64,000 nt of DNA from Actinoplanes subtropicus (GTDB lineage: Bacteria > Actinomycetota > Actinomycetes > Mycobacteriales > Micromonosporaceae): contig NZ_JOJL01000021.1 in the NCBI RefSeq assembly GCF_000721705.1, positions 443,181 through 507,180 of the forward strand. The letters run 5' to 3'. Position numbers and translations under genes: made by a program. Numbering within the stretch: position 1 is the first letter of the stretch; the number at the start of each line of letters is the position of its first letter. Shown piece after piece: positions 1 through 64,000 of this stretch. The notes under the pieces were generated by a model. The model had not been told where the DNA came from. It did no database searches and saw nothing but the letters and a program-made list of their open reading frames with translations.

Positions 1-1076
1 ACGCGGCGTCCGTCCGCCCTCATCGTGGCGAGCGCCTGCAACGCCGCCGACGTCGACGAGGTGTTCGCGTTGTAGGAGTCGTCGATCACCGTGACGCCGT
101 CCGGACGGGTGAACACGTCCATCCGCCGGCTCGACACGATCCCGATCTCGCTCAGCGCCGTGACGAGGTCGTCGAATTCCATCCCCAGCGACAGCGCCAC
201 CCCCGCGGCCGCCAGCGTGTTCGACACCTGATGCCGACCGGCAACCCGCAGCCGGACATGTCCACTTTTCTCATTGAATCCAATGGTGTACGCCGCGCGG
301 CCTCCCTCATCGAGCGTCACGTCCGTGGCCCGCACCGCCGCGTCCGCCGACTCCCCGGTCAGCAGCACCCGCGCGCTCGTCCGCGGCGCCATCCCGGCGA
401 CCAGCCGGTCGTCCGCGTTGAGCACCGCCACGCCGGTGGCCGGCAGCGCCTCGACCAGCTCCCCCTTGGCCCGCGCCGTCCCCTCGACCGTGCCGAACAG
501 CCCGATGTGCGCCGCCCCGACGTTGGTCACCACGCCCACCCGCGGCGGGGCGATCTCGCACAGGAACCGGATGTGCCCGACCGCCCGCGCGCCCATCTCC
601 AGCACCAGGAACCGGGTCTCCGCGGTGGTCTGCAGCACCGTGTACGGGAAGCCCAGCTCGTTGTTGAGCGACCCGGGCAGCGCCACCGTCGGCCCGAGCC
701 GGGCGAGCAGCTGCCCGACGAAGTCCTTGGTCGTGGTCTTGCCGGAGGACCCGGTCAGGCCGACGATCGTGAGCTCGGGCAGCCGCTCGACGACGGCGTG
801 CGCGAGCGCGGCCAGCGCCGCCAGCGGCTCCTCGACGACCACGCCCGGCTGCCCGGTGTCCCGGGTGCTCAGCACCGCGGCCGCACCCGCCGCGACGACG
901 CCCGCGGCGAAGGAGTGACCGTCCACCTTCTCGCCCTCGAAGGCCACGAACAGCCCGCCCGGCCCGACCTTGCGGGAGTCGTACTCGACGCCACCGGTCA
1001 CCATCACCGACGGCGACGCGTTGACGACCCGCCCGCCGGTGGCCTTGGCGATCTCGTCCAGAGTCATGCGGATCAT
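1..1076 (-). CDS. murF: UDP-N-acetylmuramoyl-tripeptide--D-alanyl-D-alanine ligase (partial)
   Basis: MurF adds D-Ala-D-Ala to UDP-MurNAc-tripeptide in the cytoplasm, the last soluble step of peptidoglycan precursor synthesis. Translating the minus strand from 1076 gives MIRMTLDEIAKATGG at the N-terminus, the Mur-ligase P-loop GLTGSSGKTTTKD, a central NNELGFPYTVLQT stretch and DDSYNANTSS, all typical of MurF. The gene runs off the left edge, so the C-terminal domain is missing here. ATG at 1076 overlaps the murE stop (ATGA, 1073-1076), which indicates translational coupling; a second ATG lies at 1067. The gene belongs to the minus-strand dcw cluster, and mraY would be expected next outside the window. 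Confidence 0.95.
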   Translation of the reverse strand, partial: MIRMTLDEIAKATGGRVVNASPSVMVTGGVEYDSRKVGPGGLFVAFEGEKVDGHSFAAGVVAAGAAAVLSTRDTGQPGVVVEEPLAALAALAHAVVERLPELTIVGLTGSSGKTTTKDFVGQLLARLGPTVALPGSLNNELGFPYTVLQTTAETRFLVLEMGARAVGHIRFLCEIAPPRVGVVTNVGAAHIGLFGTVEGTARAKGELVEALPATGVAVLNADDRLVAGMAPRTSARVLLTGESADAAVRATDVTLDEGGRAAYTIGFNEKSGHVRLRVAGRHQVSNTLAAAGVALSLGMEFDDLVTALSEIGIVSSRRMDVFTRPDGVTVIDDSYNANTSSTSAALQALATMRADGRR

Positions 1077-2578
1077 GAGTTACTCCCTAGCGCGGCGGCC
1101 AGCTCGACCCGATCGTCGAACGGCAGCATCTGCCCGTTCACCTCTTGTCCCCGCTCGTGCCCCTTACCGAGCAGCGCGATCACGTCCCCCGGCCCGGCCA
1201 GCCGGACCGCCTCGTCGATCGCCGCCCGCCGCCCCGCCACCTCAATGATCTTGGTAGCCACGCCGGCGCCTTCCGCTCCGGCGCGCACCGCGGCGCGGAT
1301 CTCGGCCGGGTCCTCGCTACGCGGGTTGTCGTCGGTCACGATCACCAGGTCGGCCCCGCGCGCGGCGGCCGCCCCCATCACCGGCCGCTTGCCCCTGTCC
1401 CGGTCGCCGCCGGCCCCGATCAGGCAGATCACCCGCCCGCCGCGCCCGGCCGCCAGTTCGCGCAGCGCCGCCAGGGCCGCCACGATCGCGTCCGGCTTGT
1501 GCGCGTAGTCGACCACGCCCAGCACCTCGCCCGGCGCGTCCACCTGCTCCAGCCGGCCCGGCACGCCCGGGCAGGCGGCGATCCCGCGGGCCGCGACCTG
1601 GGCGTCCACCCCGATCGCCACCAGCGAGGCGAGCGCGAGCAGCGCGTTGGCCACGTTGTGCCGGCCGGGCAGGGAGACGCCGGCCTCCACCGTGATGCCG
1701 TCCGGCCCGTGCGCGACGAACCGCTGCCCGAACGCCGACGGCCGCACGTCGCCGGCCCACCAGGTGGCCGTCTCGTCGCCGGCCGCCGAATAGCTGACCG
1801 TCGCCGGCTTGAACAGCGGGCGCAGCGCCGGGTCGTCGTGGTTGAGCACCTCGACCCGGCTGCGCCCGTCGAACAGGCGCGCCTTGGCCGCGAAATACTC
1901 CTCGACGTCGGCGTGGAAATCCAGGTGGTCGAGGCCGAAGTTGGTGTACCCGCCGACCGCGAACCGCAGCCCGTTGACCCGGCCGATCTGCAGCGCGTGG
2001 CTGGACACCTCCATCACCACCGCGCTCACCCGCCGCTCGGCCGCCGCGGCCAGGATCGCCTGCAGGTCGGTCGCCTCGGGGGTGGTGCGCACGCTGGTCA
2101 CCACCAGGTCGCCGAGGCGAGTCGCCACCGTCCCGATCAGGCCGGTGGTCATCCCGGCCGCGCGCAGCCCGGACTCGACCAGGTACGCCGTCGACGTCTT
2201 CCCCGCCGTGCCGGTGATGCCGATCATCGTGAGCCGGGCCGACGGGTCGCCGTAGACGGCCGCCGCGGCCGCGCCCAGCACCGCCCGCGGGTCGTCGGCC
2301 ACCAGCACCGGGAGGCCGGCCGCGAGCGCGGCGGCCTTCCCGGCCTCGTCGGTCAGCACGGCCACCGCGCCGGCGGCCACCGCGCCGGCCACGAACTCGG
2401 CGCCGTGCCGGTTCGCACCGGCCAGCGCCGCGTACAGGTCGCCGGGGCGTACCTCCTGGCTGGCGTGCGTGATGCCGGTGACCTCGGCATCACCGCCGGT
2501 GAGCACCGCCGGGAGCAGGGCCGCGAGGCGCGTCAGCCGCAGCGGTACGACGGACTCGGGACGGGGAATGCCGGACAC
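1073..2578 (-). CDS. murE: UDP-N-acetylmuramoyl-L-alanyl-D-glutamate--2,6-diaminopimelate ligase
   Basis: MurE attaches the third stem-peptide residue, meso-diaminopimelate in most actinobacteria, to UDP-MurNAc-dipeptide. The 501-residue product has the three Mur-ligase domains: an N-terminal UDP-binding part, the ATP loop GITGTAGKTSTAY near residue 120, and a C-terminal domain with a DDNPRSEDP motif, the DNPR signature of DAP-adding MurE enzymes. Length is normal. The start is GTG at 2578. It lies 49 bp after ftsI and overlaps murF by 4 bp, so it is most likely co-transcribed with both. DAP specificity is inferred from the DNPR motif. Confidence 0.96.
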   Translation of the reverse strand: MSGIPRPESVVPLRLTRLAALLPAVLTGGDAEVTGITHASQEVRPGDLYAALAGANRHGAEFVAGAVAAGAVAVLTDEAGKAAALAAGLPVLVADDPRAVLGAAAAAVYGDPSARLTMIGITGTAGKTSTAYLVESGLRAAGMTTGLIGTVATRLGDLVVTSVRTTPEATDLQAILAAAAERRVSAVVMEVSSHALQIGRVNGLRFAVGGYTNFGLDHLDFHADVEEYFAAKARLFDGRSRVEVLNHDDPALRPLFKPATVSYSAAGDETATWWAGDVRPSAFGQRFVAHGPDGITVEAGVSLPGRHNVANALLALASLVAIGVDAQVAARGIAACPGVPGRLEQVDAPGEVLGVVDYAHKPDAIVAALAALRELAAGRGGRVICLIGAGGDRDRGKRPVMGAAAARGADLVIVTDDNPRSEDPAEIRAAVRAGAEGAGVATKIIEVAGRRAAIDEAVRLAGPGDVIALLGKGHERGQEVNGQMLPFDDRVELAAALGSNS

Positions 2579-2627
2579 GGCGTCAGACCCTACCCGCTGC
2601 CCGCATTCGAGGAGAAAACGCCACGGC

Positions 2628-5000
2628 TCACGCGTGGATCCGGAAGGTCGGCGGCTTGGTGGCGGACGGCGGCACCCGGTTCTGCAGCAGCGCGTACGAC
2701 ATCATCTGGCTGAACGCCGGCGCCGCGACCTCGCCGCCGCTGGCGTTCGGCACCTCGGCGGAGACCGCGATGACGAACCGCGGGTTCTCGGCCGGCGCCA
2801 TCCCGATGAACGACCCGTAGTTGCTGCTCGTGTACTGCCCGTCGACCAGCCGCTTGCCGGTGCCGGTCTTGCCCGCCACCCGGTAGCCGTTGACCCGGGC
2901 CAGGGTGCCGGTGGCGTCCGCGTTGTCGACCACGGCCTCCATCATCGTGCGCAGTTCGGCGGCGACGTTCGGGCTCAGCACCTGATGCGTCGCGGGAGCC
3001 GGCGCGTTGGTGACCTTGCCGTCCGTGCCGGAGATGTACGACTTGATGATGTGCGGCTGGATGTACGTGCCATTGTTGGCGATCGCGCCGTAGCCCGCCG
3101 CCATCTGGATGAGCGTGGCGTCGACGCTGTGCCCGATCGGCACCGAACCGGACGCCGACGGGCTCCACTCGTCCGGCGCGAGGATCTTGCCCTGCGCCTC
3201 GCCGGCCACGCCCTCGTTGGTGGACTGCCCGAGCCCGAACTTCTGCTGGTACTCGTACACCCGCTGCTTGCCGAGCTTGTCGCCGATCAGGATGGTGCCG
3301 ACGTCGGAGGAGAGCGCGAGCAGGCCCGGCATCGTCATCAGGGTGCCCTTGGGCTGCGGGTGACTGTCCGGGAAGGTGTAGCCGCCGCGCTTGATCGCCG
3401 GGCCGATGGCCAGCGTCGAGTCCGGCGTGATCAGGCCCTCCTGCAGCGCCGCGCCGAACATGAACGCCTTGTGCACCGACCCGGGGTCGGCCACGATCGC
3501 GCTCGGCACGTCCTCCCGGTCGGCGGACGAGTAGTCCAGCGGCTTCTGCGCGTTGTACGGCGGATAGCTGGCCTGCGCGAGCACCTCGCCGGTCTTCGCG
3601 TCGAGCACGACCGCCCCGCCGATCGACGCCTTCCACTTGCGCAGCTCGTCGCCCAGGATCTGCTGCACCTTGTACTGCAGGTCGGCGTCGATGGTCAGCT
3701 CGATCGAGGTGCCCGGCTGCGGCTCGACGCGGCGCTGGTAGCCGCCCGGGATCGGCGCGTTCAGGTCGCCCTTGCCTATCTCGAACTCCTGCGAGCCCGG
3801 GGTGCCGCGCAGCAGCGAGTCGTACCGGCCCTCGATGCCCTCGAGGCCGGAGTTGTCCGCGCCGGTGAAGCCGATCAGGTTCGCGGCCAGGTCGGCGCCC
3901 GGCTCGTCGCGGCGCTCGTCCTGCCGCACCACGATGCCGTCCAGCTTCATCGCGGCGATCCGCTCGCCCACCCCGATGTCCAGGCCCTGCTTGAGGAACT
4001 CGAAGCGGGACTGCCCGCCGCCGGGCCGGTTGTGCTTGGTCATCTTCGGGATCAGCTTGGAGGCCGGCACGCCGAGCAGCGGCGCGAGCGTGGCCGCCTC
4101 CTGGGTCACGTTCTTGACCAGCACCGGGTCGACGGCCACGTAGCGGGCCTCGACGCTGTGCGCGAGCACGGTGCCGTCCCGGTCCAGGATGCTGCCGCGC
4201 GGCGCGGGCAGGGTGATCTCGCTGATCCGGTCCTGGCGCAGCTTGATCAGCCGCGCCGCGTCGGCCGGCGACGAGGCCACCTGCAGCACGACGAGCCGCA
4301 CGCCGATCATCACGAACAGCGACAGCGCCAGCACGGTGCCCAGCCGCAGCCGCTTGGTGGGGTTGGCCAGCTTCGGCGGTTCGGGCGCGATGGCCCGCAC
4401 GGCCCGGCCCTTCGGTGCGGTGCCGGCCTTGCCTTTTGCGGTGGTTCGTTCCTTTCCCGTACGGGCGGAGAGCGGTGACCGCACGTCGCGCGCCGGCTTG
4501 CCGCTCCCCCGCCTGCCGGCCGCCACGCCCTCGCGGACCCGGACGCCACGGCCGGCGGCCCGCTCCCGGCGCTGCCTGAGCTCGTCCCGGTCGTCCTCGA
4601 CCGGCTCCGGGCGGCGGCTGCGCGGCGGCTCGCGGCGCGGGTCACGCTGCTCCCGGCGGCCGGTGTCGTCGCCGGCCGGCGGCTGGGTCCCGGGCGGCTG
4701 GGTCCCGGGCGGATCGGTCTCGGCCGGGCGCCGGCCACGCTGCGGCCGGCCGCCGTCGAGCACCTGCAGGGCGGGGCGGAACGGGTCGGTGTTGCGGCCG
4801 GCACGCGGCGAGCGGGTGCGCTGGTCGCGCTCGGCCAGGGTACGGCCGCGCGGGGTGTACGCCCGCGCGTCGCCGATGCCGAAGCCCCCGCGGCCCCGGC
4901 CGGTCTCCTCGGTCCCGGTCCCCTCGGTCGGAAGGTCACGAGACGTGCCGCGCCGGGGCTGCTCGCCCCGGCGCGGTGTGTCGTCGTTTCGCGGCGGCAT
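2628..5000 (-). CDS. ftsI: Septal peptidoglycan D,D-transpeptidase (class B PBP, FtsI/PBP3)
   Basis: FtsI cross-links septal peptidoglycan and is a membrane-bound divisome component. The 790-residue product has a long, charged, Arg/Pro-rich cytoplasmic region (residues 1-215), one transmembrane segment (about 220-241), a PBP dimerisation domain, and a transpeptidase domain with SVHK (508-511, active-site Ser508), SSD (564-566, where SxN is usual) and KTGT (711-714). The SVxK form resembles other actinobacterial FtsI proteins. The N-terminal extension of over 200 residues is long for the family. The gene sits 2 bp downstream of the ftsL-like gene and upstream of murE, the canonical dcw position. 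Confidence 0.95.
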   Translation of the reverse strand: MPPRNDDTPRRGEQPRRGTSRDLPTEGTGTEETGRGRGGFGIGDARAYTPRGRTLAERDQRTRSPRAGRNTDPFRPALQVLDGGRPQRGRRPAETDPPGTQPPGTQPPAGDDTGRREQRDPRREPPRSRRPEPVEDDRDELRQRRERAAGRGVRVREGVAAGRRGSGKPARDVRSPLSARTGKERTTAKGKAGTAPKGRAVRAIAPEPPKLANPTKRLRLGTVLALSLFVMIGVRLVVLQVASSPADAARLIKLRQDRISEITLPAPRGSILDRDGTVLAHSVEARYVAVDPVLVKNVTQEAATLAPLLGVPASKLIPKMTKHNRPGGGQSRFEFLKQGLDIGVGERIAAMKLDGIVVRQDERRDEPGADLAANLIGFTGADNSGLEGIEGRYDSLLRGTPGSQEFEIGKGDLNAPIPGGYQRRVEPQPGTSIELTIDADLQYKVQQILGDELRKWKASIGGAVVLDAKTGEVLAQASYPPYNAQKPLDYSSADREDVPSAIVADPGSVHKAFMFGAALQEGLITPDSTLAIGPAIKRGGYTFPDSHPQPKGTLMTMPGLLALSSDVGTILIGDKLGKQRVYEYQQKFGLGQSTNEGVAGEAQGKILAPDEWSPSASGSVPIGHSVDATLIQMAAGYGAIANNGTYIQPHIIKSYISGTDGKVTNAPAPATHQVLSPNVAAELRTMMEAVVDNADATGTLARVNGYRVAGKTGTGKRLVDGQYTSSNYGSFIGMAPAENPRFVIAVSAEVPNASGGEVAAPAFSQMMSYALLQNRVPPSATKPPTFRIHA

Positions 5001-5002
5001 GG

Positions 5003-6412
5003 TTACTGCCCGGTGCCCGTGGTGGCGCTGTTCGTCCCGGTCATCTGGCTCCCGTCCGCGGTGGTCCCGTTCCCGGCCGTCGTGCCGTTCCCGGTGGTGC
5101 CGTTCCCCGCCGTGCCGTTCCCGGCCGTGCCGGTGGCCGCCGTCCCATTCCCGGTCGTGCCGGTGCCCACCGTGCCGGTGCCCTGGGTGCCGGCGGTCGT
5201 GCCGGCGCCCTGGGTGCCGCTGGAGACGCCGGTGCCCTGCCCGGCGGCGGGCGCGGTCTGGCCCACACCCGCGCTCGGGCCGGTCGACGCCGTGCCGGCC
5301 GGCGTGGCGCCGTCCTCGGCGGTGACCGCCGGCTTGCCGTTCGCCGGCGTGAGCACGCCGATGATCTTGCCGTCGGGCAGCGTGATCATCGCCGGCTTGT
5401 CCGCCTGGACCAGACCGAGCCGGCGGGCCGCGGCGCCCAGGTTGCCGATGTTCGACACCGCGACCAGCTGGTTGTCCAGGTCCTGCTGCTGGCTGTCCAG
5501 GGCGGCGCCCTGCTTCTGCAGGTCGGCGATCCGGAACGAGTTCTCGTTGGTCTTCGTGTTGATCATCAGGATGCCGAGCACCCCGACGATGACCACGCCG
5601 ATCACCGAGGCCACGAACGGCGCCCGCGGCGTGCTGACCGGCGCCGGCGGGGCGACCCGCAGCATCGGCGTGACGACCTCGCCGGTGGTCCGGACCGGAC
5701 CGGTGACCCGCAGCGGCTCGGCCGCCACCGGCTCGACCTCGATCGGCTTGAGCGCCGCGGTGCCGTCGACCGGCGCGACCACGACCGGCCGCCCGCCGCG
5801 CACGTCCCGGTTGTCCCGGAGCCGCCCGCTGCGCACGCCCTTGCCCAGCCCGCGCTCGGCCAGCACGCCCAGGTCCCGCTTGCGCCCCTCGACCGCGCCG
5901 GTGTCCCGCTTGCGCGCCTCCACCGGACCGGTATCGCGCTTACGGCTCTCCACCGGACCCGTGTCGCGCTTACGGCTCTCCACCGGACCCGTGTCCCGCT
6001 TGCGGGTCTCGATCGGGCCGGTGTCGCGCTTGCGGGGCGCGATCGGGCCGGTGTCGCGGCGACGGGGCGCGCCCGTCTCCGCACGGTTCCTGCCGATCGT
6101 CGGCTCCGGCCGGCGGCCCTTGCCACGGGCCGGCTCCGACCCGGAACGGCGCTGCTCACCGCGTACGGAATCGGCATTGTCCTGGGCCCGGGCCCGCGGC
6201 AGATCGCCGCCCGATCCCCGGATCCCGGACCGGCGCGTGTCGGCCCGGCCCTCGTCGGCACCGTCGAAGTGGCGCGCCCCCCGGCCGTCACTTCGTCCGC
6301 GGCCGCTGTGCTGGCCCGTTCCCTGCTGGGTCTGCGCATCGCGTGCCGGCACCGTCCCGCGCTGATCCTTGACCCGGCCCCCCGACCGTGGCGCGTGCGT
6401 GCGCTCGCTCAT
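5003..6412 (-). CDS. FtsL-like divisome membrane protein with decapeptide repeats
   Basis: This gene occupies the ftsL position between rsmH and ftsI. The 469-residue product has a charged, disordered N-terminal region, a tandem decapeptide repeat of the type [10 protein letters not shown] (residues about 111-180), one transmembrane segment (about 265-284), a short coiled-coil-like stretch (about 290-320, [19 protein letters not shown]), and a Gly/Thr/Asn-rich extracytoplasmic tail (about 380-469). A bitopic protein with a periplasmic coiled coil fits FtsL, which bridges FtsB/FtsQ and FtsI. Both the repeats and the low-complexity tail are unusual for the family. The start overlaps the rsmH stop (ATGA). 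The identification rests on position and topology, not on strong motif matches. Confidence 0.8.
5873..6082 (-). repeat. 30-bp in-frame repeats coding for [10 protein letters not shown] decapeptides
   Basis: About seven imperfect copies of a 30-bp unit code for decapeptides of the form [20 protein letters not shown] and [10 protein letters not shown] in the cytoplasmic part of the FtsL-like protein. Two adjacent copies (encoded around 5935-5990) are nearly identical at the DNA level, which points to recent slippage or unequal recombination. Confidence 0.85.
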
Positions 6413-7467
6413 GCTTTCCCCTCCCCCTCGTCGCGTTCCCCCTGGCGTAACCGCCGTCGTCCCCCGTGCGTTGACATCCGGGGACGTTCGCGGGCGTCCC
6501 CCGTCGTCGTGTCCTGCCGGCCGAGGCGCTCGACCGCGCGCAGCTTCACCGAAGCCGCCCGCGGGTTGGCCGCGACCTCCTCGTCGGTCGGCGGCTCCGA
6601 CCCCCTGGTCAGCAGCCGCAGGGTGGGACCGGTCCCGGGCAGCTCGACCGGCAGGTCGATCGGCCCGGTGCTGCGCGTCCTCGCGGTGAGTTCGCGCTTG
6701 ACGATCCGGTCCTCCAACGATTGGTAGCTCATCACCACAAGGCGGCCTTTCGGCGCCAATGCGTCCAAAGCCGACGGTAGGGCCGACTCCAGCGCGGCGA
6801 GCTCCCGATTTACCTCAATACGTAGCGCCTGAAACGTTCTTTTCGCGGGATTTCCACCCGTTCGTCGCGCGGCGGCCGGGATCGCCTCCTTGACCAGCTC
6901 GGCCAGCCGGGCCGTGGAGGCGATCCGCCCCTTCGCCCGCTCCCGCACGATCGCCGAGACGACCCGCGGGGCGAACTTCTCCTCGCCGTACTGCCGCAGG
7001 ATCCGGACCAGCTCCCCCGGCTCGTACTCGTTCACGACCTGCTCGGCGGTGATCCCCGCGGTCTGGTCCATCCGCATGTCGAGCGGGGCGTCCTGGGCGT
7101 ACGCGAAACCGCGGTCCGCCTCGTCCAGTTGCAGCGATGAGACACCCAGGTCGAACAGGCCGCTGTGGATCCGCTCGTACCCGAGGTCGGCGAGCACCTG
7201 CGGGAGCTCGTCGTAGACCGCGTGCACGAGATGGGTCCGGGCGCGGTACGAGGCCAGCCGGTGCCGGGCGTGCGTGAGCGCCTCGGTGTCCCGGTCGAGC
7301 CCGATGAGGACCACGTCGGGGAAGCGCTCCAGCACGGCCTCGGCATGGCCGCCGAGCCCGAGCGTGAAGTCGACGTGCACGGCGCCGGGCAGATCGAGCG
7401 CGGGCGTGAGCAGCTCGAGGCAGCGCTCGAGCAGCACGGGCACATGCGTGCCACGAGGCTCCCCCAT
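6409..7467 (-). CDS. rsmH: 16S rRNA (cytosine(1402)-N(4))-methyltransferase
   Basis: RsmH (MraW) N4-methylates C1402 of 16S rRNA in the ribosomal P site using SAM. The 352-residue product begins [19 protein letters not shown], has the SAM-binding motif [17 protein letters not shown], and carries the family motifs [18 protein letters not shown] and MDQTAG. Length and position after mraZ are standard. The ATG at 7467 has a purine-rich Shine-Dalgarno (AAAGGGGG) just upstream. The stop overlaps the next gene by 4 bp. A strong hairpin (7625-7650) separates it from mraZ. Confidence 0.97.
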
Positions 7468-7624
7468 GTCGACCCCCTTTGCCCACCCGGCCGGTCACCA
7501 TCGCCTGTCCCGGCCCGGACGTCGTCCGTACCGCCAGATCCCCATCCGCTCGTGTCCCCGGCTGTCGTTCCGGCGCCGCCCGTTGCCGGCGGGCGTTGCC
7601 GGTCCTTTCCGGTCCGGACACGCG

Positions 7625-7650
7625 CCTGGCGCCGGGGAAGAGGCGCCAGG
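7625..7650 (-). terminator. Hairpin between mraZ and rsmH
   Basis: CCTGGCGCC (7625-7633) pairs perfectly with GGCGCCAGG (7642-7650) across an 8-base loop. There is no T-tract. It lies in the 265-bp gap between the mraZ stop and the rsmH start on the transcribed minus strand, so it could partly terminate transcription or protect the mraZ message end. No gene is apparent elsewhere in this gap. Confidence 0.5.
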
Positions 7651-7732
7651 TGCGGGAGCGGCTGGAGATCTCGCAGTACGGGCGGTGACGTCGTCCGGGG
7701 CCGTGATCGGCGGCCCGGCAGGGTTTCCCGCC

Positions 7733-8164
7733 CTACAGTCCGCCGGGCAGCACCCCCTCCTCGATGTCGGCGAACTCGTCTTCGCTCGCCGCGAGGTAGT
7801 CATCCCAGGACTGCTTGTCCCAGATCTCCACCCGGGTGCTCGCCCCGATCACCACGAGGTCGCGATCCAGGGTCGCGTACTCCCTCAGGTGGGCCGGAAT
7901 GGTCACCCGCCCTTGCTTGTCGGGCACTTCGTCATGAGCGCTGGCGAAGAACACCCGGCTGTACGCCCGGGCGGCCTTGTTGGTCACCGGCGCCTCGCGA
8001 AGCTGACCCGCGATGCGCTGGAACTCCGGCATCGGGAACACGTACAAGCAGCGTTCCTGCCCCTTGGTGATCACGACACCTCCCGCCAGCTCATCTCGGA
8101 ACTTGGCCGGAAGGATCAGCCGCCCCTTGTCATCGAGGCGCGGGGTATGGGTGCCGAGGAACAT
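7733..8164 (-). CDS. mraZ: Transcriptional regulator MraZ
   Basis: MraZ is an AbrB-fold DNA-binding protein that controls its own dcw operon by binding short tandem repeats in the promoter. The 143-residue product shows both SpoVT/AbrB-like halves, [19 protein letters not shown] and [19 protein letters not shown], each with the DxKGR/DxQGR signature. Length matches the family. It is the first gene of the minus-strand dcw cluster. GTGGAG boxes at 8251-8286 lie 87-122 bp upstream of the start and are the expected autoregulatory site. Confidence 0.97.
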
Positions 8165-8250
8165 CGGCCGTCCACCCCCTGCCCCCAGCGGTTCGCGGTC
8201 CGCCTGTCAACTCGGGCCGGCAGGCCTCCCAGGTCCAGTCCCCCTCGCCC

Positions 8251-8286
8251 TGCCACTGCGCTCCACTCTACTCCACTTCCCTCCAC
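8251..8286 (-). promoter_or_regulatory. MraZ-type box: four repeats with 10-bp period
   Basis: Read on the minus strand, GTGGAG occurs at 8281-8286, 8271-8276 and 8261-8266, with a degenerate GTGGCA at 8251-8256, spaced exactly 10 bp apart (one helical turn). Tandem short G-rich repeats upstream of mraZ are the known binding sites of MraZ proteins. The assignment as this MraZ's operator is inferred from position and periodicity. Confidence 0.8.
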
Positions 8287-8358
8287 CCGCAAGCCGAATG
8301 AGCACGCTCGCCGATCACCATCGCCGCCAAAGTCCCAGCTCACAGCCTTCTCCCAGAA

Positions 8359-8526
8359 GTGGAGCGGATGCCCAAGATCAACCCCGTCGCCAACCCGACA
8401 CCCCGCGTGCCCGCCCGCACATACCACCCCAAAAATCCCCAAACCTCTCGCTACCACACCGTGTCAACCCCTCCCGGGGAGGAAAGTGGAGCCCGTCGTG
8501 GAGCGAAGTGGAGGCCCGACATGGAG
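8359..8526 (+). promoter_or_regulatory. Second GTGGAG cluster, opposite orientation
   Basis: On the plus strand GTGGAG occurs at 8359-8364, 8486-8491, 8498-8503 and 8508-8513, followed by ATGGAG at 8521-8526. The spacings within the main cluster are 12, 10 and 13 bp. This is the same hexamer as the mraZ box, in reverse orientation and 200-240 bp farther from mraZ. No plus-strand gene follows, so it may be an accessory operator of the mraZ promoter region. The 8165-8596 gap holds only these boxes and the terminator at 8552-8583. Confidence 0.5.
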
Positions 8527-8551
8527 CGCGGCGGGGCCGGGCGGAGAAGCA

Positions 8552-8583
8552 GAACGCCCGCCGCTGGGAAGCGACGGGCGTTC
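8552..8583 (-). terminator. Terminator after the TVP38 gene
   Basis: GAACGCCCG (8552-8560) pairs with CGGGCGTTC (8575-8583), and the stem extends inward with CGCT/AGCG around a GGGA loop. It lies 13 bp downstream of the stop of the minus-strand membrane-protein gene and isolates it from the mraZ promoter region. Confidence 0.8.
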
Positions 8584-8596
8584 GGAGAGTCTTGGG

Positions 8597-9349
8597 TCAG
8601 GCGTCGACGGACTGCCCGGTAAGAGCCTCGGCGGCGGCCTGGCGGCGGGCGGAACGCTTCCAGCGCCAGACGATCGTGGTGGTGAGCGTGAAGCCGATCA
8701 GGGCCGGGGTCAGGCTCAGCGGGTTGAGGCCGTGCGGGTTGGCCACCGCCGCGCCGATCACCGCGTAGCTCACGGCGGACGGGATCGAGGCCAGGAATGT
8801 GCCGAACAGGTAGCGCTTGCGGCACACGCTCGTCGTGCCGTACGCGTACCCGATCAGCCCGAACGGCGCCAGCGGCAGGAAGCGCACCAGCAGCACCGCG
8901 GAGAGGCCGCGCCGGTTCAGCCAGCCGTCCAGGCGGGCGAGCCGGCCGCCGGCCCGCGCGTGCAGCACGCCGCGGCCGGCCCAGCGGCCCGCATAGTAAG
9001 TAGCCGCCGCCGCGATCACCGCGGCGGCCAGGGCCGTCACCGCGCCGGTCGCCGCGCCCAGCAGGGCACCGCAGGCGATCGTGATGGCGGTGCGCGGCAC
9101 CAGCACGGAGAGCAGCAGGCCGCCGACCACCGCGATCGCCACCGGCGCGACGTGGCCCAGGGCCAGGATCGCGGCGCCGATCTCGCGCAGCGGGAGGACG
9201 GCCGCGGCGACCGCGAGGCCGCCGACGACGACGCCCAGGACGCCGAACCGGACGACACGGCGTTTCCAGCCCAGGCCGGCCGCCGGTGCGGGCAGCGCGG
9301 TGGTCGGAGCGGCCGTGGCCGGGAGAGGCGCGATCAGGGTGTCAGTCAT
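8597..9349 (-). CDS. TVP38/TMEM64 family membrane protein
   Basis: The 250-residue polytopic membrane protein has the DedA/VTT-like core, with GALLGAATGAVTALAAAVIAAAATYY and LSAVLLVRFLPLAPFGLIGYAYGTTSV as the recognisable segments. Members of the VTT superfamily are linked to lipid scrambling or small-molecule transport across membranes, but the substrate cannot be predicted. I chose ATG 9349, giving MTDTLIAPLPAT, over an upstream in-frame ATG at 9388 because the latter would overlap gatD. It lies 35 bp after gatD on the same strand and ends at a strong hairpin. Confidence 0.85.
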   Translation of the reverse strand: MTDTLIAPLPATAAPTTALPAPAAGLGWKRRVVRFGVLGVVVGGLAVAAAVLPLREIGAAILALGHVAPVAIAVVGGLLLSVLVPRTAITIACGALLGAATGAVTALAAAVIAAAATYYAGRWAGRGVLHARAGGRLARLDGWLNRRGLSAVLLVRFLPLAPFGLIGYAYGTTSVCRKRYLFGTFLASIPSAVSYAVIGAAVANPHGLNPLSLTPALIGFTLTTTIVWRWKRSARRQAAAEALTGQSVDA

Positions 9350-9384
9350 GCAGTCGTACCGCCCAACTGGTTGTCGATTACTGG

Positions 9385-10098
9385 TCAATTGCTCGCCGCG
9401 GCGAGCCTTTCGGCGCGGAGTCGCTCCGGCCAGGTGTCGTCAACGGGTGGAAGACTATCCGCGCCGATGGCCCAACGCAGTAGCAGATCGGCTATAGCTG
9501 GGTTGCGAGCGAGCGCCGGCCCATGGGAGTACGTGCCCAGGATCTTGCCGTGCCATGCGCCCTCGGTCTGACCGTCGTTCCCGATGCCCACGGTGACCCG
9601 GGCCAGCGGCTGGACGCCGGGCCCCAGGTGCGTACGCCCGCCGTGGTTCTCGAAACCGGTCAGCGGGGGCAGGCCGAGCCGCGGGTCGATGTCGCCGCGC
9701 AGTTCGCCGACGGCCCGGGTCTCGCCGCGGTCGGAGTGCAGGTCGAGCAGCCCGAGGCCGGGGCATTTCGCGCCCTTGGCGAAGAACGAGTGCCCGAAGA
9801 GCTGGTAGCCGGCGCAGATCGCGAGGACCGCCGCGCCCTGGTTGACCGCCCGGTGCAGCCCGCCGTCGGCGATCAGGCGCTGCGCGGCCAGGGCCTGCGG
9901 GCCGTCCTCGCCGCCGCCGATCAGGTAGATGTCGGCCATGGAGGGCATCGGCTGGTCCGAGCGGATCTCGTACGTCTCGACCGGAATGCCGCGCATCGCG
10001 GCCCGGCGGGCGAGAATCAGCAGATTGCCCCGATCGCCGTACGTCGAGAGCAGATCCGGATAAATCCAGACGATCCGCAACGTGCTCTCAGTTGACAC
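9385..10098 (-). CDS. gatD: Lipid II isoglutaminyl synthase, glutaminase subunit GatD
   Basis: GatD hydrolyses glutamine and passes ammonia to MurT, which amidates the D-Glu residue of the lipid II stem peptide. The 237-residue class-I amidotransferase has the nucleophile in LAICAGYQL (Cys95) and a catalytic His in GTYSHGP (His192), closely matching the spacing known for Staphylococcus GatD. The start is GTG at 10098, overlapping the murT end by 11 bp, so the two subunits are translationally coupled. CobB/CobQ-type amidotransferases are related, but pairing with a MurT-type ligase decides the assignment. Confidence 0.93.
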   Translation of the reverse strand: MSTESTLRIVWIYPDLLSTYGDRGNLLILARRAAMRGIPVETYEIRSDQPMPSMADIYLIGGGEDGPQALAAQRLIADGGLHRAVNQGAAVLAICAGYQLFGHSFFAKGAKCPGLGLLDLHSDRGETRAVGELRGDIDPRLGLPPLTGFENHGGRTHLGPGVQPLARVTVGIGNDGQTEGAWHGKILGTYSHGPALARNPAIADLLLRWAIGADSLPPVDDTWPERLRAERLAAASN

Positions 10099-11326
10099 GG
10101 TCCAACTCCGCTCGAATGTCCTGGAACGCCGTGTAATTGGCGATCACTTCGAGGCGGCCGGGCGGTACTGCCTGGATCGCCTCGTCGAAAGTCCTAACGT
10201 GCCGGAAGGCCACACCGTTCACCTCGAGGCGTACGGCCAGGTCAAGCGCCCGGTCGCCGGTGATCAACACCAGCCGGTCGCGGAGCGGCGCGAAGTTCAC
10301 GTCATACAACCAGGAGGTGTCAAGTCCGTCGGGGTCGCGGGCGTTCACCGAGAGCAGGGTGGGCGCCTGCTCGGCCATGTCGAACGCCTCGAGCCAGCTT
10401 GCCGGGTTCTTGGCCAGGAGCAGGCGGACGTTGCGTCCGTCGCGGTCGACCTGGGCGTAGCGGCCGGCCACCGAGGCGACCGTGGCCAGGTGCGGGAGGG
10501 CCTCTATCGGGCGGACCCCGAACTCGGCCGCGACGGCGAGCGCGGTGGCGGCGTTACCCAGGTTGACCTGCCCGGGGAGCTGGAGCTTCACCAGGTGCCA
10601 GTCGCCGCGCGGGTCGACGACGCCGTCGTCCTCGACCCGCCAGTGCGGGCGCGGGCGGCGCAGCGGGCAGCCGGTGCACCACCAGTCGCCGCCGTTGCGC
10701 TCGATCGGGTCACCGCTCTGCGGGCAGACGAACGAGTCGTCGTGCCAGCGCTGGCCGGCGCTGAACCAGGTGACCTGCTGGCCACTGCCCTCGGCGGCCC
10801 AGACCACCATGGGGTCGTCCGCGTTGGCCACCACGCGTACCTCGGGGTGGCCGGCGAGGGCGTCCCGCCAGAGCTGCGCCATCATCGCCACCTCCTTGGC
10901 CCGGTCGAGCTGGTCGCGGGAGAGGTTGAGCAGGGCGACGACGCGCGGGGTGGTGGCGTCGATGACCCGGGCCAGGTAGTGCTCGTCGACCTCGAGGACG
11001 GCGAACGGCGTGGTGCCGGCCTTGGCGAGCGCCGACGTGTGCCCGGTCGGCATGTTGGCGCCGAACGAGTTGGTGGCGACCCGGCCGATGTGCGACACCG
11101 CGGCCGCGGCGAGCCGGGTCGTGGTGGTCTTGCCGTTGGTGCCCGAGATCAGTGCGACCGCGCGCCCCGAGGCGAGGTGCGCCAGCAGGTCGGGGTCGAT
11201 TTTGAGGCCGATCCATCCGCCGATGACCGAGCCGTCGCCGCGGCCCGCGGCCCTGGAGAGCGCCGCCGCTGTCTTCGACACGCTGGTCGCCACCTTGGCC
11301 CGCAGGGGCATCTTGCCGTCCGTCAC
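10088..11326 (-). CDS. murT: Lipid II isoglutaminyl synthase, Mur-ligase subunit MurT
   Basis: MurT activates the D-Glu alpha-carboxylate of lipid II with ATP for amidation by GatD ammonia. The 412-residue product has the Mur-ligase loop SGTNGKTTTT (61-70), NSFGANMPTGH, and the MurT C-terminal domain (DUF1727). Inserted in the middle domain is the usual small zinc-ribbon (FVCPQSGDP to WWCTGCP), but one of the four cysteines is replaced by Ser204. The start is GTG at 11326; TAACCT 8 bp upstream could be a -10 element for a leaderless mRNA. A GTG-to-ATG alternative start is at 11311. Confidence 0.93.
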   Translation of the reverse strand: MTDGKMPLRAKVATSVSKTAAALSRAAGRGDGSVIGGWIGLKIDPDLLAHLASGRAVALISGTNGKTTTTRLAAAAVSHIGRVATNSFGANMPTGHTSALAKAGTTPFAVLEVDEHYLARVIDATTPRVVALLNLSRDQLDRAKEVAMMAQLWRDALAGHPEVRVVANADDPMVVWAAEGSGQQVTWFSAGQRWHDDSFVCPQSGDPIERNGGDWWCTGCPLRRPRPHWRVEDDGVVDPRGDWHLVKLQLPGQVNLGNAATALAVAAEFGVRPIEALPHLATVASVAGRYAQVDRDGRNVRLLLAKNPASWLEAFDMAEQAPTLLSVNARDPDGLDTSWLYDVNFAPLRDRLVLITGDRALDLAVRLEVNGVAFRHVRTFDEAIQAVPPGRLEVIANYTAFQDIRAELDRVN

Positions 11327-11679
11327 GGGAGACGAGGTTACCCGACCGGCGGTTACCCCGGGTTGATGGCGGCGCGCAGGCTACCCGAACCGCCCCTGGC
11401 CAGCGAACACGGGGTTGCCGCGACTTTTTGTGTGTCGTGTTTCACCCGTAACCTTCCACGAGTGGTGATCACTCAATGACCGTACGTCATGGCATTTGTC
11501 TCCTCCAGGTAACAAATTGGACACCCACCAATGTGCCAAACACGCTGAGTGATGGATACACAACGGACGATCTAGCGAAATTGCTGGTAGCAAGGTTGCG
11601 CCGGTCCAGCATGGAACGGCTCGCGACGATCCGGCTCACGCCGAGCCCTGCCCCGGGTCGAGCGTCGCGACCACGAAGC
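11327..11679. other. Divergent intergenic region between murT and the NlpC/P60 gene
   Basis: This stretch separates two divergently transcribed genes. It is more AT-rich than the surroundings around 11460-11600 and should hold the promoter for the riboswitch transcript. A small palindrome ATGAC-CGTAC-GTCAT lies at 11476-11490. A possible ORF beginning at 11476 lacks a ribosome binding site and codon bias, so I call no gene here. Confidence 0.5.
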
Positions 11680-11870
11680 ACGCACGACCACAAAGGCATA
11701 CGGGGGCAGGGACGGGGGACCCACAGCTTCTCGAGAGAGACAGCCGGTCCGCCCCGGCCGCCACCCGCTCCGGTGCCGGCGTACGGGGCAACCTCGGGGT
11801 GAAGTCGGCCACCACGGCGACCGGGCAACCTTCCCGCCCGAACCCGACAGCTAACCTCGCAGGCGTGCCG
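11680..11870 (+). ncRNA. c-di-AMP riboswitch (ydaO-yuaA type)
   Basis: The leader carries the conserved ydaO/yuaA riboswitch segments in order: GGGGGACCCAC (from 11714), CTCGGGGTGAA (from about 11791), GGGCAACCTTCCCGCCCGAA and CCCGACAGCTAACCTCGCAG (up to about 11860). These match the actinobacterial form of Rfam RF00379. The element ends at the ribosome binding site (GGAGG, 11870-11874) of a secreted NlpC/P60 cell-wall hydrolase. In actinobacteria this riboswitch class typically precedes cell-wall hydrolase genes. The exact 5' boundary is approximate. Confidence 0.93.
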
Positions 11871-11886
11871 GAGGGATTCCCTTACC

Positions 11887-12702
11887 GTGCCTCAGCACAG
11901 TTCGAGCCGGCGACGTCGTCTGTCCGTCGGCACCGGTACCGCCGCGCTCTCCCTGGGCCTCTGCCTCTGCGCCGGTCAGCTGATCTCGACTCCGGCGGCC
12001 AGCGCGGCCGCCCCGGTCCTGACCGCCGCCCAGGCCAGCGCCAAGGTCAATCTCACCGTAGGGACCAACGTCAGCGCCGGGACGATCAACAAGGGTCAGC
12101 AGGTCCGGGTCACCGCCCGGTACTTCAACTCGAAGACCGGCAAGGCCGTGACGTACGGCTGGGTCCGCCTGCAGGCCTACCGTGGCGGCAAGTGGGTCAC
12201 CCAGTCCGCCGCCTCGGTCAACAAGGCCGGTACCGTCAACCTGTACATGCGCCCCGCCTCCAGCGTCTCCCTCCGTGCGGTCTACCTGGCCAACGCCGGG
12301 TACAACCAGCACACCGGGAAGTCGGTGCGGGTCACCGTGCGCAGCGGCGTCGGCGCGCGGATCCTGGCCGAGGCCGCCTCGCACACCGGCGCGCTGTACA
12401 AGTTCGCCGCGGCCGGGCCGTCGCGGTTCGACTGCTCCGGCTTCACCATGTACGTCTACAAGAAGGCGGCCGGCAAGAGCCTGCCGCACAAGGCCAACGA
12501 CCAGCAGCGCTACGGCACGGCCGTCAGCAAGGGCTCGGCGCAGATCGGCGACCTGATCGTCTTCCGCTCCGGCTCGTACGGCTACCACGCCGGCATCTAC
12601 GCCGGTAACGGCTACATGTACGACTCGCCGCACACCGGCGCGCGGGTCGGCAAGCACAAGATGTACGGCAGCAACTACGTCGTACGCCGCATCGCGGCCT
12701 GA
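11887..12702 (+). CDS. Secreted NlpC/P60 family peptidoglycan hydrolase
   Basis: The product cleaves peptide bonds in cell-wall stem peptides outside the cell. The 271-residue protein has a basic N-terminus and hydrophobic signal segment (residues about 12-42, ending TPAASAAA), a beta-rich middle domain (about 50-152) probably for wall binding, and a C-terminal NlpC/P60 domain with Cys183 in FDCSGFT, His234 in YGYHAGIY and a third polar residue at about His249. Start is GTG at 11887 with GGAGG 12 bp upstream. Expression is expected to be repressed by c-di-AMP through the upstream riboswitch. Confidence 0.93.
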   Translation: MPQHSSSRRRRLSVGTGTAALSLGLCLCAGQLISTPAASAAAPVLTAAQASAKVNLTVGTNVSAGTINKGQQVRVTARYFNSKTGKAVTYGWVRLQAYRGGKWVTQSAASVNKAGTVNLYMRPASSVSLRAVYLANAGYNQHTGKSVRVTVRSGVGARILAEAASHTGALYKFAAAGPSRFDCSGFTMYVYKKAAGKSLPHKANDQQRYGTAVSKGSAQIGDLIVFRSGSYGYHAGIYAGNGYMYDSPHTGARVGKHKMYGSNYVVRRIAA

Positions 12703-12719
12703 CGTAACGGCGAAGCAGC

Positions 12720-12752
12720 AAGGGGCGCCCCGCGGTTCGCGAGGCGCCCCTT
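12720..12752. terminator. Bidirectional terminator between NlpC/P60 gene and leuS
   Basis: AAGGGGCGCC (12720-12729) pairs perfectly with GGCGCCCCTT (12743-12752). It lies between two convergent genes, 17 bp after one stop and 14 bp after the other, with T-rich sequence on the plus-strand side. Confidence 0.88.
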
Positions 12753-12766
12753 GTGTGTCTGCGAAC

Positions 12767-15565
12767 TCAGACGACGACCGAGACCAGGCGCCCCGGCACG
12801 ACGATGACCTTCTTGGGCGTACGGCCGGACAGCGCCTCGGCCACCGCCTCCAGCGCGGCCGACCGTACCTCGGCCTCGCCGGCCTCCGGGGAGACCTCGA
12901 CCCGGCCGCGGACCTTGCCGTTGACCTGCACCGGATAGGTGATCGACTCGGCCTTCAGCTGGGCCGGGTCGGCGACCGGGAAGTCCGCGTAGGCCAGCGA
13001 GCCGTCGTGGCCCAGCTTGCGCCACAGCTCCTCGGCCAGGTGCGGGGCGAACGGCGACACCATCAGCACCAGCGGCTCGACCGCCTCGCGCGACACGGTC
13101 GGCAGTGGGGTCAGCGTGTTGGTCAGCTCGATCAGCTTGGCGATCGCGGTGTTGAAGCGCAGCTCGTCCAGGTCCTCGCGGACGCCGGCGATGGTCCGGT
13201 GCAGATGCTTGCGTACGGACGGCTCCAGCGGCTCGTCGCCGACCCGGGTGGCGCCGCTCTCCTCGTCGACCACCAGCCGCCAGACCCGCTGCAGGAAGCG
13301 CTGCGAGCCGACCACCGCGCGGGTCTCCCACGGGCGGGAGACGTCCAGCGGGCCCATTGCCATCTCGTACACCCGGAAGGTGTCGGCGCCGTACTGCTCG
13401 CACATCTCGTCGGGGGTGACGACGTTCTTCAGGGACTTGCCCATTTTGCCGTATTCGCGGAAGACCGGAGCGTCCTCGTAGAAGTACTGGCCGTCGCGCT
13501 CGACGACCTCCTCGGCCGGCACGATCACACCGCGGGCGTCCCGGAACGCGTACGCCTGGATGTAGCCCTGGTTGAACAGCTTGCGGAACGGCTCGAAGGA
13601 CGAGACGTGGCCCAGGTCGTACAGCACCTTGTGCCAGAAGCGGGCGTACAGCAGGTGCAGCACGGCGTGCTCGACGCCGCCGACGTACAGGTCGACGCCG
13701 CCGCAGTCGCCGTCCCGGGCCGGGCCCATCCAGTAGGCCTCGTTGTCCGGGTCGACCAGCGCCTTGTCGTTGCGCGGGTCCAGGTAGCGCAGCTCGTACC
13801 AGCAGGAGCCGGCCCACTGCGGCATGGTGTTGGTCTCGCGGGTGTACTGCTTCGGGCCGTCGCCCAGGTCCAGCTCGACCCGCACCCAGTCCTTCTTGCG
13901 GGACAGCGGCGTCTCCGGCTCGCTGTCCGCGTCGTCCGGATCGAACGTACGCGGGGAGAAGTCGTCCACATCCGGCAGCACGACCGGCAGCATCGACTCG
14001 GGCAGGGCCACCGGCAGGCCGGTCTCGTCGTACACGATCGGGAAGGGCTCGCCCCAGTAGCGCTGCCGGCTGAACAGCCAGTCGCGCAGCCGGTAGGTGG
14101 TGGCGCCGCGGCCGTGCCCGTGCTGCTCCAGCCACGCGATCATCGCGGCCTTGGCCTCGACGACGCCCTTGCCGTCCAGCCAGTCGCTGTTGATCGCGGG
14201 CCCGTCCCCGGTGAAGGCCCCTTCAAAATCCTCCGGAGCCTTGACCGTACGGATGATCGGCAGCTCGAACACCTCGGCGAACTCCCAGTCCCGCTCGTCC
14301 TGGCCGGGCACCGCCATGATCGCGCCGGTGCCGTAGCCGGCCAGCACGTAGTCCGCGATGAAGATCGGAATGCGCGCCTGGTTAACCGGATTTGTCGCGA
14401 ATGCTCCGATAAAGACGCCGGTCTTCTCCTTGGACTCGGTCCGCTCCTCGTCGGTCTTTGCCGCGGCCTGCGCCCGATAGGCGGCGATCGCCTCGCCGGG
14501 CGTGTCGAAGCCGCCGGTCCACTTCCGATTCGTCCCATCCGGCCATTCGGCGGGCGCGATCTTGTTGACCAGTTCATGCTCGGGCGCCAGCACCATGTAG
14601 GTAGCGCCGAACAGCGTGTCCGGACGAGTGGTGAACACCGGGATGTTGTCCGATTCGACCGGGAAGTCGACGTGTGCGCCACGCGACCGGCCGATCCAGT
14701 TGCGCTGCATCAGCTTGACCGGCTCCGGCCAGTCCAGCGTGTCCAGGTCCTCGATCAGGCGATCGCCGTACTTGGTGATCCGCATCATCCACTGCTTCAG
14801 GCTGCGCTGGAAGACCGGGAAGTTGCCGCGCTCGCTGCGCCCGTCCGGCGTGACCTCCTCGTTGGCCAGCACCGTGCCCAGGCCCGGGCACCAGTTGACC
14901 GGCGCCTCGCTGATGTACGCCAGGCGGTGGTCGTCGACCAGCTTGCGCCGCTCGACCGCGCTCAGCGAAGCCCACGGCTCGCCCGGGGTCGGGCGCGTGC
15001 CGGCCTCGAACTCGGCGATCAGGGCGGCGATCGGGCGGGCCTTGCGGACCTTCTCGTCGTACCAGGAGTTGAAGACCTGCAGGAAGATCCACTGCGTCCA
15101 CCGGTAGTACTCGGGGTCGGTGGTCGCGAACGTGCGCCGGTCGTCGTAGGCCAGGCCCAGCCGCCGCAGCTGGCCCTTGTACCGCTCGACGTTGGCCGCC
15201 GTGGTGACCGCCGGGTGCGTGCCGGTCTGCACCGCGTACTGCTCGGCGGGCAGGCCGAAGGCGTCGAAGCCCATCGGGTGCAGCACGTTGAAGCCGGCCA
15301 TCCGCTTGTACCGGGTGTAGCTGTCGGTGCCGATGTAGCCGAGCGGGTGACCCACGTGCAGTCCCGCGCCCGAGGGGTACGGGAACATGTCCTGCACGTG
15401 CAGCTTCGGCGCGCCGGCCCGGGGGTGCGCCGGGTCGGCCAGGGCGCCGGCCGGGTTGGGCGCGTGGAACGTCCCGTGCTCGGCCCACCAGGCCTGCCAG
15501 CGCGGCTCGATCTCGTTGGCCAGCGCGGCCGTGTAGCGGAACCGCGGGGTCTCTGACTCGCTCAT
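12767..15565 (-). CDS. leuS: Leucyl-tRNA synthetase
   Basis: LeuS charges tRNA-Leu with leucine in the cytoplasm. The 932-residue class-I synthetase has the HIGH-type motif HVGH (residues 70-73, in [10 protein letters not shown]), a large CP1 editing insertion, and the KMSKS-type motif KMGKS in [12 protein letters not shown]. Length is right for an actinobacterial LeuS. Start is ATG at 15565. It is a single gene bounded by a terminator downstream and a leader-peptide attenuator upstream, which should raise expression when charged tRNA-Leu is scarce. Confidence 0.98.
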
Positions 15566-15594
15566 CGTCTCGGCATCTCAATCAGTCTGTGGAC

Positions 15595-15620
15595 ACAAAA
15601 AAGCCCCTCGCTCAGGAGGG
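15595..15620 (-). terminator. Attenuator terminator in the leuS leader
   Basis: On the minus strand CCCCTC pairs with GAGGGG across CTGAGC, followed directly by CTTTTTTG, a classic intrinsic terminator. It lies 30-55 bp upstream of the leuS start and downstream of the leader peptide. Competing pairings are possible: GCCGTGCTG with CAGCACGGC, and GGACACA with TGTGTCC, which encloses the terminator. Confidence 0.88.
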
Positions 15621-15640
15621 GATCGCCGTGCTGTGTCCGT

Positions 15641-15691
15641 CTAACGGCGGCGGCAGCACGGCCGGCTAAGAAGCAGGAACGGCCGGGCCAT
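15641..15691 (-). CDS. leuS leader peptide (16 residues)
   Basis: A short minus-strand ORF encodes MARPFLLLSRPCCRRR and stop. The run of three leucine codons (CTG CTT CTT) includes two codons that are rare in such GC-rich DNA, so ribosomes should stall there when charged tRNA-Leu is low. The stop is about 20 bp before the intrinsic terminator, the usual geometry of amino-acid attenuators. No Shine-Dalgarno is visible. TATCAT (15698-15703) ends 6 bp before the ATG, so the leader may be leaderless. Assigned from structure; not verified experimentally. Confidence 0.8.
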   Translation of the reverse strand: MARPFLLLSRPCCRRR

Positions 15692-15699
15692 GCGTGCAT

Positions 15700-15735
15700 G
15701 ATACCGGTCGCCGCGCAGAGGCGGCGACCGGTATC
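15700..15735 (-). terminator. Terminator after the M36 protease gene
   Basis: GATACCGGTCGCCGC (15700-15714) and GCGGCGACCGGTATC (15721-15735) form a perfect 15-bp stem with a 6-base loop, starting 10 bp after the protease stop on the same strand. It overlaps the region where the leuS leader promoter must lie. Confidence 0.88.
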
Positions 15736-15744
15736 ACCCGTCTA

Positions 15745-18618
15745 TCAGGCGGCCGGTCCGTAGACCGACAGCTCGGTGGAGTCCAGGAACACGCAGCTCG
15801 CGTCCGGGGCCGGCTGGCCCGGCGGGCAGAGTCCGGCGTCCTGGCCCTGGGTGGTCAGCATCGTGTACCGGACGTACCCGACGCCGGTGCCGGTGCCGGC
15901 GGCCAGCGCGACCGGGGTCGGGGTGACCGTGCCCCGCGGGAAGGTGCCGGCCGCGGCCTGGGTCCAGGTCGTGCCGTCGGGCGAGGTCTCCACCCGATAG
16001 CCGCCGGTCGAGACGCTGGCCGGGTCGCCGCAGGTGGCCGACGGGTTGATCACCAGCTGGCTGATGTTCACCTTCCCGGACAGCTTCAGGACGACCGTCT
16101 GCCCGCTCGCGGACACGTCCGAGCCCCAGCCGGTGCCCTGCGACTGGTCGATCAGGAAGGCCGGGCCACACTGCGGGGAGTAGTCCGGCCCGGTGAAGCT
16201 GACCACCTTGCCGCCGCCGCTGGAGGCCGCCCAGTCCTTGCGGACCGCCCAGTTCTTCACGACCGCGTGCGACGGGATCGACAGCGTGGCGACCTGCTGG
16301 TCATATCCGGCGCCGCGGGCGAAGACCTTGGCGTACGTGCCCGGCAGAATGTCGGAAATCTTGTAGCTGCCGTCCGCGGCCGTGGTGGCCATGAGGTCGC
16401 CGGCGAAGCCGGACGCGTGCCCGCCGAAGCCGACGGTGAGGCCGGCGACCGCCGTGCCGGAGTCCGCGTCGGTGACCTTGCCGGTCAGCGTGCCGCGCGG
16501 GGTGTTCGCGGCCGGCGGCATCGAGAAGTCCTCGACCGGCTGCGTGTCGGCGCCGTCCAGGCTGGCGGCGAAGTAGCCCATGCCCCGGTTGGCGAAGACC
16601 TTCCAGATCGTCTTCTGCAGCTTGCCGCCGTCGACCACCAGGTCGGCCGCCAGGATCGAGTTGCGCTCGTCCAGGTAGGACGGGTTCGCCGGGGACAGCT
16701 CCATGGCCCGGGTGACCAGCGACTCGGCCTTCTTGCTGCCGATCGCCCGCCGCAGGTCCCACAGGGTCTGGCCCCAGATCTCGCCGTCCGCGTGCACCTC
16801 GGTGCCGCGCGCGGAGATCAGGCCGAAGTCGCCGTACGTGTAGCCGCCGGGGCCGGCCGCCGCGGTGCCCGGGCAGACCGTCGCGGGCGCGCCGACGGTG
16901 CAGTCCAGCGGCTCGGTCCGGATCGTGCCGCCGCCGTCGACGTACTTGCCGACCATCACGTCGCCGACCTTCGCGGTGTCCTTCTCGAGGCCGGTGTCGA
17001 CCAGGTAGTCCAGCGCGTACCAGTCGCTCCACGCCTCGCCCATCGAGCGGGGCTGGGCGGAGCCGAGCGTCGAGTTGCCGTTGGCGTCGACGACCAGGCG
17101 GTTGGACAGGCCGTGGGTGTACTCGTGGAACACGACACTCGAGTCGTCACCGGAGTTGCCGGCGATGAACCGGGCATCCGGCAGGAACAGGTACATCTGC
17201 ATGACCGGCGGGATGCCGTCGGGCATGGTGTTCATGTTGGCGTTGTCGACGTGGTTGGCGTCCGGCAGGCCGTTCGCGGTGTTCGCGCCGTCGTCCGACT
17301 GGCCCTGCACGGCGTCGCCGTCGACCGCCTCGAAGTTGCCGGCGGTACGGGTGAAGCCGATCGGCCTGGCCGCCAGGTGGTCGTGCCAGGTGCCCAGGAA
17401 GTAGTACATCTGGACCGCGTTCTGCGCCCGGTTGGCCTGCCAGGAGTTCGCCGTCTTCGGGTCCCACGAGCACTTGAACGCCGCCGAGCAGCGGCCGCCG
17501 ACGGTGCCGCTGAAGTCCACGAACGGGAACTGGAAGCTGCGCTTGCCGGAGGGCGCGACCTCTTCGGTCGGGTTCGCCACGTTGTCGTCGTTCACGTCCG
17601 AGTAGACGTGCGCGACGTTGCCGGCCAGTCGCGGCGAGTCGTTCGGCAGCCACTTGCTCAGGCCGACCGTCTTCTGCGTACCACCCTTCGGAGCGCCCGG
17701 GTAGTTGTAGAAGACGTCGCCGGCGTCCGCATCGACGGTGTTCTGCCGGTACAGCACCTGGTCGGTGGCCGCGTCGATCACGTGCACGTAGCCCTGGTCG
17801 ACCGCGATCGTCTCCCATGCCAGCCGGGGCCCGCCGGCGGCCTGGAAGTAGACCAGCTTGGCGTTGCCGCCGTCGCTGAACGAGGTCTTGCGGGTGGCGC
17901 CGGCCTCGGTCCTGGTGACCTTGGCGGCGGAGGCGCCGAAGACGTCCTTGACGGCCGCGTCCCGCGCGCCGGCCGCGGACACCGTGGGCGACGCGGCCGC
18001 GGCCGGGAGCGCCCGGAGCGGCGAGCCGTCGATCTGGATGATCCGCCCGTCCTTGGTGATGTGCGCCTTCAGGCCGTTGCCGAAGACCGGCACGCCGCCG
18101 ACCGACTGGACGAAGCTGAGGTGGTGCGTGCCCTCGACGTCGACGTAGTCCTGACGCAGGGTGAGATTCGCGATCGCGGCCGGGCCGAGGCCGAAGACGT
18201 CCTGGTGAGCGGCCAGGTAGTCGAGCGCGATCGGTACCGGCTTCTGCTTGCTCGGCGCGGTCAGGAAGCCGTCCAGCCGGGCGACCCGGCGCGGCGTCCC
18301 GGTCGAGTTGTCGACGTCGACGATCCCCTGCACGCCGAGCGAATCCCGCAGCTTGTTGACGGCCGCCGGCGCCGCGGTCGGCACGATCGCGGCGCGCAGG
18401 GCGGCGGTCGGCTGCGCGGCGGCCGCGGCGCCCAGGCTCGCCCGGCTGTCGTAGTCGGCGCGGCGCTGCTGCGAGCGGTCCGCGACGGTCTTTTTCTGAA
18501 CCGGCTTCTGCTCCGGCGCGGCCTGCGCGGTGGCCGGCAACAATCCGGCCAGCAACACCACGCCGGCGGCCGCCGCCCCCACCCGCCGGGTCACGGTCGG
18601 TACGGATAACGGTCTCAA
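15745..18618 (-). CDS. Secreted M36 (fungalysin-like) zinc metalloprotease
   Basis: This is an extracellular zinc protease. The 957-residue precursor has a signal peptide (about 1-34, AGLLPATAQAA), a propeptide with FTP-type inhibitory sequence, an M36 catalytic domain with HEYTH (about residue 495) in VVFHEYTHGLSN and the downstream glutamate in SMGEAWSDWYA, a carboxypeptidase-regulatory-like beta domain (from GTLTGKVTDADSGTAV), and a C-terminal discoidin-like/galactose-binding domain with paired cysteines. Such proteases are common in saprophytic actinomycetes. Start ATG 18618; transcribed alone and closed by a strong hairpin. Confidence 0.93.
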   Translation of the reverse strand: MRPLSVPTVTRRVGAAAAGVVLLAGLLPATAQAAPEQKPVQKKTVADRSQQRRADYDSRASLGAAAAAQPTAALRAAIVPTAAPAAVNKLRDSLGVQGIVDVDNSTGTPRRVARLDGFLTAPSKQKPVPIALDYLAAHQDVFGLGPAAIANLTLRQDYVDVEGTHHLSFVQSVGGVPVFGNGLKAHITKDGRIIQIDGSPLRALPAAAASPTVSAAGARDAAVKDVFGASAAKVTRTEAGATRKTSFSDGGNAKLVYFQAAGGPRLAWETIAVDQGYVHVIDAATDQVLYRQNTVDADAGDVFYNYPGAPKGGTQKTVGLSKWLPNDSPRLAGNVAHVYSDVNDDNVANPTEEVAPSGKRSFQFPFVDFSGTVGGRCSAAFKCSWDPKTANSWQANRAQNAVQMYYFLGTWHDHLAARPIGFTRTAGNFEAVDGDAVQGQSDDGANTANGLPDANHVDNANMNTMPDGIPPVMQMYLFLPDARFIAGNSGDDSSVVFHEYTHGLSNRLVVDANGNSTLGSAQPRSMGEAWSDWYALDYLVDTGLEKDTAKVGDVMVGKYVDGGGTIRTEPLDCTVGAPATVCPGTAAAGPGGYTYGDFGLISARGTEVHADGEIWGQTLWDLRRAIGSKKAESLVTRAMELSPANPSYLDERNSILAADLVVDGGKLQKTIWKVFANRGMGYFAASLDGADTQPVEDFSMPPAANTPRGTLTGKVTDADSGTAVAGLTVGFGGHASGFAGDLMATTAADGSYKISDILPGTYAKVFARGAGYDQQVATLSIPSHAVVKNWAVRKDWAASSGGGKVVSFTGPDYSPQCGPAFLIDQSQGTGWGSDVSASGQTVVLKLSGKVNISQLVINPSATCGDPASVSTGGYRVETSPDGTTWTQAAAGTFPRGTVTPTPVALAAGTGTGVGYVRYTMLTTQGQDAGLCPPGQPAPDASCVFLDSTELSVYGPAA

Positions 18619-18927
18619 ATCATGCCCCTCTCGACCGGGCTCGGTGCAGCCCGGCCAGGAGCGGACGCCCTCGCCGGCCGCACCCCACTTGTGTGGCCCG
18701 TCGATGGCTGACTCTGTCCGACGATCGGAGAATGTAACTAGATCTATGTCTGATTCTTTACCTATCCGATACCGCGGTCCGGTTGACGCTCGCCGCCACG
18801 GGCCCGCGGCTGGGGTCGGCGGTTTGGTGTGATCGGGCTAACCTGTGGGGACGGGCGGCGTGCCAGCAGGCCCGGGTACCCCTCGCTGCCCATTTCGCGG
18901 CCTGCGAACGACTTGGGAGGAAGCCTC
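18619..18927. promoter_or_regulatory. Divergent promoter region, protease / moxR operon
   Basis: This gap between divergent genes has an AT-rich core (about 18725-18780), unlike the flanking coding DNA, and must carry promoters for both directions. GGGAGG (18915-18920) is the ribosome binding site of the moxR gene. I could not fix the -35/-10 elements with confidence. Confidence 0.5.
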
Positions 18928-19974
<1,047 letters not shown>

Positions 19975-19976
19975 TC

Positions 19977-21272
19977 ATGCGGGAGGCCTTGCGGGGACTG
20001 ACCACGCGCGGCCGATCGTTCCTGGCCGCGGCGGCCGCGGCCGGCATCTCGGCGATCGTCCTGGGCGAGCGTGACCTGCTGCGGGTGGCGGTGCTGCTGG
20101 CCGCGCTGCCGTTGCTGGCCGCGGCGTACGTCGGCCGCAGCCGGTACAAGCTGGCCTGCACCCGCTCCCTCGAGCCCGGCCGCGCGCCGGTCGGCTCCAG
20201 CGCCCGGGTCATCCTGCGCCTGCAGAACCTGTCCCGCCTGCCCACCGGCACGCTGCTGCTGGAGGACAAGCTGCCGTACGCGCTGGGCAGCCGCCCCCGG
20301 GTCGTGCTGGAACGGCTCGGCGCCCACCAGGCCAGCTCGGTCGCCTACACGGTCCGCGCCGACGTGCGCGGCCGCTACCCGATCGGCCCGCTGGTGATCC
20401 GGCTGACCGACCCGTTCGGCCTGTGCGAGCTGACCCGCTCGTTCCCGAGCATCGACCGGCTGACCGTGATCCCGCAGGTGTACCCGCTGCCCACGGTCCG
20501 GCTCGGCGGGGAGTACGCGGGCACCGGCGACAGCCGCGCCCGGTCGGTGGCCGTGCACGGCGAGGACGACGCCGCCACCCGCGAGTACCGCCGCGGCGAC
20601 GACCTGCGCCGGGTGCACTGGCGGTCCACGGCGCGCACCGGCGAGCTGATGGTGCGCCGCGAGGAGCAGCCCTGGGAGAGCCGGGCGACGGTGGTGCTCG
20701 ACACCCGGGTCTACGCGCACCGCGGCGAGGGCCCGACGGCCAGCTTCGAGTGGGCCGTCTCGGCCACCGCGAGCATCGCCATGCACCTGCGGCAGGCCGG
20801 CTACAAGCTGCGCCTGGTGACCGGCTCGGGCATCGACATCGACGCGTACGAGGGTGGCGAGAGTTTGATCCTGGACACGCTCGCCGACGTGAAGCTGGAT
20901 CGGCACGGTGACATCGCGTTGCTGGTCGAACAGGTCCGGCGCCGCTCGGACGGCGGCCTGGTGGTGGGCATCTTCGGCTCGCTCACGGTGGCCGAGGCCG
21001 AGCTGCTGACCGGCCTGCGCGGCAACGGCGCCACCTGCATCGGCTTCGCGGTCGACAGCTCCACCTGGGTGTCGATGACGCCCGGCGAGCGGCAGGAGGC
21101 CGACCGGGAGCACGCCGCCGCGGCGCTCGCCCTGGTGCACGCCGGCTGGCGCTCGGTGCCGGTCACGCACGGCGCCACGCTGCCCAACCTGTGGCCGGCC
21201 GCCGCCCGCGGCTCGAGCGGCTTCGCCTGGCGGGCCGCGATGGCCGAGACCGTCGGCGGGGTGATCCGATGA
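19977..21272 (+). CDS. DUF58 domain protein
   Basis: The 431-residue product has two N-terminal transmembrane helices (about 10-55) followed by a soluble domain with the DUF58 signature REYRRGDDLRRVHWRSTARTGEL. DUF58 proteins are regular partners of MoxR ATPases and transglutaminase-like membrane proteins, and may act in envelope or wall-associated protein processing; the biochemical role is unknown. It follows moxR by 2 bp and overlaps the next gene by 4 bp (ATGA), which indicates one operon. Confidence 0.9.
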   Translation: MREALRGLTTRGRSFLAAAAAAGISAIVLGERDLLRVAVLLAALPLLAAAYVGRSRYKLACTRSLEPGRAPVGSSARVILRLQNLSRLPTGTLLLEDKLPYALGSRPRVVLERLGAHQASSVAYTVRADVRGRYPIGPLVIRLTDPFGLCELTRSFPSIDRLTVIPQVYPLPTVRLGGEYAGTGDSRARSVAVHGEDDAATREYRRGDDLRRVHWRSTARTGELMVRREEQPWESRATVVLDTRVYAHRGEGPTASFEWAVSATASIAMHLRQAGYKLRLVTGSGIDIDAYEGGESLILDTLADVKLDRHGDIALLVEQVRRRSDGGLVVGIFGSLTVAEAELLTGLRGNGATCIGFAVDSSTWVSMTPGERQEADREHAAAALALVHAGWRSVPVTHGATLPNLWPAAARGSSGFAWRAAMAETVGGVIR

Positions 21273-23719
21273 CCGGCCGCCGTCGTCTCGGGATGGTCGC
21301 CGCCGGCGCCACGCTGCTCGCGGCCGCCCCGATCTCGTCGATCTTCGAGTCGTGGAGCTGGCTGGTCCGGTGCATCGTGGCGGTCGGCCTGATCGCCGGG
21401 GCGGCGCTGCTCGCCCGTACGGTGCGCTTCCCGGTCTGGGCCCAGGCGCTCAGCATGGTCGTGACCCTGCTGCTGACCCTCACCTGGATGTTCCCCAGCG
21501 GCCACGAGATCCTCGTCCCGCAGCCGGCCACCTTCGGCCACTTCGCCGACCTGGTCACCCAGGCCGGGCAGGACACGAGATCGTACGGCGTGCCCGTCCC
21601 CGACCGGGACGGCCTGCTGTTCATCACGGTCCTCGGGATCGGCTCGGTGGCGATCGTGGTCGACCTGCTCACCGTCGTCGCGCGCCGCCCGGCCCTGGCC
21701 GGCCTGCCGATGCTGGCGATCTACTCGGTGCCGGTCGCGATCTATGTGGACGATGTGCCGATCCTGCCGTTCATCATCGGCTCGATCGGCTTCCTCTGGC
21801 TCCTGGTCTCCGACAACATCGATCGCGTACGCCGTTTCGGTCGCCGCTTCACCGGTGACGGCCGCGACGTGGACGTCTGGGAGCCCTCCCCCCTGGCCGC
21901 CGCGGGCCGTCGCCTCGGCGTGGTCGGCGTGGCCACGGCCGTGCTGCTGCCGCTGCTCATGCCGAGCATCACCGGCGGCCTGCTCTCGCAGATCACGCAG
22001 AGCGGCAGCGGGATCGGCGACGGCACCGGCATCGGCGGGGGCGGCGGCAAGATCAGCCTGTTCGCCGCGCTCAACGGGAACCTGACCCAGGGCGAGACGG
22101 TTCAGGTGATCAAGCTGACCACCAACGAGCAGGAGCCCTTCTACCTGCGCTTCGGCGTCGCCGACCAGCTGACCAACCTGGGTTTCGGCAGCCGCAACCC
22201 GACCGGCAACTCGATCAACCGGGGCCTGGCCGACCCGCGCAACAGCACCGCCGGCGGCGAGTTCCAGCAGTACCACGCGCAGATCGAGATCAGCGACAGC
22301 TTCCGCCAGACGCTGCTGCCGATCTACGCCAACACGATCCAGACCAGCGATCTCGGCGGCGGCTGGTCCTACGACCCGAACCAGCAGGTGATCTACTCCG
22401 GCCGGCAGACCACCAAGGGGAAGAAGTACAACTTCGACTATGTACGCGCGACGTACACCGAGTCGGAGCTGCGCGGCGCGCCGGCGCTGAACCGGGACGA
22501 CCCGCTGCGCACGCAGTACACGAACACGCCGCGGGACCCGTACGTCGACAACCTGGTGGCCGGCCTGATCAAGGGCAAGACCAACGACTACGACAAGATG
22601 CGCGCGCTGTACAACTACTTCGCCAAGACGAACGGCTTCACCTACAGCCTGTCCACCCAGCCGGCCGGCTCCAGCTCGGAGATCGCGGCGTTCCTGAAGA
22701 ACAAGGTCGGCTACTGCCAGCAGTACGCGGCGGCGCTGGCCTGGATGGCGCGGGTGGCCGGGATCCCGGCGCGGGTCGCGTTCGGCTTCACCAAGGGCGC
22801 CCAGCAGGGCAACTCGTGGGTCATCACGAACCGCAACGCGCACGCCTGGACCGAGATCTACCTGAAGGGCTTCGGCTGGATCCCGTTCGACGCCACGCCG
22901 GCCTCCAGCGTGGCCGGCTCGACCCGGACGGACTGGGCGCCGAACGTCGACCAGACCTTCCCGACGGCGTCGTCGTCGGCGGGCACGGCGGCGCCCGGGG
23001 CGAGTTCGTCGGCCGCGGCCGGCAACTCGAACCGGCTGGACCGCGACCCCGACGCCGCGGGCCTGGGCGGCAACATCAACGGCGGGGCGACGCCGATCTC
23101 GTACACGACGCTCTGGACGATGGCGGGCGTGGCGCTGCTGATCGCCCTGCTGCTGGTGCCGGCCCTGCGCCGGCTGATGGTCCGCCGCCGCCGGCACGCC
23201 GCGACGGTCCCCAAGGCGCCGAAGGTGCTGGCCGCCTCGGGCGCCGGCCCACCGGGCGAGCACGACATCGTGGTCACCGCCGAGGCGGCCCAGGCCCGCG
23301 AGGACGCCCACGCGGCCTGGGACGAACTCCTCGACACGATGATCGACTACCGCATCCCGGTCGATCCGACCGAGACGCCCCGGGTCACCGCCCACCGCCT
23401 GGTCGGCGAGGCGGTCCTGCTGGAGGAGCCGGCCGCCGCGGCCACCCTGCTGGGCACGGCCGAGGAGAGGGCCCGCTACGCGCGAAAGCCGCTGCAGGGC
23501 GCCGAACTGACCGCTGCGCTGCACCTGGTACGCAAGGGCCTGGCCCGCTCGGCCAACCGCCGCACCCGGCTCACGGCGTCCCTGTTCCCGCCCTCGGTGC
23601 TGCTGCGCTGGCGCCTGGGCCTCGCCGAGACCTCCACCCGAGCCGCCGCCACCGCAAGCCGCTGGCGCGAGTCAATGTCCCGCTTCAGCCCCCGCCGCCT
23701 CCTGGCCCGCAGCCGCTGA
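21269..23719 (+). CDS. Membrane-bound transglutaminase-like protein (TgpA family)
   Basis: The 816-residue membrane protein has about six N-terminal transmembrane helices (DUF3488 region, residues about 1-245), an extracytoplasmic transglutaminase-like domain with the triad Cys in VGYCQQYAA, His in RNAHAWTEIY and Asp in IPFDATP, another transmembrane helix (IALLLVPAL), and a cytoplasmic C-terminal DUF4129-like region. The start ATG 21269 overlaps the DUF58 stop. The family is linked to extracytoplasmic peptide or wall-protein modification; the substrate is unknown. Confidence 0.92.
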   Translation: MTGRRRLGMVAAGATLLAAAPISSIFESWSWLVRCIVAVGLIAGAALLARTVRFPVWAQALSMVVTLLLTLTWMFPSGHEILVPQPATFGHFADLVTQAGQDTRSYGVPVPDRDGLLFITVLGIGSVAIVVDLLTVVARRPALAGLPMLAIYSVPVAIYVDDVPILPFIIGSIGFLWLLVSDNIDRVRRFGRRFTGDGRDVDVWEPSPLAAAGRRLGVVGVATAVLLPLLMPSITGGLLSQITQSGSGIGDGTGIGGGGGKISLFAALNGNLTQGETVQVIKLTTNEQEPFYLRFGVADQLTNLGFGSRNPTGNSINRGLADPRNSTAGGEFQQYHAQIEISDSFRQTLLPIYANTIQTSDLGGGWSYDPNQQVIYSGRQTTKGKKYNFDYVRATYTESELRGAPALNRDDPLRTQYTNTPRDPYVDNLVAGLIKGKTNDYDKMRALYNYFAKTNGFTYSLSTQPAGSSSEIAAFLKNKVGYCQQYAAALAWMARVAGIPARVAFGFTKGAQQGNSWVITNRNAHAWTEIYLKGFGWIPFDATPASSVAGSTRTDWAPNVDQTFPTASSSAGTAAPGASSSAAAGNSNRLDRDPDAAGLGGNINGGATPISYTTLWTMAGVALLIALLLVPALRRLMVRRRRHAATVPKAPKVLAASGAGPPGEHDIVVTAEAAQAREDAHAAWDELLDTMIDYRIPVDPTETPRVTAHRLVGEAVLLEEPAAAATLLGTAEERARYARKPLQGAELTAALHLVRKGLARSANRRTRLTASLFPPSVLLRWRLGLAETSTRAAATASRWRESMSRFSPRRLLARSR

Positions 23720-24389
23720 CCCCCCGCAGCCGCTGACCCCCCGCAGGCTGACCCCCGCAGCCGCTGACCCCCCCCCGCGGGCGCCGCCACCCGCGGCGTC
23801 CGCGGGGTCCGCAGGGTCCGCGGGGTCCGCGGGGTCCGCGGCCCCACCCAACCCCGCACACCACCCACCGCCGACCCACCCGCCACCGGCCCACAATTCA
23901 CCGACCCACCCGCCGCCGGAAGCTCACCGCCAGCCCGCCCACCACCGGGCCGCCCACCACCGGCCGCCCACCGCCAGCCCGCCACTCACCGCCGGACCAC
24001 TCATCGCCGGACCGCCCAACCCGGACCGCCCAACCCGGGCCGCCCAACCCGGGCCGCCCACCACGGGCCGCCCAATCCGGACCGCCCACCACGGGCCGCC
24101 CAACCCGGACCGCCTACCACGGGCCGCCCAACCCGGACCGCCCAACCCGGGCCGCCCACCACGGGCGGAGACGCCCAGCGTGTCGGCGCCCAGCACGACG
24201 ACCTGGCCCTGCGGCCGCCCTCCACGGGCCGCCCACGCCGGAGCGCTCACTGCCGGGCCCGCCCGCCCCGCCGGATCGCTCGCCGCCGGGCCGCCCACCG
24301 CTGTAGCGCTCGCTCCGTCACAGCCGCGCTACCGCCGAGCCGCACCACTAGCACCACCCCAACATGGCCCCGCACGCCCGGACCGCCCC

Positions 24390-24530
24390 GATCTTGGAGC
24401 GCAAGCGCTCGGAGCGCACACCAACACAACTCCGCTCACCCCTCCGCCCCGATCTTGGAGCGCAAGCGCTCGGAGCGCACACCAACACAACTCCGCTCAC
24501 CCCTCCGCCCCGATCTTGGAGCGCGGCTTC
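24390..24530. repeat. 61-bp tandem repeat, about 2.3 copies
   Basis: Two full copies start at 24390 and 24451, with a partial third at 24512 that diverges after GATCTTGGAGCGC. Each copy begins GATCTTGGAGCGCAAGCGCT and includes a short inverted repeat GAGCGC-AA-GCGCTC, followed by an A/C-rich spacer. The first two copies are essentially identical, which suggests recent duplication. Confidence 0.9.
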
Positions 24531-24628
24531 GCGGACACGAGAGACCCGCGGCACAAATCGGACGCCGCGCGAGTCAGGCGGCGACCCGCGCCATAGGTGC
24601 CCCGGGCGCGCGGGCATCGATAAACGGC

Positions 24629-24651
24629 GATGGCGGCCCGAGGCCGCCATC
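24629..24651 (-). terminator. Terminator after the DUF3040 gene
   Basis: GATGGCGGCC (24629-24638) pairs perfectly with GGCCGCCATC (24642-24651) around a 3-base loop, about 70 bp downstream of the DUF3040 stop on the minus strand. Confidence 0.75.
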
Positions 24652-24722
24652 TGCCGGTCGCGTGGCGCCGGGGCGCCCGCGGTGTTCAGGATGTGTGCGC
24701 GCTCGTTGCCGGGCGCGCAGGG

Positions 24723-25109
24723 TCAGCGGTGTCCTTCCGGGCGCTGACGCCACCGGTCTTCCAGCCGGTCGATGAATCCTGCCTTGCGGGTCTGGCGGGT
24801 ACGGCGTGTCGCGGTGCCGCCCACGGCGTGCAGGTCCGGAGCATTGCCCTTGCGACGGGACTGCATCGCGAAGGCGGCCGAGCCGAGCATCACCACGAAA
24901 CCGGCCACGCCGAGGGGCGTGTTGCCGATGACGGTTCCGAGGACCACCAGGCCGAGGCCAACAATGATCACGAACGCGGCGAACAGGAGCCGGCGCCGTG
25001 CGTGGAAACGCGGGTCGCTGGCCCGCACAGCCGAGGCGAACTTGGGGTCCTCGGCAAGCGACCGCTCGATCTGATCGAACAGCCGCTGCTCGTGCTCCGA
25101 GAGCGGCAC
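24723..25109 (-). CDS. DUF3040 domain membrane protein
   Basis: The 128-residue protein begins MPLSEHEQRLFDQIERSLAE, the signature of the actinobacterial DUF3040 family, and has two transmembrane helices (about 44-85) followed by a basic tail. Function is unknown. I chose GTG 25109 because GGGGAGG lies 6 bp upstream and the family normally starts here; an ATG at 25130 would place that ribosome binding site inside the gene. It lies about 100 bp after dinB. In some actinobacteria DUF3040 genes sit near the dcw cluster; here it follows a Y-family polymerase. Confidence 0.88.
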   Translation of the reverse strand: MPLSEHEQRLFDQIERSLAEDPKFASAVRASDPRFHARRRLLFAAFVIIVGLGLVVLGTVIGNTPLGVAGFVVMLGSAAFAMQSRRKGNAPDLHAVGGTATRRTRQTRKAGFIDRLEDRWRQRPEGHR

Positions 25110-25208
25110 GGCATTCCTCCCCGGGCGCATATCCCAATCCCGAAGCGGGGTCGGGGTGAAACAAGGTAGGTGGCGCGGGACAGCCGTCGGCTGCCTTACC
25201 GAGCAAGT

Positions 25209-26504
25209 CTACGAGTGGGTTGGCGGCTCGGAAAGCGGGACGACCGTCCGCTCCGGGTGATTTTCGGTGCGGCGTAGATCGGTTCGTCCCAAAAGACTGG
25301 CTGGACCGACGCTGGCGCGCCCGAATCGGGCCGCGATCGCGTCGGTCGCGGCTTCCGCCTCGCGCCAGCCGCGCTCCGGCTCACCCAGGCTGAGCTGGCG
25401 TGACGTGGTGGCGGCGGCGGTCAGCCCCTCGACCCGGACGCCGACGAGCCGAATGTGATCGGTCGCACCGAGCGCCTCGAACAGCGCCCACGAGGTCTCG
25501 AATATCTCACGGGCCACATCGGTGCTGGTCGGCATCGTGCGTGACCGGTTGACCGTACGGAAGTCGGCGAGCCGCACCTTGATCGCCACGGTGCGCCCGA
25601 CCTGGCCGCTCGCCCGCAGCCGGGCACCCACTTTGTCGGAAAGCGCGAGCAGGCTGCGCCGCAGCAGCACCCGGTCGGCCACGTCGGTGTCGAAGGTCAT
25701 CTCGGCGCCGATCGACTTGTCGACCTGCTCGGGGGTGACCCGGCGCGGGTCGCGACCCCAGGAGAGCTCGTGCAGGTGGACCGCGGCCGCCTCGCCGAGC
25801 GCGCCGCGCAGCATGCCGACCGGCGCCCGGGCCAGCTCACCGACGGTGGTCAGGCCGAGCCGGCGCAGCGTCTCGGCGGCCCGCTCCCCCACGCCCCAGA
25901 GCGACTCGACCGGCAGCGGGTGCAGGAAGTCGAGCACGAGCGGGCCGGGCACGACGACCATGCCGTTGGGTTTGGCGCGGGTCGAGCCGAGCTTGGCCAC
26001 GAATTTCGTCGGCGCGACCCCCACCGAGCAGGTCAGCTGTTGCTCGGCGAACATCCGCTCGCGGATCCGCGCGGCGATCTCCGCGGGCCGGCCGAGCAGC
26101 CGCTGCGCGCCGGCCACGTCGAGGAACGCCTCGTCCGAGGAGAGCGGCTCGACCAGGGGAGTCATGTCTCGGAAGATGCTCATGACCGCCTCGGAGGCGG
26201 CCGCGATCGACGGCCCGTCGACCGGCAGGAAGATCGCCTGAGGGCAGAGCGCCCGGGCCCGCGCCGTCGGCATGGCGCTGCGCACCCCGAACCGGCGCGC
26301 CTCATAACTGGCCGAGCTCACCACCCCGCGCGGCCCGATGCCGCCGACCACGACGGGCTTGCCGCGCAGCTCGGGCCGGGACCGAACGGCGACCGAGGCG
26401 AAGAACGCATCCATATCGACATGCAGGATCGTGCAGCCGGCGTCATCCGCCTCCGGCCCGAATCGCGGGTCACGCCCCCGCGGCACCGCCTGACTACGTC
26501 CCAC
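25209..26504 (-). CDS. dinB: DNA polymerase IV
   Basis: DinB is an error-prone Y-family polymerase that replicates past lesions. The 431-residue product has the catalytic motif ILHVDMDAFFASV, the second acidic motif LSSDEAFLDVAG, the helix-hairpin-helix region SLWGVGERAAETL, and a little-finger domain. Its metal ligands are intact, in contrast to the ImuB homologue in this window. I prefer GTG 26504 (MGRSQAVPRGRDP), the start seen in close relatives, over an upstream start at 26534. It is 48 bp downstream of the phosphodiesterase gene. No LexA-type box is visible directly upstream. Confidence 0.95.
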   Translation of the reverse strand: MGRSQAVPRGRDPRFGPEADDAGCTILHVDMDAFFASVAVRSRPELRGKPVVVGGIGPRGVVSSASYEARRFGVRSAMPTARARALCPQAIFLPVDGPSIAAASEAVMSIFRDMTPLVEPLSSDEAFLDVAGAQRLLGRPAEIAARIRERMFAEQQLTCSVGVAPTKFVAKLGSTRAKPNGMVVVPGPLVLDFLHPLPVESLWGVGERAAETLRRLGLTTVGELARAPVGMLRGALGEAAAVHLHELSWGRDPRRVTPEQVDKSIGAEMTFDTDVADRVLLRRSLLALSDKVGARLRASGQVGRTVAIKVRLADFRTVNRSRTMPTSTDVAREIFETSWALFEALGATDHIRLVGVRVEGLTAAATTSRQLSLGEPERGWREAEAATDAIAARFGRASVGPASLLGRTDLRRTENHPERTVVPLSEPPTHS

Positions 26505-26552
26505 GCCGGCGACCCTAGCCCCACCCCCTGACAAAAATGGGGAACGTGCAGC

Positions 26553-27719
26553 TCAGCGCGCGATCAGCAGCGGCACCATCATCTCGGCGGCGGTCACCGA
26601 CCCGTGGTAGGCGATCAGCTTGCCGACCTGCGGCGGCTCCCACCCGGTGGCCAGCGCGACGACGCGCTCGAGGCAGATCACCACGACCTCCCCGATCCGG
26701 TCGACGTGATCGGGGGCGACCGCCCCGAACAACCCGCGCCCGATCGCCTCCTCGCGAGCCAGCACCCAGGCCGACGACCCGAAGACCCCCTGCCAGGCGG
26801 CGATCACATCCTCCCGGGCACCCGGCGCGCAATAGAGATACCGAACCCGAGGTTCCCCGGCCACCCCGACGATTCCAGCGGACAAATCCGAATTGTCCGC
26901 GAGGTCGAATCGCCCGGAAGCCGGCACATTCAACTGCCCATGATCAGCGATCACCAACAGCGCCGACCGATCCGGCAACCCGTGCACGAGACGATCAAGC
27001 AGCACTCCCACCTCGCCCGCCGCGGAACGCCAGCGCGGCGAGTCCACCCCGTCCGCGTGCCCGTAGTGATCGAGGTCGGGGTGATAGCCGTACACGATCC
27101 CCGGCCCGGCCGCCAGGGCCGCCAAGATCCCGGCAGCGAGGTCGTCCGCGGAAGGGGCGCCGAGGTAGACGGCCCCTCGATTGGCCGAGACGCTGAGCCC
27201 GCTCCCCGCGTACTCCGGCTTGTTGACCACCGTCACCGCCAGCCCCGCCGCCCCGGCCCGCTCGAACTGGGTCGGAATCGGCTGCCACGCCCGCGGATCG
27301 GGGTCGTCCTTCCAGAGGATGTGGTTGAGCACCTGCCCGTCCGGCCGCCGCGTCGTGAACCCGAGCACCCCGTGCGCGCCCGGCACCGCCCCGGTCCCCA
27401 CGGTCACCAGGCTCACCGGCGTCGTGGAGGGAAAACCCGCGGTCAGGCTGCGGCTCCCGGCCGCGAGATCTTTCAAGACTGGTGCGTACGCCGAGGCCAC
27501 CGGCACCTGATACTCGCCCAGCCCGTCGACGAGCAGCACCGCCACCCGGTCGACCCCGTCCAGCGCCTCGGCCAGTCCCAGCACGTCGACCGCGCCGGGC
27601 ACGCCCAGCACCGCGCACACGCTCGGCAGCACGTCCGCCAGGCTGCCGCGGCCGTACGCCGGGGGCACCGGGGTCAGCGCGTCGGCCCGCAGGTGGTCGG
27701 CCGGGACCTCGGTGATCAC
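26553..27719 (-). CDS. Nucleotide pyrophosphatase/phosphodiesterase family protein
   Basis: The 388-residue product belongs to the alkaline-phosphatase superfamily (type I phosphodiesterase/nucleotide pyrophosphatase). It has VLLVDGLGEYQV (first metal-binding Asp), GFPSTTPVSL (nucleophile Thr), HPDLDHYGHADG and VIADHGQLN (further metal ligands). These enzymes hydrolyse phosphodiester or pyrophosphate bonds; the substrate is unknown. Start GTG 27719 overlaps the methyltransferase stop as GTGA, so the two are coupled. No signal peptide is evident. Confidence 0.88.
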   Translation of the reverse strand: MITEVPADHLRADALTPVPPAYGRGSLADVLPSVCAVLGVPGAVDVLGLAEALDGVDRVAVLLVDGLGEYQVPVASAYAPVLKDLAAGSRSLTAGFPSTTPVSLVTVGTGAVPGAHGVLGFTTRRPDGQVLNHILWKDDPDPRAWQPIPTQFERAGAAGLAVTVVNKPEYAGSGLSVSANRGAVYLGAPSADDLAAGILAALAAGPGIVYGYHPDLDHYGHADGVDSPRWRSAAGEVGVLLDRLVHGLPDRSALLVIADHGQLNVPASGRFDLADNSDLSAGIVGVAGEPRVRYLYCAPGAREDVIAAWQGVFGSSAWVLAREEAIGRGLFGAVAPDHVDRIGEVVVICLERVVALATGWEPPQVGKLIAYHGSVTAAEMMVPLLIAR

Positions 27720-28462
27720 GGGCGGCGGGCGAAGAGGTGGAGTTGCGAGGCGATGTCCCGGAACGGGGGCCGGGCGGACAGCGCCAACTCGAGTTCGAGC
27801 AGCGCCTGCGGGTCCTCCTCGACGACGGCCGCCGGCAGCAGGTCGGTCAACACCCGTACGCCATGGGTCTCCTCCACCTCGAGGCCCGCCGAGCGCAAGA
27901 GATCCGCCGCACTCTCCGCGTCGTAGCGGCGGCGCAGCGTGTCCCGCGCGCCGGCCCGCCCGTCGGGATCGGTGACCAGCGCGGACGCCGACCGGAGGTG
28001 CCCGTTGATCGCCCGGCCGAGGACGGCCGCGGCCCGGCCGGCCACCAGCACGCTGACCGCGCCGCCGGGACGCAGCGCCGCGGCGACCGCCGCCACCACG
28101 TCGGCCGGCTGATCGACCACCTCGAGCACCGCGTGTGCCAGGATCAGGTCGACGCTCGCCGGCTCGACCAGCCCGGCCAGCGCGTCGCCGTCGCCCTGCA
28201 CCGCGCGCACCCGCTCGGCCACGCCCGCGTCGGCGGCCCGCCGGGTGAGCGCGGCGAGCGCGTCGGGGCTGGCGTCCACGACGGTGACCCGGTGGCCCGA
28301 CTGCGCGAGCGGCACCGCGAACCCGCCTGTTCCCCCGCCGACGTCGACCACCGTGAGTTCGCGCCCGGCGTGCCGGTCCAGTTCCCGCCGGAGCACCGCC
28401 CAGACGGCGGCGGTGCGAGCGCTGACGAGCGGCCGGGCAGTTCGCGTCGTTCCGGTTTCCAC
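27716..28462 (-). CDS. Class I SAM-dependent methyltransferase
   Basis: The 248-residue product has the SAM-binding motif VVDVGGGTGGFAVPLA, the acidic loop VTVVDASPDAL and the post-II motif VDLILAHAVLEVV. The methyl acceptor is unknown. The start is GTG 28462; TACGCT lies 6 bp upstream, consistent with a leaderless mRNA. It is translationally coupled to the phosphodiesterase. Confidence 0.88.
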   Translation of the reverse strand: METGTTRTARPLVSARTAAVWAVLRRELDRHAGRELTVVDVGGGTGGFAVPLAQSGHRVTVVDASPDALAALTRRAADAGVAERVRAVQGDGDALAGLVEPASVDLILAHAVLEVVDQPADVVAAVAAALRPGGAVSVLVAGRAAAVLGRAINGHLRSASALVTDPDGRAGARDTLRRRYDAESAADLLRSAGLEVEETHGVRVLTDLLPAAVVEEDPQALLELELALSARPPFRDIASQLHLFARRP

Positions 28463-28510
28463 ACGGGCAGCGTATCGGCCCGTCGCCCACCGGCTGAGAA
28501 CGCGGCCGGG

Positions 28511-28915
28511 TCAGAAGGCGAACAACACCCCAAGCGCACGACGCATCTCGCAACTGTTCCCGTACGTCCGCTGCCAGTTGATCGCGGTCCCGTGCCACTT
28601 GCCGGTGATCTCGGCGGTTATCGGCGCATAAATCATCATGCAGGCGCCGTGCCCGGGCTCGATCTTGGCGGGGTCACCGCCGGCCGCGGCCAGTTCGGCG
28701 CACGCGTCGGCCGGTTTCGGGTGGCCGCCGCCGGGCGGGTCGCATTCGAGCTTCACGGCCGTCGCGAAGCCGGCCTCCGCCAGGTAGGTCAGGGTCAGGT
28801 CGGCTCCCGGGCCCCGGCCGCCACCCCCCGAATAGCCGGGGCCGGGTGAGCCCGCGAAGGCGGGGCTCGCGATGAAGAGGGTGGCCGCGGCCAGGGCGAT
28901 CGACGTACGCATCAT
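28511..28915 (-). CDS. Secreted subtilisin inhibitor-like (SSI family) protease inhibitor
   Basis: SSI proteins are exported and block subtilisin-type serine proteases. The 134-residue precursor has a signal peptide (about 1-22, ending SPAFAG) and a mature domain with four cysteines in SSI spacing (LECDPP, ADACAEL, GACMMIY, NSCEMRR), ending in VLFAF as in Streptomyces SSI. By alignment the reactive-site bond is Met-Ile within ACMMIY, where the Streptomyces protein has Met-Val in CPMVY. A likely target is a subtilisin- or trypsin-like enzyme; Met at P1 favours subtilisins. It lies between dnaE2 and a methyltransferase without evident functional linkage. Confidence 0.93.
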   Translation of the reverse strand: MMRTSIALAAATLFIASPAFAGSPGPGYSGGGGRGPGADLTLTYLAEAGFATAVKLECDPPGGGHPKPADACAELAAAGGDPAKIEPGHGACMMIYAPITAEITGKWHGTAINWQRTYGNSCEMRRALGVLFAF

Positions 28916-28931
28916 GGATTTGTCCTGATTT

Positions 28932-28958
28932 TTCCGGTAAAAGGGTAGGTTACCGGAA
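28932..28958 (-). terminator. Inverted repeat at the dnaE2 stop
   Basis: TTCCGGTAA (28932-28940) and TTACCGGAA (28950-28958) form a perfect 9-bp inverted repeat with a 9-bp spacer. The dnaE2 stop codon lies inside one arm. It may terminate the mutagenesis transcript or act as an operator for the SSI gene, whose start is 17 bp away. There is no T-tract on the minus strand. Confidence 0.5.
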
Positions 28959-31900
28959 GTCGCGGGACGCGGGTGTGACCGGCGCGGTGGCCCCCTCGAT
29001 CCGGTCGGCGACCAGGTTGAGCACGCCCTCGGCCTTCTCCAGCCGGCCCCGCACGATCAGCGCGTTATTGGTCTTCGCCACCCGCCGGTACCGCTGCCAC
29101 AGGCCGGGCGAGCAGGTCACGTTCAGCATCCCGGTCTCGTCCTCGAGGTTCACGAAGGTCACCCCGCCCGCGGTGGCCGGCCGTTGCCGATGGGTGACGA
29201 TCCCGCCGACCCGGATCCGGGTGCCGGCCTCCACCCCGCCCAGCTGGGCGATCCGCAGCGCGCCGACCCGGTCCAGCTCGGGCCGGAGGAACTGGGCCGG
29301 GTGCGCCTCCGGGGACAGCCCGGTCGCCCACACGTCGGCGACCAGCCGGTCCACGTCGCTCATCCCGGGCAGCATCGGCGCCTCGGCCCCGGACACCGTA
29401 CCCGGCAATTTGTCTGGCTTGTCCTGTGCGGCCGCGCCGGCCGCCCACAGCGCCTCCCGCCGGGACAGGCCGAAACTCGCGAACGCGTCGGCGGTGGCGA
29501 GCGCCTCCAGGTGGGTGGCGGTGCAGCCGGTACGCCGGGAGAGATCCGTCATGCTCCGATACGGACCGTTGGCGCGCCGCTCCTGCTCGATCGACTTGGC
29601 CAGCTCGTCCCCCACCGTACGCACGCTGGAAAGCCCTTGGCGGACGGCCGGACCCTGCAGTCCCCAAGCGTGCGGCGGCTCTTCCTTCTCGCTCTGGTGC
29701 CGGGTCTCCGGCGTGGTCTCCAGGGTCGCCTTGGCGTCGCTGAGGTTGATGTCCGGCCGGCGCACCTCCACACCGTGCCGGCGGGCGTCGTCCACCAGCG
29801 ACTGCGGCGAGTAGAAGCCCATCGGCTGCGCGTTCAGCAGCGCGGCGCAGAACGCGGCCGGGTGGTAGCGCTTGAGCCAGGCACTGACGTAGACCAGGTA
29901 CGCGAAGCTGATCGCGTGGCTCTCCGGGAAGCCGTAGTTCGCGAACGCGCACAGCTTCACGTAGAGGTCGTCGGCCAGGTCCCCGATGATCCCGTTCGCG
30001 GCCATCCCCTCGTACAGTCGCTCACGCATTTCCTCCATCCGCTTCACCGAGCGTTTCGAGCCCATCGCCCGGCGCAGCTTGTCCGCCTCGAGCGGGCTGA
30101 ACCCGGCCGAGTCCATCGCGAGCTGCATCAGCTGCTCCTGGAAGAGCGGCACGCCCAGCGTCTTCTGCAGCGCCCGGGTCATCGTGGGATGCGGCATCTC
30201 CCACTTCTCGACGCCGTTCTTACGCCGGATGTACGGGTGCACCGAGCCGCCCTGGATCGGGCCCGGCCGGATCAGCGCCACCTCCACCACCAGGTCGTAG
30301 AAGACCCGCGGCTTGAGCCGGGGCAGGGTGGCCATCTGTGCCCGGCTCTCCACCTGGAACACCCCGACCGAGTCGGCCCGGCACAGCATGTCGTAGACCT
30401 CGGGGTCGGACGGGCGGATGTCGCCGAAGTCGAGCTTGCCGTCGATCATGTCGAACGCGTAGTGCAGCGCGGACAGCATGCCCAGGCCCAGCAGGTCGAA
30501 CTTGACCAGGTTGATCGCGGCGCAGTCGTCCTTGTCCCACTGCAGGACGGTGCGCCCGGGCATCCGGCCCCACTCGACCGGGCACACCTCGCTGACCGGG
30601 CGGTCGCAGATCACCATGCCGCCGGAGTGGATCCCGAGATGGCGGGGAAAGGTCTGCAGTTCATTGGCGTACGCGACGACCTGCTCCGGAATGTCGTCGA
30701 TGTCCACGGTGGCCACGTCGCCCCAGCGGTCGATCTGTTTGCTCCACGCGTCCTGCTGCCCGGGTGAGAATCCAAAAGCCTTGGCGATATCCCGTACGGC
30801 GGACCGCGGCCGGTAGGAGATGACGTTGGCGACCTGGGCGGTGTGCCGGCGCCCGTGCTTTTCGTAGACATGCTGGATGACCTCTTCCCGGCGATCGGAC
30901 TCGATGTCCACGTCGATGTCCGGCGGGCCGTCCCGCTCCGGCGCCAGGAACCGCTCGAAGACCAGGTCGTACTCGAAGGCGTCCACATTGGTGATGCCCA
31001 GCGCGTAGCAGACCACCGAGTTCGCCGCCGAGCCCCGCCCCTGGCAGTAGATGTCGTTGTCCTTGCAGAACTTGACGATGTCGTAGACGACCAGGAAGTA
31101 GCCGGGGAAGTCCAGCTCCTCGATCATCGCCAGCTCGTAGTCGAGCTTCGTGTAGACCTCCGGCACCTCCTCGGGCAGGCCGTACCGGGCCCGGGCGCCG
31201 CGCATGGTCAGCTCGCGCAGCCAGCTCATCTCGGTGTGGCCCGCCTCGGGAATCGGGAACGCGGGCAGCTGCGGTGCGACCAGTTGCAGGTCGAAGGCGA
31301 GCGCGGCGCCCAGCTCGACGGCGAACTCGACCGCGCCCGGGTAGTCGCCGAACCGGCGGGCCATCTCGGCGCCGCTGCGCAGGTGGGCGGCGCCGGCCGC
31401 GGGCAGCCAGCCGTCGATCTCGTCGAGGCTGCGCCGGGCCCGGACCGCGGCGACCGCGGTGGCCAGCCGGCGCCGGGCCGGGGTCGCGTAGTGCACGTTG
31501 TTGGTGGCGACGGTTTTCACCCCCCGGCGCCGCGCGAGCTGGTAAAGCACGTCGTTGCGATCACCGTCGTACGGATCGCCGTGGTCGGTCAGCTCGACCA
31601 CGACGTTGCCGGTCCCGAAGAGGTCGCTCAGCTGGTCGAGTTGGCGGACGGCCGCCTCGATGCCGCCGGTGGCCAGCGCGTGCGGGACCAGACCCTTGCG
31701 GCAGCCGGTCAGCACCATGACGTGGTCCTTCAGACGCTCGGCGATCTTGTTGATGGTCCCGTAGTCGGGCTTGCCCTTCTCGCCGCCGGTGAGCTGGCCC
31801 TCGCCGATCAGGCTGCCCAGCGTGGCGTAGCCGGCCGCGTCCTTGGCCAGCACCAGCAGGTGTTGCCCCTCGGGGTCGGGCTCGCCGTTCTGCGGTTGGG

Positions 31901-32342
31901 ACAAACCCAGGGACAGCTCGGCCCCGAAGATCGTGGGCAGGTCGAGGTCGCGGGCCGCCTCGGAGAAGCGGACCACGCCGTAGAAGCCGTCGTGGTCGGT
32001 GACGGCCAGCCCGGTCAGGCCGAGGCGGGCCGCCTCCTCGGCGAGCTCCTCGGGGTGGCTGGCGCCGTCGAGGAAGCTGAAGTTGGTGTGACAGTGCAGT
32101 TCGGCGTACGGGGTGGTCTGCTCTTTTCTGACGATCGCCGGCGCCTGGTAGGGCTGGCGTTTGCGGCTCCATACCGGTGAATCCCCACCGTCCGCGTCGA
32201 CGGCGAGCGGGTCGACCGCGAACGGCTTGGGCGTCTGCTGGCCGATCTGCCGGATGCCGTCGCCGGTCGGCGGCGTGACCGGCCGGCCGGTCAGCTCGGA
32301 CTCCAGCTCCTTCCACGACTTCTTCGGGTTGTGAAAGCCCAT
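28950..32342 (-). CDS. dnaE2: Error-prone DNA polymerase III alpha subunit
   Basis: DnaE2 (ImuC) is the catalytic translesion polymerase of the ImuA'-ImuB-DnaE2 mutasome. The 1130-residue product has an N-terminal PHP domain (YAELHCHTNFSFLDGASHPEE), the polymerase catalytic aspartates in GPPDIDVDIES, the helix-hairpin-helix region and a C-terminal OB-fold. It lacks a 3'-5' exonuclease domain, as expected. Start ATG 32342 with GGAG upstream, 16 bp after imuB. The gene order imuA'-imuB-dnaE2 supports DNA-damage-induced mutagenesis. Confidence 0.96.
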   Translation of the reverse strand: MGFHNPKKSWKELESELTGRPVTPPTGDGIRQIGQQTPKPFAVDPLAVDADGGDSPVWSRKRQPYQAPAIVRKEQTTPYAELHCHTNFSFLDGASHPEELAEEAARLGLTGLAVTDHDGFYGVVRFSEAARDLDLPTIFGAELSLGLSQPQNGEPDPEGQHLLVLAKDAAGYATLGSLIGEGQLTGGEKGKPDYGTINKIAERLKDHVMVLTGCRKGLVPHALATGGIEAAVRQLDQLSDLFGTGNVVVELTDHGDPYDGDRNDVLYQLARRRGVKTVATNNVHYATPARRRLATAVAAVRARRSLDEIDGWLPAAGAAHLRSGAEMARRFGDYPGAVEFAVELGAALAFDLQLVAPQLPAFPIPEAGHTEMSWLRELTMRGARARYGLPEEVPEVYTKLDYELAMIEELDFPGYFLVVYDIVKFCKDNDIYCQGRGSAANSVVCYALGITNVDAFEYDLVFERFLAPERDGPPDIDVDIESDRREEVIQHVYEKHGRRHTAQVANVISYRPRSAVRDIAKAFGFSPGQQDAWSKQIDRWGDVATVDIDDIPEQVVAYANELQTFPRHLGIHSGGMVICDRPVSEVCPVEWGRMPGRTVLQWDKDDCAAINLVKFDLLGLGMLSALHYAFDMIDGKLDFGDIRPSDPEVYDMLCRADSVGVFQVESRAQMATLPRLKPRVFYDLVVEVALIRPGPIQGGSVHPYIRRKNGVEKWEMPHPTMTRALQKTLGVPLFQEQLMQLAMDSAGFSPLEADKLRRAMGSKRSVKRMEEMRERLYEGMAANGIIGDLADDLYVKLCAFANYGFPESHAISFAYLVYVSAWLKRYHPAAFCAALLNAQPMGFYSPQSLVDDARRHGVEVRRPDINLSDAKATLETTPETRHQSEKEEPPHAWGLQGPAVRQGLSSVRTVGDELAKSIEQERRANGPYRSMTDLSRRTGCTATHLEALATADAFASFGLSRREALWAAGAAAQDKPDKLPGTVSGAEAPMLPGMSDVDRLVADVWATGLSPEAHPAQFLRPELDRVGALRIAQLGGVEAGTRIRVGGIVTHRQRPATAGGVTFVNLEDETGMLNVTCSPGLWQRYRRVAKTNNALIVRGRLEKAEGVLNLVADRIEGATAPVTPASRDFR

Positions 32343-32358
32343 CCCCTACTCCGTCCCG

Positions 32359-34239
32359 TCAGTCATAGATGGCCTCCACCGCCCAGTGGCCGCCCTCCAG
32401 CGAAAGCAGCAGCGCGCGGCCGTCCTCGAGTCGCACCTGGAAGCGCGCCCGCCGGCGGCCCTCGCCCGCCGCCCACCAGCGCTCGTCGATCGGCCAGGGG
32501 CCGGCCCAGCCGCTGATCGGGATGGGGTGTCCACGCTCGACGATCAGGGCGGCGGGGGCGCCGGTCAGTTCGAGGCGGGCGCTGACGCCGACCGGGGTGC
32601 CGGTGTCGTCGAGGACCACCGCTGGTGGGGGTTGCGGCGGGACCACCGCGGGGGCGGGTTTGGGGATCCGCCCGGGCCACGGCGGCAGCGCGGCCGGCGG
32701 GGTGGTCGGCCGACGCCCTTTGCGGCGCGCGGATGGCACGGTGACCACCGTGAATCCACTCGTCGTACCACCGCCTCCCCTCTGCGTCGGCTTTTCTTCA
32801 TGCTGGGCGGCTCGAGCCGCTCGGCGGGCCGCCAGGTGGATCACCTCGGCCGAATCCGTGCCCTCCTCCCCCGCACTCGTGTCCTGATTTATCGCCATAT
32901 CATGGGGTGCGGCGAACAGGTTGAGGACGGGCGCGTCGGAGCGGGCCAGGATCGGGATGGTGGTGACGTCCGGGATGGGCTCGGCGTGCGGGGCGGCGGG
33001 CCTGGCCGGTTCCCGTTCGTCGCCCCACGGGACGAAGCGCACCTGGTCGTCGGCCGAGCGTCCGCCACCGAGCACCGCCGTGACCAGCGCCTCCGGCCCG
33101 AGCAGGCCCTGCACCCGGCTGAACGCCCGGTGCGCCCGCTCCCGGTCCGCCCCGGCGTCACCCCAGAGCCCCGGCTGGAGTCCGAGGTGGACGATCACCC
33201 CGTCCGGCACGAGCCGCAGCCGCACCAGCCCCGCGGTGGGCCGGGCGGGCGCCCCGCGACGCGCCCCGGTGAGCCAGCCGTCCAGCTGCCAGCGCACCCG
33301 CTCGGCGATCGCCGCCGAGGTCAGCGTGCCGTCGTGCCGCCAGACCCGGTGCAGTTCCTGGCCGTCCGCGGTGACCGCCTCGATGCCGAGCCGGGTGCAG
33401 GCGAGCCCGTGCGCGGCGAGCCGCTCGTGCAGGCGCTCGGCCAGCACCTTGCCGGCGAACGCGGCCACGTCCACCCGCTCCAGCGGCTCGTCGAAGGTGT
33501 CGGCGACGTCCAGATCGGGCGGCGGCCGCCGAACCGCGAGCGGCCGATGGTCCCGCCCCGAGGCGAGCCGATGCGCGAGCGCCCCGTCGAACCCGAACCG
33601 GCTCAGCACGTCCCCCGCCGGCAGCCGCGCGAAGTCCCCGAGCGTCTTGATCCCCAGCCGCTTGAGCAGGTCGACCAGCTCGGGCCGCTCCAGCGCCGCG
33701 ATCGGTATCCCGGCCAGGAACGCGGCGGTCCGCCCGGCCGCGACGACCTGCCCCTCCCGAGCGGCCAGCCCCGCCGCGAACACCCCGTCCGCGATCCCCA
33801 CCTGACTCTCCACCGCACAGGCCTCGGCGATCTGCTCGACGATCCGCTCGGCCGCGGCCTCCTCCCCACCGAAGTACCGGGCCGGCCCGCGCGCGGCGAG
33901 CGCACAACTCCCCGGCCGGATCACCTCCACCCCCACCGCGACCTCTTCCACGGCGGCCACCACCGGCTCGAACGCCCGGGCATCCCGCCCCGGGTCATGC
34001 TCGACGACAACCAGCCGCGGACACCGGCTCTGCGCCTCCCGCCGCCGCAACCCTTGCCGTACGCCCTCCAGCCGCGCCGCCGCCGAACACGCCACCACCC
34101 GGTTCTCCTTGAGCACGACAACCGCCCCGGCCCCATCGACCCCGTCGACGATCTCGGCCGCCACCACCGCCCAGTCCGGACACCAGACCAGAAGCGTCCG
34201 TCCCTCCCCACCCACGTCACACCACCGAGAGCCGCTCAC
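32359..34239 (-). CDS. imuB: ImuB-like inactive Y-family polymerase
   Basis: ImuB is a scaffold that links DnaE2 to the sliding clamp. The 626-residue product has a Y-family fold but begins LLVWCPDWAVVAAE where active polymerases have DMDAFFASVE, so the catalytic acidic residues are absent as in known ImuB proteins. The Y-family part extends to about residue 400; the rest is Pro/Arg-rich and probably disordered. I do not see a clear QLxLW-type clamp motif. The start is GTG 34239, overlapping imuA' by 23 bp, or GTG 34215 directly after the imuA' stop; the sequence does not decide. Confidence 0.9.
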   Translation of the reverse strand: MSGSRWCDVGGEGRTLLVWCPDWAVVAAEIVDGVDGAGAVVVLKENRVVACSAAARLEGVRQGLRRREAQSRCPRLVVVEHDPGRDARAFEPVVAAVEEVAVGVEVIRPGSCALAARGPARYFGGEEAAAERIVEQIAEACAVESQVGIADGVFAAGLAAREGQVVAAGRTAAFLAGIPIAALERPELVDLLKRLGIKTLGDFARLPAGDVLSRFGFDGALAHRLASGRDHRPLAVRRPPPDLDVADTFDEPLERVDVAAFAGKVLAERLHERLAAHGLACTRLGIEAVTADGQELHRVWRHDGTLTSAAIAERVRWQLDGWLTGARRGAPARPTAGLVRLRLVPDGVIVHLGLQPGLWGDAGADRERAHRAFSRVQGLLGPEALVTAVLGGGRSADDQVRFVPWGDEREPARPAAPHAEPIPDVTTIPILARSDAPVLNLFAAPHDMAINQDTSAGEEGTDSAEVIHLAARRAARAAQHEEKPTQRGGGGTTSGFTVVTVPSARRKGRRPTTPPAALPPWPGRIPKPAPAVVPPQPPPAVVLDDTGTPVGVSARLELTGAPAALIVERGHPIPISGWAGPWPIDERWWAAGEGRRRARFQVRLEDGRALLLSLEGGHWAVEAIYD

Positions 34240-35101
34240 GCGCCACCGGCCCGGAAGCGGACCAAACGGTGGCCGGCCGAGCCCTGCGCTTCGGTCGAGA
34301 GGTCGCGGCCGGGACCGGACGTGCGGTGGCCGTTGCGGCCGGGGGCTGTTGCGGGAGCTCCGGCGCAGGCTCGGGGACGGACGGGAGGTCGGTCTGGTCG
34401 GGGCGGTGGTCCGAAGTGGTGGGTGTGGGCGGGAGGGTGAACGGGCGGACGGTGACCCCCGGCAGCCACATCGTGGCCTCTCGTGGGCGGGCCGCCGCGC
34501 CGCGGCCGCGGGCCAGGACGGTCACCTCGCGCCGGCGCAGGCGGCCCCGGCCCGGGCCGAGTCCGTCCCAGCGGCCCTCGGTGACCTGGAGGGTCACGTC
34601 GGCGCCGTCCCACGGGCCGAATGGCACCAGCACGCAGCCCCGCTGCCGGGCCCGCGCCACCAGGCGGCTCGCGATCGACGGGGACACGCCGCCGGGCACG
34701 GCCACGACCACCACGTCGACGCCGTCGATCAGGGCGGCCACCACGGTCGGCCACTCGGGTCCGGGGTTGGGCACGAGCGCGAGACGGTCGAGGACGATGC
34801 CACTCTCGGCGGCGGCGATCGCGCCCAGCGCGGGCACCCCGACCACCGCGCACCAGGACCCGGTACGCGAAGCCTCGGACAGCAACGCGAGCAGCAGCGA
34901 CGTCCCGCCGCCGGCCGGCTGCGAACGCCCGGTGGCAACCGAGACGGTGCTGCCCCGGCGCAGTCCGCGCCCCGGCAGCAGCCCACTCAACTCGGGCGCC
35001 ACCGGCAGCACCCGGTGCACGCCCGGCTCCGCCGTCTCACCCGCCGCCCGAACCAACTCGGCAAGGGCGGCCGCACCGCTGATCATGCGTCCCGCCATCA
35101 C
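34217..35101 (-). CDS. imuA': ImuA'-like SOS mutagenesis protein
   Basis: ImuA' is the RecA-like accessory factor of the mutasome in actinobacteria. The 294-residue product has a degenerate nucleotide-binding loop (SVATGRSQPAGGGTSLLLAL), a hydrophobic strand VDVVVVAVPGG and a DUF-like RecA core, then a Pro/Thr-rich C-terminal tail (about 225-294). It directly precedes imuB. Start is GTG 35101 or ATG 35098; ATG 35086 is also possible. The region immediately upstream is a repeat block without a recognisable promoter, so its main promoter may be the one at 36936-36958, about 1.8 kb upstream. Confidence 0.85.
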   Translation of the reverse strand: MMAGRMISGAAALAELVRAAGETAEPGVHRVLPVAPELSGLLPGRGLRRGSTVSVATGRSQPAGGGTSLLLALLSEASRTGSWCAVVGVPALGAIAAAESGIVLDRLALVPNPGPEWPTVVAALIDGVDVVVVAVPGGVSPSIASRLVARARQRGCVLVPFGPWDGADVTLQVTEGRWDGLGPGRGRLRRREVTVLARGRGAAARPREATMWLPGVTVRPFTLPPTPTTSDHRPDQTDLPSVPEPAPELPQQPPAATATARPVPAATSRPKRRARPATVWSASGPVARERLSVV

Positions 35102-36069
35102 TGCCTCGCTCCGTGTTGCCGCGTTCCCGTGTTGCCGCGTTCCTGTGTTCCCGTGTTGCCGCGTTCCCGTGTTCCCCTGTTCCCGTGTTTGCCGCGTTGC
35201 CGCGTTGCCGCGTTGCCGCGTTGCCGTGTTGCCGCGTTCCCGATCCGCACGGGCCAGCAGCCCGTCCGCGTGAGCCGGCCCAACCCAAGGTGAGCGTCAC
35301 GCTCGCTGGGCCGGCAAAGTGGCGGACGCCCGTGTGGCAAGCAGCCGAACGACAAGCCAGCCCCACAAAAGCCAGCCGAACTGTCCCGGCAGCCCGCACC
35401 ACGCCGAGCCAACGCGGCAGCCCGCATGCGCCACGCCAGCCGACCCGGCACGCTGCACCCACGACGTCGGCCAGCACGGCAGACAGCCCGCGCCACGCGA
35501 CCCACGTCACGCAGCAACGCGGCGCAACAGCCCACGCCGCCCGCCCCGCGCCGCCCGGCCCACGCCACCCGCCCCCGCGCCGCCCGCGCCACTCAGCCAA
35601 CGCGGCAGGCAAACAGCCCGCGCCACGCCACTCGCGCCAGCCAGCCCACGCGGCAGACCTCCAGCGCCACGCAGCCGCACCACGCCGGCCAAAAGCCACG
35701 CCACCTGTGCCGCGCCAGGCCAGCCAACAAGCCACCCCACCCGTGCCGCGGCCGGCCAACTCGCCATGTCGCGCGCGCGGCCCCAGTCGACAAGCCGCGC
35801 AGCCCGCGCCGCGCAACCACCGCGGCGGGCGCCATGGGCGGCGCCGGCCGACATGGCGGCAACCTGCGCGAAGCGACAATGTGGCGGGCCTGCCGAACCG
35901 GCGGGCCAGCCGAACGAGCAAGCCAACCGAACGAGCAAGCCAACCGAACGAGCAAGCCAACCGAACGAGCAAGCCAGCCGAACGAGCAAGCCAGCCGAAC
36001 AGCGGGGCCCAGGCGCGAACAGATGCCGGAGGCGCTAGCGGGCGGGTCGGTGGGCTTGTGTGGGCTCGG
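35102..36069. repeat. Repeat-rich gene-free block between imuA' and the HEPN gene
   Basis: No credible gene lies here. The segment consists of GTTCCCGT/GTTGCCGC-type repeats (about 35106-35240), a long C/A-rich tract with many CACGCCAGCC-like words (about 35300-35880), and a 17-bp tandem array (35912-36001). The plus strand is strongly C/A-biased. If the HEPN and imu genes share a transcript it must cross this block. Apparent frames over several hundred codons are composition artefacts rich in Ala, Pro and Gln. Confidence 0.85.
35912..36001. repeat. 17-bp tandem repeat, over 5 copies
   Basis: The unit GAACGAGCAAGCCAACC starts at 35912, 35929, 35946, 35963, 35980 and (partial) 35997, with only an A/G change between copies. 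Confidence 0.93.
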
Positions 36070-36570
36070 TCAGGCGGCCAAGGGTGGCTGGTAGGCCAGG
36101 CCCAGGGACGACTCGACCACGGTGACGAACTGCTCGGCTGCTCTCAGGAGGTCGTCGGCCTCCCGGGGACTCACCACGCGCGGGATGCCGGCCTCGGCCG
36201 CGGCGCGCTTGGTGGCGCCCAGGGCGAAATAGCCGGCCCAGTCGGTGAACTCGGGGGCCACCAGGACCAGCAGCGACCAGACGCTCGTCACGCGGCTGCG
36301 GCGGGTGGGGGCGGCCGGGCGGGCGCGGGCGGCCAGCACGGCCGCCGCGGCACGCAGGGCGGCCAGATGCGCGGCCGCGTAGCGGAGGCCGTCGGGCCGG
36401 GTCAGCGCCGCCTCAGTGAGCCCCTGCCGGGCGATGGCCAGCAGTTGGGCAGGGGTGCGGTGCGGCAGCATGTGCGCCGGGACCGTGGGCGCCTCCGCCT
36501 GGACGGCCGCGGTGGGCGCATGTGCCAGGCCGGGCGCCCGTATGAGGGCCGGCGCCGTAGTGCTCGCCAT
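36070..36570 (-). CDS. SAV_6107-type HEPN domain protein
   Basis: The 166-residue helical protein matches the actinobacterial SAV_6107 HEPN family: GLRYAAAHLAALRAAAAVLAARARP, then TRRSRVTSVWSLL, ATKRAAAEAGIPRVVSPREADDLL and a C-terminal helix. HEPN domains are often RNases or nucleotidyltransferase partners; no canonical RxxxxH motif is clearly visible here, so activity is uncertain. ATG 36570 is preceded by GAGGAG at suitable distance; the frame remains open upstream to 36852 but without a ribosome binding site. It lies upstream of imuA' on the same strand, behind a promoter with PafBC- and LexA-type sites, which suggests a role in the DNA-damage response. Confidence 0.85.
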   Translation of the reverse strand: MASTTAPALIRAPGLAHAPTAAVQAEAPTVPAHMLPHRTPAQLLAIARQGLTEAALTRPDGLRYAAAHLAALRAAAAVLAARARPAAPTRRSRVTSVWSLLVLVAPEFTDWAGYFALGATKRAAAEAGIPRVVSPREADDLLRAAEQFVTVVESSLGLAYQPPLAA

Positions 36571-36909
36571 AGGTCTTGTCTCCTCGCGTGTGTCGCATCC
36601 GACGTGCCGTGCCGAACCGATCGCTGTCGAACCGATCGCTGCGGAGGAAGACGCAGCGCCCGTGTGGGCGAGCCGGCCGGGCGTGAAGCTTCCCCACACC
36701 ACACCCGGCCGGACCTTGCCGGCGGGTCCGCCGCCCACCACCCGGGGGTCGGGGGGCAGTGGGCGACGGTCCTGCCTTGTCTGAGGGCGCCGGACCCGCG
36801 AATGCCCGGAACCTCTCGTGCGGCACTTCGCGGGTGCCACACCCGGGAGCAAAGCCGCGAAACGTCACTCCCGGCGTCATCCCGGACGCCGGAGCCTGGA
36901 AGGAAGGCT
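36571..36909 (-). other. Long 5' leader of the HEPN gene
   Basis: About 340 bp separate the LexA-type box from the HEPN start. I see no gene. The stretch contains a tandem 14-bp direct repeat, AGCGATCGGTTCGA/CGCGATCGGTTCGG type, around 36612-36645, and several GC-rich inverted repeats such as GGGTCCGCC/GGCGGACCC. A long structured 5' untranslated region is the simplest reading. Confidence 0.5.
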
Positions 36910-36925
36910 TCGAACATCCGTTCTA
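36910..36925 (-). promoter_or_regulatory. LexA-type SOS box
   Basis: The sequence TAGAACGGATGTTCGA (minus strand) is a near-perfect match to the actinobacterial/Bacillus-type LexA palindrome GAAC-N4-GTTC with one mismatched flank base. It lies directly downstream of a good -10 (36936-36941), where bound LexA would block transcription of the HEPN/imu genes. Confidence 0.8.
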
Positions 36926-36935
36926 ACTACCGAAG

Positions 36936-36958
36936 ACACTAGCACGCCTGTACGACAA
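36936..36958 (-). promoter_or_regulatory. PafBC-type (RecA-NDp) damage-inducible promoter
   Basis: On the minus strand TTGTCGTAC (36950-36958), 8 bp, TAGTGT (36936-36941) matches the mycobacterial RecA-NDp/PafBC consensus TTGTCRGTG-N8-TANNNT in spacing and in most bases. Transcription would start near 36929, just ahead of the LexA-type box. The two motifs together suggest control by both damage pathways. Confidence 0.72.
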
Positions 36959-36980
36959 AAACGCGCCCGCGGCACCCCGG

Positions 36981-37862
36981 CTACGGCAAAACCTTTTCGA
37001 AGGCGAGCTGGTTGTACCCCTTGAGGTCGTAGAGCGGGATCTCCCGGTATCCGTGACTCCGGTACAGCGCCGCAGCCTCGGGCAACGCCGTGTGCGTGCC
37101 CAGCCGGAACGTGCGATACCCCTGCTCACCGGCCCGGCTCTCCAGCTCCGAGAGCAGCCGCCGGCCGAGCCCCAGCCCTCGGCAGGACTGACTTATCCAG
37201 ACATGCCGAATTTCTGCCACAGAACCAGGCTCACCGGCGAGCGGCTGCCAGATCCCGCACCCGATCGGCGCGGACTCCTCCATCGCCACCAGGAACTCGC
37301 CCCCGGTGACCGCCAGCTCCCCCGGCCGCAGCAGCGCGCTCTCCGAATACCCGGAGGGAAACCGCCCGTCGAGCTCGGCCGCATACTCCCGCAGGCAGAA
37401 CCGCGCGGCGGGCGAGTCGTCGGGAATCGCCGAGATCTCCACGGTCGCCATCCGCAGCAGCCGCCGCACCTGCTCCTGCGCCGCCACCAGCCGGTCGCGC
37501 TGGCCGGCCGTGAGCTGCCCGAGCAGCGCCCCCACGCTCTCCCGGGCCCGCACGTCGAGCTCGTCCCGAGCGTCGAGCCCGGCCGTGGTCAGCGCCGCGA
37601 CCCGCACCCGGCCGTCCTGCGGGTGCGGCCGCACCTCCACCAGCCCCTGGTCGGCGAGCGACCGCAGCATCCGGCTCACGAACCCCGAGTCGAGCCCGAG
37701 CCGGCGGCGCAGCTCGCGCACGTCGACCCCGTCCGGCCCGATCTCGAAGAGCAGCCGGGACTCGCTCCACGGCCGGGACAACCCGAGGTAGTGATCGCCC
37801 AGCACCCCGAGGCGCCGCGTGTAGTACCGGTTGAAGTCGCGTACGAGCTCGATCTGGTCCAC
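36981..37862 (-). CDS. MarR-GNAT fusion (bifunctional regulator/N-acetyltransferase)
   Basis: The 293-residue product joins an N-terminal MarR winged helix (residues about 1-145, with LLFEIGPDGVDVRELRRRLG and SGFVSRMLRSLADQGLVEV) to a C-terminal GNAT acetyltransferase (about 150-293, with acetyl-CoA motif SCRGLGLGRRLLSELE). This architecture is known; substrate and ligand are not predictable. I chose GTG 37862. A perfect palindrome 11-30 bp upstream (37873-37892) is a likely autoregulatory operator. The gene follows the permease by 32 bp on the same strand. Confidence 0.88.
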   Translation of the reverse strand: MDQIELVRDFNRYYTRRLGVLGDHYLGLSRPWSESRLLFEIGPDGVDVRELRRRLGLDSGFVSRMLRSLADQGLVEVRPHPQDGRVRVAALTTAGLDARDELDVRARESVGALLGQLTAGQRDRLVAAQEQVRRLLRMATVEISAIPDDSPAARFCLREYAAELDGRFPSGYSESALLRPGELAVTGGEFLVAMEESAPIGCGIWQPLAGEPGSVAEIRHVWISQSCRGLGLGRRLLSELESRAGEQGYRTFRLGTHTALPEAAALYRSHGYREIPLYDLKGYNQLAFEKVLP

Positions 37863-37872
37863 GCCTCCATAA

Positions 37873-37892
37873 TCTCTGACTACGGTCAGAGA
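37873..37892. promoter_or_regulatory. Palindromic operator, TCTCTGAC-N4-GTCAGAGA
   Basis: A perfect inverted repeat with 8-bp arms and a 4-bp centre lies between the permease stop and the MarR-GNAT start. Position and symmetry fit a binding site for the MarR domain of the adjacent gene. Confidence 0.75.
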
Positions 37893-37894
37893 AT

Positions 37895-39853
37895 CTAGAC
37901 TCCGCCCACGTGAATCACCGGCCGACGGGACGGATCGGGCTCGCTCTGGCGGATGATCTCGCGCACCACCGGCGCCGTGTCGCCGCGGCCGAGCAGCAGA
38001 TACCGGAACAGGTGCGCCAGCGGGCTGCCCTCGGCCCACGCGAAGTAGCAGTGCGGGATCACGCCGGTCGCGTCGCGCAGGGCGAGCAGCACCGCGGCGA
38101 TCGCGTTCGGCGCGGCCGGGCTCTGCACCCGCAGCACCCGGTGGCCGTCGACCGCCACCCCGCGCACCTCGAGCACCTCGCTGAACTTCGACGGGTCGAC
38201 CACATCCACCTCGAGGAACAGCACGTCGTGCCGGCCGGGCACCGGGTTCGTCCGGCGCTGCTCGCTCTCCTTGGACGCATACTCCGCCCCGTCGCCGCGC
38301 TGCCGCCGGTTGGTCACGATGTCCAGCTCGCCGTCGTTGACGATCGAGTCGGCGATGTACCGGCGGGCCGGCTCGTCCAGCTCTATCCGCTCGGCGCGCA
38401 GCTCCGTCGTCCGGCTGACCCGGGACACCAGCGAGACCAGGATGATGCCGGCCACGAACACCGCGGAGATGGCGATGCCGTCGGGTTTCTCGATGATGTT
38501 GTCGCCCAGCGCGTACAGCAGGATCAGGGTGAGGATCGCGAAGCCGACGGTGGCTCCCCGCTGTTTCGCCCGAAGGGCGGAGATCGTGACCGCGACCGCC
38601 CCGGAGACCATCATCGCCAGGATGCCGGTGGCATACGCGCCGGCCTGCGCGTCCACATCGGCCTGGAAGACCAGCGTGATGCCGATGCTGATCGCGGTGT
38701 AGACCAGCACGACCGGGCGCACCGCCCGGCCCCACTCGGGTGCCATGCCGTAGCCGGGCAGGTAGCGGGGCACGATGTTGATCAGGCCGGCCATCGCCGA
38801 GGCGCCCGCGAACCAGAGGATCAGGATGCTGCTGATGTCGTAGACGGTGCCGAAGCCCTCGCCGAGCTTGGCGTGCGCGAGGTAGGCCAGGGCCCGCCCG
38901 TTCGCCTGGCCGCCCGGCTGGAACTGCTCCTTCGGGATCAGCACGGTGGTGACGAAGCTGGTTGCGATCAGGTAGACGCTCATGATCAGCGCGGCCGTGG
39001 TGAGCAGCTTGCGGGTGTTGCGGATGCGCTCCTCCTGGTTGCCCGCCTTGATCAGCGGCATCATGCTGACCCCGGTCTCGAAGCCGGACAGGCCCAGGAC
39101 CAGGGCCGGGAAGGCCAGGATGGACGGCCCGACGACGCCGAGGAAGCCGCCGCCGGAGGACGTGAGCGCGTCGGTCCAGCGGGACAGCACGCCGGGCGTC
39201 GTGAAGACGTCGGCGAGGCCGACCACGGTGATCACCGCATTGAGCGCGAGGAAGACCGCGACCAGCGGGATCGCCACGCCGACCGCCTCGCTGAAGCCGA
39301 GCAGGAAGACAAACCCCAAGATCAAGAGCAGGACCACCGTGATGAGTACGGCGTGGCCATGCAGAAAACCCGGTAGATACGGATTTTCCGACATGTGGAC
39401 GGTGGCGTCGGCCGCCGACAGGGTGATCGTGATGATCCACGACGTGCACACGAAGCCCAGCAGGACCAGCACGAACACCTTGCCCCGCCAGAACGGCAGC
39501 AGGTGCTCGAGCATCGCCACCGAGCCCTGACCGTGCGGACTCTCCCGGGCGACCCGCCGATACATCGGCAGCATGCCGAACAGGGTCAGTGCCACGATCA
39601 GCAGGGTGGCCAGCGGGGAGAGCGCGCCGGCCGCGAGCGCCGCGATCGCCGGCAGATAGGACAGCGTGGAGAAGTAGTCGACCCCGGTCAGGCACATCAC
39701 CTTCCACCAGGCCTGCTCGTGGTCGGTCTGCGCGGACTCGGGGCCGACCGGCTGCACCCGGTGGGCGAGCAGCCAGCGGCTGACCCGATGACCCGGCACA
39801 TGCGGCCGCTCGGGGCTGGCCACCACGGCCGGCACATTGATCTCGGTGCTCAT
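37895..39853 (-). CDS. APC family amino acid permease with cytoplasmic C-terminal domain
   Basis: The 652-residue protein has about twelve transmembrane helices (residues about 45-470) of the amino acid-polyamine-organocation superfamily, with [18 protein letters not shown] near the start, where the APC substrate-binding helix lies. A soluble C-terminal part of about 170 residues follows (from [18 protein letters not shown]). The substrate is unknown. ATG 39853 ([11 protein letters not shown]) is preceded by GTGGAG; the longer frame upstream is antisense to the SDR gene. It may be controlled together with the following MarR-GNAT gene. Confidence 0.88.
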
Positions 39854-39935
39854 CCACGCTCCACTGGGCCCGGCGACTGACAGGTGCCAGGATGCCCTAC
39901 GGGTGCGACAAATCGATGAGCGTTGGAGGACACGG

Positions 39936-40772
39936 ATGGACCGGACCGTCGTGATCACGGGGGCGAGCTCGGGCGTCGGCCTCGCGGCCGCCGAGCAACT
40001 GGCCGCCCAGGGCGACCAGGTCGTGGTGATCGGCCGCAACGCCGACCGCCTGGCGGCGGCCGTGGCCAAGGTCAGGACCGCGGGCAACGGGCGCGAGCCG
40101 GGACAGTTCCGCGCCGATTTCGAAGATCTCGACGACGTACGCGCGCTCGCCGCCCACCTGCTCGAGACGTACCCGAGCATCGACGTCCTGGCGAACAACG
40201 CCGGCGGCATCATCGCCGGGTACCGGCGGACCAAGGACGGCTACGAGGCCACCATGCAGGGCAATCACCTCGCCCCGTTCCTGCTGACCAACCTGCTGCG
40301 CGAGCGGCTGACCGGCAAGCGGGTGGTGAACACGGCCTCGGACGCGCACAGCTCCGGCGCGCCCGACCCGGACGACCTGGTCGGCGAGCCGGCGAACTAC
40401 CGCGCGTTCCGCGCCTACGGCGCCACCAAGTCGGCCAACATCCTGTTCGCCGCCGAGGCACACCGCCGCTGGCCGGACGTGACCAGCGTCTCTTTCCACC
40501 CGGGCGTGGTGCGTACCAACTTCGGCTACGGCCGGGCGATGCGGCTCTTCTACAAGTACGCCCCGTTCCTGGTCTCGCCGGAGAAGGCCGGCGCGCTGCT
40601 GGCCTGGCTGATCACCGCGCCCGAGGACGAGCTGGTCAACGGCGGCTACTACGTCGGCCACCGGGTGCGGCAGCCGCGGCCGCACGCTGCCGACCCGGCG
40701 CTCGCCGCCCGGCTCTGGGACGCCAGCGCCGAGGCCGTCGGCTTGGGAAAAACCGGTGGCGCCGAGGGGTAG
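39936..40772 (+). CDS. Short-chain dehydrogenase/reductase
   Basis: The 278-residue product has the cofactor motif [16 protein letters not shown], the NNAG motif in VLANNAGGI and the catalytic YGATK motif. It most resembles the retinol-dehydrogenase-like SDR group; an NADP(H) preference is likely but the substrate is unknown. The start ATG 39936 is preceded by GGAGGA at 6 bp. It is the first gene of a tight plus-strand run extending through the carotenoid genes. Confidence 0.9.
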
Positions 40773-40782
40773 AACGGACGGT

Positions 40783-41784
40783 ATGAGATACCGGACCCTC
40801 GGCACCAGCGGCCTGCGCGTGTCCGAACTGATCCTCGGCGCGATGACCTTCGGCGAGCAGGGCGGCGTCGGCGCGCCGATCGAGGAGTGTCGCAAGATCG
40901 TCGATGCGTACGCCGAGGCCGGCGGCAACGCGATCGACACCGCGATCAACTACCGGGAGGGGCGCAGCGAGGAGATCCTCGGCGAGCTGCTGGCCGGCCG
41001 CCGCGAGTCGTTCGTGCTGTCCACCAAGTACACGACCAGCCGGAACGTGGACGACGCGAACGCCGGCGGCAACGCCCGGAAGAACCTGCGCCACTCCCTC
41101 GAGACCAGCCTGCGCCGGCTGCGCACCGACTACCTGGATCTGTATTGGGTGCATGTCTGGGACGCGTCGACCCCGATCGAGGAGACGATGCGGGCGCTGG
41201 ACGACGCCGTACGGTCGGGAAAGGTCCTTTATGTTGGTATTTCCGACGCGCCGGCGTGGGTGGTCGCCCGCGGTCAGACGCTCGCGGAGTGGCACGGGTG
41301 GAACCCGCTGACCGCGCTCCAGGTGCCCTACAACGTGATCGACCGGGACATCGAGCGGGAGTTGCTGCCGATGGCCGAGTCGCTGGGCCTGGGGGTGACC
41401 GCTTGGAGCCCGCTAGCCGGAGGCATCTTGTCCGGAAAATACAGTAAAAATCTGACGGGCCCGACGCGGCACGACGCGGCGACGCTCAACGATCAGCAGC
41501 GCGCCGCGGCCGAAGCGGTGGAATCCGTCGCCGACGAGATCGGCGCCACCCCGTCGCAGGTCGCCATCGCCTGGACGGTCGCGCGCTCGACGGCGATCGT
41601 CCCGATCATCGGCGCCCGCTCGCTCCCCCAGCTCACCGACAACCTGGGCGCGATCGACGTGAAACTCGCCGCCGAGCAGGTCGACCGGCTGACCGCGGCG
41701 ACCGATTTCCGCCGCGGCTTCCCGCATGACTTCATCGACGGCATTGCCCCGTGGGTGTTCGGCAAGGCCCTGGTTGAAGAATGA
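40783..41784 (+). CDS. Aldo/keto reductase
   Basis: The 333-residue product is a TIM-barrel NADPH-dependent reductase. The Asp-Tyr-Lys-His set is visible in NAIDTAINYREGRSE, VLSTKYT and LYWVHVWD. It lies 10 bp after the SDR gene and overlaps the next by 4 bp. The carbonyl substrate is unknown; a role in the carotenoid pathway cannot be claimed from sequence. Confidence 0.9.
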   Translation: MRYRTLGTSGLRVSELILGAMTFGEQGGVGAPIEECRKIVDAYAEAGGNAIDTAINYREGRSEEILGELLAGRRESFVLSTKYTTSRNVDDANAGGNARKNLRHSLETSLRRLRTDYLDLYWVHVWDASTPIEETMRALDDAVRSGKVLYVGISDAPAWVVARGQTLAEWHGWNPLTALQVPYNVIDRDIERELLPMAESLGLGVTAWSPLAGGILSGKYSKNLTGPTRHDAATLNDQQRAAAEAVESVADEIGATPSQVAIAWTVARSTAIVPIIGARSLPQLTDNLGAIDVKLAAEQVDRLTAATDFRRGFPHDFIDGIAPWVFGKALVEE

Positions 41785-42263
41785 ACGGCATGGAACAGCA
41801 TCCGAACGTGGTCGCCGTGCGCGAGGCCCTGGAGGCGGCCGGCGCGCACACCGCCCAGGTCGTGGTCCTGGACGACGCCGTGCACACCGCGGTGGCCGCC
41901 GCCGAGGCGCTCGGCGTCGAGGTCGGCCAGATCGCCAACTCGCTGATCTTCGACGCCGAGGGTGAGCCGCTGCTGGTGCTCACCTCGGGCGCGCACCGGG
42001 TGGACACCGCCAAGGTCGCGTCCGCGCTGGGCATCGCGAAGCTGCGCCGGGCCACCCCGGAATTCGTCCGCGAGCACACCGGCCAGGCGATCGGCGGGGT
42101 CGCCCCGCTCGGCCACCCCAAGCCGGTGCGCACGCTGGTCGACGTCGACCTCGCGCGATACGAGGTGATCTGGGCGGCCGGCGGCGTGCCGCGGGCGGTC
42201 TTCCCGATCTCGTACGACGAGCTGGTCCGGGTCACCGCGGGCACGCCCACCGAGGTGGCCTGA
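41781..42263 (+). CDS. YbaK/ProX-type aminoacyl-tRNA deacylase
   Basis: The 160-residue product is a YbaK/EbsC-fold protein that hydrolyses mischarged aminoacyl-tRNA. Recognisable segments are VGQIANSLIF, SGAHRVDTAKVAS, the Lys-containing TPEFVREHTGQAIGGVAPLGH and a C-terminal VWAAGGVPRAVF. The amino acid specificity (Cys-tRNA-Pro, Ala-tRNA-Pro or other) is not clear. It overlaps the aldo/keto reductase stop (ATGA). Confidence 0.9.
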   Translation: MNGMEQHPNVVAVREALEAAGAHTAQVVVLDDAVHTAVAAAEALGVEVGQIANSLIFDAEGEPLLVLTSGAHRVDTAKVASALGIAKLRRATPEFVREHTGQAIGGVAPLGHPKPVRTLVDVDLARYEVIWAAGGVPRAVFPISYDELVRVTAGTPTEVA

Positions 42264-42269
42264 GGCCGC

Positions 42270-42920
42270 ATGCCGGTCACGCTGCACGTGTGGCGGGTGC
42301 CCCGCCACCGGGTCGGCGCCGCCTGGCTGCGCATCGCCTTCCGTCGCACGCCGCCGGGCGTCCGATTTGTCAAGTTCATGGGCACTGGCGATGGCTTTCA
42401 GCCGAAAAATGCGGACCTGACGCGGTACGCGGCGATAACCGTCAGCGACACGCCGGTCGGATACCCGACCTGGGACCGACTCGCGGTCGAGCGCGCCACG
42501 GTCGACCTCGAGCCGCTGACCAGCCGCGGCACCTGGTCGGGCAAAACGCCATTCCTCCCGCAACGCCGTGAATCCGGCGGCTTGACGCTCGCGCTGACCC
42601 GTGCCCGCTTGCGCCCCACCAGGGCGATGGCGTTCTATCGGGCGATCGCACCGGTGGCCCGCGAGGTCCGGCGAGCCCCCGGGCTGCTGGCCACGTTCGG
42701 CATCGGCGAGGCGCCGGTCGGCTGGCAGGGCACGGTCAGCCTGTGGCGGGATGCGGCGGACCTGACCCGGTTCGCGTACCGTCAGCCGGAACACCGTGCG
42801 GTGATCGCACGCACCCCGACCGATCGGTGGTACGCCGAGGAGTTGTTCGCCCGGTTCGCGGTTCGCGACCTGACGGGTGACCGGTCGGTGCTGGGGTGGC
42901 TGGAGGAGGGGCAGACTTAG
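42270..42920 (+). CDS. CrtA-like carotenoid monooxygenase (spheroidene monooxygenase family)
   Basis: CrtA enzymes add a keto group at C-2 of acyclic carotenoid ends. The 216-residue product has the family motifs FVKFMGTGDGF, SRGTWSGKTPF, FGIGEAPVGWQGTVSLWRD and WYAEELFARF. The length is slightly short but complete. It starts 6 bp after the YbaK gene and is followed by GNAT, CruF, glycosyltransferase and desaturase genes, so a carotenoid substrate is likely. It could supply the 2'-oxygen function of the end group that CruF hydrates at C-1'; that specific role is inference. Confidence 0.82.
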   Translation: MPVTLHVWRVPRHRVGAAWLRIAFRRTPPGVRFVKFMGTGDGFQPKNADLTRYAAITVSDTPVGYPTWDRLAVERATVDLEPLTSRGTWSGKTPFLPQRRESGGLTLALTRARLRPTRAMAFYRAIAPVAREVRRAPGLLATFGIGEAPVGWQGTVSLWRDAADLTRFAYRQPEHRAVIARTPTDRWYAEELFARFAVRDLTGDRSVLGWLEEGQT

Positions 42921-42922
42921 GT

Positions 42923-43501
42923 ATGAGGCTCGTTGCGTGGCAGCCGGACGACCTGCTGCGACGGCTCGACGACGTGGTCGCGGTCTACGGCGAGGCGATG
43001 GGCTACCGCCAGGAGCTGCTGCAGACCCGGCGCGGCTACATCGGCGCGCACGTCCGGCGGCAGGGTTTCCGAGCCGTCGCCACCCTCACCACCGACGGCC
43101 GGCTCGCCGGTTTCGGGTACGGCTACACCTCCGGCCCCGGCCAGTGGTGGCACGACCAGGTGCGCTCGGCGCTCGGCGAGCCGGCCCGCGAGCAGTGGCT
43201 GAGCGACTGCTTCGAGGTGGTCGAGCTGCACGTGCGGCCGGCCGCCCAGGGGCACGGGATCGGCGCCCGGCAGCTGCGGGCGCTGCTGGCGATGGCCGAC
43301 GGCAAGACGGTGCTGCTGTCCACGCCGGAGGCCGACGAGCAGAAGTCCCGGGCGTGGCGGCTGTACCGGCGGTTCGGCTTCGCGGACGTGCTGCGGCACT
43401 TCTTCTTCCCGGGCGACGAGCGGGCGTTCGCGATCCTGGGGCGGGAGTTGCCGCTGGCCGAGCGCCCCGCCGAGGACGCACCGGGCATCGTCGGCATTTG
43501 A
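42923..43501 (+). CDS. GNAT family N-acetyltransferase
   Basis: The 192-residue product has the acetyl-CoA-binding motif VVELHVRPAAQGHGIGARQL and the typical C-terminal RAWRLYRRFGF. The substrate is unknown. It starts 2 bp after the CrtA-like gene and overlaps CruF by 4 bp, so it is firmly inside the carotenoid operon; whether it acylates a pigment or is a passenger cannot be told from sequence. Confidence 0.88.
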   Translation: MRLVAWQPDDLLRRLDDVVAVYGEAMGYRQELLQTRRGYIGAHVRRQGFRAVATLTTDGRLAGFGYGYTSGPGQWWHDQVRSALGEPAREQWLSDCFEVVELHVRPAAQGHGIGARQLRALLAMADGKTVLLSTPEADEQKSRAWRLYRRFGFADVLRHFFFPGDERAFAILGRELPLAERPAEDAPGIVGI

Positions 43502-44244
43502 CGAAATATCCGGTTTGGGCGGCGCTCGGCGCGCTCATCCTGATCCAGATCTGCTACCCGCTCACGAGCGGCCCCACTCGTGCGGCATTGACCGATTCAG
43601 CCGTCCTTATCGGATATATCATCTCAATCGGCCACGCGGCGACGACCCGTGGGGCAAGAGTGGCCCTCGCCCTGATCGGCACTGCCACGCTCGGCGGCTT
43701 CGCGGTGGAGGCGATCGGCGTGGCGACCGGCTTCCCGTTCGGCACCTACGACTACTCCGGCCAACTCGGCCCGAAACTCCTCGGCGTCCCGCTGATCATC
43801 CCGCTGGCCTGGACCTGGATGGCCTGGCCGGCCTGGCTCGCCGCGCTCCGCCTGGCCCGCTCCACCCCCGCCCGGGTCGCGATCGCCGCCTTCGGGCTCG
43901 CCGCCTGGGATCTCTTCCTCGACCCGCAGATGGTCGCCGAGGGCTACTGGCGCTGGCCGGACCCCACCCCCGCGCTGCCCGGCGTCCCCGGCGTGCCGAT
44001 CGGCAACTACCTGGGCTGGTTCGGGTTCGCCCTGCTCCTGATGGCGGCGCTGACCACGGCCGGCGGCCGCGCCACGAAAACCCCGGACGCCGCCGACGCG
44101 CCGATCATCGTGCTCTGGTTCTGGACGTACGCTTCGTCCGTGCTCGCCCACGCGGTGTTCCTGGGGCTCCCGGCCTCCGCGGCCTGGGGCGGGGCGCTGA
44201 TGGGCCTCGCCGTCCTGCCGCTGGCCGTCCGGGTGCGGCGATGA
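43498..44244 (+). CDS. cruF: Carotenoid 1',2'-hydratase, CruF family
   Basis: CruF adds water across the C-1',2' double bond of the psi end of gamma-carotene-like pigments. The 248-residue integral membrane protein (DUF422) has about seven hydrophobic helices and the family segments GFPFGTYDYSGQLGPKLLGVP and AAWDLFLDPQMVAEGYWRW. The start is TTG 43498 overlapping the previous stop (TTGA); no better ATG/GTG lies nearby and downstream alternatives would cut into the first helix. The following glycosyltransferase and desaturase support the assignment. Confidence 0.88.
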   Translation: MTKYPVWAALGALILIQICYPLTSGPTRAALTDSAVLIGYIISIGHAATTRGARVALALIGTATLGGFAVEAIGVATGFPFGTYDYSGQLGPKLLGVPLIIPLAWTWMAWPAWLAALRLARSTPARVAIAAFGLAAWDLFLDPQMVAEGYWRWPDPTPALPGVPGVPIGNYLGWFGFALLLMAALTTAGGRATKTPDAADAPIIVLWFWTYASSVLAHAVFLGLPASAAWGGALMGLAVLPLAVRVRR

Positions 44245-45347
44245 GCTGGCTCATTCTTCTCCCCTGGCTCGCGCTGACTATGCACGCCGCGGTCAACGCG
44301 CGGCTCCTGCGGCGATTGCCCGATTCCGCAGAGGAAACGGGCGAAACGGAGGAAAGGGTCGCCGTCCTTCTTCCGGTGCGCGATGAGGCGGATCGGGTGA
44401 CGCCCTGCCTCGAGTCGCTGCTGGCCCAGCGCGGCATTCCCCACCTGACCATCTACGTGCTCGACGACGGCTCGACCGACGGGACCGCCGAGCTGGTCCG
44501 CTCGCTGGCCGACGACCAGGTCACCCTGATCGCCGGGGCGGCGTTGCCGGCTGGGTGGCTGGGCAAGCCGCACGCGTGCTGGCAACTGGCGACGGCGGCC
44601 GCCGATGCCGACATCCTGTCCTTCGTGGACGCGGATGTGGTGCTCGCGCCCGATGCCCTGGCCTCGGCGGTGCGGCTGTTGCGGGAGATCGAGGTGACCC
44701 TGCTTTCGCCGTACCCGCAGATCGGCGGAGCCGGACGCCTGCTGCAACCTCTGCTGCAATGGTCTTGGATCACGTTTTTGCCGTTGCGGGCGATGGAGCG
44801 CTCGCCGCGACCGTCGCTGGCCGCCGCCGGCGGGCAATGGCTGCTCGCCGACCGCGCGGGGTATCTACGAGCCGGCGGGCATGCTGCCGTGCGCGCCGAG
44901 ATCCTCGAGGACATCGCGCTCGCCCGGCAGGTGAAACGCGCCGGCGGCCGGATAGCGCTGGCCGACGCGTCCCGCCTCGCGACCTGCCGGATGTACACGT
45001 CCTGGTCCGGCCTGACGGCCGGCTACGCCAAGTCGCTGTGGGCGTCCTTCGGCTCCGCTCCGGCCGCGGCGATCGTCGTGGTCACCCTGCTCCTGCTGTA
45101 CGCGGTGCCGGCCGTCGCCGCACCCGTCCTGGCCGTCACCGGCCACGGGTCCGCGGCGTTGATCGCCCTGACCGCCTACCTGCTGGGCGTGGCCGGCCGC
45201 GCGATCTCCGCGGTCGCGACCGGCGGACGCCCCTGGCCCGATTGCCTGGCCCATCCCGTGTCGATAGCGCTGTTCGCCTGGTTGACCGCCCGATCGTTCC
45301 GGCTGCGCCGCCGGTCCCGCCTGTCCTGGCGAGGCCGTCCGGTATGA
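44241..45347 (+). CDS. Family 2 glycosyltransferase (probably carotenoid glycosyltransferase)
   Basis: The 368-residue product has an N-terminal membrane helix, a GT-A domain with VAVLLPVRDEADRV, LDDGSTDGTAEL and the metal-binding FVDADVVL (DxD), and C-terminal membrane helices (about 270-345). CruC-type transferases that glycosylate the tail of carotenoids have this layout. It is translationally coupled to cruF and to the desaturase (4-bp overlaps on both sides). The sugar donor is unknown. Confidence 0.87.
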   Translation: MSWLILLPWLALTMHAAVNARLLRRLPDSAEETGETEERVAVLLPVRDEADRVTPCLESLLAQRGIPHLTIYVLDDGSTDGTAELVRSLADDQVTLIAGAALPAGWLGKPHACWQLATAAADADILSFVDADVVLAPDALASAVRLLREIEVTLLSPYPQIGGAGRLLQPLLQWSWITFLPLRAMERSPRPSLAAAGGQWLLADRAGYLRAGGHAAVRAEILEDIALARQVKRAGGRIALADASRLATCRMYTSWSGLTAGYAKSLWASFGSAPAAAIVVVTLLLLYAVPAVAAPVLAVTGHGSAALIALTAYLLGVAGRAISAVATGGRPWPDCLAHPVSIALFAWLTARSFRLRRRSRLSWRGRPV

Positions 45348-46783
45348 GCCGGATCGTCGTGATCGGCGCGGGGGTGGGCGGGCTGGCCGCCGCGATCCGG
45401 CTCGCCCAGGCCGGGCACGACGTCGAGGTGCACGAGCGCTCCGGCGCGGCGGGCGGCAAACTGGGCTGCTACGAGCGGGATGGGTTCCGCTTCGACACCG
45501 GGCCGAGCCTGCTGACCCTTCCCCAGGTCTTCGCCGACCTGGAACTGTCCCTCCCACTGGTCCCGCTCGACCCGGTCGTACGGCACTTCTTCCCCGACGG
45601 CACGACGCTGGACTCCTCGTCGAGTCATCTCGTCTTCACCGACCGGATCGCGCAGTCGCTGGGCCCGGCCTCCGCCGCCGAGTGGGAACGTTTCTGGCGC
45701 CGGGCGGCGCGCATCTGGCGCGCGTCGTGGCGCTCGGTACTGCGTCACCCGGTCACGCCCGCCACCCTGGCAAGCCTCTCCTGGCGGCTGCCCGACCTGG
45801 CCGCGATCGCCCCCGGCCGCAGCCTGCGCCACCTGGGCTATCAGTATTTCCGGGACCCACGCCTGCGGATGCTTCTGGACCGGTACGCCACGTACACCGG
45901 CACCGATCCCCGCCGGGCGCCGGCCGCGCTGGCCGCCATCCCGTATGCGGAACTGGCCTTCGGTGGCTGGTACCTGTCCGGCGGGCTGACCACGCTGGGG
46001 TCGGCGATGGTGGCCCGATGCGAGGCGCTGGGCGTGCGCCTGAACTTCCACTCCGAGGTCACCCGGATCGTCACGTCGGGCGGCCGGGCGACCGGCGTCC
46101 GCGCTCGCGGTTTCCACCCGGCCGACGTGGTCGTGTCCGATGTGGACGCCCTCGCCCTCTACCGCGACCTGGTGCCGACCCCGTCCCGCCTGCCGTCCCT
46201 GACCGACCGCAGCCTGGCCGGCTTCGTCCTGCTGCTGGGCGTACGCGGCGAGACGCCCGGGCTGGCGCACCACAACGTCTTCTTCCCGCCCTGTTACGAC
46301 GCGGAGTTCGACGCCATCTTCGGCACGGCATCGCGCCGGGCCCGCCTCGCCGACCACCCCGCGATCTTCGTCACCCGGCCGGCCGACCCCGCGGTCCGCC
46401 CGCCCGGCTGCGAGGCGTGGTTCGTCCTGGTCAACGCCCCACGCCACGGCACGGCCTGGTCGGCGATCGACTGGCGCCGCCCCGGCCTGGCCGACGCGTA
46501 CGGCCGGCATGTCCTTGATCTGCTGGCCCGCCAAGGCGTGGACGTCCGCGACCGCCTGGTGTTCTGGGAAACCCACACGCCCGCCGACCTGGCCGCCGCG
46601 ACGGCCACCCCGGGCGGCGCCATCTACGGCACCACCGGCGGCCTGCTGCGCCCGCCCAACCAGGGCCCGCTCGCCAACCTGCACCTGGTGGGCGGCTCGG
46701 TCCACCCCGGCGGCGGCCTCCCGATGGTCACCCTCTCCGCCGAGATTGCCGCGACCCGGATCGGCCCGGCTCTACCAGGTTGA
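45344..46783 (+). CDS. Carotenoid desaturase (CrtI/CrtD family FAD enzyme)
   Basis: The 479-residue product has the N-terminal FAD-binding motif IVVIGAGVGGLAAAIRLAQAG, the family segment RFDTGPSLLTLP and the C-terminal FAD-binding region LHLVGGSVHPGGGLPMV. The family includes phytoene desaturases (CrtI) and C-3',4' desaturases (CrtD). Adjacent cruF and glycosyltransferase genes favour the CrtD role; no crtE, crtB or crtY is in the window, so early carotenoid steps must be encoded elsewhere. Confidence 0.88.
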   Translation: MSRIVVIGAGVGGLAAAIRLAQAGHDVEVHERSGAAGGKLGCYERDGFRFDTGPSLLTLPQVFADLELSLPLVPLDPVVRHFFPDGTTLDSSSSHLVFTDRIAQSLGPASAAEWERFWRRAARIWRASWRSVLRHPVTPATLASLSWRLPDLAAIAPGRSLRHLGYQYFRDPRLRMLLDRYATYTGTDPRRAPAALAAIPYAELAFGGWYLSGGLTTLGSAMVARCEALGVRLNFHSEVTRIVTSGGRATGVRARGFHPADVVVSDVDALALYRDLVPTPSRLPSLTDRSLAGFVLLLGVRGETPGLAHHNVFFPPCYDAEFDAIFGTASRRARLADHPAIFVTRPADPAVRPPGCEAWFVLVNAPRHGTAWSAIDWRRPGLADAYGRHVLDLLARQGVDVRDRLVFWETHTPADLAAATATPGGAIYGTTGGLLRPPNQGPLANLHLVGGSVHPGGGLPMVTLSAEIAATRIGPALPG

Positions 46784-46811
46784 GAATATTTCTTTGCAAA
46801 GATATCTTCTC
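46782..46811. promoter_or_regulatory. AT-rich 30-bp operator of the ArsR-type gene
   Basis: GAGAATATTTCTTTG (46782-46796) and CAAAGATATCTTCTC (46797-46811) form an inverted repeat with 13 of 15 positions matching. TATCTT (46803-46808) lies 6 bp before the ATG and can serve as the -10 of a leaderless mRNA, so a repressor on the palindrome would block the promoter. The left arm overlaps the end of the desaturase gene. Confidence 0.8.
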
Positions 46812-46814
46812 ACT

Positions 46815-47402
46815 ATGGCCGATCGACAACCGCGTGTGCTCTCCGACATCGAGGCGCTCAAGGCCCTCGCTCATCCGCTACGGCAGCAGTTCCTCGCGCG
46901 GTTGCAGCAGCGAGGCCCGGCCACCTCGGCCGACCTGTCCGGCGAATTCGACGTGGACCGCGGGGCGGCCAGCTATCACCTGCGGCAATTGGCCCGGTTC
47001 GGCTTCGTCGAGGAGGACGCCGAGCGGTCGGCCGGCCGCCGGCGTTACTGGCGCGCCATCCCGCAGGACATGCGGCTGCCCAAGCAACCGGCCGACCCCG
47101 ACGTCGCAGCGGTCGCCGTCGAGATCGGCCGCCAGTGGCTGGAACGCTCCGAGCAGGACCTGCACGCCTTCCTCGCGAACCGGGAGCGGTACGGCGAGTT
47201 CGCCGGCGCCGCGCCGCACTCCTTCGGCGGCACCGCACTCACCGCGGCGGAACTGGCGGAGTTCGGCGAGGAGTACATCGCGTTCCTCAAGCGCTGGCAC
47301 CGGGAACCAGGCCCCGGCCGGCGACACATCTCCGTGCTGTTCCACGCCTTCCCGACCCCCGACCCGGCGGAGGAGACCCCCGACCCGGCGGAGGAGTCGT
47401 GA
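46815..47402 (+). CDS. ArsR-family winged-helix regulator
   Basis: The 195-residue product has an N-terminal winged helix (SDIEALKALAHPLRQQFLARL, ATSADLSGEFDVDRGAASYHLRQLARFGFVEE) as in the ArsR/HTH_20 group and a C-terminal ligand or dimerisation part with no metal-binding cysteines. It is adjacent to an MFS exporter, with a GTGA overlap, and has a palindrome over its own promoter, so it is probably a local repressor of the pump induced by its substrate. Confidence 0.9.
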   Translation: MADRQPRVLSDIEALKALAHPLRQQFLARLQQRGPATSADLSGEFDVDRGAASYHLRQLARFGFVEEDAERSAGRRRYWRAIPQDMRLPKQPADPDVAAVAVEIGRQWLERSEQDLHAFLANRERYGEFAGAAPHSFGGTALTAAELAEFGEEYIAFLKRWHREPGPGRRHISVLFHAFPTPDPAEETPDPAEES

Positions 47403-48634
47403 CCGCCGTGGCCGGGGCGACAACCGTGCGGCGCTCGCTGTGGCGCAACACCGATTTCGTCGCGCTGTGGAGCGGCCAGGTCGTCTCCGCGCTCGGTACC
47501 CGGATCAGTGCCACCGCGATGCCGCTGCTCGTGCTGGCCACGACCGGTTCGCCGGCCGACGCCGGCCTCGTCGGCGCGGCCGGCACGGCGCCCTTCCTCC
47601 TCGCCCACCTACCGGCCGGCCCCCTGGTGGACCGGTGGAACCGCCGGCGGATCCTGCTGACCAGCGAGGTCGCGGCCGGACTGGCGCTCGCCACCGTTCC
47701 GGTCGCGATGGCGTTCAACGTGCTCACGGTGGCGCACCTCGCCGTGGTCGCCTTCGTCCAGGGCCTGTGCGCGGTCTTCTTCGGTCTGGCCGAGACCGCC
47801 GCCCTGCCGCGGATCGTGCCGGCGGCCCTCCTGCCCACCGCCCTGGCCCAGAACGAGACCCGGGGCCGGGGCGCGGCCCTGGCCGGTGGGCCGCTCGGCG
47901 GCCTGCTGTTCGGACTGGATCGTGTCCTGCCCTTCCTGGCCGATGCGGTCTCCTACGCCGTCGCCGCCATTGCGCTGTTGTTCGTCCGCAAGGACCTGCA
48001 GGAGGAGCCGACCGCCCCGGCCGAGCCGCTGTGGCGGGCGACCGTCGCGGGACTGCGCTGGATCTGGCGCCACCCGCTGATCCGGGCCGCGATCCTGCTC
48101 GTCGCCGCGAGCAACCTGGTCTTCCAGGCCCTCGTCCTGGTCATCGTCGTCCTCGCCCAGCGCCACGGCGCCACCGCCGGCTCCATCGGCGCGATGCTCG
48201 GCATCTACTCCGGCGGCGGCCTGGCCGGCGCGCTGGCGGCGAGCCGGGCCTACCGCTACGTCAGCCCCAGGACGGTCATCATCGGGATCAATTGGAGCTG
48301 GGCCGCCCTGTTGCCGCTCTTCCTCTGCACCACCGACCCGTTGCTGATCGGCGCGATCGGCGCGGCCACCGCCTTCATCGGACCGCTCTGGAACGTGGTG
48401 ATCGGGAGCTACGCCGCTCTGCTGGTGCCCAACGACCTGCAGGGCCGGGTCAAAGGCGCGGCGATGACCCTCTCCTGGGGCGTGATGCCCATCGGCTCCC
48501 TGGGCGCGGGCCTGCTGCTGACCACCGTGGGCCCGACCGGCGCCGTCCTCGTCCTCGCCGCGATCATGCTGGCGACGGCGGTCGGCGCGACCGTCAGCCC
48601 GGCCGTCCGCCACGCCCCGCCGCTGGCGATCTAG
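47399..48634 (+). CDS. MFS transporter
   Basis: The 411-residue product has twelve predicted transmembrane helices and the MFS loop motif GPLVDRWNRRRIL between helices 2 and 3. The N-terminus NTDFVALWSGQVVSALGTRIS matches drug-export or enterobactin-exporter-like MFS proteins. The substrate is unknown. GTG 47399 overlaps the regulator stop and GAGGAG lies just upstream. It converges on the vWA gene with only 6 bp between stops. Confidence 0.9.
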   Translation: MTAVAGATTVRRSLWRNTDFVALWSGQVVSALGTRISATAMPLLVLATTGSPADAGLVGAAGTAPFLLAHLPAGPLVDRWNRRRILLTSEVAAGLALATVPVAMAFNVLTVAHLAVVAFVQGLCAVFFGLAETAALPRIVPAALLPTALAQNETRGRGAALAGGPLGGLLFGLDRVLPFLADAVSYAVAAIALLFVRKDLQEEPTAPAEPLWRATVAGLRWIWRHPLIRAAILLVAASNLVFQALVLVIVVLAQRHGATAGSIGAMLGIYSGGGLAGALAASRAYRYVSPRTVIIGINWSWAALLPLFLCTTDPLLIGAIGAATAFIGPLWNVVIGSYAALLVPNDLQGRVKGAAMTLSWGVMPIGSLGAGLLLTTVGPTGAVLVLAAIMLATAVGATVSPAVRHAPPLAI

Positions 48635-48640
48635 GGCGGA

Positions 48641-50326
48641 TCAGGAGGGGGTGGCGGCGTGGGCGGCCAGGAACGCCTTGGCCATCGCCGATGCCAGGTC
48701 GGCCGGGTTCTTCGCGGCGATCGCCTTGCCGTCCGTGGTCTTGGCGATCGTGGCCAGGGTGCCCATGTCGGCATCCGGGCCGAAGCCGACCCCGATCACC
48801 GGGACCTCACGTTTCGGGTCCTGGGACTTGGTCAGGCGGTCGAGGAAGGTCTTCTTCGGCATCGAGTACGTGGACTCACCGTCGGCGCCGTCGGTCAGCA
48901 CGATCACCAGGGTGATGGTGTTGGGCGCGACCCGCGGGCGCATCGCGGCCTGGGCGTCCAGGATGGTCTGGAACAGCGGCGTGCCGGCCTGGTTCGGCGC
49001 CTGGTAGCCGTTGATCGCGGCGGCCATCGCCGCACGCCGGGTGCCCGCGCCGACCTTGGCGTTGATCGGGCCGAACGGGACGGGCTCGGTGTGCGGCGGG
49101 CTCTTCGGGCCGGGGGTGTCGAAGAACCACATCCCGACGCTCGTCTCGTCGCCGAGCAGCTCGGTCGCGGCCAGGCCGGACTGGCGCAGCAGCGCCGCCT
49201 TGGTGGTCGGCTTGCCGGCCTTGTCGGTGGCCGGCTTGTTCATCGAGCCGGACGCGTCGATCAACAGCAGCACCTGGAACGCCAGCGTGCGGTACTGCGC
49301 CCACTGCACCGCCGGGCCGAGCAGCTTGTCGGTACGCTCCGGCACCGCCGTGGTGTGCGCCATCGGGTACGTCCGGAAGCCCGCCTCGGTCAGCAGCGGC
49401 TTGCCGATCGCGGCACGCAGCCGCTCGGCCAGCTCGGCGTGCTTGGTCGAGGTGGAGACCGCGAACGGGTAGTCCGCCTCGATCAGCCCGTCGGACGGGA
49501 ACGAGCCGGTCAGCGGGATCGTGTGCCCGCCGTGCTGGTAGGTGATCAGCTGCTGTTCGGTGATCGGGAAGACGCCGACGTCGTTGGCGACCGCGTTGGC
49601 GTCGTCCGCCGCGGCGACCCGTTTCAGCAGTTCCTCCGGATCGGCGGAGGCGTCCTTGAGCCGGCTGCGCAGGGTCAGCGCGCGGAGCTGGGCGATGCCC
49701 GCGTCCGGCGTGCTCGAGGCCATCGCGGTCTGGATCGCGTAGACGGCGAGCATGCCGACCGTGGAGTGCAGCGGGTCGGGCATGGTCATCGCCGGGATCT
49801 GATGGCCGGCGACGCCGGCCATCAGCTGCATCCAGGTGGTCTGGTCGCCCTTGGCATACCGGCCGGCGATGGCGGTCGGGCCGGCGAGGACGATGGGGCT
49901 GCGGGCGATCGGGTCACCGTCGACCCGGTACGCGTCGACGCCGCCCACCAGGGAGATTCGCAGCCAGGCACTGGAGGAGGGGATCCAGACGTCGGGCTGT
50001 TCGGGGGCGGACGCCGTGACGACCGGGTCCTGGGCAGTGACGCCGACCGGCCCGCAGTCCCCACCGTCGTTGAGGGCGCGCGCCGCCTCCTGGACCACCG
50101 GAGCGATCTCGGGGGCGGCGATCACGTGCAGGACCGTGTCGGGGCACGGGCCCGCGGGGCGAGCGGCCTGGGCGGTCGGTTTCTGCGAATAGATCCACCA
50201 GGCGGTGCCCCCGCCCACGACCACCAGAACGCCGACGATCATGACGGCGAGGAGGACGCGGACGGTGAGGCTGGCCGGCTGATCGTCCGGATCGGGCAGG
50301 GCGGAATGCCGCTGATGATCCGACAT
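48641..50326 (-). CDS. Membrane-anchored vWA protein with substrate-binding-like domain
   Basis: The 561-residue product has a cytoplasmic N-terminus, one transmembrane helix (about 21-46), an extracellular solute-binding-like domain (about 55-330, VLHVIAAPEIAPVVQEAARAL) and a C-terminal von Willebrand A domain with an intact MIDAS (DASGSMNK near residue 355, then a TDGADGES region). It likely binds a ligand or partner protein at the surface. Function is unknown. ATG 50326 is preceded by GGAGGG; the frame continues upstream but without support. Confidence 0.87.
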   Translation of the reverse strand: MSDHQRHSALPDPDDQPASLTVRVLLAVMIVGVLVVVGGGTAWWIYSQKPTAQAARPAGPCPDTVLHVIAAPEIAPVVQEAARALNDGGDCGPVGVTAQDPVVTASAPEQPDVWIPSSSAWLRISLVGGVDAYRVDGDPIARSPIVLAGPTAIAGRYAKGDQTTWMQLMAGVAGHQIPAMTMPDPLHSTVGMLAVYAIQTAMASSTPDAGIAQLRALTLRSRLKDASADPEELLKRVAAADDANAVANDVGVFPITEQQLITYQHGGHTIPLTGSFPSDGLIEADYPFAVSTSTKHAELAERLRAAIGKPLLTEAGFRTYPMAHTTAVPERTDKLLGPAVQWAQYRTLAFQVLLLIDASGSMNKPATDKAGKPTTKAALLRQSGLAATELLGDETSVGMWFFDTPGPKSPPHTEPVPFGPINAKVGAGTRRAAMAAAINGYQAPNQAGTPLFQTILDAQAAMRPRVAPNTITLVIVLTDGADGESTYSMPKKTFLDRLTKSQDPKREVPVIGVGFGPDADMGTLATIAKTTDGKAIAAKNPADLASAMAKAFLAAHAATPS

Positions 50327-50634
50327 GCCACCACCCTCCTTCCCCGGAAGATCGCGATTACGCACGGTCGATTTCGAACGAGGCCGAATAGTAGCCGCCC
50401 GCGCGTGGAAGGCAATAGGGAAATTGATTTTCGTACCAAACAAACTATGAAACCCCAGGTCACCCCGGATAGGTACGCGGGCGGGGTATAAAACGGCCGT
50501 CAATACGGTAGGTAATCAATAAAGATCGAATGGGCCGCGAAAGGGCCACCCACCCGAGCAAGATCGGAATACCGCGAACGCGGGCAGTGAGCGGGGGACG
50601 GAATGAACGCCACGAGTTGTATAGGGTCGGCCGC
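50327..50634. promoter_or_regulatory. Divergent promoter region, vWA gene / MDMPI gene
   Basis: A roughly 300-bp gap between divergent genes with AT-rich stretches (about 50410-50530). TAGGGT (50622-50627) lies 7 bp before the ATG of the plus-strand gene and fits a leaderless -10. No gene is apparent. Confidence 0.5.
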
Positions 50635-51363
50635 ATGGACTGGCTGTCGCCCCGGCGCTACGCCGACGAGATGGAAGCGGAAACCGCCCGGCTGGCGGCT
50701 GCCGCCGCGCAAAGGCCCACGGACGGAAAAATCGAGACTTGTCCGGAGTGGACCGTCCGGGACCTCGTCACCCACGTCGGCACCGGCCACCGTCTCGCGG
50801 CCGGGATCATCGAGGAACGCCGCGACCGTCCGGCGGAGTATCGCCTGATCGCCGCGCCGGACGAGCCGGCCGACTGGCCGGCCTGGCTGGCCGAGGGCGC
50901 CCGCCGGCTGAACGCCGCCGTCGACGATCTCGGCTTCGACGGCAGGGTCTGGAGCTGGCAGCCGAAACACCAGACGGCCGGTTTCTGGCAGCGCCGGATG
51001 CTGCACGACCTGATCGTGCACCGGTTCGACGCCGACCCGGCCGGCGATCTCGCCCCCGACCTGGCCGCCGACGGCATCGCCGACCTGTTGCTCGCGCTCG
51101 GCTATTTTCCCCGCTTCAAGGGCGCCGGCGAGTCGCTGCTCTTCACCGCCACCGACACCGGCCAGAGCTGGCATGTCACGCTGACCCCGAATGGCCTCGC
51201 CTGGCAGACCAACGCCCAGAAATCGAAGGCCCAGAAATCGGCTGCCGAGATCAACGCCCCGGCCCGCGACCTGCTGCTCATCCTCAACCGCCGCCGGGAG
51301 CCGGCGGATATCGAGGGCGACCGGGCGCTCTGGCAGCGGTGGCGGGAAGAAGCCAGGTTCTAG
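50635..51363 (+). CDS. Maleylpyruvate isomerase-type (MDMPI N-terminal, mycothiol-dependent) protein
   Basis: The 242-residue product has the DinB-like four-helix MDMPI domain with the family markers CPEWTVRDLVTHVGTGH and MLHDLIVHRFDAD, which contain the metal-binding His residues, and a C-terminal SCP2-like part. Members use mycothiol, consistent with an actinobacterial host; the reaction is unknown. Start ATG 50635, preceded by a likely leaderless -10. Its TAG stop overlaps the LysR gene stop on the other strand (CTAG, 51360-51363). Confidence 0.87.
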   Translation: MDWLSPRRYADEMEAETARLAAAAAQRPTDGKIETCPEWTVRDLVTHVGTGHRLAAGIIEERRDRPAEYRLIAAPDEPADWPAWLAEGARRLNAAVDDLGFDGRVWSWQPKHQTAGFWQRRMLHDLIVHRFDADPAGDLAPDLAADGIADLLLALGYFPRFKGAGESLLFTATDTGQSWHVTLTPNGLAWQTNAQKSKAQKSAAEINAPARDLLLILNRRREPADIEGDRALWQRWREEARF

Positions 51364-52283
51364 AGCGGGCGTACGCCGGAGGGCAGTTCCTCCGTCGCCA
51401 CGTGCGCGAGCAACGTCGTACGCAAGGCCTCCGCGGCATGGGGAAGCACGGACCGTTTGCGATGCGCCAGGGCGATGGTCCGCCGCATGCCCGGCGGCGC
51501 CAGCGGCGTCGCCCGCAGCATCGGCCGGTTGGCCAGCACCATGCTCGGCACCAGCGCCACCCCCAGCCCGGCCTCGACGAAGGCGAGCACCGCGTCCATC
51601 TCGCCGCCCTCGACCGCGAACTTCGGGGTGAACCCGGCCTGCCGGCAGGCCTCGAGGGTGACGCCGCGGATGTCGTAGCCGGCCCGGAACATCACCAGCG
51701 GGGTGTGCTCCAGTTCGGAGAGCACGATCTGCCCCTGCGAGGTGGGCGGCGGCCGGTCGAAGGCGGAGGCCACCACCAGGCTCTCGCGCAGCACCGGCGT
51801 GGTGACCAGGGCCGGGTCGACGCCCTCGTCGGGCTGCACGATCAGGGCCAGGTCCAGGGTGTGCGCGAGCAGGTTGCCGATCAGGTCCTGCGAGCTGCCC
51901 TCGTTCACGTACAGCTGGATGTCGGGGTGTTCGGCGCGGAAGGTACGCAGCACCTCCGGAACCAGCGACGAGCAGAGGCTCGGGGTGGCGCCCAGCCGGA
52001 CGTCACCGCGGCGCAGGCCGACGATGTCCTGCACGGCCTCGCGCGCGGCGTCGGCGTCGGCGACCATCCGGCGGGCCAGCGGCAGCAGCGTCTCGCCCGC
52101 GACGGTGAGCGCGACCGCCCCGCGGACGCGCTCGAACAGCGGCGCGCCGAGGCTCTGTTCCAGGGTGTGAATTTGTTTACTGAGAGTCGGCTGGGCGACG
52201 TCCAGATTGTCCGCCGCTTGGGTGAAATGCCGGGTCTCCGCGACCGCCAGAAAGTATCGAAGCTGTTGCAGCTGCACCTTCAT
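51360..52283 (-). CDS. LysR-family transcriptional regulator
   Basis: The 307-residue product has an N-terminal winged helix (LQQLRYFLAVAETRHFTQAADNLDVAQPTLSKQIHTLE) and a periplasmic-binding-like effector domain. It is divergent from sdhCAB, 72 bp apart, and an inverted repeat (52281-52297) with T-N11-A symmetry covers its own start codon, so it probably controls both itself and the succinate dehydrogenase operon. The effector is unknown. Confidence 0.9.
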   Translation of the reverse strand: MKVQLQQLRYFLAVAETRHFTQAADNLDVAQPTLSKQIHTLEQSLGAPLFERVRGAVALTVAGETLLPLARRMVADADAAREAVQDIVGLRRGDVRLGATPSLCSSLVPEVLRTFRAEHPDIQLYVNEGSSQDLIGNLLAHTLDLALIVQPDEGVDPALVTTPVLRESLVVASAFDRPPPTSQGQIVLSELEHTPLVMFRAGYDIRGVTLEACRQAGFTPKFAVEGGEMDAVLAFVEAGLGVALVPSMVLANRPMLRATPLAPPGMRRTIALAHRKRSVLPHAAEALRTTLLAHVATEELPSGVRPL

Positions 52284-52297
52284 AGCCTATCGCTATG
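52281..52297. promoter_or_regulatory. LysR-type operator, CATAGC-N5-GCTATG
   Basis: A perfect inverted repeat with the T-N11-A core (52283-52295) overlaps the LysR start codon. A related half-site GCATAG lies at about 52328-52333, nearer sdhC. This fits a divergently acting LysR regulator. Confidence 0.75.
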
Positions 52298-52355
52298 AAC
52301 ACCTACCCGAGCATGCATTAGACGAATCGCATAGGGGCTTCTTACCGTCAGAGTC

Positions 52356-53081
52356 GTGGCGGTAGACACGAAAGTTCCCCGGGCGGCGGCAGCGCCGGCA
52401 CTGGCTCCGGCGAAGAAGCGGACCTCGTCCGTGGCGCTGAAGATCCTCATGGCGGTGACCGGCATCATGCTGGTCCTGTTCCTGTACCTGCACATGATCG
52501 GCAACCTGAAGATCTTCTTCGGCGAGACGACCTTCGACCACTACGCGCACTGGCTGCGCACGATCGGCGAGCCGCTGCTGCCGGAGCAGTGGTACCTGTG
52601 GATCCAGCGGGGCGGCCTCACGATCGCGATCGTCGGCCACATCTGGGCGGCCACAGTCCTCGCCCGGCGCGCCCGCCGGGCCCGCCCGGTCAAGTACGCG
52701 CACCGGCCCAAGGTGCAGGGCAGCTACGCGGCCCGCACGATGCGCTGGGGCGGCGTGATCATCCTGCTCTTCGTGATCTACCACATCCTGGATCTGACCA
52801 CGCTCACCCTGAACCCGAACGGCCAGCAGGGCAAGGTCTACGCGAACGTCGTCGCCGACTTCGCGCCCGCCCGCTGGTACGTGACGCTGTTCTATGCGCT
52901 CGCGATCGTGGCCATCGGCTTCCACCTGCGGCACGGCCTGTGGAGCGCCTTCCGCACGCTGGGCCAGCAGAAGCCGCGCGGCGAGCGGATCGCCCGGGCG
53001 ACGGCGCTCGTCCTTTCGCTCATCTTGGTCGTCGGCTACCTGAGCGTCCCCTTCGCGGTCCTGACCGGATTGGTGGGTTAA
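52356..53081 (+). CDS. sdhC: Succinate dehydrogenase cytochrome b subunit
   Basis: SdhC anchors the complex in the membrane and binds haem b and quinone. The 241-residue product has about five transmembrane helices and the histidine-bearing segments [29 protein letters not shown] and [10 protein letters not shown] expected for a fused di-haem cytochrome b558-type anchor, so no separate sdhD is needed. GTG 52356 follows TACCGT by 7 bp, a possible leaderless -10. First gene of sdhCAB. Confidence 0.92.
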
Positions 53082-53088
53082 AAAGGAT

Positions 53089-55028
<1,940 letters not shown>

Positions 55029-55029
<1 letters not shown>

Positions 55030-55772
55030 TGGACATCCAGGTACGCGTCTGGCGCCAGTCTTCCAGCGAAGACGACGGCCGCATGGTCACGTACGACGTG
55101 ACGGACATCTCCCCCGACGCTTCCTTCCTGGAGATGCTCGACGTCCTGAACGAGAAGCTGATCCTCGACGGCGACGACCCGGTCGCGTTCGACCATGACT
55201 GCCGCGAGGGCATCTGCGGCATGTGCAGCATGGTCATCGACGGCGTGGCGCACGGCCCCGAGCGGGCCACCACCACCTGCCAGCTGCACATGCGGCACTT
55301 CAAGGACGGCGACGTGATCGACGTCGAGCCGTGGCGGGCCGCCGCCTTCCCGGTCATCAAGGACCTGGTGGTCGACCGGTCCGCGTTCGACAAGATCATC
55401 CAGGCCGGCGGCTACATCACCGCCCCGACCGGCGCGGCGCCCGAGGCGCACGCCACCCCGGTGCCCAAGAAGGACGCCGACCTGGCGTTCGAGGCGGCCA
55501 CCTGCATCGGCTGCGGCGCCTGCGTCGCGGCCTGCCCGAACGGCTCGGCCATGCTGTTCACCGCGGCCAAGGTCGCCCACCTGGGCCTCATGCCGCAGGG
55601 CCAGCCGGAGCGCGACTCCCGGGTGATCGACATGCTCCAGGCGCAGGACGACGCCGGCTTCGGCGGCTGCACCAACGCCGGCGAGTGCACCACGGTCTGC
55701 CCCAAGGGCATCCCGCTGACCCTGATCGGTCGCCTCAACAGCGACTACCGCAAGGCACTGCGCAACCGCTGA
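55029..55772 (+). CDS. sdhB: Succinate dehydrogenase iron-sulfur subunit
   Basis: SdhB passes electrons from FAD to quinone through three Fe-S clusters. The 247-residue product has the [2Fe-2S] ligands in [11 protein letters not shown] and the two ferredoxin-type motifs [14 protein letters not shown] and [14 protein letters not shown]. It starts at ATG 55029, overlapping the sdhA stop by 1 bp. A 13-bp hairpin immediately downstream closes the operon. Confidence 0.95.
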
Positions 55773-55776
55773 GGCT

Positions 55777-55808
55777 CCGGGCCGGGCACAATGGCGTGCC
55801 CGGCCCGG
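55777..55808 (+). terminator. Terminator of the sdhCAB operon
   Basis: CCGGGCCGGGCAC (55777-55789) and GTGCCCGGCCCGG (55796-55808) form a perfect 13-bp stem with a 6-base loop, 4 bp after the sdhB stop. Confidence 0.9.
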
Positions 55809-55841
55809 CATCGAGCGCTACGAACGGTCAATCTCACCGAT

Positions 55842-55869
55842 TTGATCCGGGCTGCCGAGTCGCTATCAT
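55842..55869 (+). promoter_or_regulatory. Promoter of the caspase-EAL gene
   Basis: TTGATC (55842-55847), 16-bp spacer, TATCAT (55864-55869) is a good vegetative sigma-factor promoter. Transcription would start near 55876. The leader then contains a hairpin AGCCCTC/GAGGGCT (about 55889-55909) close to the ribosome binding site. Confidence 0.68.
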
Positions 55870-55924
55870 CGCTTGGCGCCTTCGACAGCCCTCACTACCG
55901 AGGGCTCGATCCCGGGGACAGTCG

Positions 55925-58123
55925 GTGACAGACAAGCGCTACGCGGTAGTGGTCGGGGTCGACGATCCCGCCATCCGCGCTGCCCTGCCCCCGCTGCGAT
56001 ACGCGGCCCGCGACGCCGAGTGCGTCCGCGACCTGCTCTGCGACCCCGCGATCGGCACCTTCGACCCGGCCGACGTCGAGCTGTTCGCCGGGCCGTATAC
56101 CAGCGCCGCCGCGGTCAAGACGGCGCTGCGCCGGATAGCGCTGCACTCCGACCCGTCCGACACGCTGCTGGTCTACTTCGCCGGCCACACGCTGACCCCG
56201 GCCTGGAGCCTCGGCAACGACTTCTACCTGGTCACCCCCGACCTCGACGAGGCGGCGCTGGGCGACGACCCCGACGCCGGCCTGCGGCTGTCCTACCTGC
56301 ATCAGGACGTGCTGGAGCTGTTCGCCGGCGCGGCCACCCTGATCCTCGACTGCTGCCGCTCGGGCAGCCTGCTCGGCCGGCACCGCGACCCGATCGGCGT
56401 GGGCGGCCGGTATTCGGCGCTCACCGTGTCCGCCCGGGACGGCGCCGCCCGGGAGGACCCGTCGCTCGGTCACGGCGTGCTCACCCACCACCTGCTGGCG
56501 GGGCTGCGCGGCGCGGCCGCCGATTCCACCGGCCGGGTGACCTTCGAGACGCTGAGCCGGTACGTGCTGGAGCGCGGCCTCGACCCGGAGCCCACCGCGA
56601 TCGTCCAGGACTGGGCCACCACCACGGCGCTGACCAGTTCCGGCCCCGAGCTGATCATCACGACCCCGCTCCCGGTGCAGCGCGTGCCCGAGCAGGTCGA
56701 GGTGCTGCCCCTGGAAAACCCGATCGACCGGCACGCCACCGCGATCGCGGGCCTGATCGATCGGCTGTCCCGGGCCGCCCGCGAGCCCCGGCTCTCCGGC
56801 ACGATGCTGCGCGCCGACCGCGTGCACTACCTGCGCGCCGCGACCGGCGCCGAGTCGGTGGCCCTGCTGGAGTACACGGCGACCGGCATCACCACGATCG
56901 ACGCCACCGCCCGCTTCGACCAGGCCTCGGTGCAGGACCTGCTGCACTTCACCGACGACCCGTCGAGCCTCGAGTGGTTCGGCCGCATCTTCCGCGACAC
57001 CAGCCGCACCCTGCTGTGCGTCCCGGTCAGCCGCAGCGACGGCACGGTGCTGCTGCTCGCCGTGGTCGACCCGCCCCAGGCCCTGGTCGCGATGGGCCAG
57101 CCGATGGCCAAGGTGATCGAGACGATCTGGCGCACCGACTTCGCGGCCTCCCCCGCCGAGGCCGAGATCCAGGTGCTGACCGCGCTGCGCGAGACGTTCG
57201 GCCGGCTGCCCAACCCGCTCTACGAGCGCTGCTTCCGCCTCTACCGCGAGGTGCTGGAGTCGTTCCGCATAGTCTTCCAGCCGGTCGTCACGATCGGCCC
57301 CGCGGTCGCGAATGTCGGCGTGCACAGCTACGAGGCGCTGGCCCGCCGCTCGCTCGACGAGACCCGCGCGCCGGTCGCGATGCTGCAGATCGCCCGCATC
57401 TGGGGCGACCGCTTCGTGGTCGAGCGGGACAAGGTCATCCTCCGCACGGCGCTGCGCTCCTACGCCGAGGCCAACGCCGCCGGCCCGTGGGACGAGCCGA
57501 AGCCGGTCTCGGTCAACGTCTCGGTCCGGGCGTTGCTCAACGACTCGTACGTGGAGACCCTGCGGGTCGCGATCGCCGAGGCCGGCCTCACCCCCTCGGC
57601 CGTGACCCTGGAGATCTCCGAGCAGGACCCGATCGAGCCGCGCGACGGCGAGCAGTGGCCGGACGAGCCGCACGCGTACTTCCACAAGCGCCTGGCCGCG
57701 ATCGCCCGCGACGTCGGCGTGGCCTTCGCGGTCGACGACTTCGGCACCGGTTACGCCTCGCTCTCCCGGATGGCCGAGCTCCCGCTGACCCAGATCAAGG
57801 TCGACCGCGCGATCCTGCACCACCCCCAGGCGCTGCAGGAACTCTCCCTGGTCGTGTCGGTCGCCCGCGACGCCTCGCACACCCCGCGCGTGGTGATCGT
57901 CGAGGGCGTCGACGACGAGTCCCCCCTGACCCTGCGCCAGATCTTCGAACGCAAGATCAAGCACGTCCAGGGCTACATCACCCGCGAGCCGGCCGCCCCC
58001 CGCCTGCGCCGCCTACGCCCCGAGGCACGCAAGGAAATAGCCGCCCGCGTCCGAGGCGACGACGGCCACCGCCCCTCCCGCCTCTCTGGCGAGGACGTCT
58101 TCCCCCTCCAGCGCGGCGCATAA
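55925..58123 (+). CDS. Caspase-like protease fused to a c-di-GMP phosphodiesterase (EAL) domain
   Basis: The 732-residue cytosolic product has three parts. Residues 1-250 are a caspase-fold (peptidase C14) domain with the dyad His88 in YFAGH and Cys143/Cys144 in ILDCCRSGS. Residues about 290-405 form a GAF-like region. Residues about 435-690 are an EAL domain in which all residues needed for c-di-GMP hydrolysis in RocR-type enzymes are present: E470 (EAL), N531, E563, D604, D605, K625, E660 and Q682, with near-identical spacing apart from an 11-residue insertion before the DDFGTG motif. No GGDEF domain or membrane segment is present. GTG 55925 is the start. Linking proteolysis to c-di-GMP turnover in one chain is unusual. 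The function is unknown. Confidence 0.88.
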   Translation: MTDKRYAVVVGVDDPAIRAALPPLRYAARDAECVRDLLCDPAIGTFDPADVELFAGPYTSAAAVKTALRRIALHSDPSDTLLVYFAGHTLTPAWSLGNDFYLVTPDLDEAALGDDPDAGLRLSYLHQDVLELFAGAATLILDCCRSGSLLGRHRDPIGVGGRYSALTVSARDGAAREDPSLGHGVLTHHLLAGLRGAAADSTGRVTFETLSRYVLERGLDPEPTAIVQDWATTTALTSSGPELIITTPLPVQRVPEQVEVLPLENPIDRHATAIAGLIDRLSRAAREPRLSGTMLRADRVHYLRAATGAESVALLEYTATGITTIDATARFDQASVQDLLHFTDDPSSLEWFGRIFRDTSRTLLCVPVSRSDGTVLLLAVVDPPQALVAMGQPMAKVIETIWRTDFAASPAEAEIQVLTALRETFGRLPNPLYERCFRLYREVLESFRIVFQPVVTIGPAVANVGVHSYEALARRSLDETRAPVAMLQIARIWGDRFVVERDKVILRTALRSYAEANAAGPWDEPKPVSVNVSVRALLNDSYVETLRVAIAEAGLTPSAVTLEISEQDPIEPRDGEQWPDEPHAYFHKRLAAIARDVGVAFAVDDFGTGYASLSRMAELPLTQIKVDRAILHHPQALQELSLVVSVARDASHTPRVVIVEGVDDESPLTLRQIFERKIKHVQGYITREPAAPRLRRLRPEARKEIAARVRGDDGHRPSRLSGEDVFPLQRGA

Positions 58124-58164
58124 CTCCGATCAACTTCAAAATCCCTTGACCGTACGCGTGGGCC

Positions 58165-58232
58165 AAGTCCCCGGTGCGGCGCCGATCGCCGTCGTTGGTC
58201 ACCCTCCGCGCGCGGCCGCCGGGCTGTCCTGC
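58165..58232. repeat. Dispersed repeat, copy A
   Basis: A 68-bp sequence beginning AAGTCCCCGGTGCGGCGCC and ending CCGCCGGGCTGTCC recurs at 63333-63400. The last 27 bp are identical in both copies. Each copy lies about 40 bp after a plus-strand stop codon, which fits a shared 3' element or small dispersed repeat. Confidence 0.8.
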
Positions 58233-58280
58233 ATGGTTAGCGCCCTTCCCGCCGCCCGGCGCACCCCATCGTGCGGCACA

Positions 58281-58310
58281 TTGTCAATTTATCGTTGACA
58301 ACGGTAGGAT
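58281..58310 (+). promoter_or_regulatory. Promoter with palindromic operator for the HTH gene
   Basis: TTGTCA (58281-58286), 18 bp, TAGGAT (58305-58310) is a plausible promoter ending 7 bp before the GTG start. Over it lies the inverted repeat TTGTCAA-N7-TTGACAA (58281-58301), a possible operator. Confidence 0.72.
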
Positions 58311-58317
58311 CTGAGTC

Positions 58318-58803
58318 GTGGCCGACCTCAGCGCGCTCCGGGCGATTCCCGCCGAGCGGGCGCGGCTGGACGCCCGAGAGCTGGCGCTGATCGACCAGGC
58401 CCGGCGGGAGGGCGCCACCTGGGTGCAGGTCGCCGAGGCGCTGGGGCTGGGCAGTCGCCAGGCTGCCGAGCAGCGCCGCCTCCGTTTGACCGCCGCCGTG
58501 CACCCGGTCTCCCCGTCGCTCGATCGCGGCTTGGGCGCGGAGGTGACAGCCCTGCGCACCGCCGCCGCCGACCTGCACCGCCGGATCGGGGCCGACCGCC
58601 GCTGGGACCGCCGCTTCACCCGAGCCGCCCTGGTCCGCCAGACCCTCGCCGCCGCCCCCGACACCCCCGTCTCGGCCCTGTATGCGCTGGTCACCGAGGC
58701 CGTGGCCGACCTCGCCACGGCCAGTGCGCCGCTGCCCGGGCCGACCCGGGCGGCCGTTGCTCGGCTGGTCGCTGCTCTGGAGGCCGCCACTCCGCAGACT
58801 TGA
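58318..58803 (+). CDS. Helix-turn-helix protein
   Basis: The 161-residue product has a helix-turn-helix resembling sigma region 4 or a MerR-like segment (IDQARREGATWVQVAEALGLGSRQAAEQRRLRL) followed by an Ala-rich helical part. It is not a full sigma factor. GTG 58318 is preceded at 7 bp by TAGGAT, so the mRNA is probably leaderless. It is a likely regulator of the MFS gene that follows; the function is unknown. Confidence 0.78.
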   Translation: MADLSALRAIPAERARLDARELALIDQARREGATWVQVAEALGLGSRQAAEQRRLRLTAAVHPVSPSLDRGLGAEVTALRTAAADLHRRIGADRRWDRRFTRAALVRQTLAAAPDTPVSALYALVTEAVADLATASAPLPGPTRAAVARLVAALEAATPQT

Positions 58804-58866
58804 CAGATTGCCGCTCAACTCTTGAGGATGAGTCCCGTTGACTCAACCCCTCGGGAGGTCGGTGCC

Positions 58867-60285
58867 GTGCGCCGGAACGCGTTGCTGTTCGTGCTGATCT
58901 CCCTCTTGTCGGGGCTGGGCAGCACCGCGATGAGCCTCGCCGCCGGCATCTGGGTGCTGGACCTGACCGGTTCGGTCGGGCTGGCCGCCCTGACCGGCCT
59001 GTGCATCTACGCCCCTACGCTGGCGGCGCCGTGGCTGGGCGCCGTGGTGGATCGCCTGCCGCGCCGACCGTTGCTGATCGCGGTCGATGCCGTCATGGGC
59101 CTGTTGATCCTGACCCTGCTGCTGGTCTCGTCCCGGGATTCGGCCTGGCTGATCTACGCGGTATTGCTGGCCCGAGGCGTGGGCTATGTCCTGGGGGACG
59201 CCGGCGAGTCGGCGATCCTCCCGTCCGCCCTGCCCGCCGAGCTGCTGGGCGACGTCAACGGCTGGCGGTCGAGCGCCCAGGAGGGCATGAAGATCGTGGC
59301 CCCGCTCCTGGGCGCCGGCCTCTACGCCTGGCGAGGCCCCACCCTGGTGGTCCTGATCTGCGCCGGGCTCCCCCTGTGCACGGCGGCGTGCTACGCCCTC
59401 ATCCGCCTGCCGTCCGACTGCGACCCGCCCGCGGTCAACGCCGAGGCGGACCCACCGCGGGCGGCCGCACGGTCGAATCGTGGCGAGGCACGGGCCGGGC
59501 GACGAGCCGACCGGCGGAGTCGTGGCGAGGCGCGGGCGGGGCAACGAGCCGACCGGCGGAGTCGTGGCGAGGCGCTGGCGGGGCAACGAGCCGACCGGTC
59601 GAGTCGTGGCGAGGCGCGGCCGGGGCGACGAGCCGACCGGCGGAGTCGCGCCGAGGCGCGGGCGGGGCGACGAGCCGACTGGTTGAGCCGTGGCGAGGTG
59701 CGGGCCGGGCTGCGGGCGCTCTTCGGTAATCCGGCCGTGCGCGGACCGGTCCTCGTCGCCGCCGGCGCTATCGGGCTGTCGGGGCTGGTCAACGCGGCCG
59801 TCATCGGGCAGGTCGTGGACGGGCTGCACCTGCCCGCCACCCGACTCGGGCCGCTCTCGACCGCGCAGGGCGTCGGCTCGATCGTCGGCGGGCTCGTGGT
59901 CGGGCGGTTGCTCGCCCGCCGCTCCCCGCTCGCCGTGGCCGCCCTGGGGACGACGCTCTTCGCGGCCGCCTGCGCCTGCTCGGCGATTCCGTGGTGGCCT
60001 GCGATGATCGCCGGCCGGGTGCTTGCCGGCTTCGGGCTGGTGCCGGCCCTGATCGCGGGTGTGACGGCGGTGCAGACCCGCACCCCCGACCACCTGCTGG
60101 GCCGGGTCTCCGCCACCTCGAACACCGTCATGTTCGGCCCGGCCGCGGTCACGATCCCGCTCGGTTCGGCCCTGGTCCACTGGGGACCGACCCCACTCTT
60201 CCTCATCACCGCCGCGCTGGCCGTCGCCGCCGCCCGCTACCGCCCCCGATCGACGGCCGCCGAGCCAAGCCCGGCGGTCCCCTAA
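58867..60285 (+). CDS. MFS transporter with a tandem-repeat cytoplasmic loop
   Basis: The 472-residue product is a twelve-helix MFS protein. Between helices 6 and 7 lies an insertion of about six 14-residue repeats (RGEARAGRRADRRS type, residues about 200-280), Arg-rich and hydrophilic. GTG 58867 is preferred because GGGAGG is 8 bp upstream; an ATG at 58828 falls inside a possible -10 (TTGACA 58800-58805, N17/18, GAGGAT). The substrate is unknown. Confidence 0.85.
   Translation: MRRNALLFVLISLLSGLGSTAMSLAAGIWVLDLTGSVGLAALTGLCIYAPTLAAPWLGAVVDRLPRRPLLIAVDAVMGLLILTLLLVSSRDSAWLIYAVLLARGVGYVLGDAGESAILPSALPAELLGDVNGWRSSAQEGMKIVAPLLGAGLYAWRGPTLVVLICAGLPLCTAACYALIRLPSDCDPPAVNAEADPPRAAARSNRGEARAGRRADRRSRGEARAGQRADRRSRGEALAGQRADRSSRGEARPGRRADRRSRAEARAGRRADWLSRGEVRAGLRALFGNPAVRGPVLVAAGAIGLSGLVNAAVIGQVVDGLHLPATRLGPLSTAQGVGSIVGGLVVGRLLARRSPLAVAALGTTLFAAACACSAIPWWPAMIAGRVLAGFGLVPALIAGVTAVQTRTPDHLLGRVSATSNTVMFGPAAVTIPLGSALVHWGPTPLFLITAALAVAAARYRPRSTAAEPSPAVP
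59480..59731 (+). repeat. 42-bp in-frame tandem repeat in the MFS gene
   Basis: Units beginning GTGGCGAGG start at 59480, 59522, 59564, 59606, 59648 (GCGCCGAGG) and 59690, a strict 42-bp period, encoding 14-residue Arg/Ala/Asp repeats in the central loop. The period keeps the reading frame. Confidence 0.93.
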
Positions 60286-60730
60286 ACCACCCAGGCCAGT
60301 GACCACGAGTCCAGCCCAGCCCGGCCGGCCCGGCGATCCCGAGCCCAGCCCCACCCGGCCCAGCCCGGCCCGGCGATCACGAGCCCAGCCCCACCCGGCC
60401 CGGCCCGGCCCGGCCCGGCGATCACGAGCCCAGCCCCACCCGGCCCAGCCCGGCCCGGCGATCACGGGCCCCGCCCAGCCCGACCATCCCAGCCCAACCC
60501 CGCCCAGCGAGCCCGAGTCCAGCCCAACCCCGCCCAACCCAGCGATCCCCAGCACCGTCCGGCGAGTGCCGCCACCGTCCACAAGCTACGGTGCGGGCGG
60601 CGATAGATCGTTATTCGGTTGTCCGGGGTGGAGCGCGAACCTACCGTGGTCCGTGACACAGCCGATCGATGAAAGACGCGGTGGGCTGGCCGGACAACTT
60701 CTATTTCATCTGTAGGGGAGGTGGGCCACG
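60286..60730. repeat. Repeat-rich gap before the HNH gene
   Basis: Imperfect 40- to 45-bp units beginning GATCACGAGCCCAGCCCC start near 60335, 60375, 60420 and 60460. The sequence then becomes less biased (about 60590-60730) and ends in the HNH ribosome binding site GGGGAGG. No gene is visible. Confidence 0.8.
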
Positions 60731-61165
60731 ATGAGCGCGGTGCTGGTGTTGAACGCCGACTGCGGGCCGCTGCACCGGGTCAGCCTCCGGCATGCCGTCC
60801 GGATGTTGTTCCGCGAGGTGGCCGTGGTGCACGAGGCCGAGCCGGACAGGCGGATCGGGGTCTATCCGATGCCGACCGTGGTGCGGCTGGTGAGCTACGT
60901 GGTGACGCGGTGGCGGCACAGTCGCGGGCCGATGTGGTCGCGGGCCGGCGTGCTGGCGCGGGACAAGCGCTGCTGCGGGTACTGCGGTGGCCCGGCGTCG
61001 ACGATCGATCACGTGCTGCCGCGCTCGCGCGGCGGCCGGAACGAGTGGGCGAACACGGTCGCGGCCTGCGGCCGGTGCAACAACCGGAAGGGCGACCGTA
61101 CGCCCGGCGAGGCGCGGATGCCGCTGCTGGTGCGTCCGTACGCGCCGACCTGGTTTGACGCCTGA
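60731..61165 (+). CDS. HNH endonuclease
   Basis: The 144-residue product has a zinc-stabilised HNH nuclease domain: CCGYCGGPAST, then IDHVLPRSRGGRNEWANTVAACGRCNNRKG, with both CxxC pairs and the catalytic His. Stand-alone HNH proteins of this type are common in actinobacteria; the DNA target is unknown. ATG 60731 is preceded by GGGGAGG. No phage or restriction genes are adjacent. Confidence 0.9.
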   Translation: MSAVLVLNADCGPLHRVSLRHAVRMLFREVAVVHEAEPDRRIGVYPMPTVVRLVSYVVTRWRHSRGPMWSRAGVLARDKRCCGYCGGPASTIDHVLPRSRGGRNEWANTVAACGRCNNRKGDRTPGEARMPLLVRPYAPTWFDA

Positions 61166-61301
61166 TTGAACGGGTAATAGCCGGGTATTTCCGAAATATG
61201 GTCCTTTTCTGGGCCGGCAGACGACGACCGGTGGGCCGGCACGGGGGATGGCCCGCCGGTCGTCCAGCGCTCGGATCATCTACTACCAGACGATCCGGCG
61301 A

Positions 61302-61307
61302 TAGGAT
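61302..61307 (+). promoter_or_regulatory. Leaderless -10 of the MarR gene
   Basis: TAGGAT lies 6 bp before the ATG of the MarR gene, the placement typical of leaderless actinobacterial mRNAs. The site ACCAGACGATCCG (61285-61297) upstream is shared with the palindrome downstream of the gene. Confidence 0.6.
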
Positions 61308-61313
61308 GGGCCC

Positions 61314-61781
61314 ATGGCAGCACCCCTCCGCACCGAGCGCGACATCACCGGCCTGCTCAACATGGCCGGGCACGCGCTCTCCAACCGCCTCTCCGCCGCC
61401 CTCGAGGAGGTCGACCTCACCCCGCGCATGCAGTGCGTGCTGATCCACGCGCTCGAGGAGGAGCGCACCCAGATCCAGCTCGCCGCCCTCGCCGACCTGG
61501 ACAAGACCACCATGGTCAGCACCGTCGACGAGTTGGAGCGGCGCGGCCTGGCCGAGCGCCGCCCGTCCACGACCGACCGCCGCGCCCGGATCATCGCGGT
61601 CACCGAGAAGGGCCGGCTCGCCGCCGAGGAGGCGCAGCGGATCGTCGACCGGGTGCACGCCGACGCGCTGGGCGGGCTGCCGGCCGAGGCCCGGGCCGCC
61701 TTCGTCGAGGCGCTCGGCGCGCTGGCCGGGACCACTCGCGACCCCGGGCCGCAGCCGATCCGGCGGCCCCGGAACCGCTGA
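61314..61781 (+). CDS. MarR-family regulator
   Basis: The 155-residue winged-helix protein has the recognition region TQIQLAALADLDKTTMVSTVDELERRGLAERRPS and the wing DRRARIIAVTEKG. It lies directly upstream of a DHA2-type exporter on the same strand, with a shared operator sequence in both upstream regions, so it is most likely the local repressor. The ligand is unknown. Confidence 0.92.
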   Translation: MAAPLRTERDITGLLNMAGHALSNRLSAALEEVDLTPRMQCVLIHALEEERTQIQLAALADLDKTTMVSTVDELERRGLAERRPSTTDRRARIIAVTEKGRLAAEEAQRIVDRVHADALGGLPAEARAAFVEALGALAGTTRDPGPQPIRRPRNR

Positions 61782-61788
61782 GGTCCAC

Positions 61789-61820
61789 TAGCAGATAGTC
61801 CGGTAGCGGATTATCTGCTA
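61789..61820. promoter_or_regulatory. MarR operator ahead of the DHA2 pump
   Basis: TAGCAGATA (61789-61797) and TATCTGCTA (61812-61820) form a perfect 9-bp inverted repeat. TAACGT (61818-61823) lies 6-7 bp before the pump ATG as a leaderless -10. The extended half-site (AGCAGATA.TCCG) recurs upstream of the MarR gene, which supports a common regulator. Confidence 0.82.
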
Positions 61821-61830
61821 ACGTCGGGCC

Positions 61831-63294
61831 ATGGATATCAGCCGTCGCTCGGCCGCCCTCGCCGTCCTCTGCGCCATGTCGCTGATGATCGTGCTGGACA
61901 GCACGATCGTCGCCGTGGCCGTTCCCGACATCCAGCGCGATCTGGGCTTCTCCCCCGCGGGCGTGGCCTGGGTCGTCAACGCGTACCTGGTCGCCTTCGC
62001 CGGCCTGCTGCTGCTCGCCGGGCGCCTCGGCGACCTGGTCGGCGCCTGGCGGGTGTTCCTCGCCGGGCTCGGCCTGTTCACCGTCGCGAGCCTGCTCTGC
62101 GGCCTGGCCTCCGGCGCCGGGCTGCTGGTCGCCGGCCGCTTCCTGCAGGGCGCCGGCGGCGCGCTGGCCGCCGCGGTGGTGATCGGCATGATCGTGCGCC
62201 TCTACCCCACCCCCGCGGAACAGGCCCGGGCCATGGGCATCTACAGCTTCACCCAGGCCGGCGGCGCCGCGGTCGGCTTCGTGGCCGGCGGCGTGCTCAC
62301 CGACGCCGTGGGCTGGCCGGCGATCTTCCTGGTCAACGTGCCGATCGGGGTGGCGGTCTGGCTGTTCGGCCGCCGGGTGCTGCCCCGCGAGACCGGCCCG
62401 GGACTGGCCGCCGGCCTCGACCTGCCCGGCGCGCTCCTGATCACGGCCGGCCTCTCGCTCGGCGTCTACGCGATCGTGCGTACGGGATCGCCGGAGGCAA
62501 CCGCGCCCGCCACGCTCAGCGGAACCACCGCCGTGGTCCTGATCCTCGGCTTCCTGCTCCGGCAGCGCCTGGCCCGCCGCCCGCTGATCGCCCTGCGCGT
62601 GCTGGCCCGCCGCTGGCTGCTCACCGCCAACGCCGCCGTGCTGCTGGTCTTCGCCACCGGCATGGGGTTCCAATTCCTGAACGCCCTGTTCGTCCAGCGA
62701 GTGATGGGCTACGACGCGCTCGGCACCGGGCTGGCCTTCCTCCCGACCCCGATCGTGATCGGTTTGGTGTCGCTCTTCGTGGCCCCCCGCGTGACCGGCC
62801 GCTTCGGCCCGCGCCCGGTGCTGATCGCCGGCCTGTCGCTGCTGCTGATCGGCCTGTTGCTGCTGGCCCGGATCCCGGCGAACGTGTCCTACGTGGCCGA
62901 TCTGCTACCACCGCTGATCGTGATGGGCCTGGGCGTCGGCGTCACCGTCCCGTCGATCATCATGCTGGCGATGGCCGGTGCCGACCCGGCCGACACCGGC
63001 ATGGTCTCCGGCTTCGGCAACACCGCCCAGCAGGCGGGCGGCGCGTTGGGTCTGGCGGTGTTGGCGGTGGTAGCGGCCTCCCACACCGCGCAGCGATCCG
63101 CATCGGGAATCCCGGCGGTCGAGGCGCTGCACGATGGCTACGTCCGAGCGTTCCTGGTCGCCGCCGGTTTCGTGGTCGCCGCCCTGCTGATCACCACGTT
63201 CCTGCTGCGCCGCCCCCAACAGATCGACCTTGCGCAGGCCGGGCGGGACACTCCCGCGATCGATCCGGTCGCGCCGGCCAACTCGACCGTATAG
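61831..63294 (+). CDS. DHA2-family MFS exporter (EmrB/QacA type)
   Basis: The 487-residue product has fourteen predicted transmembrane helices, with motif D1 LDSTIVAVAVPDIQRDL and motif A GRLGDLVGAWRVF, typical of proton-driven multidrug exporters. The substrate cannot be predicted. It is immediately downstream of a MarR gene and behind its operator. A dispersed repeat follows 38 bp after the stop. Confidence 0.92.
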   Translation: MDISRRSAALAVLCAMSLMIVLDSTIVAVAVPDIQRDLGFSPAGVAWVVNAYLVAFAGLLLLAGRLGDLVGAWRVFLAGLGLFTVASLLCGLASGAGLLVAGRFLQGAGGALAAAVVIGMIVRLYPTPAEQARAMGIYSFTQAGGAAVGFVAGGVLTDAVGWPAIFLVNVPIGVAVWLFGRRVLPRETGPGLAAGLDLPGALLITAGLSLGVYAIVRTGSPEATAPATLSGTTAVVLILGFLLRQRLARRPLIALRVLARRWLLTANAAVLLVFATGMGFQFLNALFVQRVMGYDALGTGLAFLPTPIVIGLVSLFVAPRVTGRFGPRPVLIAGLSLLLIGLLLLARIPANVSYVADLLPPLIVMGLGVGVTVPSIIMLAMAGADPADTGMVSGFGNTAQQAGGALGLAVLAVVAASHTAQRSASGIPAVEALHDGYVRAFLVAAGFVVAALLITTFLLRRPQQIDLAQAGRDTPAIDPVAPANSTV

Positions 63295-63332
63295 CCACAG
63301 AACCAAACACCGTAAAATACGGGATTCACCAT

Positions 63333-63400
63333 AAGTCTCCGGTGCAGCGCCCCGGCGCCGTCGTGGTCATCCTCCGCGCGCGGCCGCCGGGCTGTCCCGC
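63333..63400. repeat. Dispersed repeat, copy B
   Basis: Second copy of the element at 58165-58232. About 85 percent of positions match by eye, with single-base indels, and the CCTCCGCGCGCGGCCGCCGG part is identical. Confidence 0.8.
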
Positions 63401-63689
63401 TCGACAGGCCGGGTCATCGGCGCGCGCCCGTTGACCGCCACGACAATTCCGGCCCATCCGCCCTCCTCGCCGTGACCCAACGTGCCCCCCGGCGCGCAGA
63501 GCGATTCGCCCGGTGCACCGAGCAGTCTAGGGCGCCCCGGATGCGCAGAGCTGTGCGTCTGGGTGCACAAAGGGTGGCGAGACGCAGCTGGAGCCGGCGG
63601 TGCGCAGGTCAGCCACCCCAGTTCCGGCTCCCGTGCCCGGCTGCCCGAGGGGGCGCGCGCCTGTCTTGGGCCGGGCCCGACCCAAGCGG

Positions 63690-63880
63690 ATCCCGCCGCC
63701 CGCGCCCGGCAGCGCCCCACCCCAGGCCGCCGCCCGCGCCCGGCAGCGCCCCACCCCAGGCCGCCGCCCGCGCGCGTCAGCGCCCCACTCCACGCCGCCG
63801 CCCGCGCGCGTCAGCGCCCCACTCCACGCCGCCGCCCGCGCGCGTCAGCGCCCCACTCCACGCCGCCGCCAGAACCGCAC
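63690..63880. repeat. 34-bp tandem repeat, about 5 copies
   Basis: The word CGCCCCAC recurs at 63713, 63747, 63781, 63815 and 63849. The first two copies read CCGCGCCCGGCAGCGCCCCA and the last three CGCGCGTCAGCGCCCCACTC, so two subtypes are arranged in blocks. Confidence 0.92.
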
Positions 63881-63912
63881 GCCAGCTACCCTCCCGGGCC
63901 TCCTAATGAGTG

Positions 63913-64000
63913 CTAGGAGTTGGTCGTTCGGGCAGACTCCTGGGTTGGTAGCCGCTGGCCGGTGAGCACTTCGTGCCCCTGGACGTTGAGTCCTGAGCAA
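63913..64000 (-). CDS. Possible C-terminal end of a gene beyond the right edge
   Basis: A minus-strand frame entering from the right edge ends in GHEVLTGQRLPTQES...TTNS and TAG at 63913-63915. Codon composition is less extreme than in the neighbouring repeats and reads like real protein, but only 28 residues are present and I recognise no family. Confidence 0.3.
   Translation of the reverse strand, partial: CSGLNVQGHEVLTGQRLPTQESARTTNS

Follow-up and report, generated by a model that had tools for sequence, protein, structure and literature searches.

A caspase-EAL fusion gene of Actinoplanes subtropicus and the coupled retention of the protease site and a small partner gene among its relatives

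The soil actinomycete Actinoplanes subtropicus encodes a single chain of 732 amino acid residues that joins a metacaspase-like N-terminus, a GAF-like middle part and an EAL domain at the C-terminus. In the relatives of this gene the protease site is kept together with a small downstream partner gene, and the caspase domain evolves faster where the partner is absent, whereas the EAL site is intact in either case. On balance, we consider it probable that the family is a two-gene system of partner, protease and EAL enzyme, and that the copy in the window (the whole stretch of 64,000 nucleotides analysed here) now works mainly as a phosphodiesterase with a relaxed protease half. The new element is this natural dissection, in which partner and protease go together and the effector stays.

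The fusion gene and its two active sites

The gene lies at 55925..58123 on the forward strand (+), as do all features of the chain given below, and starts with GTG. A promoter-like site, TTGATC-16-TATCAT (55842..55869, +), and a possible ribosome-binding site read from the sequence, GGGGA (55914..55918, +), 6 nt 5' of the GTG, precede it. The earlier note had given the gene a promoter of its own; the site found is a match to the consensus and hence a candidate, and the region 55700-58420 holds 2 promoter-like sites compared with a mean of 0.1 in shuffled sequences. The metacaspase-like domain covers residues ~4-243 (55934..56653) and is followed by a disordered linker (residues 244-265, 56654..56719; pLDDT<50 at 244-260), a GAF-like domain with weak to moderate structural support (268-405, 56726..57139), a helical connector (410-446, 57152..57262) and the EAL phosphodiesterase domain (447-710, 57263..58054). 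In the GAF-like region Pfam gave no match above cut-off. A structure search with the full-length model returned mostly EAL matches, with a caspase first listed at rank 50. An alignment of 108 rows was made from 121 proteins and consists of the query and 107 homologues of 640-800 residues. Since these homologues are collinear with the query over the whole chain, two separate genes or a frameshift could be ruled out, and the earlier claim of three domains in one chain was confirmed.

The window protein has the caspase fold of the C14 peptidases, which removes the doubt that residues 1-250 might lack it. When the single caspase-domain sequence was searched against the PDB, nothing relevant was found; a profile of the domain matched Arabidopsis metacaspase-4. 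The caspase fold, the histidine and the D-x-C motif are common to both proteins, but the family adds a long C-terminal GAF-EAL extension and is often catalytically dead in its partner-less lineages. The catalytic dyad had been assigned to His88 and Cys143. His88 (56186..56188) was upheld by its alignment with the SGH histidine of metacaspase-4. The catalytic cysteine is probably Cys144 (56354..56356) rather than Cys143, because D142-C143-C144-R-S-G fits the metacaspase motif D-x-C-H-S-G; the D-x-C motif is also present in other caspases of the same genome. His88 and Cys144 are both present in the window protein. Among the 108 aligned proteins His88 is kept in 91, Cys143 in 95 and Cys144 in 92. 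The pair of His88 and Cys144 is found in 84/108, so the dyad is lost in 24/108.

In the EAL domain the residues E470, N531, E563, E566, D604, D605, K625, E660 and Q682 are invariant in 108/108 aligned full-length proteins, and the catalytic residues were intact in 45/45 locus rows checked, a set in which L065 duplicates L157 and to which L185 does not belong. The complete RocR-type residue set claimed before was thus borne out, and from its metal and catalytic residues the window domain is predicted to be a competent phosphodiesterase. Fold and all catalytic residues are shared with the phosphodiesterases of the RocR and PdeA type; the window protein differs from these by its N-terminal caspase and by the conserved 11-residue insertion before DDFGTG that the earlier note had described. 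The distance from E563 to D604 is 41 in the window protein, and in RocR the equivalent spacing is shorter by the 11 residues. The family-specific insertion region (residues 567-581, DPIEPRDGEQWPDEP, 57623..57667) has a constant length in 43/43 proteins, and D568, I570, E576 and W578 within it are invariant in 108/108. With this constant length, a confident model and the invariant residues, a disruption of the metal site by the insertion was ruled out.

On a tree of the 108 rows from which the caspase columns were left out, the dyad needs 13 changes, of which 12 are forced by well-supported branches. Given these repeated changes and the invariant EAL residues, the protease site is prone to loss, unlike the EAL site.

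Coupled retention of the partner gene and the protease site

Neighbours were sought in regions of at most about 20 kb surrounding 44 relatives and a second copy in the own genome. In many relatives a gene of about 108 codons follows directly behind the caspase-EAL gene on the same strand. Of the 15 partner genes called, 10 overlap the caspase-EAL gene by 4 bp and 4 by more, and 1 lies behind a decayed copy. An HMM of the partner matched 3' of the caspase gene at 22 of the 43 full-length loci and, in addition, beside the truncated L189 and the decayed L164. A survey of 354 genomes from the taxonomic family of the window found the partner in 25: in 24 it adjoins a caspase-EAL gene, which is full-length in 22 and broken in 2, and in one it is a fragment of 41 residues (G143, L259). 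Since 24/25 occurrences adjoin a caspase-EAL gene, the partner is tied to this family. In the window its expected site is 58124..58317, and an HMM search in six frames of positions 40001-64000 gave no match, so the statement that the gene has no obvious partner holds at this locus. Partner absence refers here and below to the family-specific partner only. A replacement of the partner by another downstream gene was rejected as well: among frames of 70-200 residues starting between 60 nt before and 150 nt after the stop, none in 22 partner-less loci matched the partner models (best E 0.19). These candidates are, as we take it from reading them, unrelated acetyltransferase- and glyoxalase-like genes.

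When the 43 full-length loci were sorted by the partner, the dyad was intact in 22/22 with the partner; without it, the dyad was intact in 5/21 (the window protein, L145, L165, L169 and L185) and lost in 16/21. Fisher's test gave p 7.7e-8, with L185 included and kinship ignored. The dyad was scored with Cys144, by which L159 counts as lost; for L185, visual inspection showed that the partner is absent and that H and C are there, and the protein row was taken from P0103. Since the dyad is retained wherever a full-length locus keeps the partner, partner and protease appear to be selected together. Outside the 43 loci stand L163 and L189, where the caspase domain is absent, and the decayed L164. 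In L164 and L189 the partner persists next to a caspase-EAL gene that is broken, so it can survive the protease for some time.

Because the genomes are related, only a few independent changes underlie this pattern. The 22 loci with the partner comprise 18 of genus g23, 3 of the window's genus and 1 of g13; the 21 without it comprise 16 of the window's genus, 4 of g7 and 1 of g23. The 43-row tree requires 4 or more changes for the partner and 3 for the dyad; the latter count was made with Cys143 and is taken to stand because L159 groups with L161 and L162. An independent-pairs test gave p 0.25-1 with few pairs and is under-powered; the opposite direction was never observed. The absence of the partner is read as loss, because copies with the partner fall on either side of the midpoint root, although the tree itself does not separate loss from gain.

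The rate of evolution proved a stronger test than the paired tree test. With a fixed topology the ratio of caspase to EAL branch lengths was 0.99 with the partner and 2.22 without it, whereas the GAF-like/EAL control stayed at 1.45 and 1.53, respectively. Counted in parsimony steps, the caspase/EAL ratio without the partner exceeded that with the partner 1.88-fold (column bootstrap 1.57-2.25), and the GAF-like/EAL control was 1.03 (0.85-1.24). The lineage as the only cause of the fast caspase evolution was ruled out by ratios within genera. In the window's genus the partner-keeping tips L146, L147 and L160 had caspase/EAL ratios of 1.46, 1.01 and 0.98, the large partner-less clade had 4.13 and the window pair 3.59. 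In g23 the sole partner-less genome (L185) had 1.81, compared with 0.96 and 1.05 in two partner-bearing groups. The relaxation was weakest in the g7 clade, with 1.65 within the clade and 0.73 on its stem.

We asked which explanation accounts best for these data. The family might consist of ordinary phosphodiesterases whose caspase fold serves only as a scaffold for regulation or dimerisation, with proteolysis never having mattered and no tie to conflict systems. This would agree with the 12 or more dyad changes forced by supported branches and with the EAL site being always intact, and the 48 matches to the EAL model in the own genome allow for a plain housekeeping output. However, where the partner is present the dyad is kept in every case and the caspase domain evolves about as slowly as the EAL domain, which requires selection on the protease. 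We therefore regard this explanation as unlikely.

The window protein itself shows the signs expected of a phosphodiesterase with a declining protease half, namely no partner, a shortened loop and a drifting caspase domain. Between the window protein and L145, its counterpart in the nearest genome, 22/241 caspase positions differ compared with 7/266 EAL positions (Fisher p 0.0019). The stretch of the p20/p10 loop has 20-24 residues in proteins with a partner, 15 in the window protein and 6-10 in 11/16 dead proteins. Counted over a linker stretch, Lys and Arg number 2-5 in 22/22 proteins with the partner and 0-2 in 21/21 without it, with 1 in the window protein. Nevertheless, the caspase dN/dS of the window pair is 0.19, from which we conclude that the fold is still maintained. 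In lineages with a dead protease, too, pairwise caspase dN/dS is <0.3, which indicates that some function still preserves the domain.

With its dyad intact, the window protein may still be a live protease, which speaks against the preferred reading of a relaxed protease half. It could be a working protease-phosphodiesterase that is independent of a partner or uses the partner of a second locus in trans. The own genome has such a locus: in the second copy, L164 (G000:C3:190000-209900), the caspase is mostly missing and a stop interrupts the EAL part, and an intact open partner gene lies behind it at G000:C3:198886-199203. But the nearest genome, G057 (94% identity), has an intact dyad and no match to the partner model, and the closest homologue among the best 120 of 154 listed, P0002 at 93%, carries H88Q. 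The loop of the window protein is also shorter than in any protein with a partner, and we consider a working protease of this kind quite improbable.

The EAL domain shows no such drift. Its dN/dS was 0.03-0.19 in 9 pairs without the partner and 0.05-0.15 in 8 pairs with it; it is equally constrained after the protease is lost. That the EAL domain is selected with or without the partner agrees with a protease acting in the service of the EAL output; it does not agree with an EAL sensor working for the protease. Several partner-less lineages thus form a natural experiment in which the protease site is gone in 16/21 and the effector is intact. On evolutionary evidence alone, partner and protease seem to form a single unit that is dispensable to the EAL enzyme, with the EAL enzyme as the output, and the pattern suggests that the two control it.

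For comparison, in the LapD-LapG pair a LapD protein with a degenerate EAL domain controls the separate cysteine protease LapG. The window fusion likewise brings together an EAL protein and a cysteine protease, but LapD differs in its degenerate EAL site and in having its protease on a separate chain, and the active site of the window EAL domain is complete. A c-di-GMP-gated protease, in which the EAL domain would sense c-di-GMP by binding it or turning it over and would control the caspase in the way that LapD controls LapG, was one of the mechanisms of the earlier note and is suggested by the fusion of both domains in one chain and by the ability of EAL domains to act as receptors, but it is very unlikely, because the catalytic and not only the binding residues of the EAL site are invariant in all aligned proteins while the dyad is repeatedly lost, and the EAL constraint does not relax even where the protease is dead.

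Relation to EACC1-caspase systems and proposed mode of action

The nearest known type is the EACC1-caspase system, described as a two-gene conflict system (System 4) in passages of Kaur et al. 2020 (PMC7159879), where EACC1 is the 5' gene. The same passages suggest that EACC1 activates the caspase and that the caspase deploys its effector by self-cleavage. These systems were predicted from genomics, and the papers found that name both EACC1 and caspase are genomic surveys, judged by their abstracts and passages. A term search of the main text of PMC7159879 did not find EAL named as an effector, and among titles and abstract starts of the literature matches listed, none concerned a caspase-EAL fusion.

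The best curated NCBIfam match of the window caspase domain is NF047832, 'caspase, EACC1-associated type', with 90.9 bits (E 7.6e-26), which is below the cut-off of 140 bits. Eight other family members tested scored 39-100 bits, the 7 with an intact dyad 75-100, and two EACC1-paired caspases used as controls scored 165.6 and 166.7. In PADLOC the sole match was the generic 'caspase' model. When the C-terminal half of the partner was compared with 30 canonical EACC1 sequences, hhalign gave a probability of 59 and the reversed-sequence control 0.6; the peak hydropathy is similar (1.5-2.0 in the partner, 1.5-2.3 in EACC1). PF19953 matched 2/15 partners below its cut-off (best E 0.0085), and an unrelated family scored equally well in 3/15. 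Therefore we name the partner EACC1-like only, and its homology to EACC1 is putative. The nearest caspase family, NF047832, supports the link independently.

The family shares with EACC1-caspase systems a nearest-type N-terminal caspase, a variable C-terminal effector, here the EAL domain fused behind the caspase, and its actinobacterial host range. A small adjacent partner with a similar C-terminal half is found in relatives of the window gene. On the other hand, the family caspases score below the NF047832 cut-off, the partner is sub-cut-off for PF19953 and lies 3' where EACC1 is the 5' gene, which also counts against the preferred reading, and the window locus has no adjacent EACC1. Since the window gene lacks both the NF047832 score and the adjacent EACC1, we do not call it a member. 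We would class the family as a derived form of the EACC1-caspase kind, one with a predicted c-di-GMP-destroying effector, and it would work like such a system.

EACC1 was also sought elsewhere. Among the 14 other caspases matched in the 354 genomes, 6 are immediately preceded by a canonical EACC1 gene in the same orientation; L251, where a weak EACC1 match lies on the opposite strand, was left out of the 6. The scan used frames of at least 60 residues, below which the 41-residue G143 fragment falls. In the own genome none of 4 caspases found by Pfam had EACC1 within 1.5 kb on either side (0/4), and PF19953 gave no match there, as in 14 control genomes. Some partner-less genomes (G077, G079, G081) carry canonical EACC1 genes elsewhere, which might stand in for the partner.

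In a scan of 10 other caspases, TIR, TPR, Roadblock or amylase domains were seen in some. L246 and L248 are caspase-TIR fusions among the other caspases matched, with no EACC1 match adjoining. Separately, L254 (G277:C2, 1155-3791), of the same taxonomic family, is a caspase fused to an alpha-amylase/maltogenic amylase domain by Pfam.

In the mode of action that we propose, the N-terminus of the larger protein would be an EACC1-type metacaspase-like protease and its effector the GAF-like/EAL phosphodiesterase, and the small EACC1-like partner would be needed for the protease to be useful. The partner would sense a threat or the state of the envelope and then switch on the caspase. The caspase would cut its own chain, probably in the long basic p20/p10 loop and in the disordered, basic linker that leads to the GAF-like domain. 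This would release or activate the GAF-EAL half, so that c-di-GMP falls and the developmental programme shifts. In the window lineage, with the partner gone from the locus, the protein would work as a c-di-GMP phosphodiesterase that has kept its catalytic residues under relaxed selection on the protease. A passage of PMC8325347 describes that c-di-GMP with BldD restrains development in Streptomyces; because of this brake, lower c-di-GMP would favour sporulation, and a conflict-type protease may be bridged here to c-di-GMP signalling. As a tentative extension, which we hold to be possible but doubtful, the partner-activated caspase would use c-di-GMP destruction to turn a threat signal into a developmental decision such as sporulation and not into death, and several lineages would have taken the protein over as a plain phosphodiesterase by losing first the partner and then the protease. 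Of the three mechanisms in the earlier note, a protease-regulated phosphodiesterase fits best, given the co-retention of partner and protease and the always intact EAL site, and defence sensing through c-di-GMP runs in the direction opposite to the one the evidence suggests. Its link to defence or cell death stood as far as kinship to conflict-system caspases goes, by the NF047832 match and the EACC1-like partner in relatives; the defence role itself is conjectural. Since c-di-GMP hydrolysis is easily measured, the family offers a simple assay for such a system.

Spread of the family and neighbourhood of the gene

When the domain pair was mapped in protein databases, as the earlier note had suggested, 154 homologues were found at E<=1e-5 among the 7991 candidates sharing most words. 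The best 120 of these that were listed include the genera Actinoplanes, Paractinoplanes, Mangrovihabitans, Micromonospora and Asanoa. When the 354 genomes were searched with residues 1-440, matches at E<=1e-10 were found in 54; by our reading of the match table, 43 have a full-length member (the window's included), 2 a truncated one (G053, G334) and 9 other caspases only. Among 61 genomes drawn from the order, the 55 of other families contained no family member; weak matches in G369 and G408 cover the caspase part only. A contig scan listed mainly generic EAL proteins and at least one family member, L065, which is the same place as L157 and was dropped as a duplicate. The family is lineage-restricted and the fusion uncommon.

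The neighbourhood of the gene was compared over three genes on each side with G057, and only two downstream genes are common, the small gene at 58318-58803 and an MFS gene. The succinate dehydrogenase neighbours of the window gene were thereby ruled out as partners. An inverted repeat, TTGTCAA-7-TTGACAA (58281-58301), overlaps a promoter-like site before the small gene, whose product may be a regulator that has an operator of its own. Inside the MFS transporter gene (58822-60285) a 42-bp unit is repeated 5.5 times in tandem at 59478-59710 (88% matches), which adds an Arg/Ala-rich repeat of about ADRRSRGEARAGRR to the protein. A further GC-rich tandem array lies just beyond the MFS gene at 60311-60543, with overlapping descriptions as 3.4-4.5 copies of 40-45-bp units.
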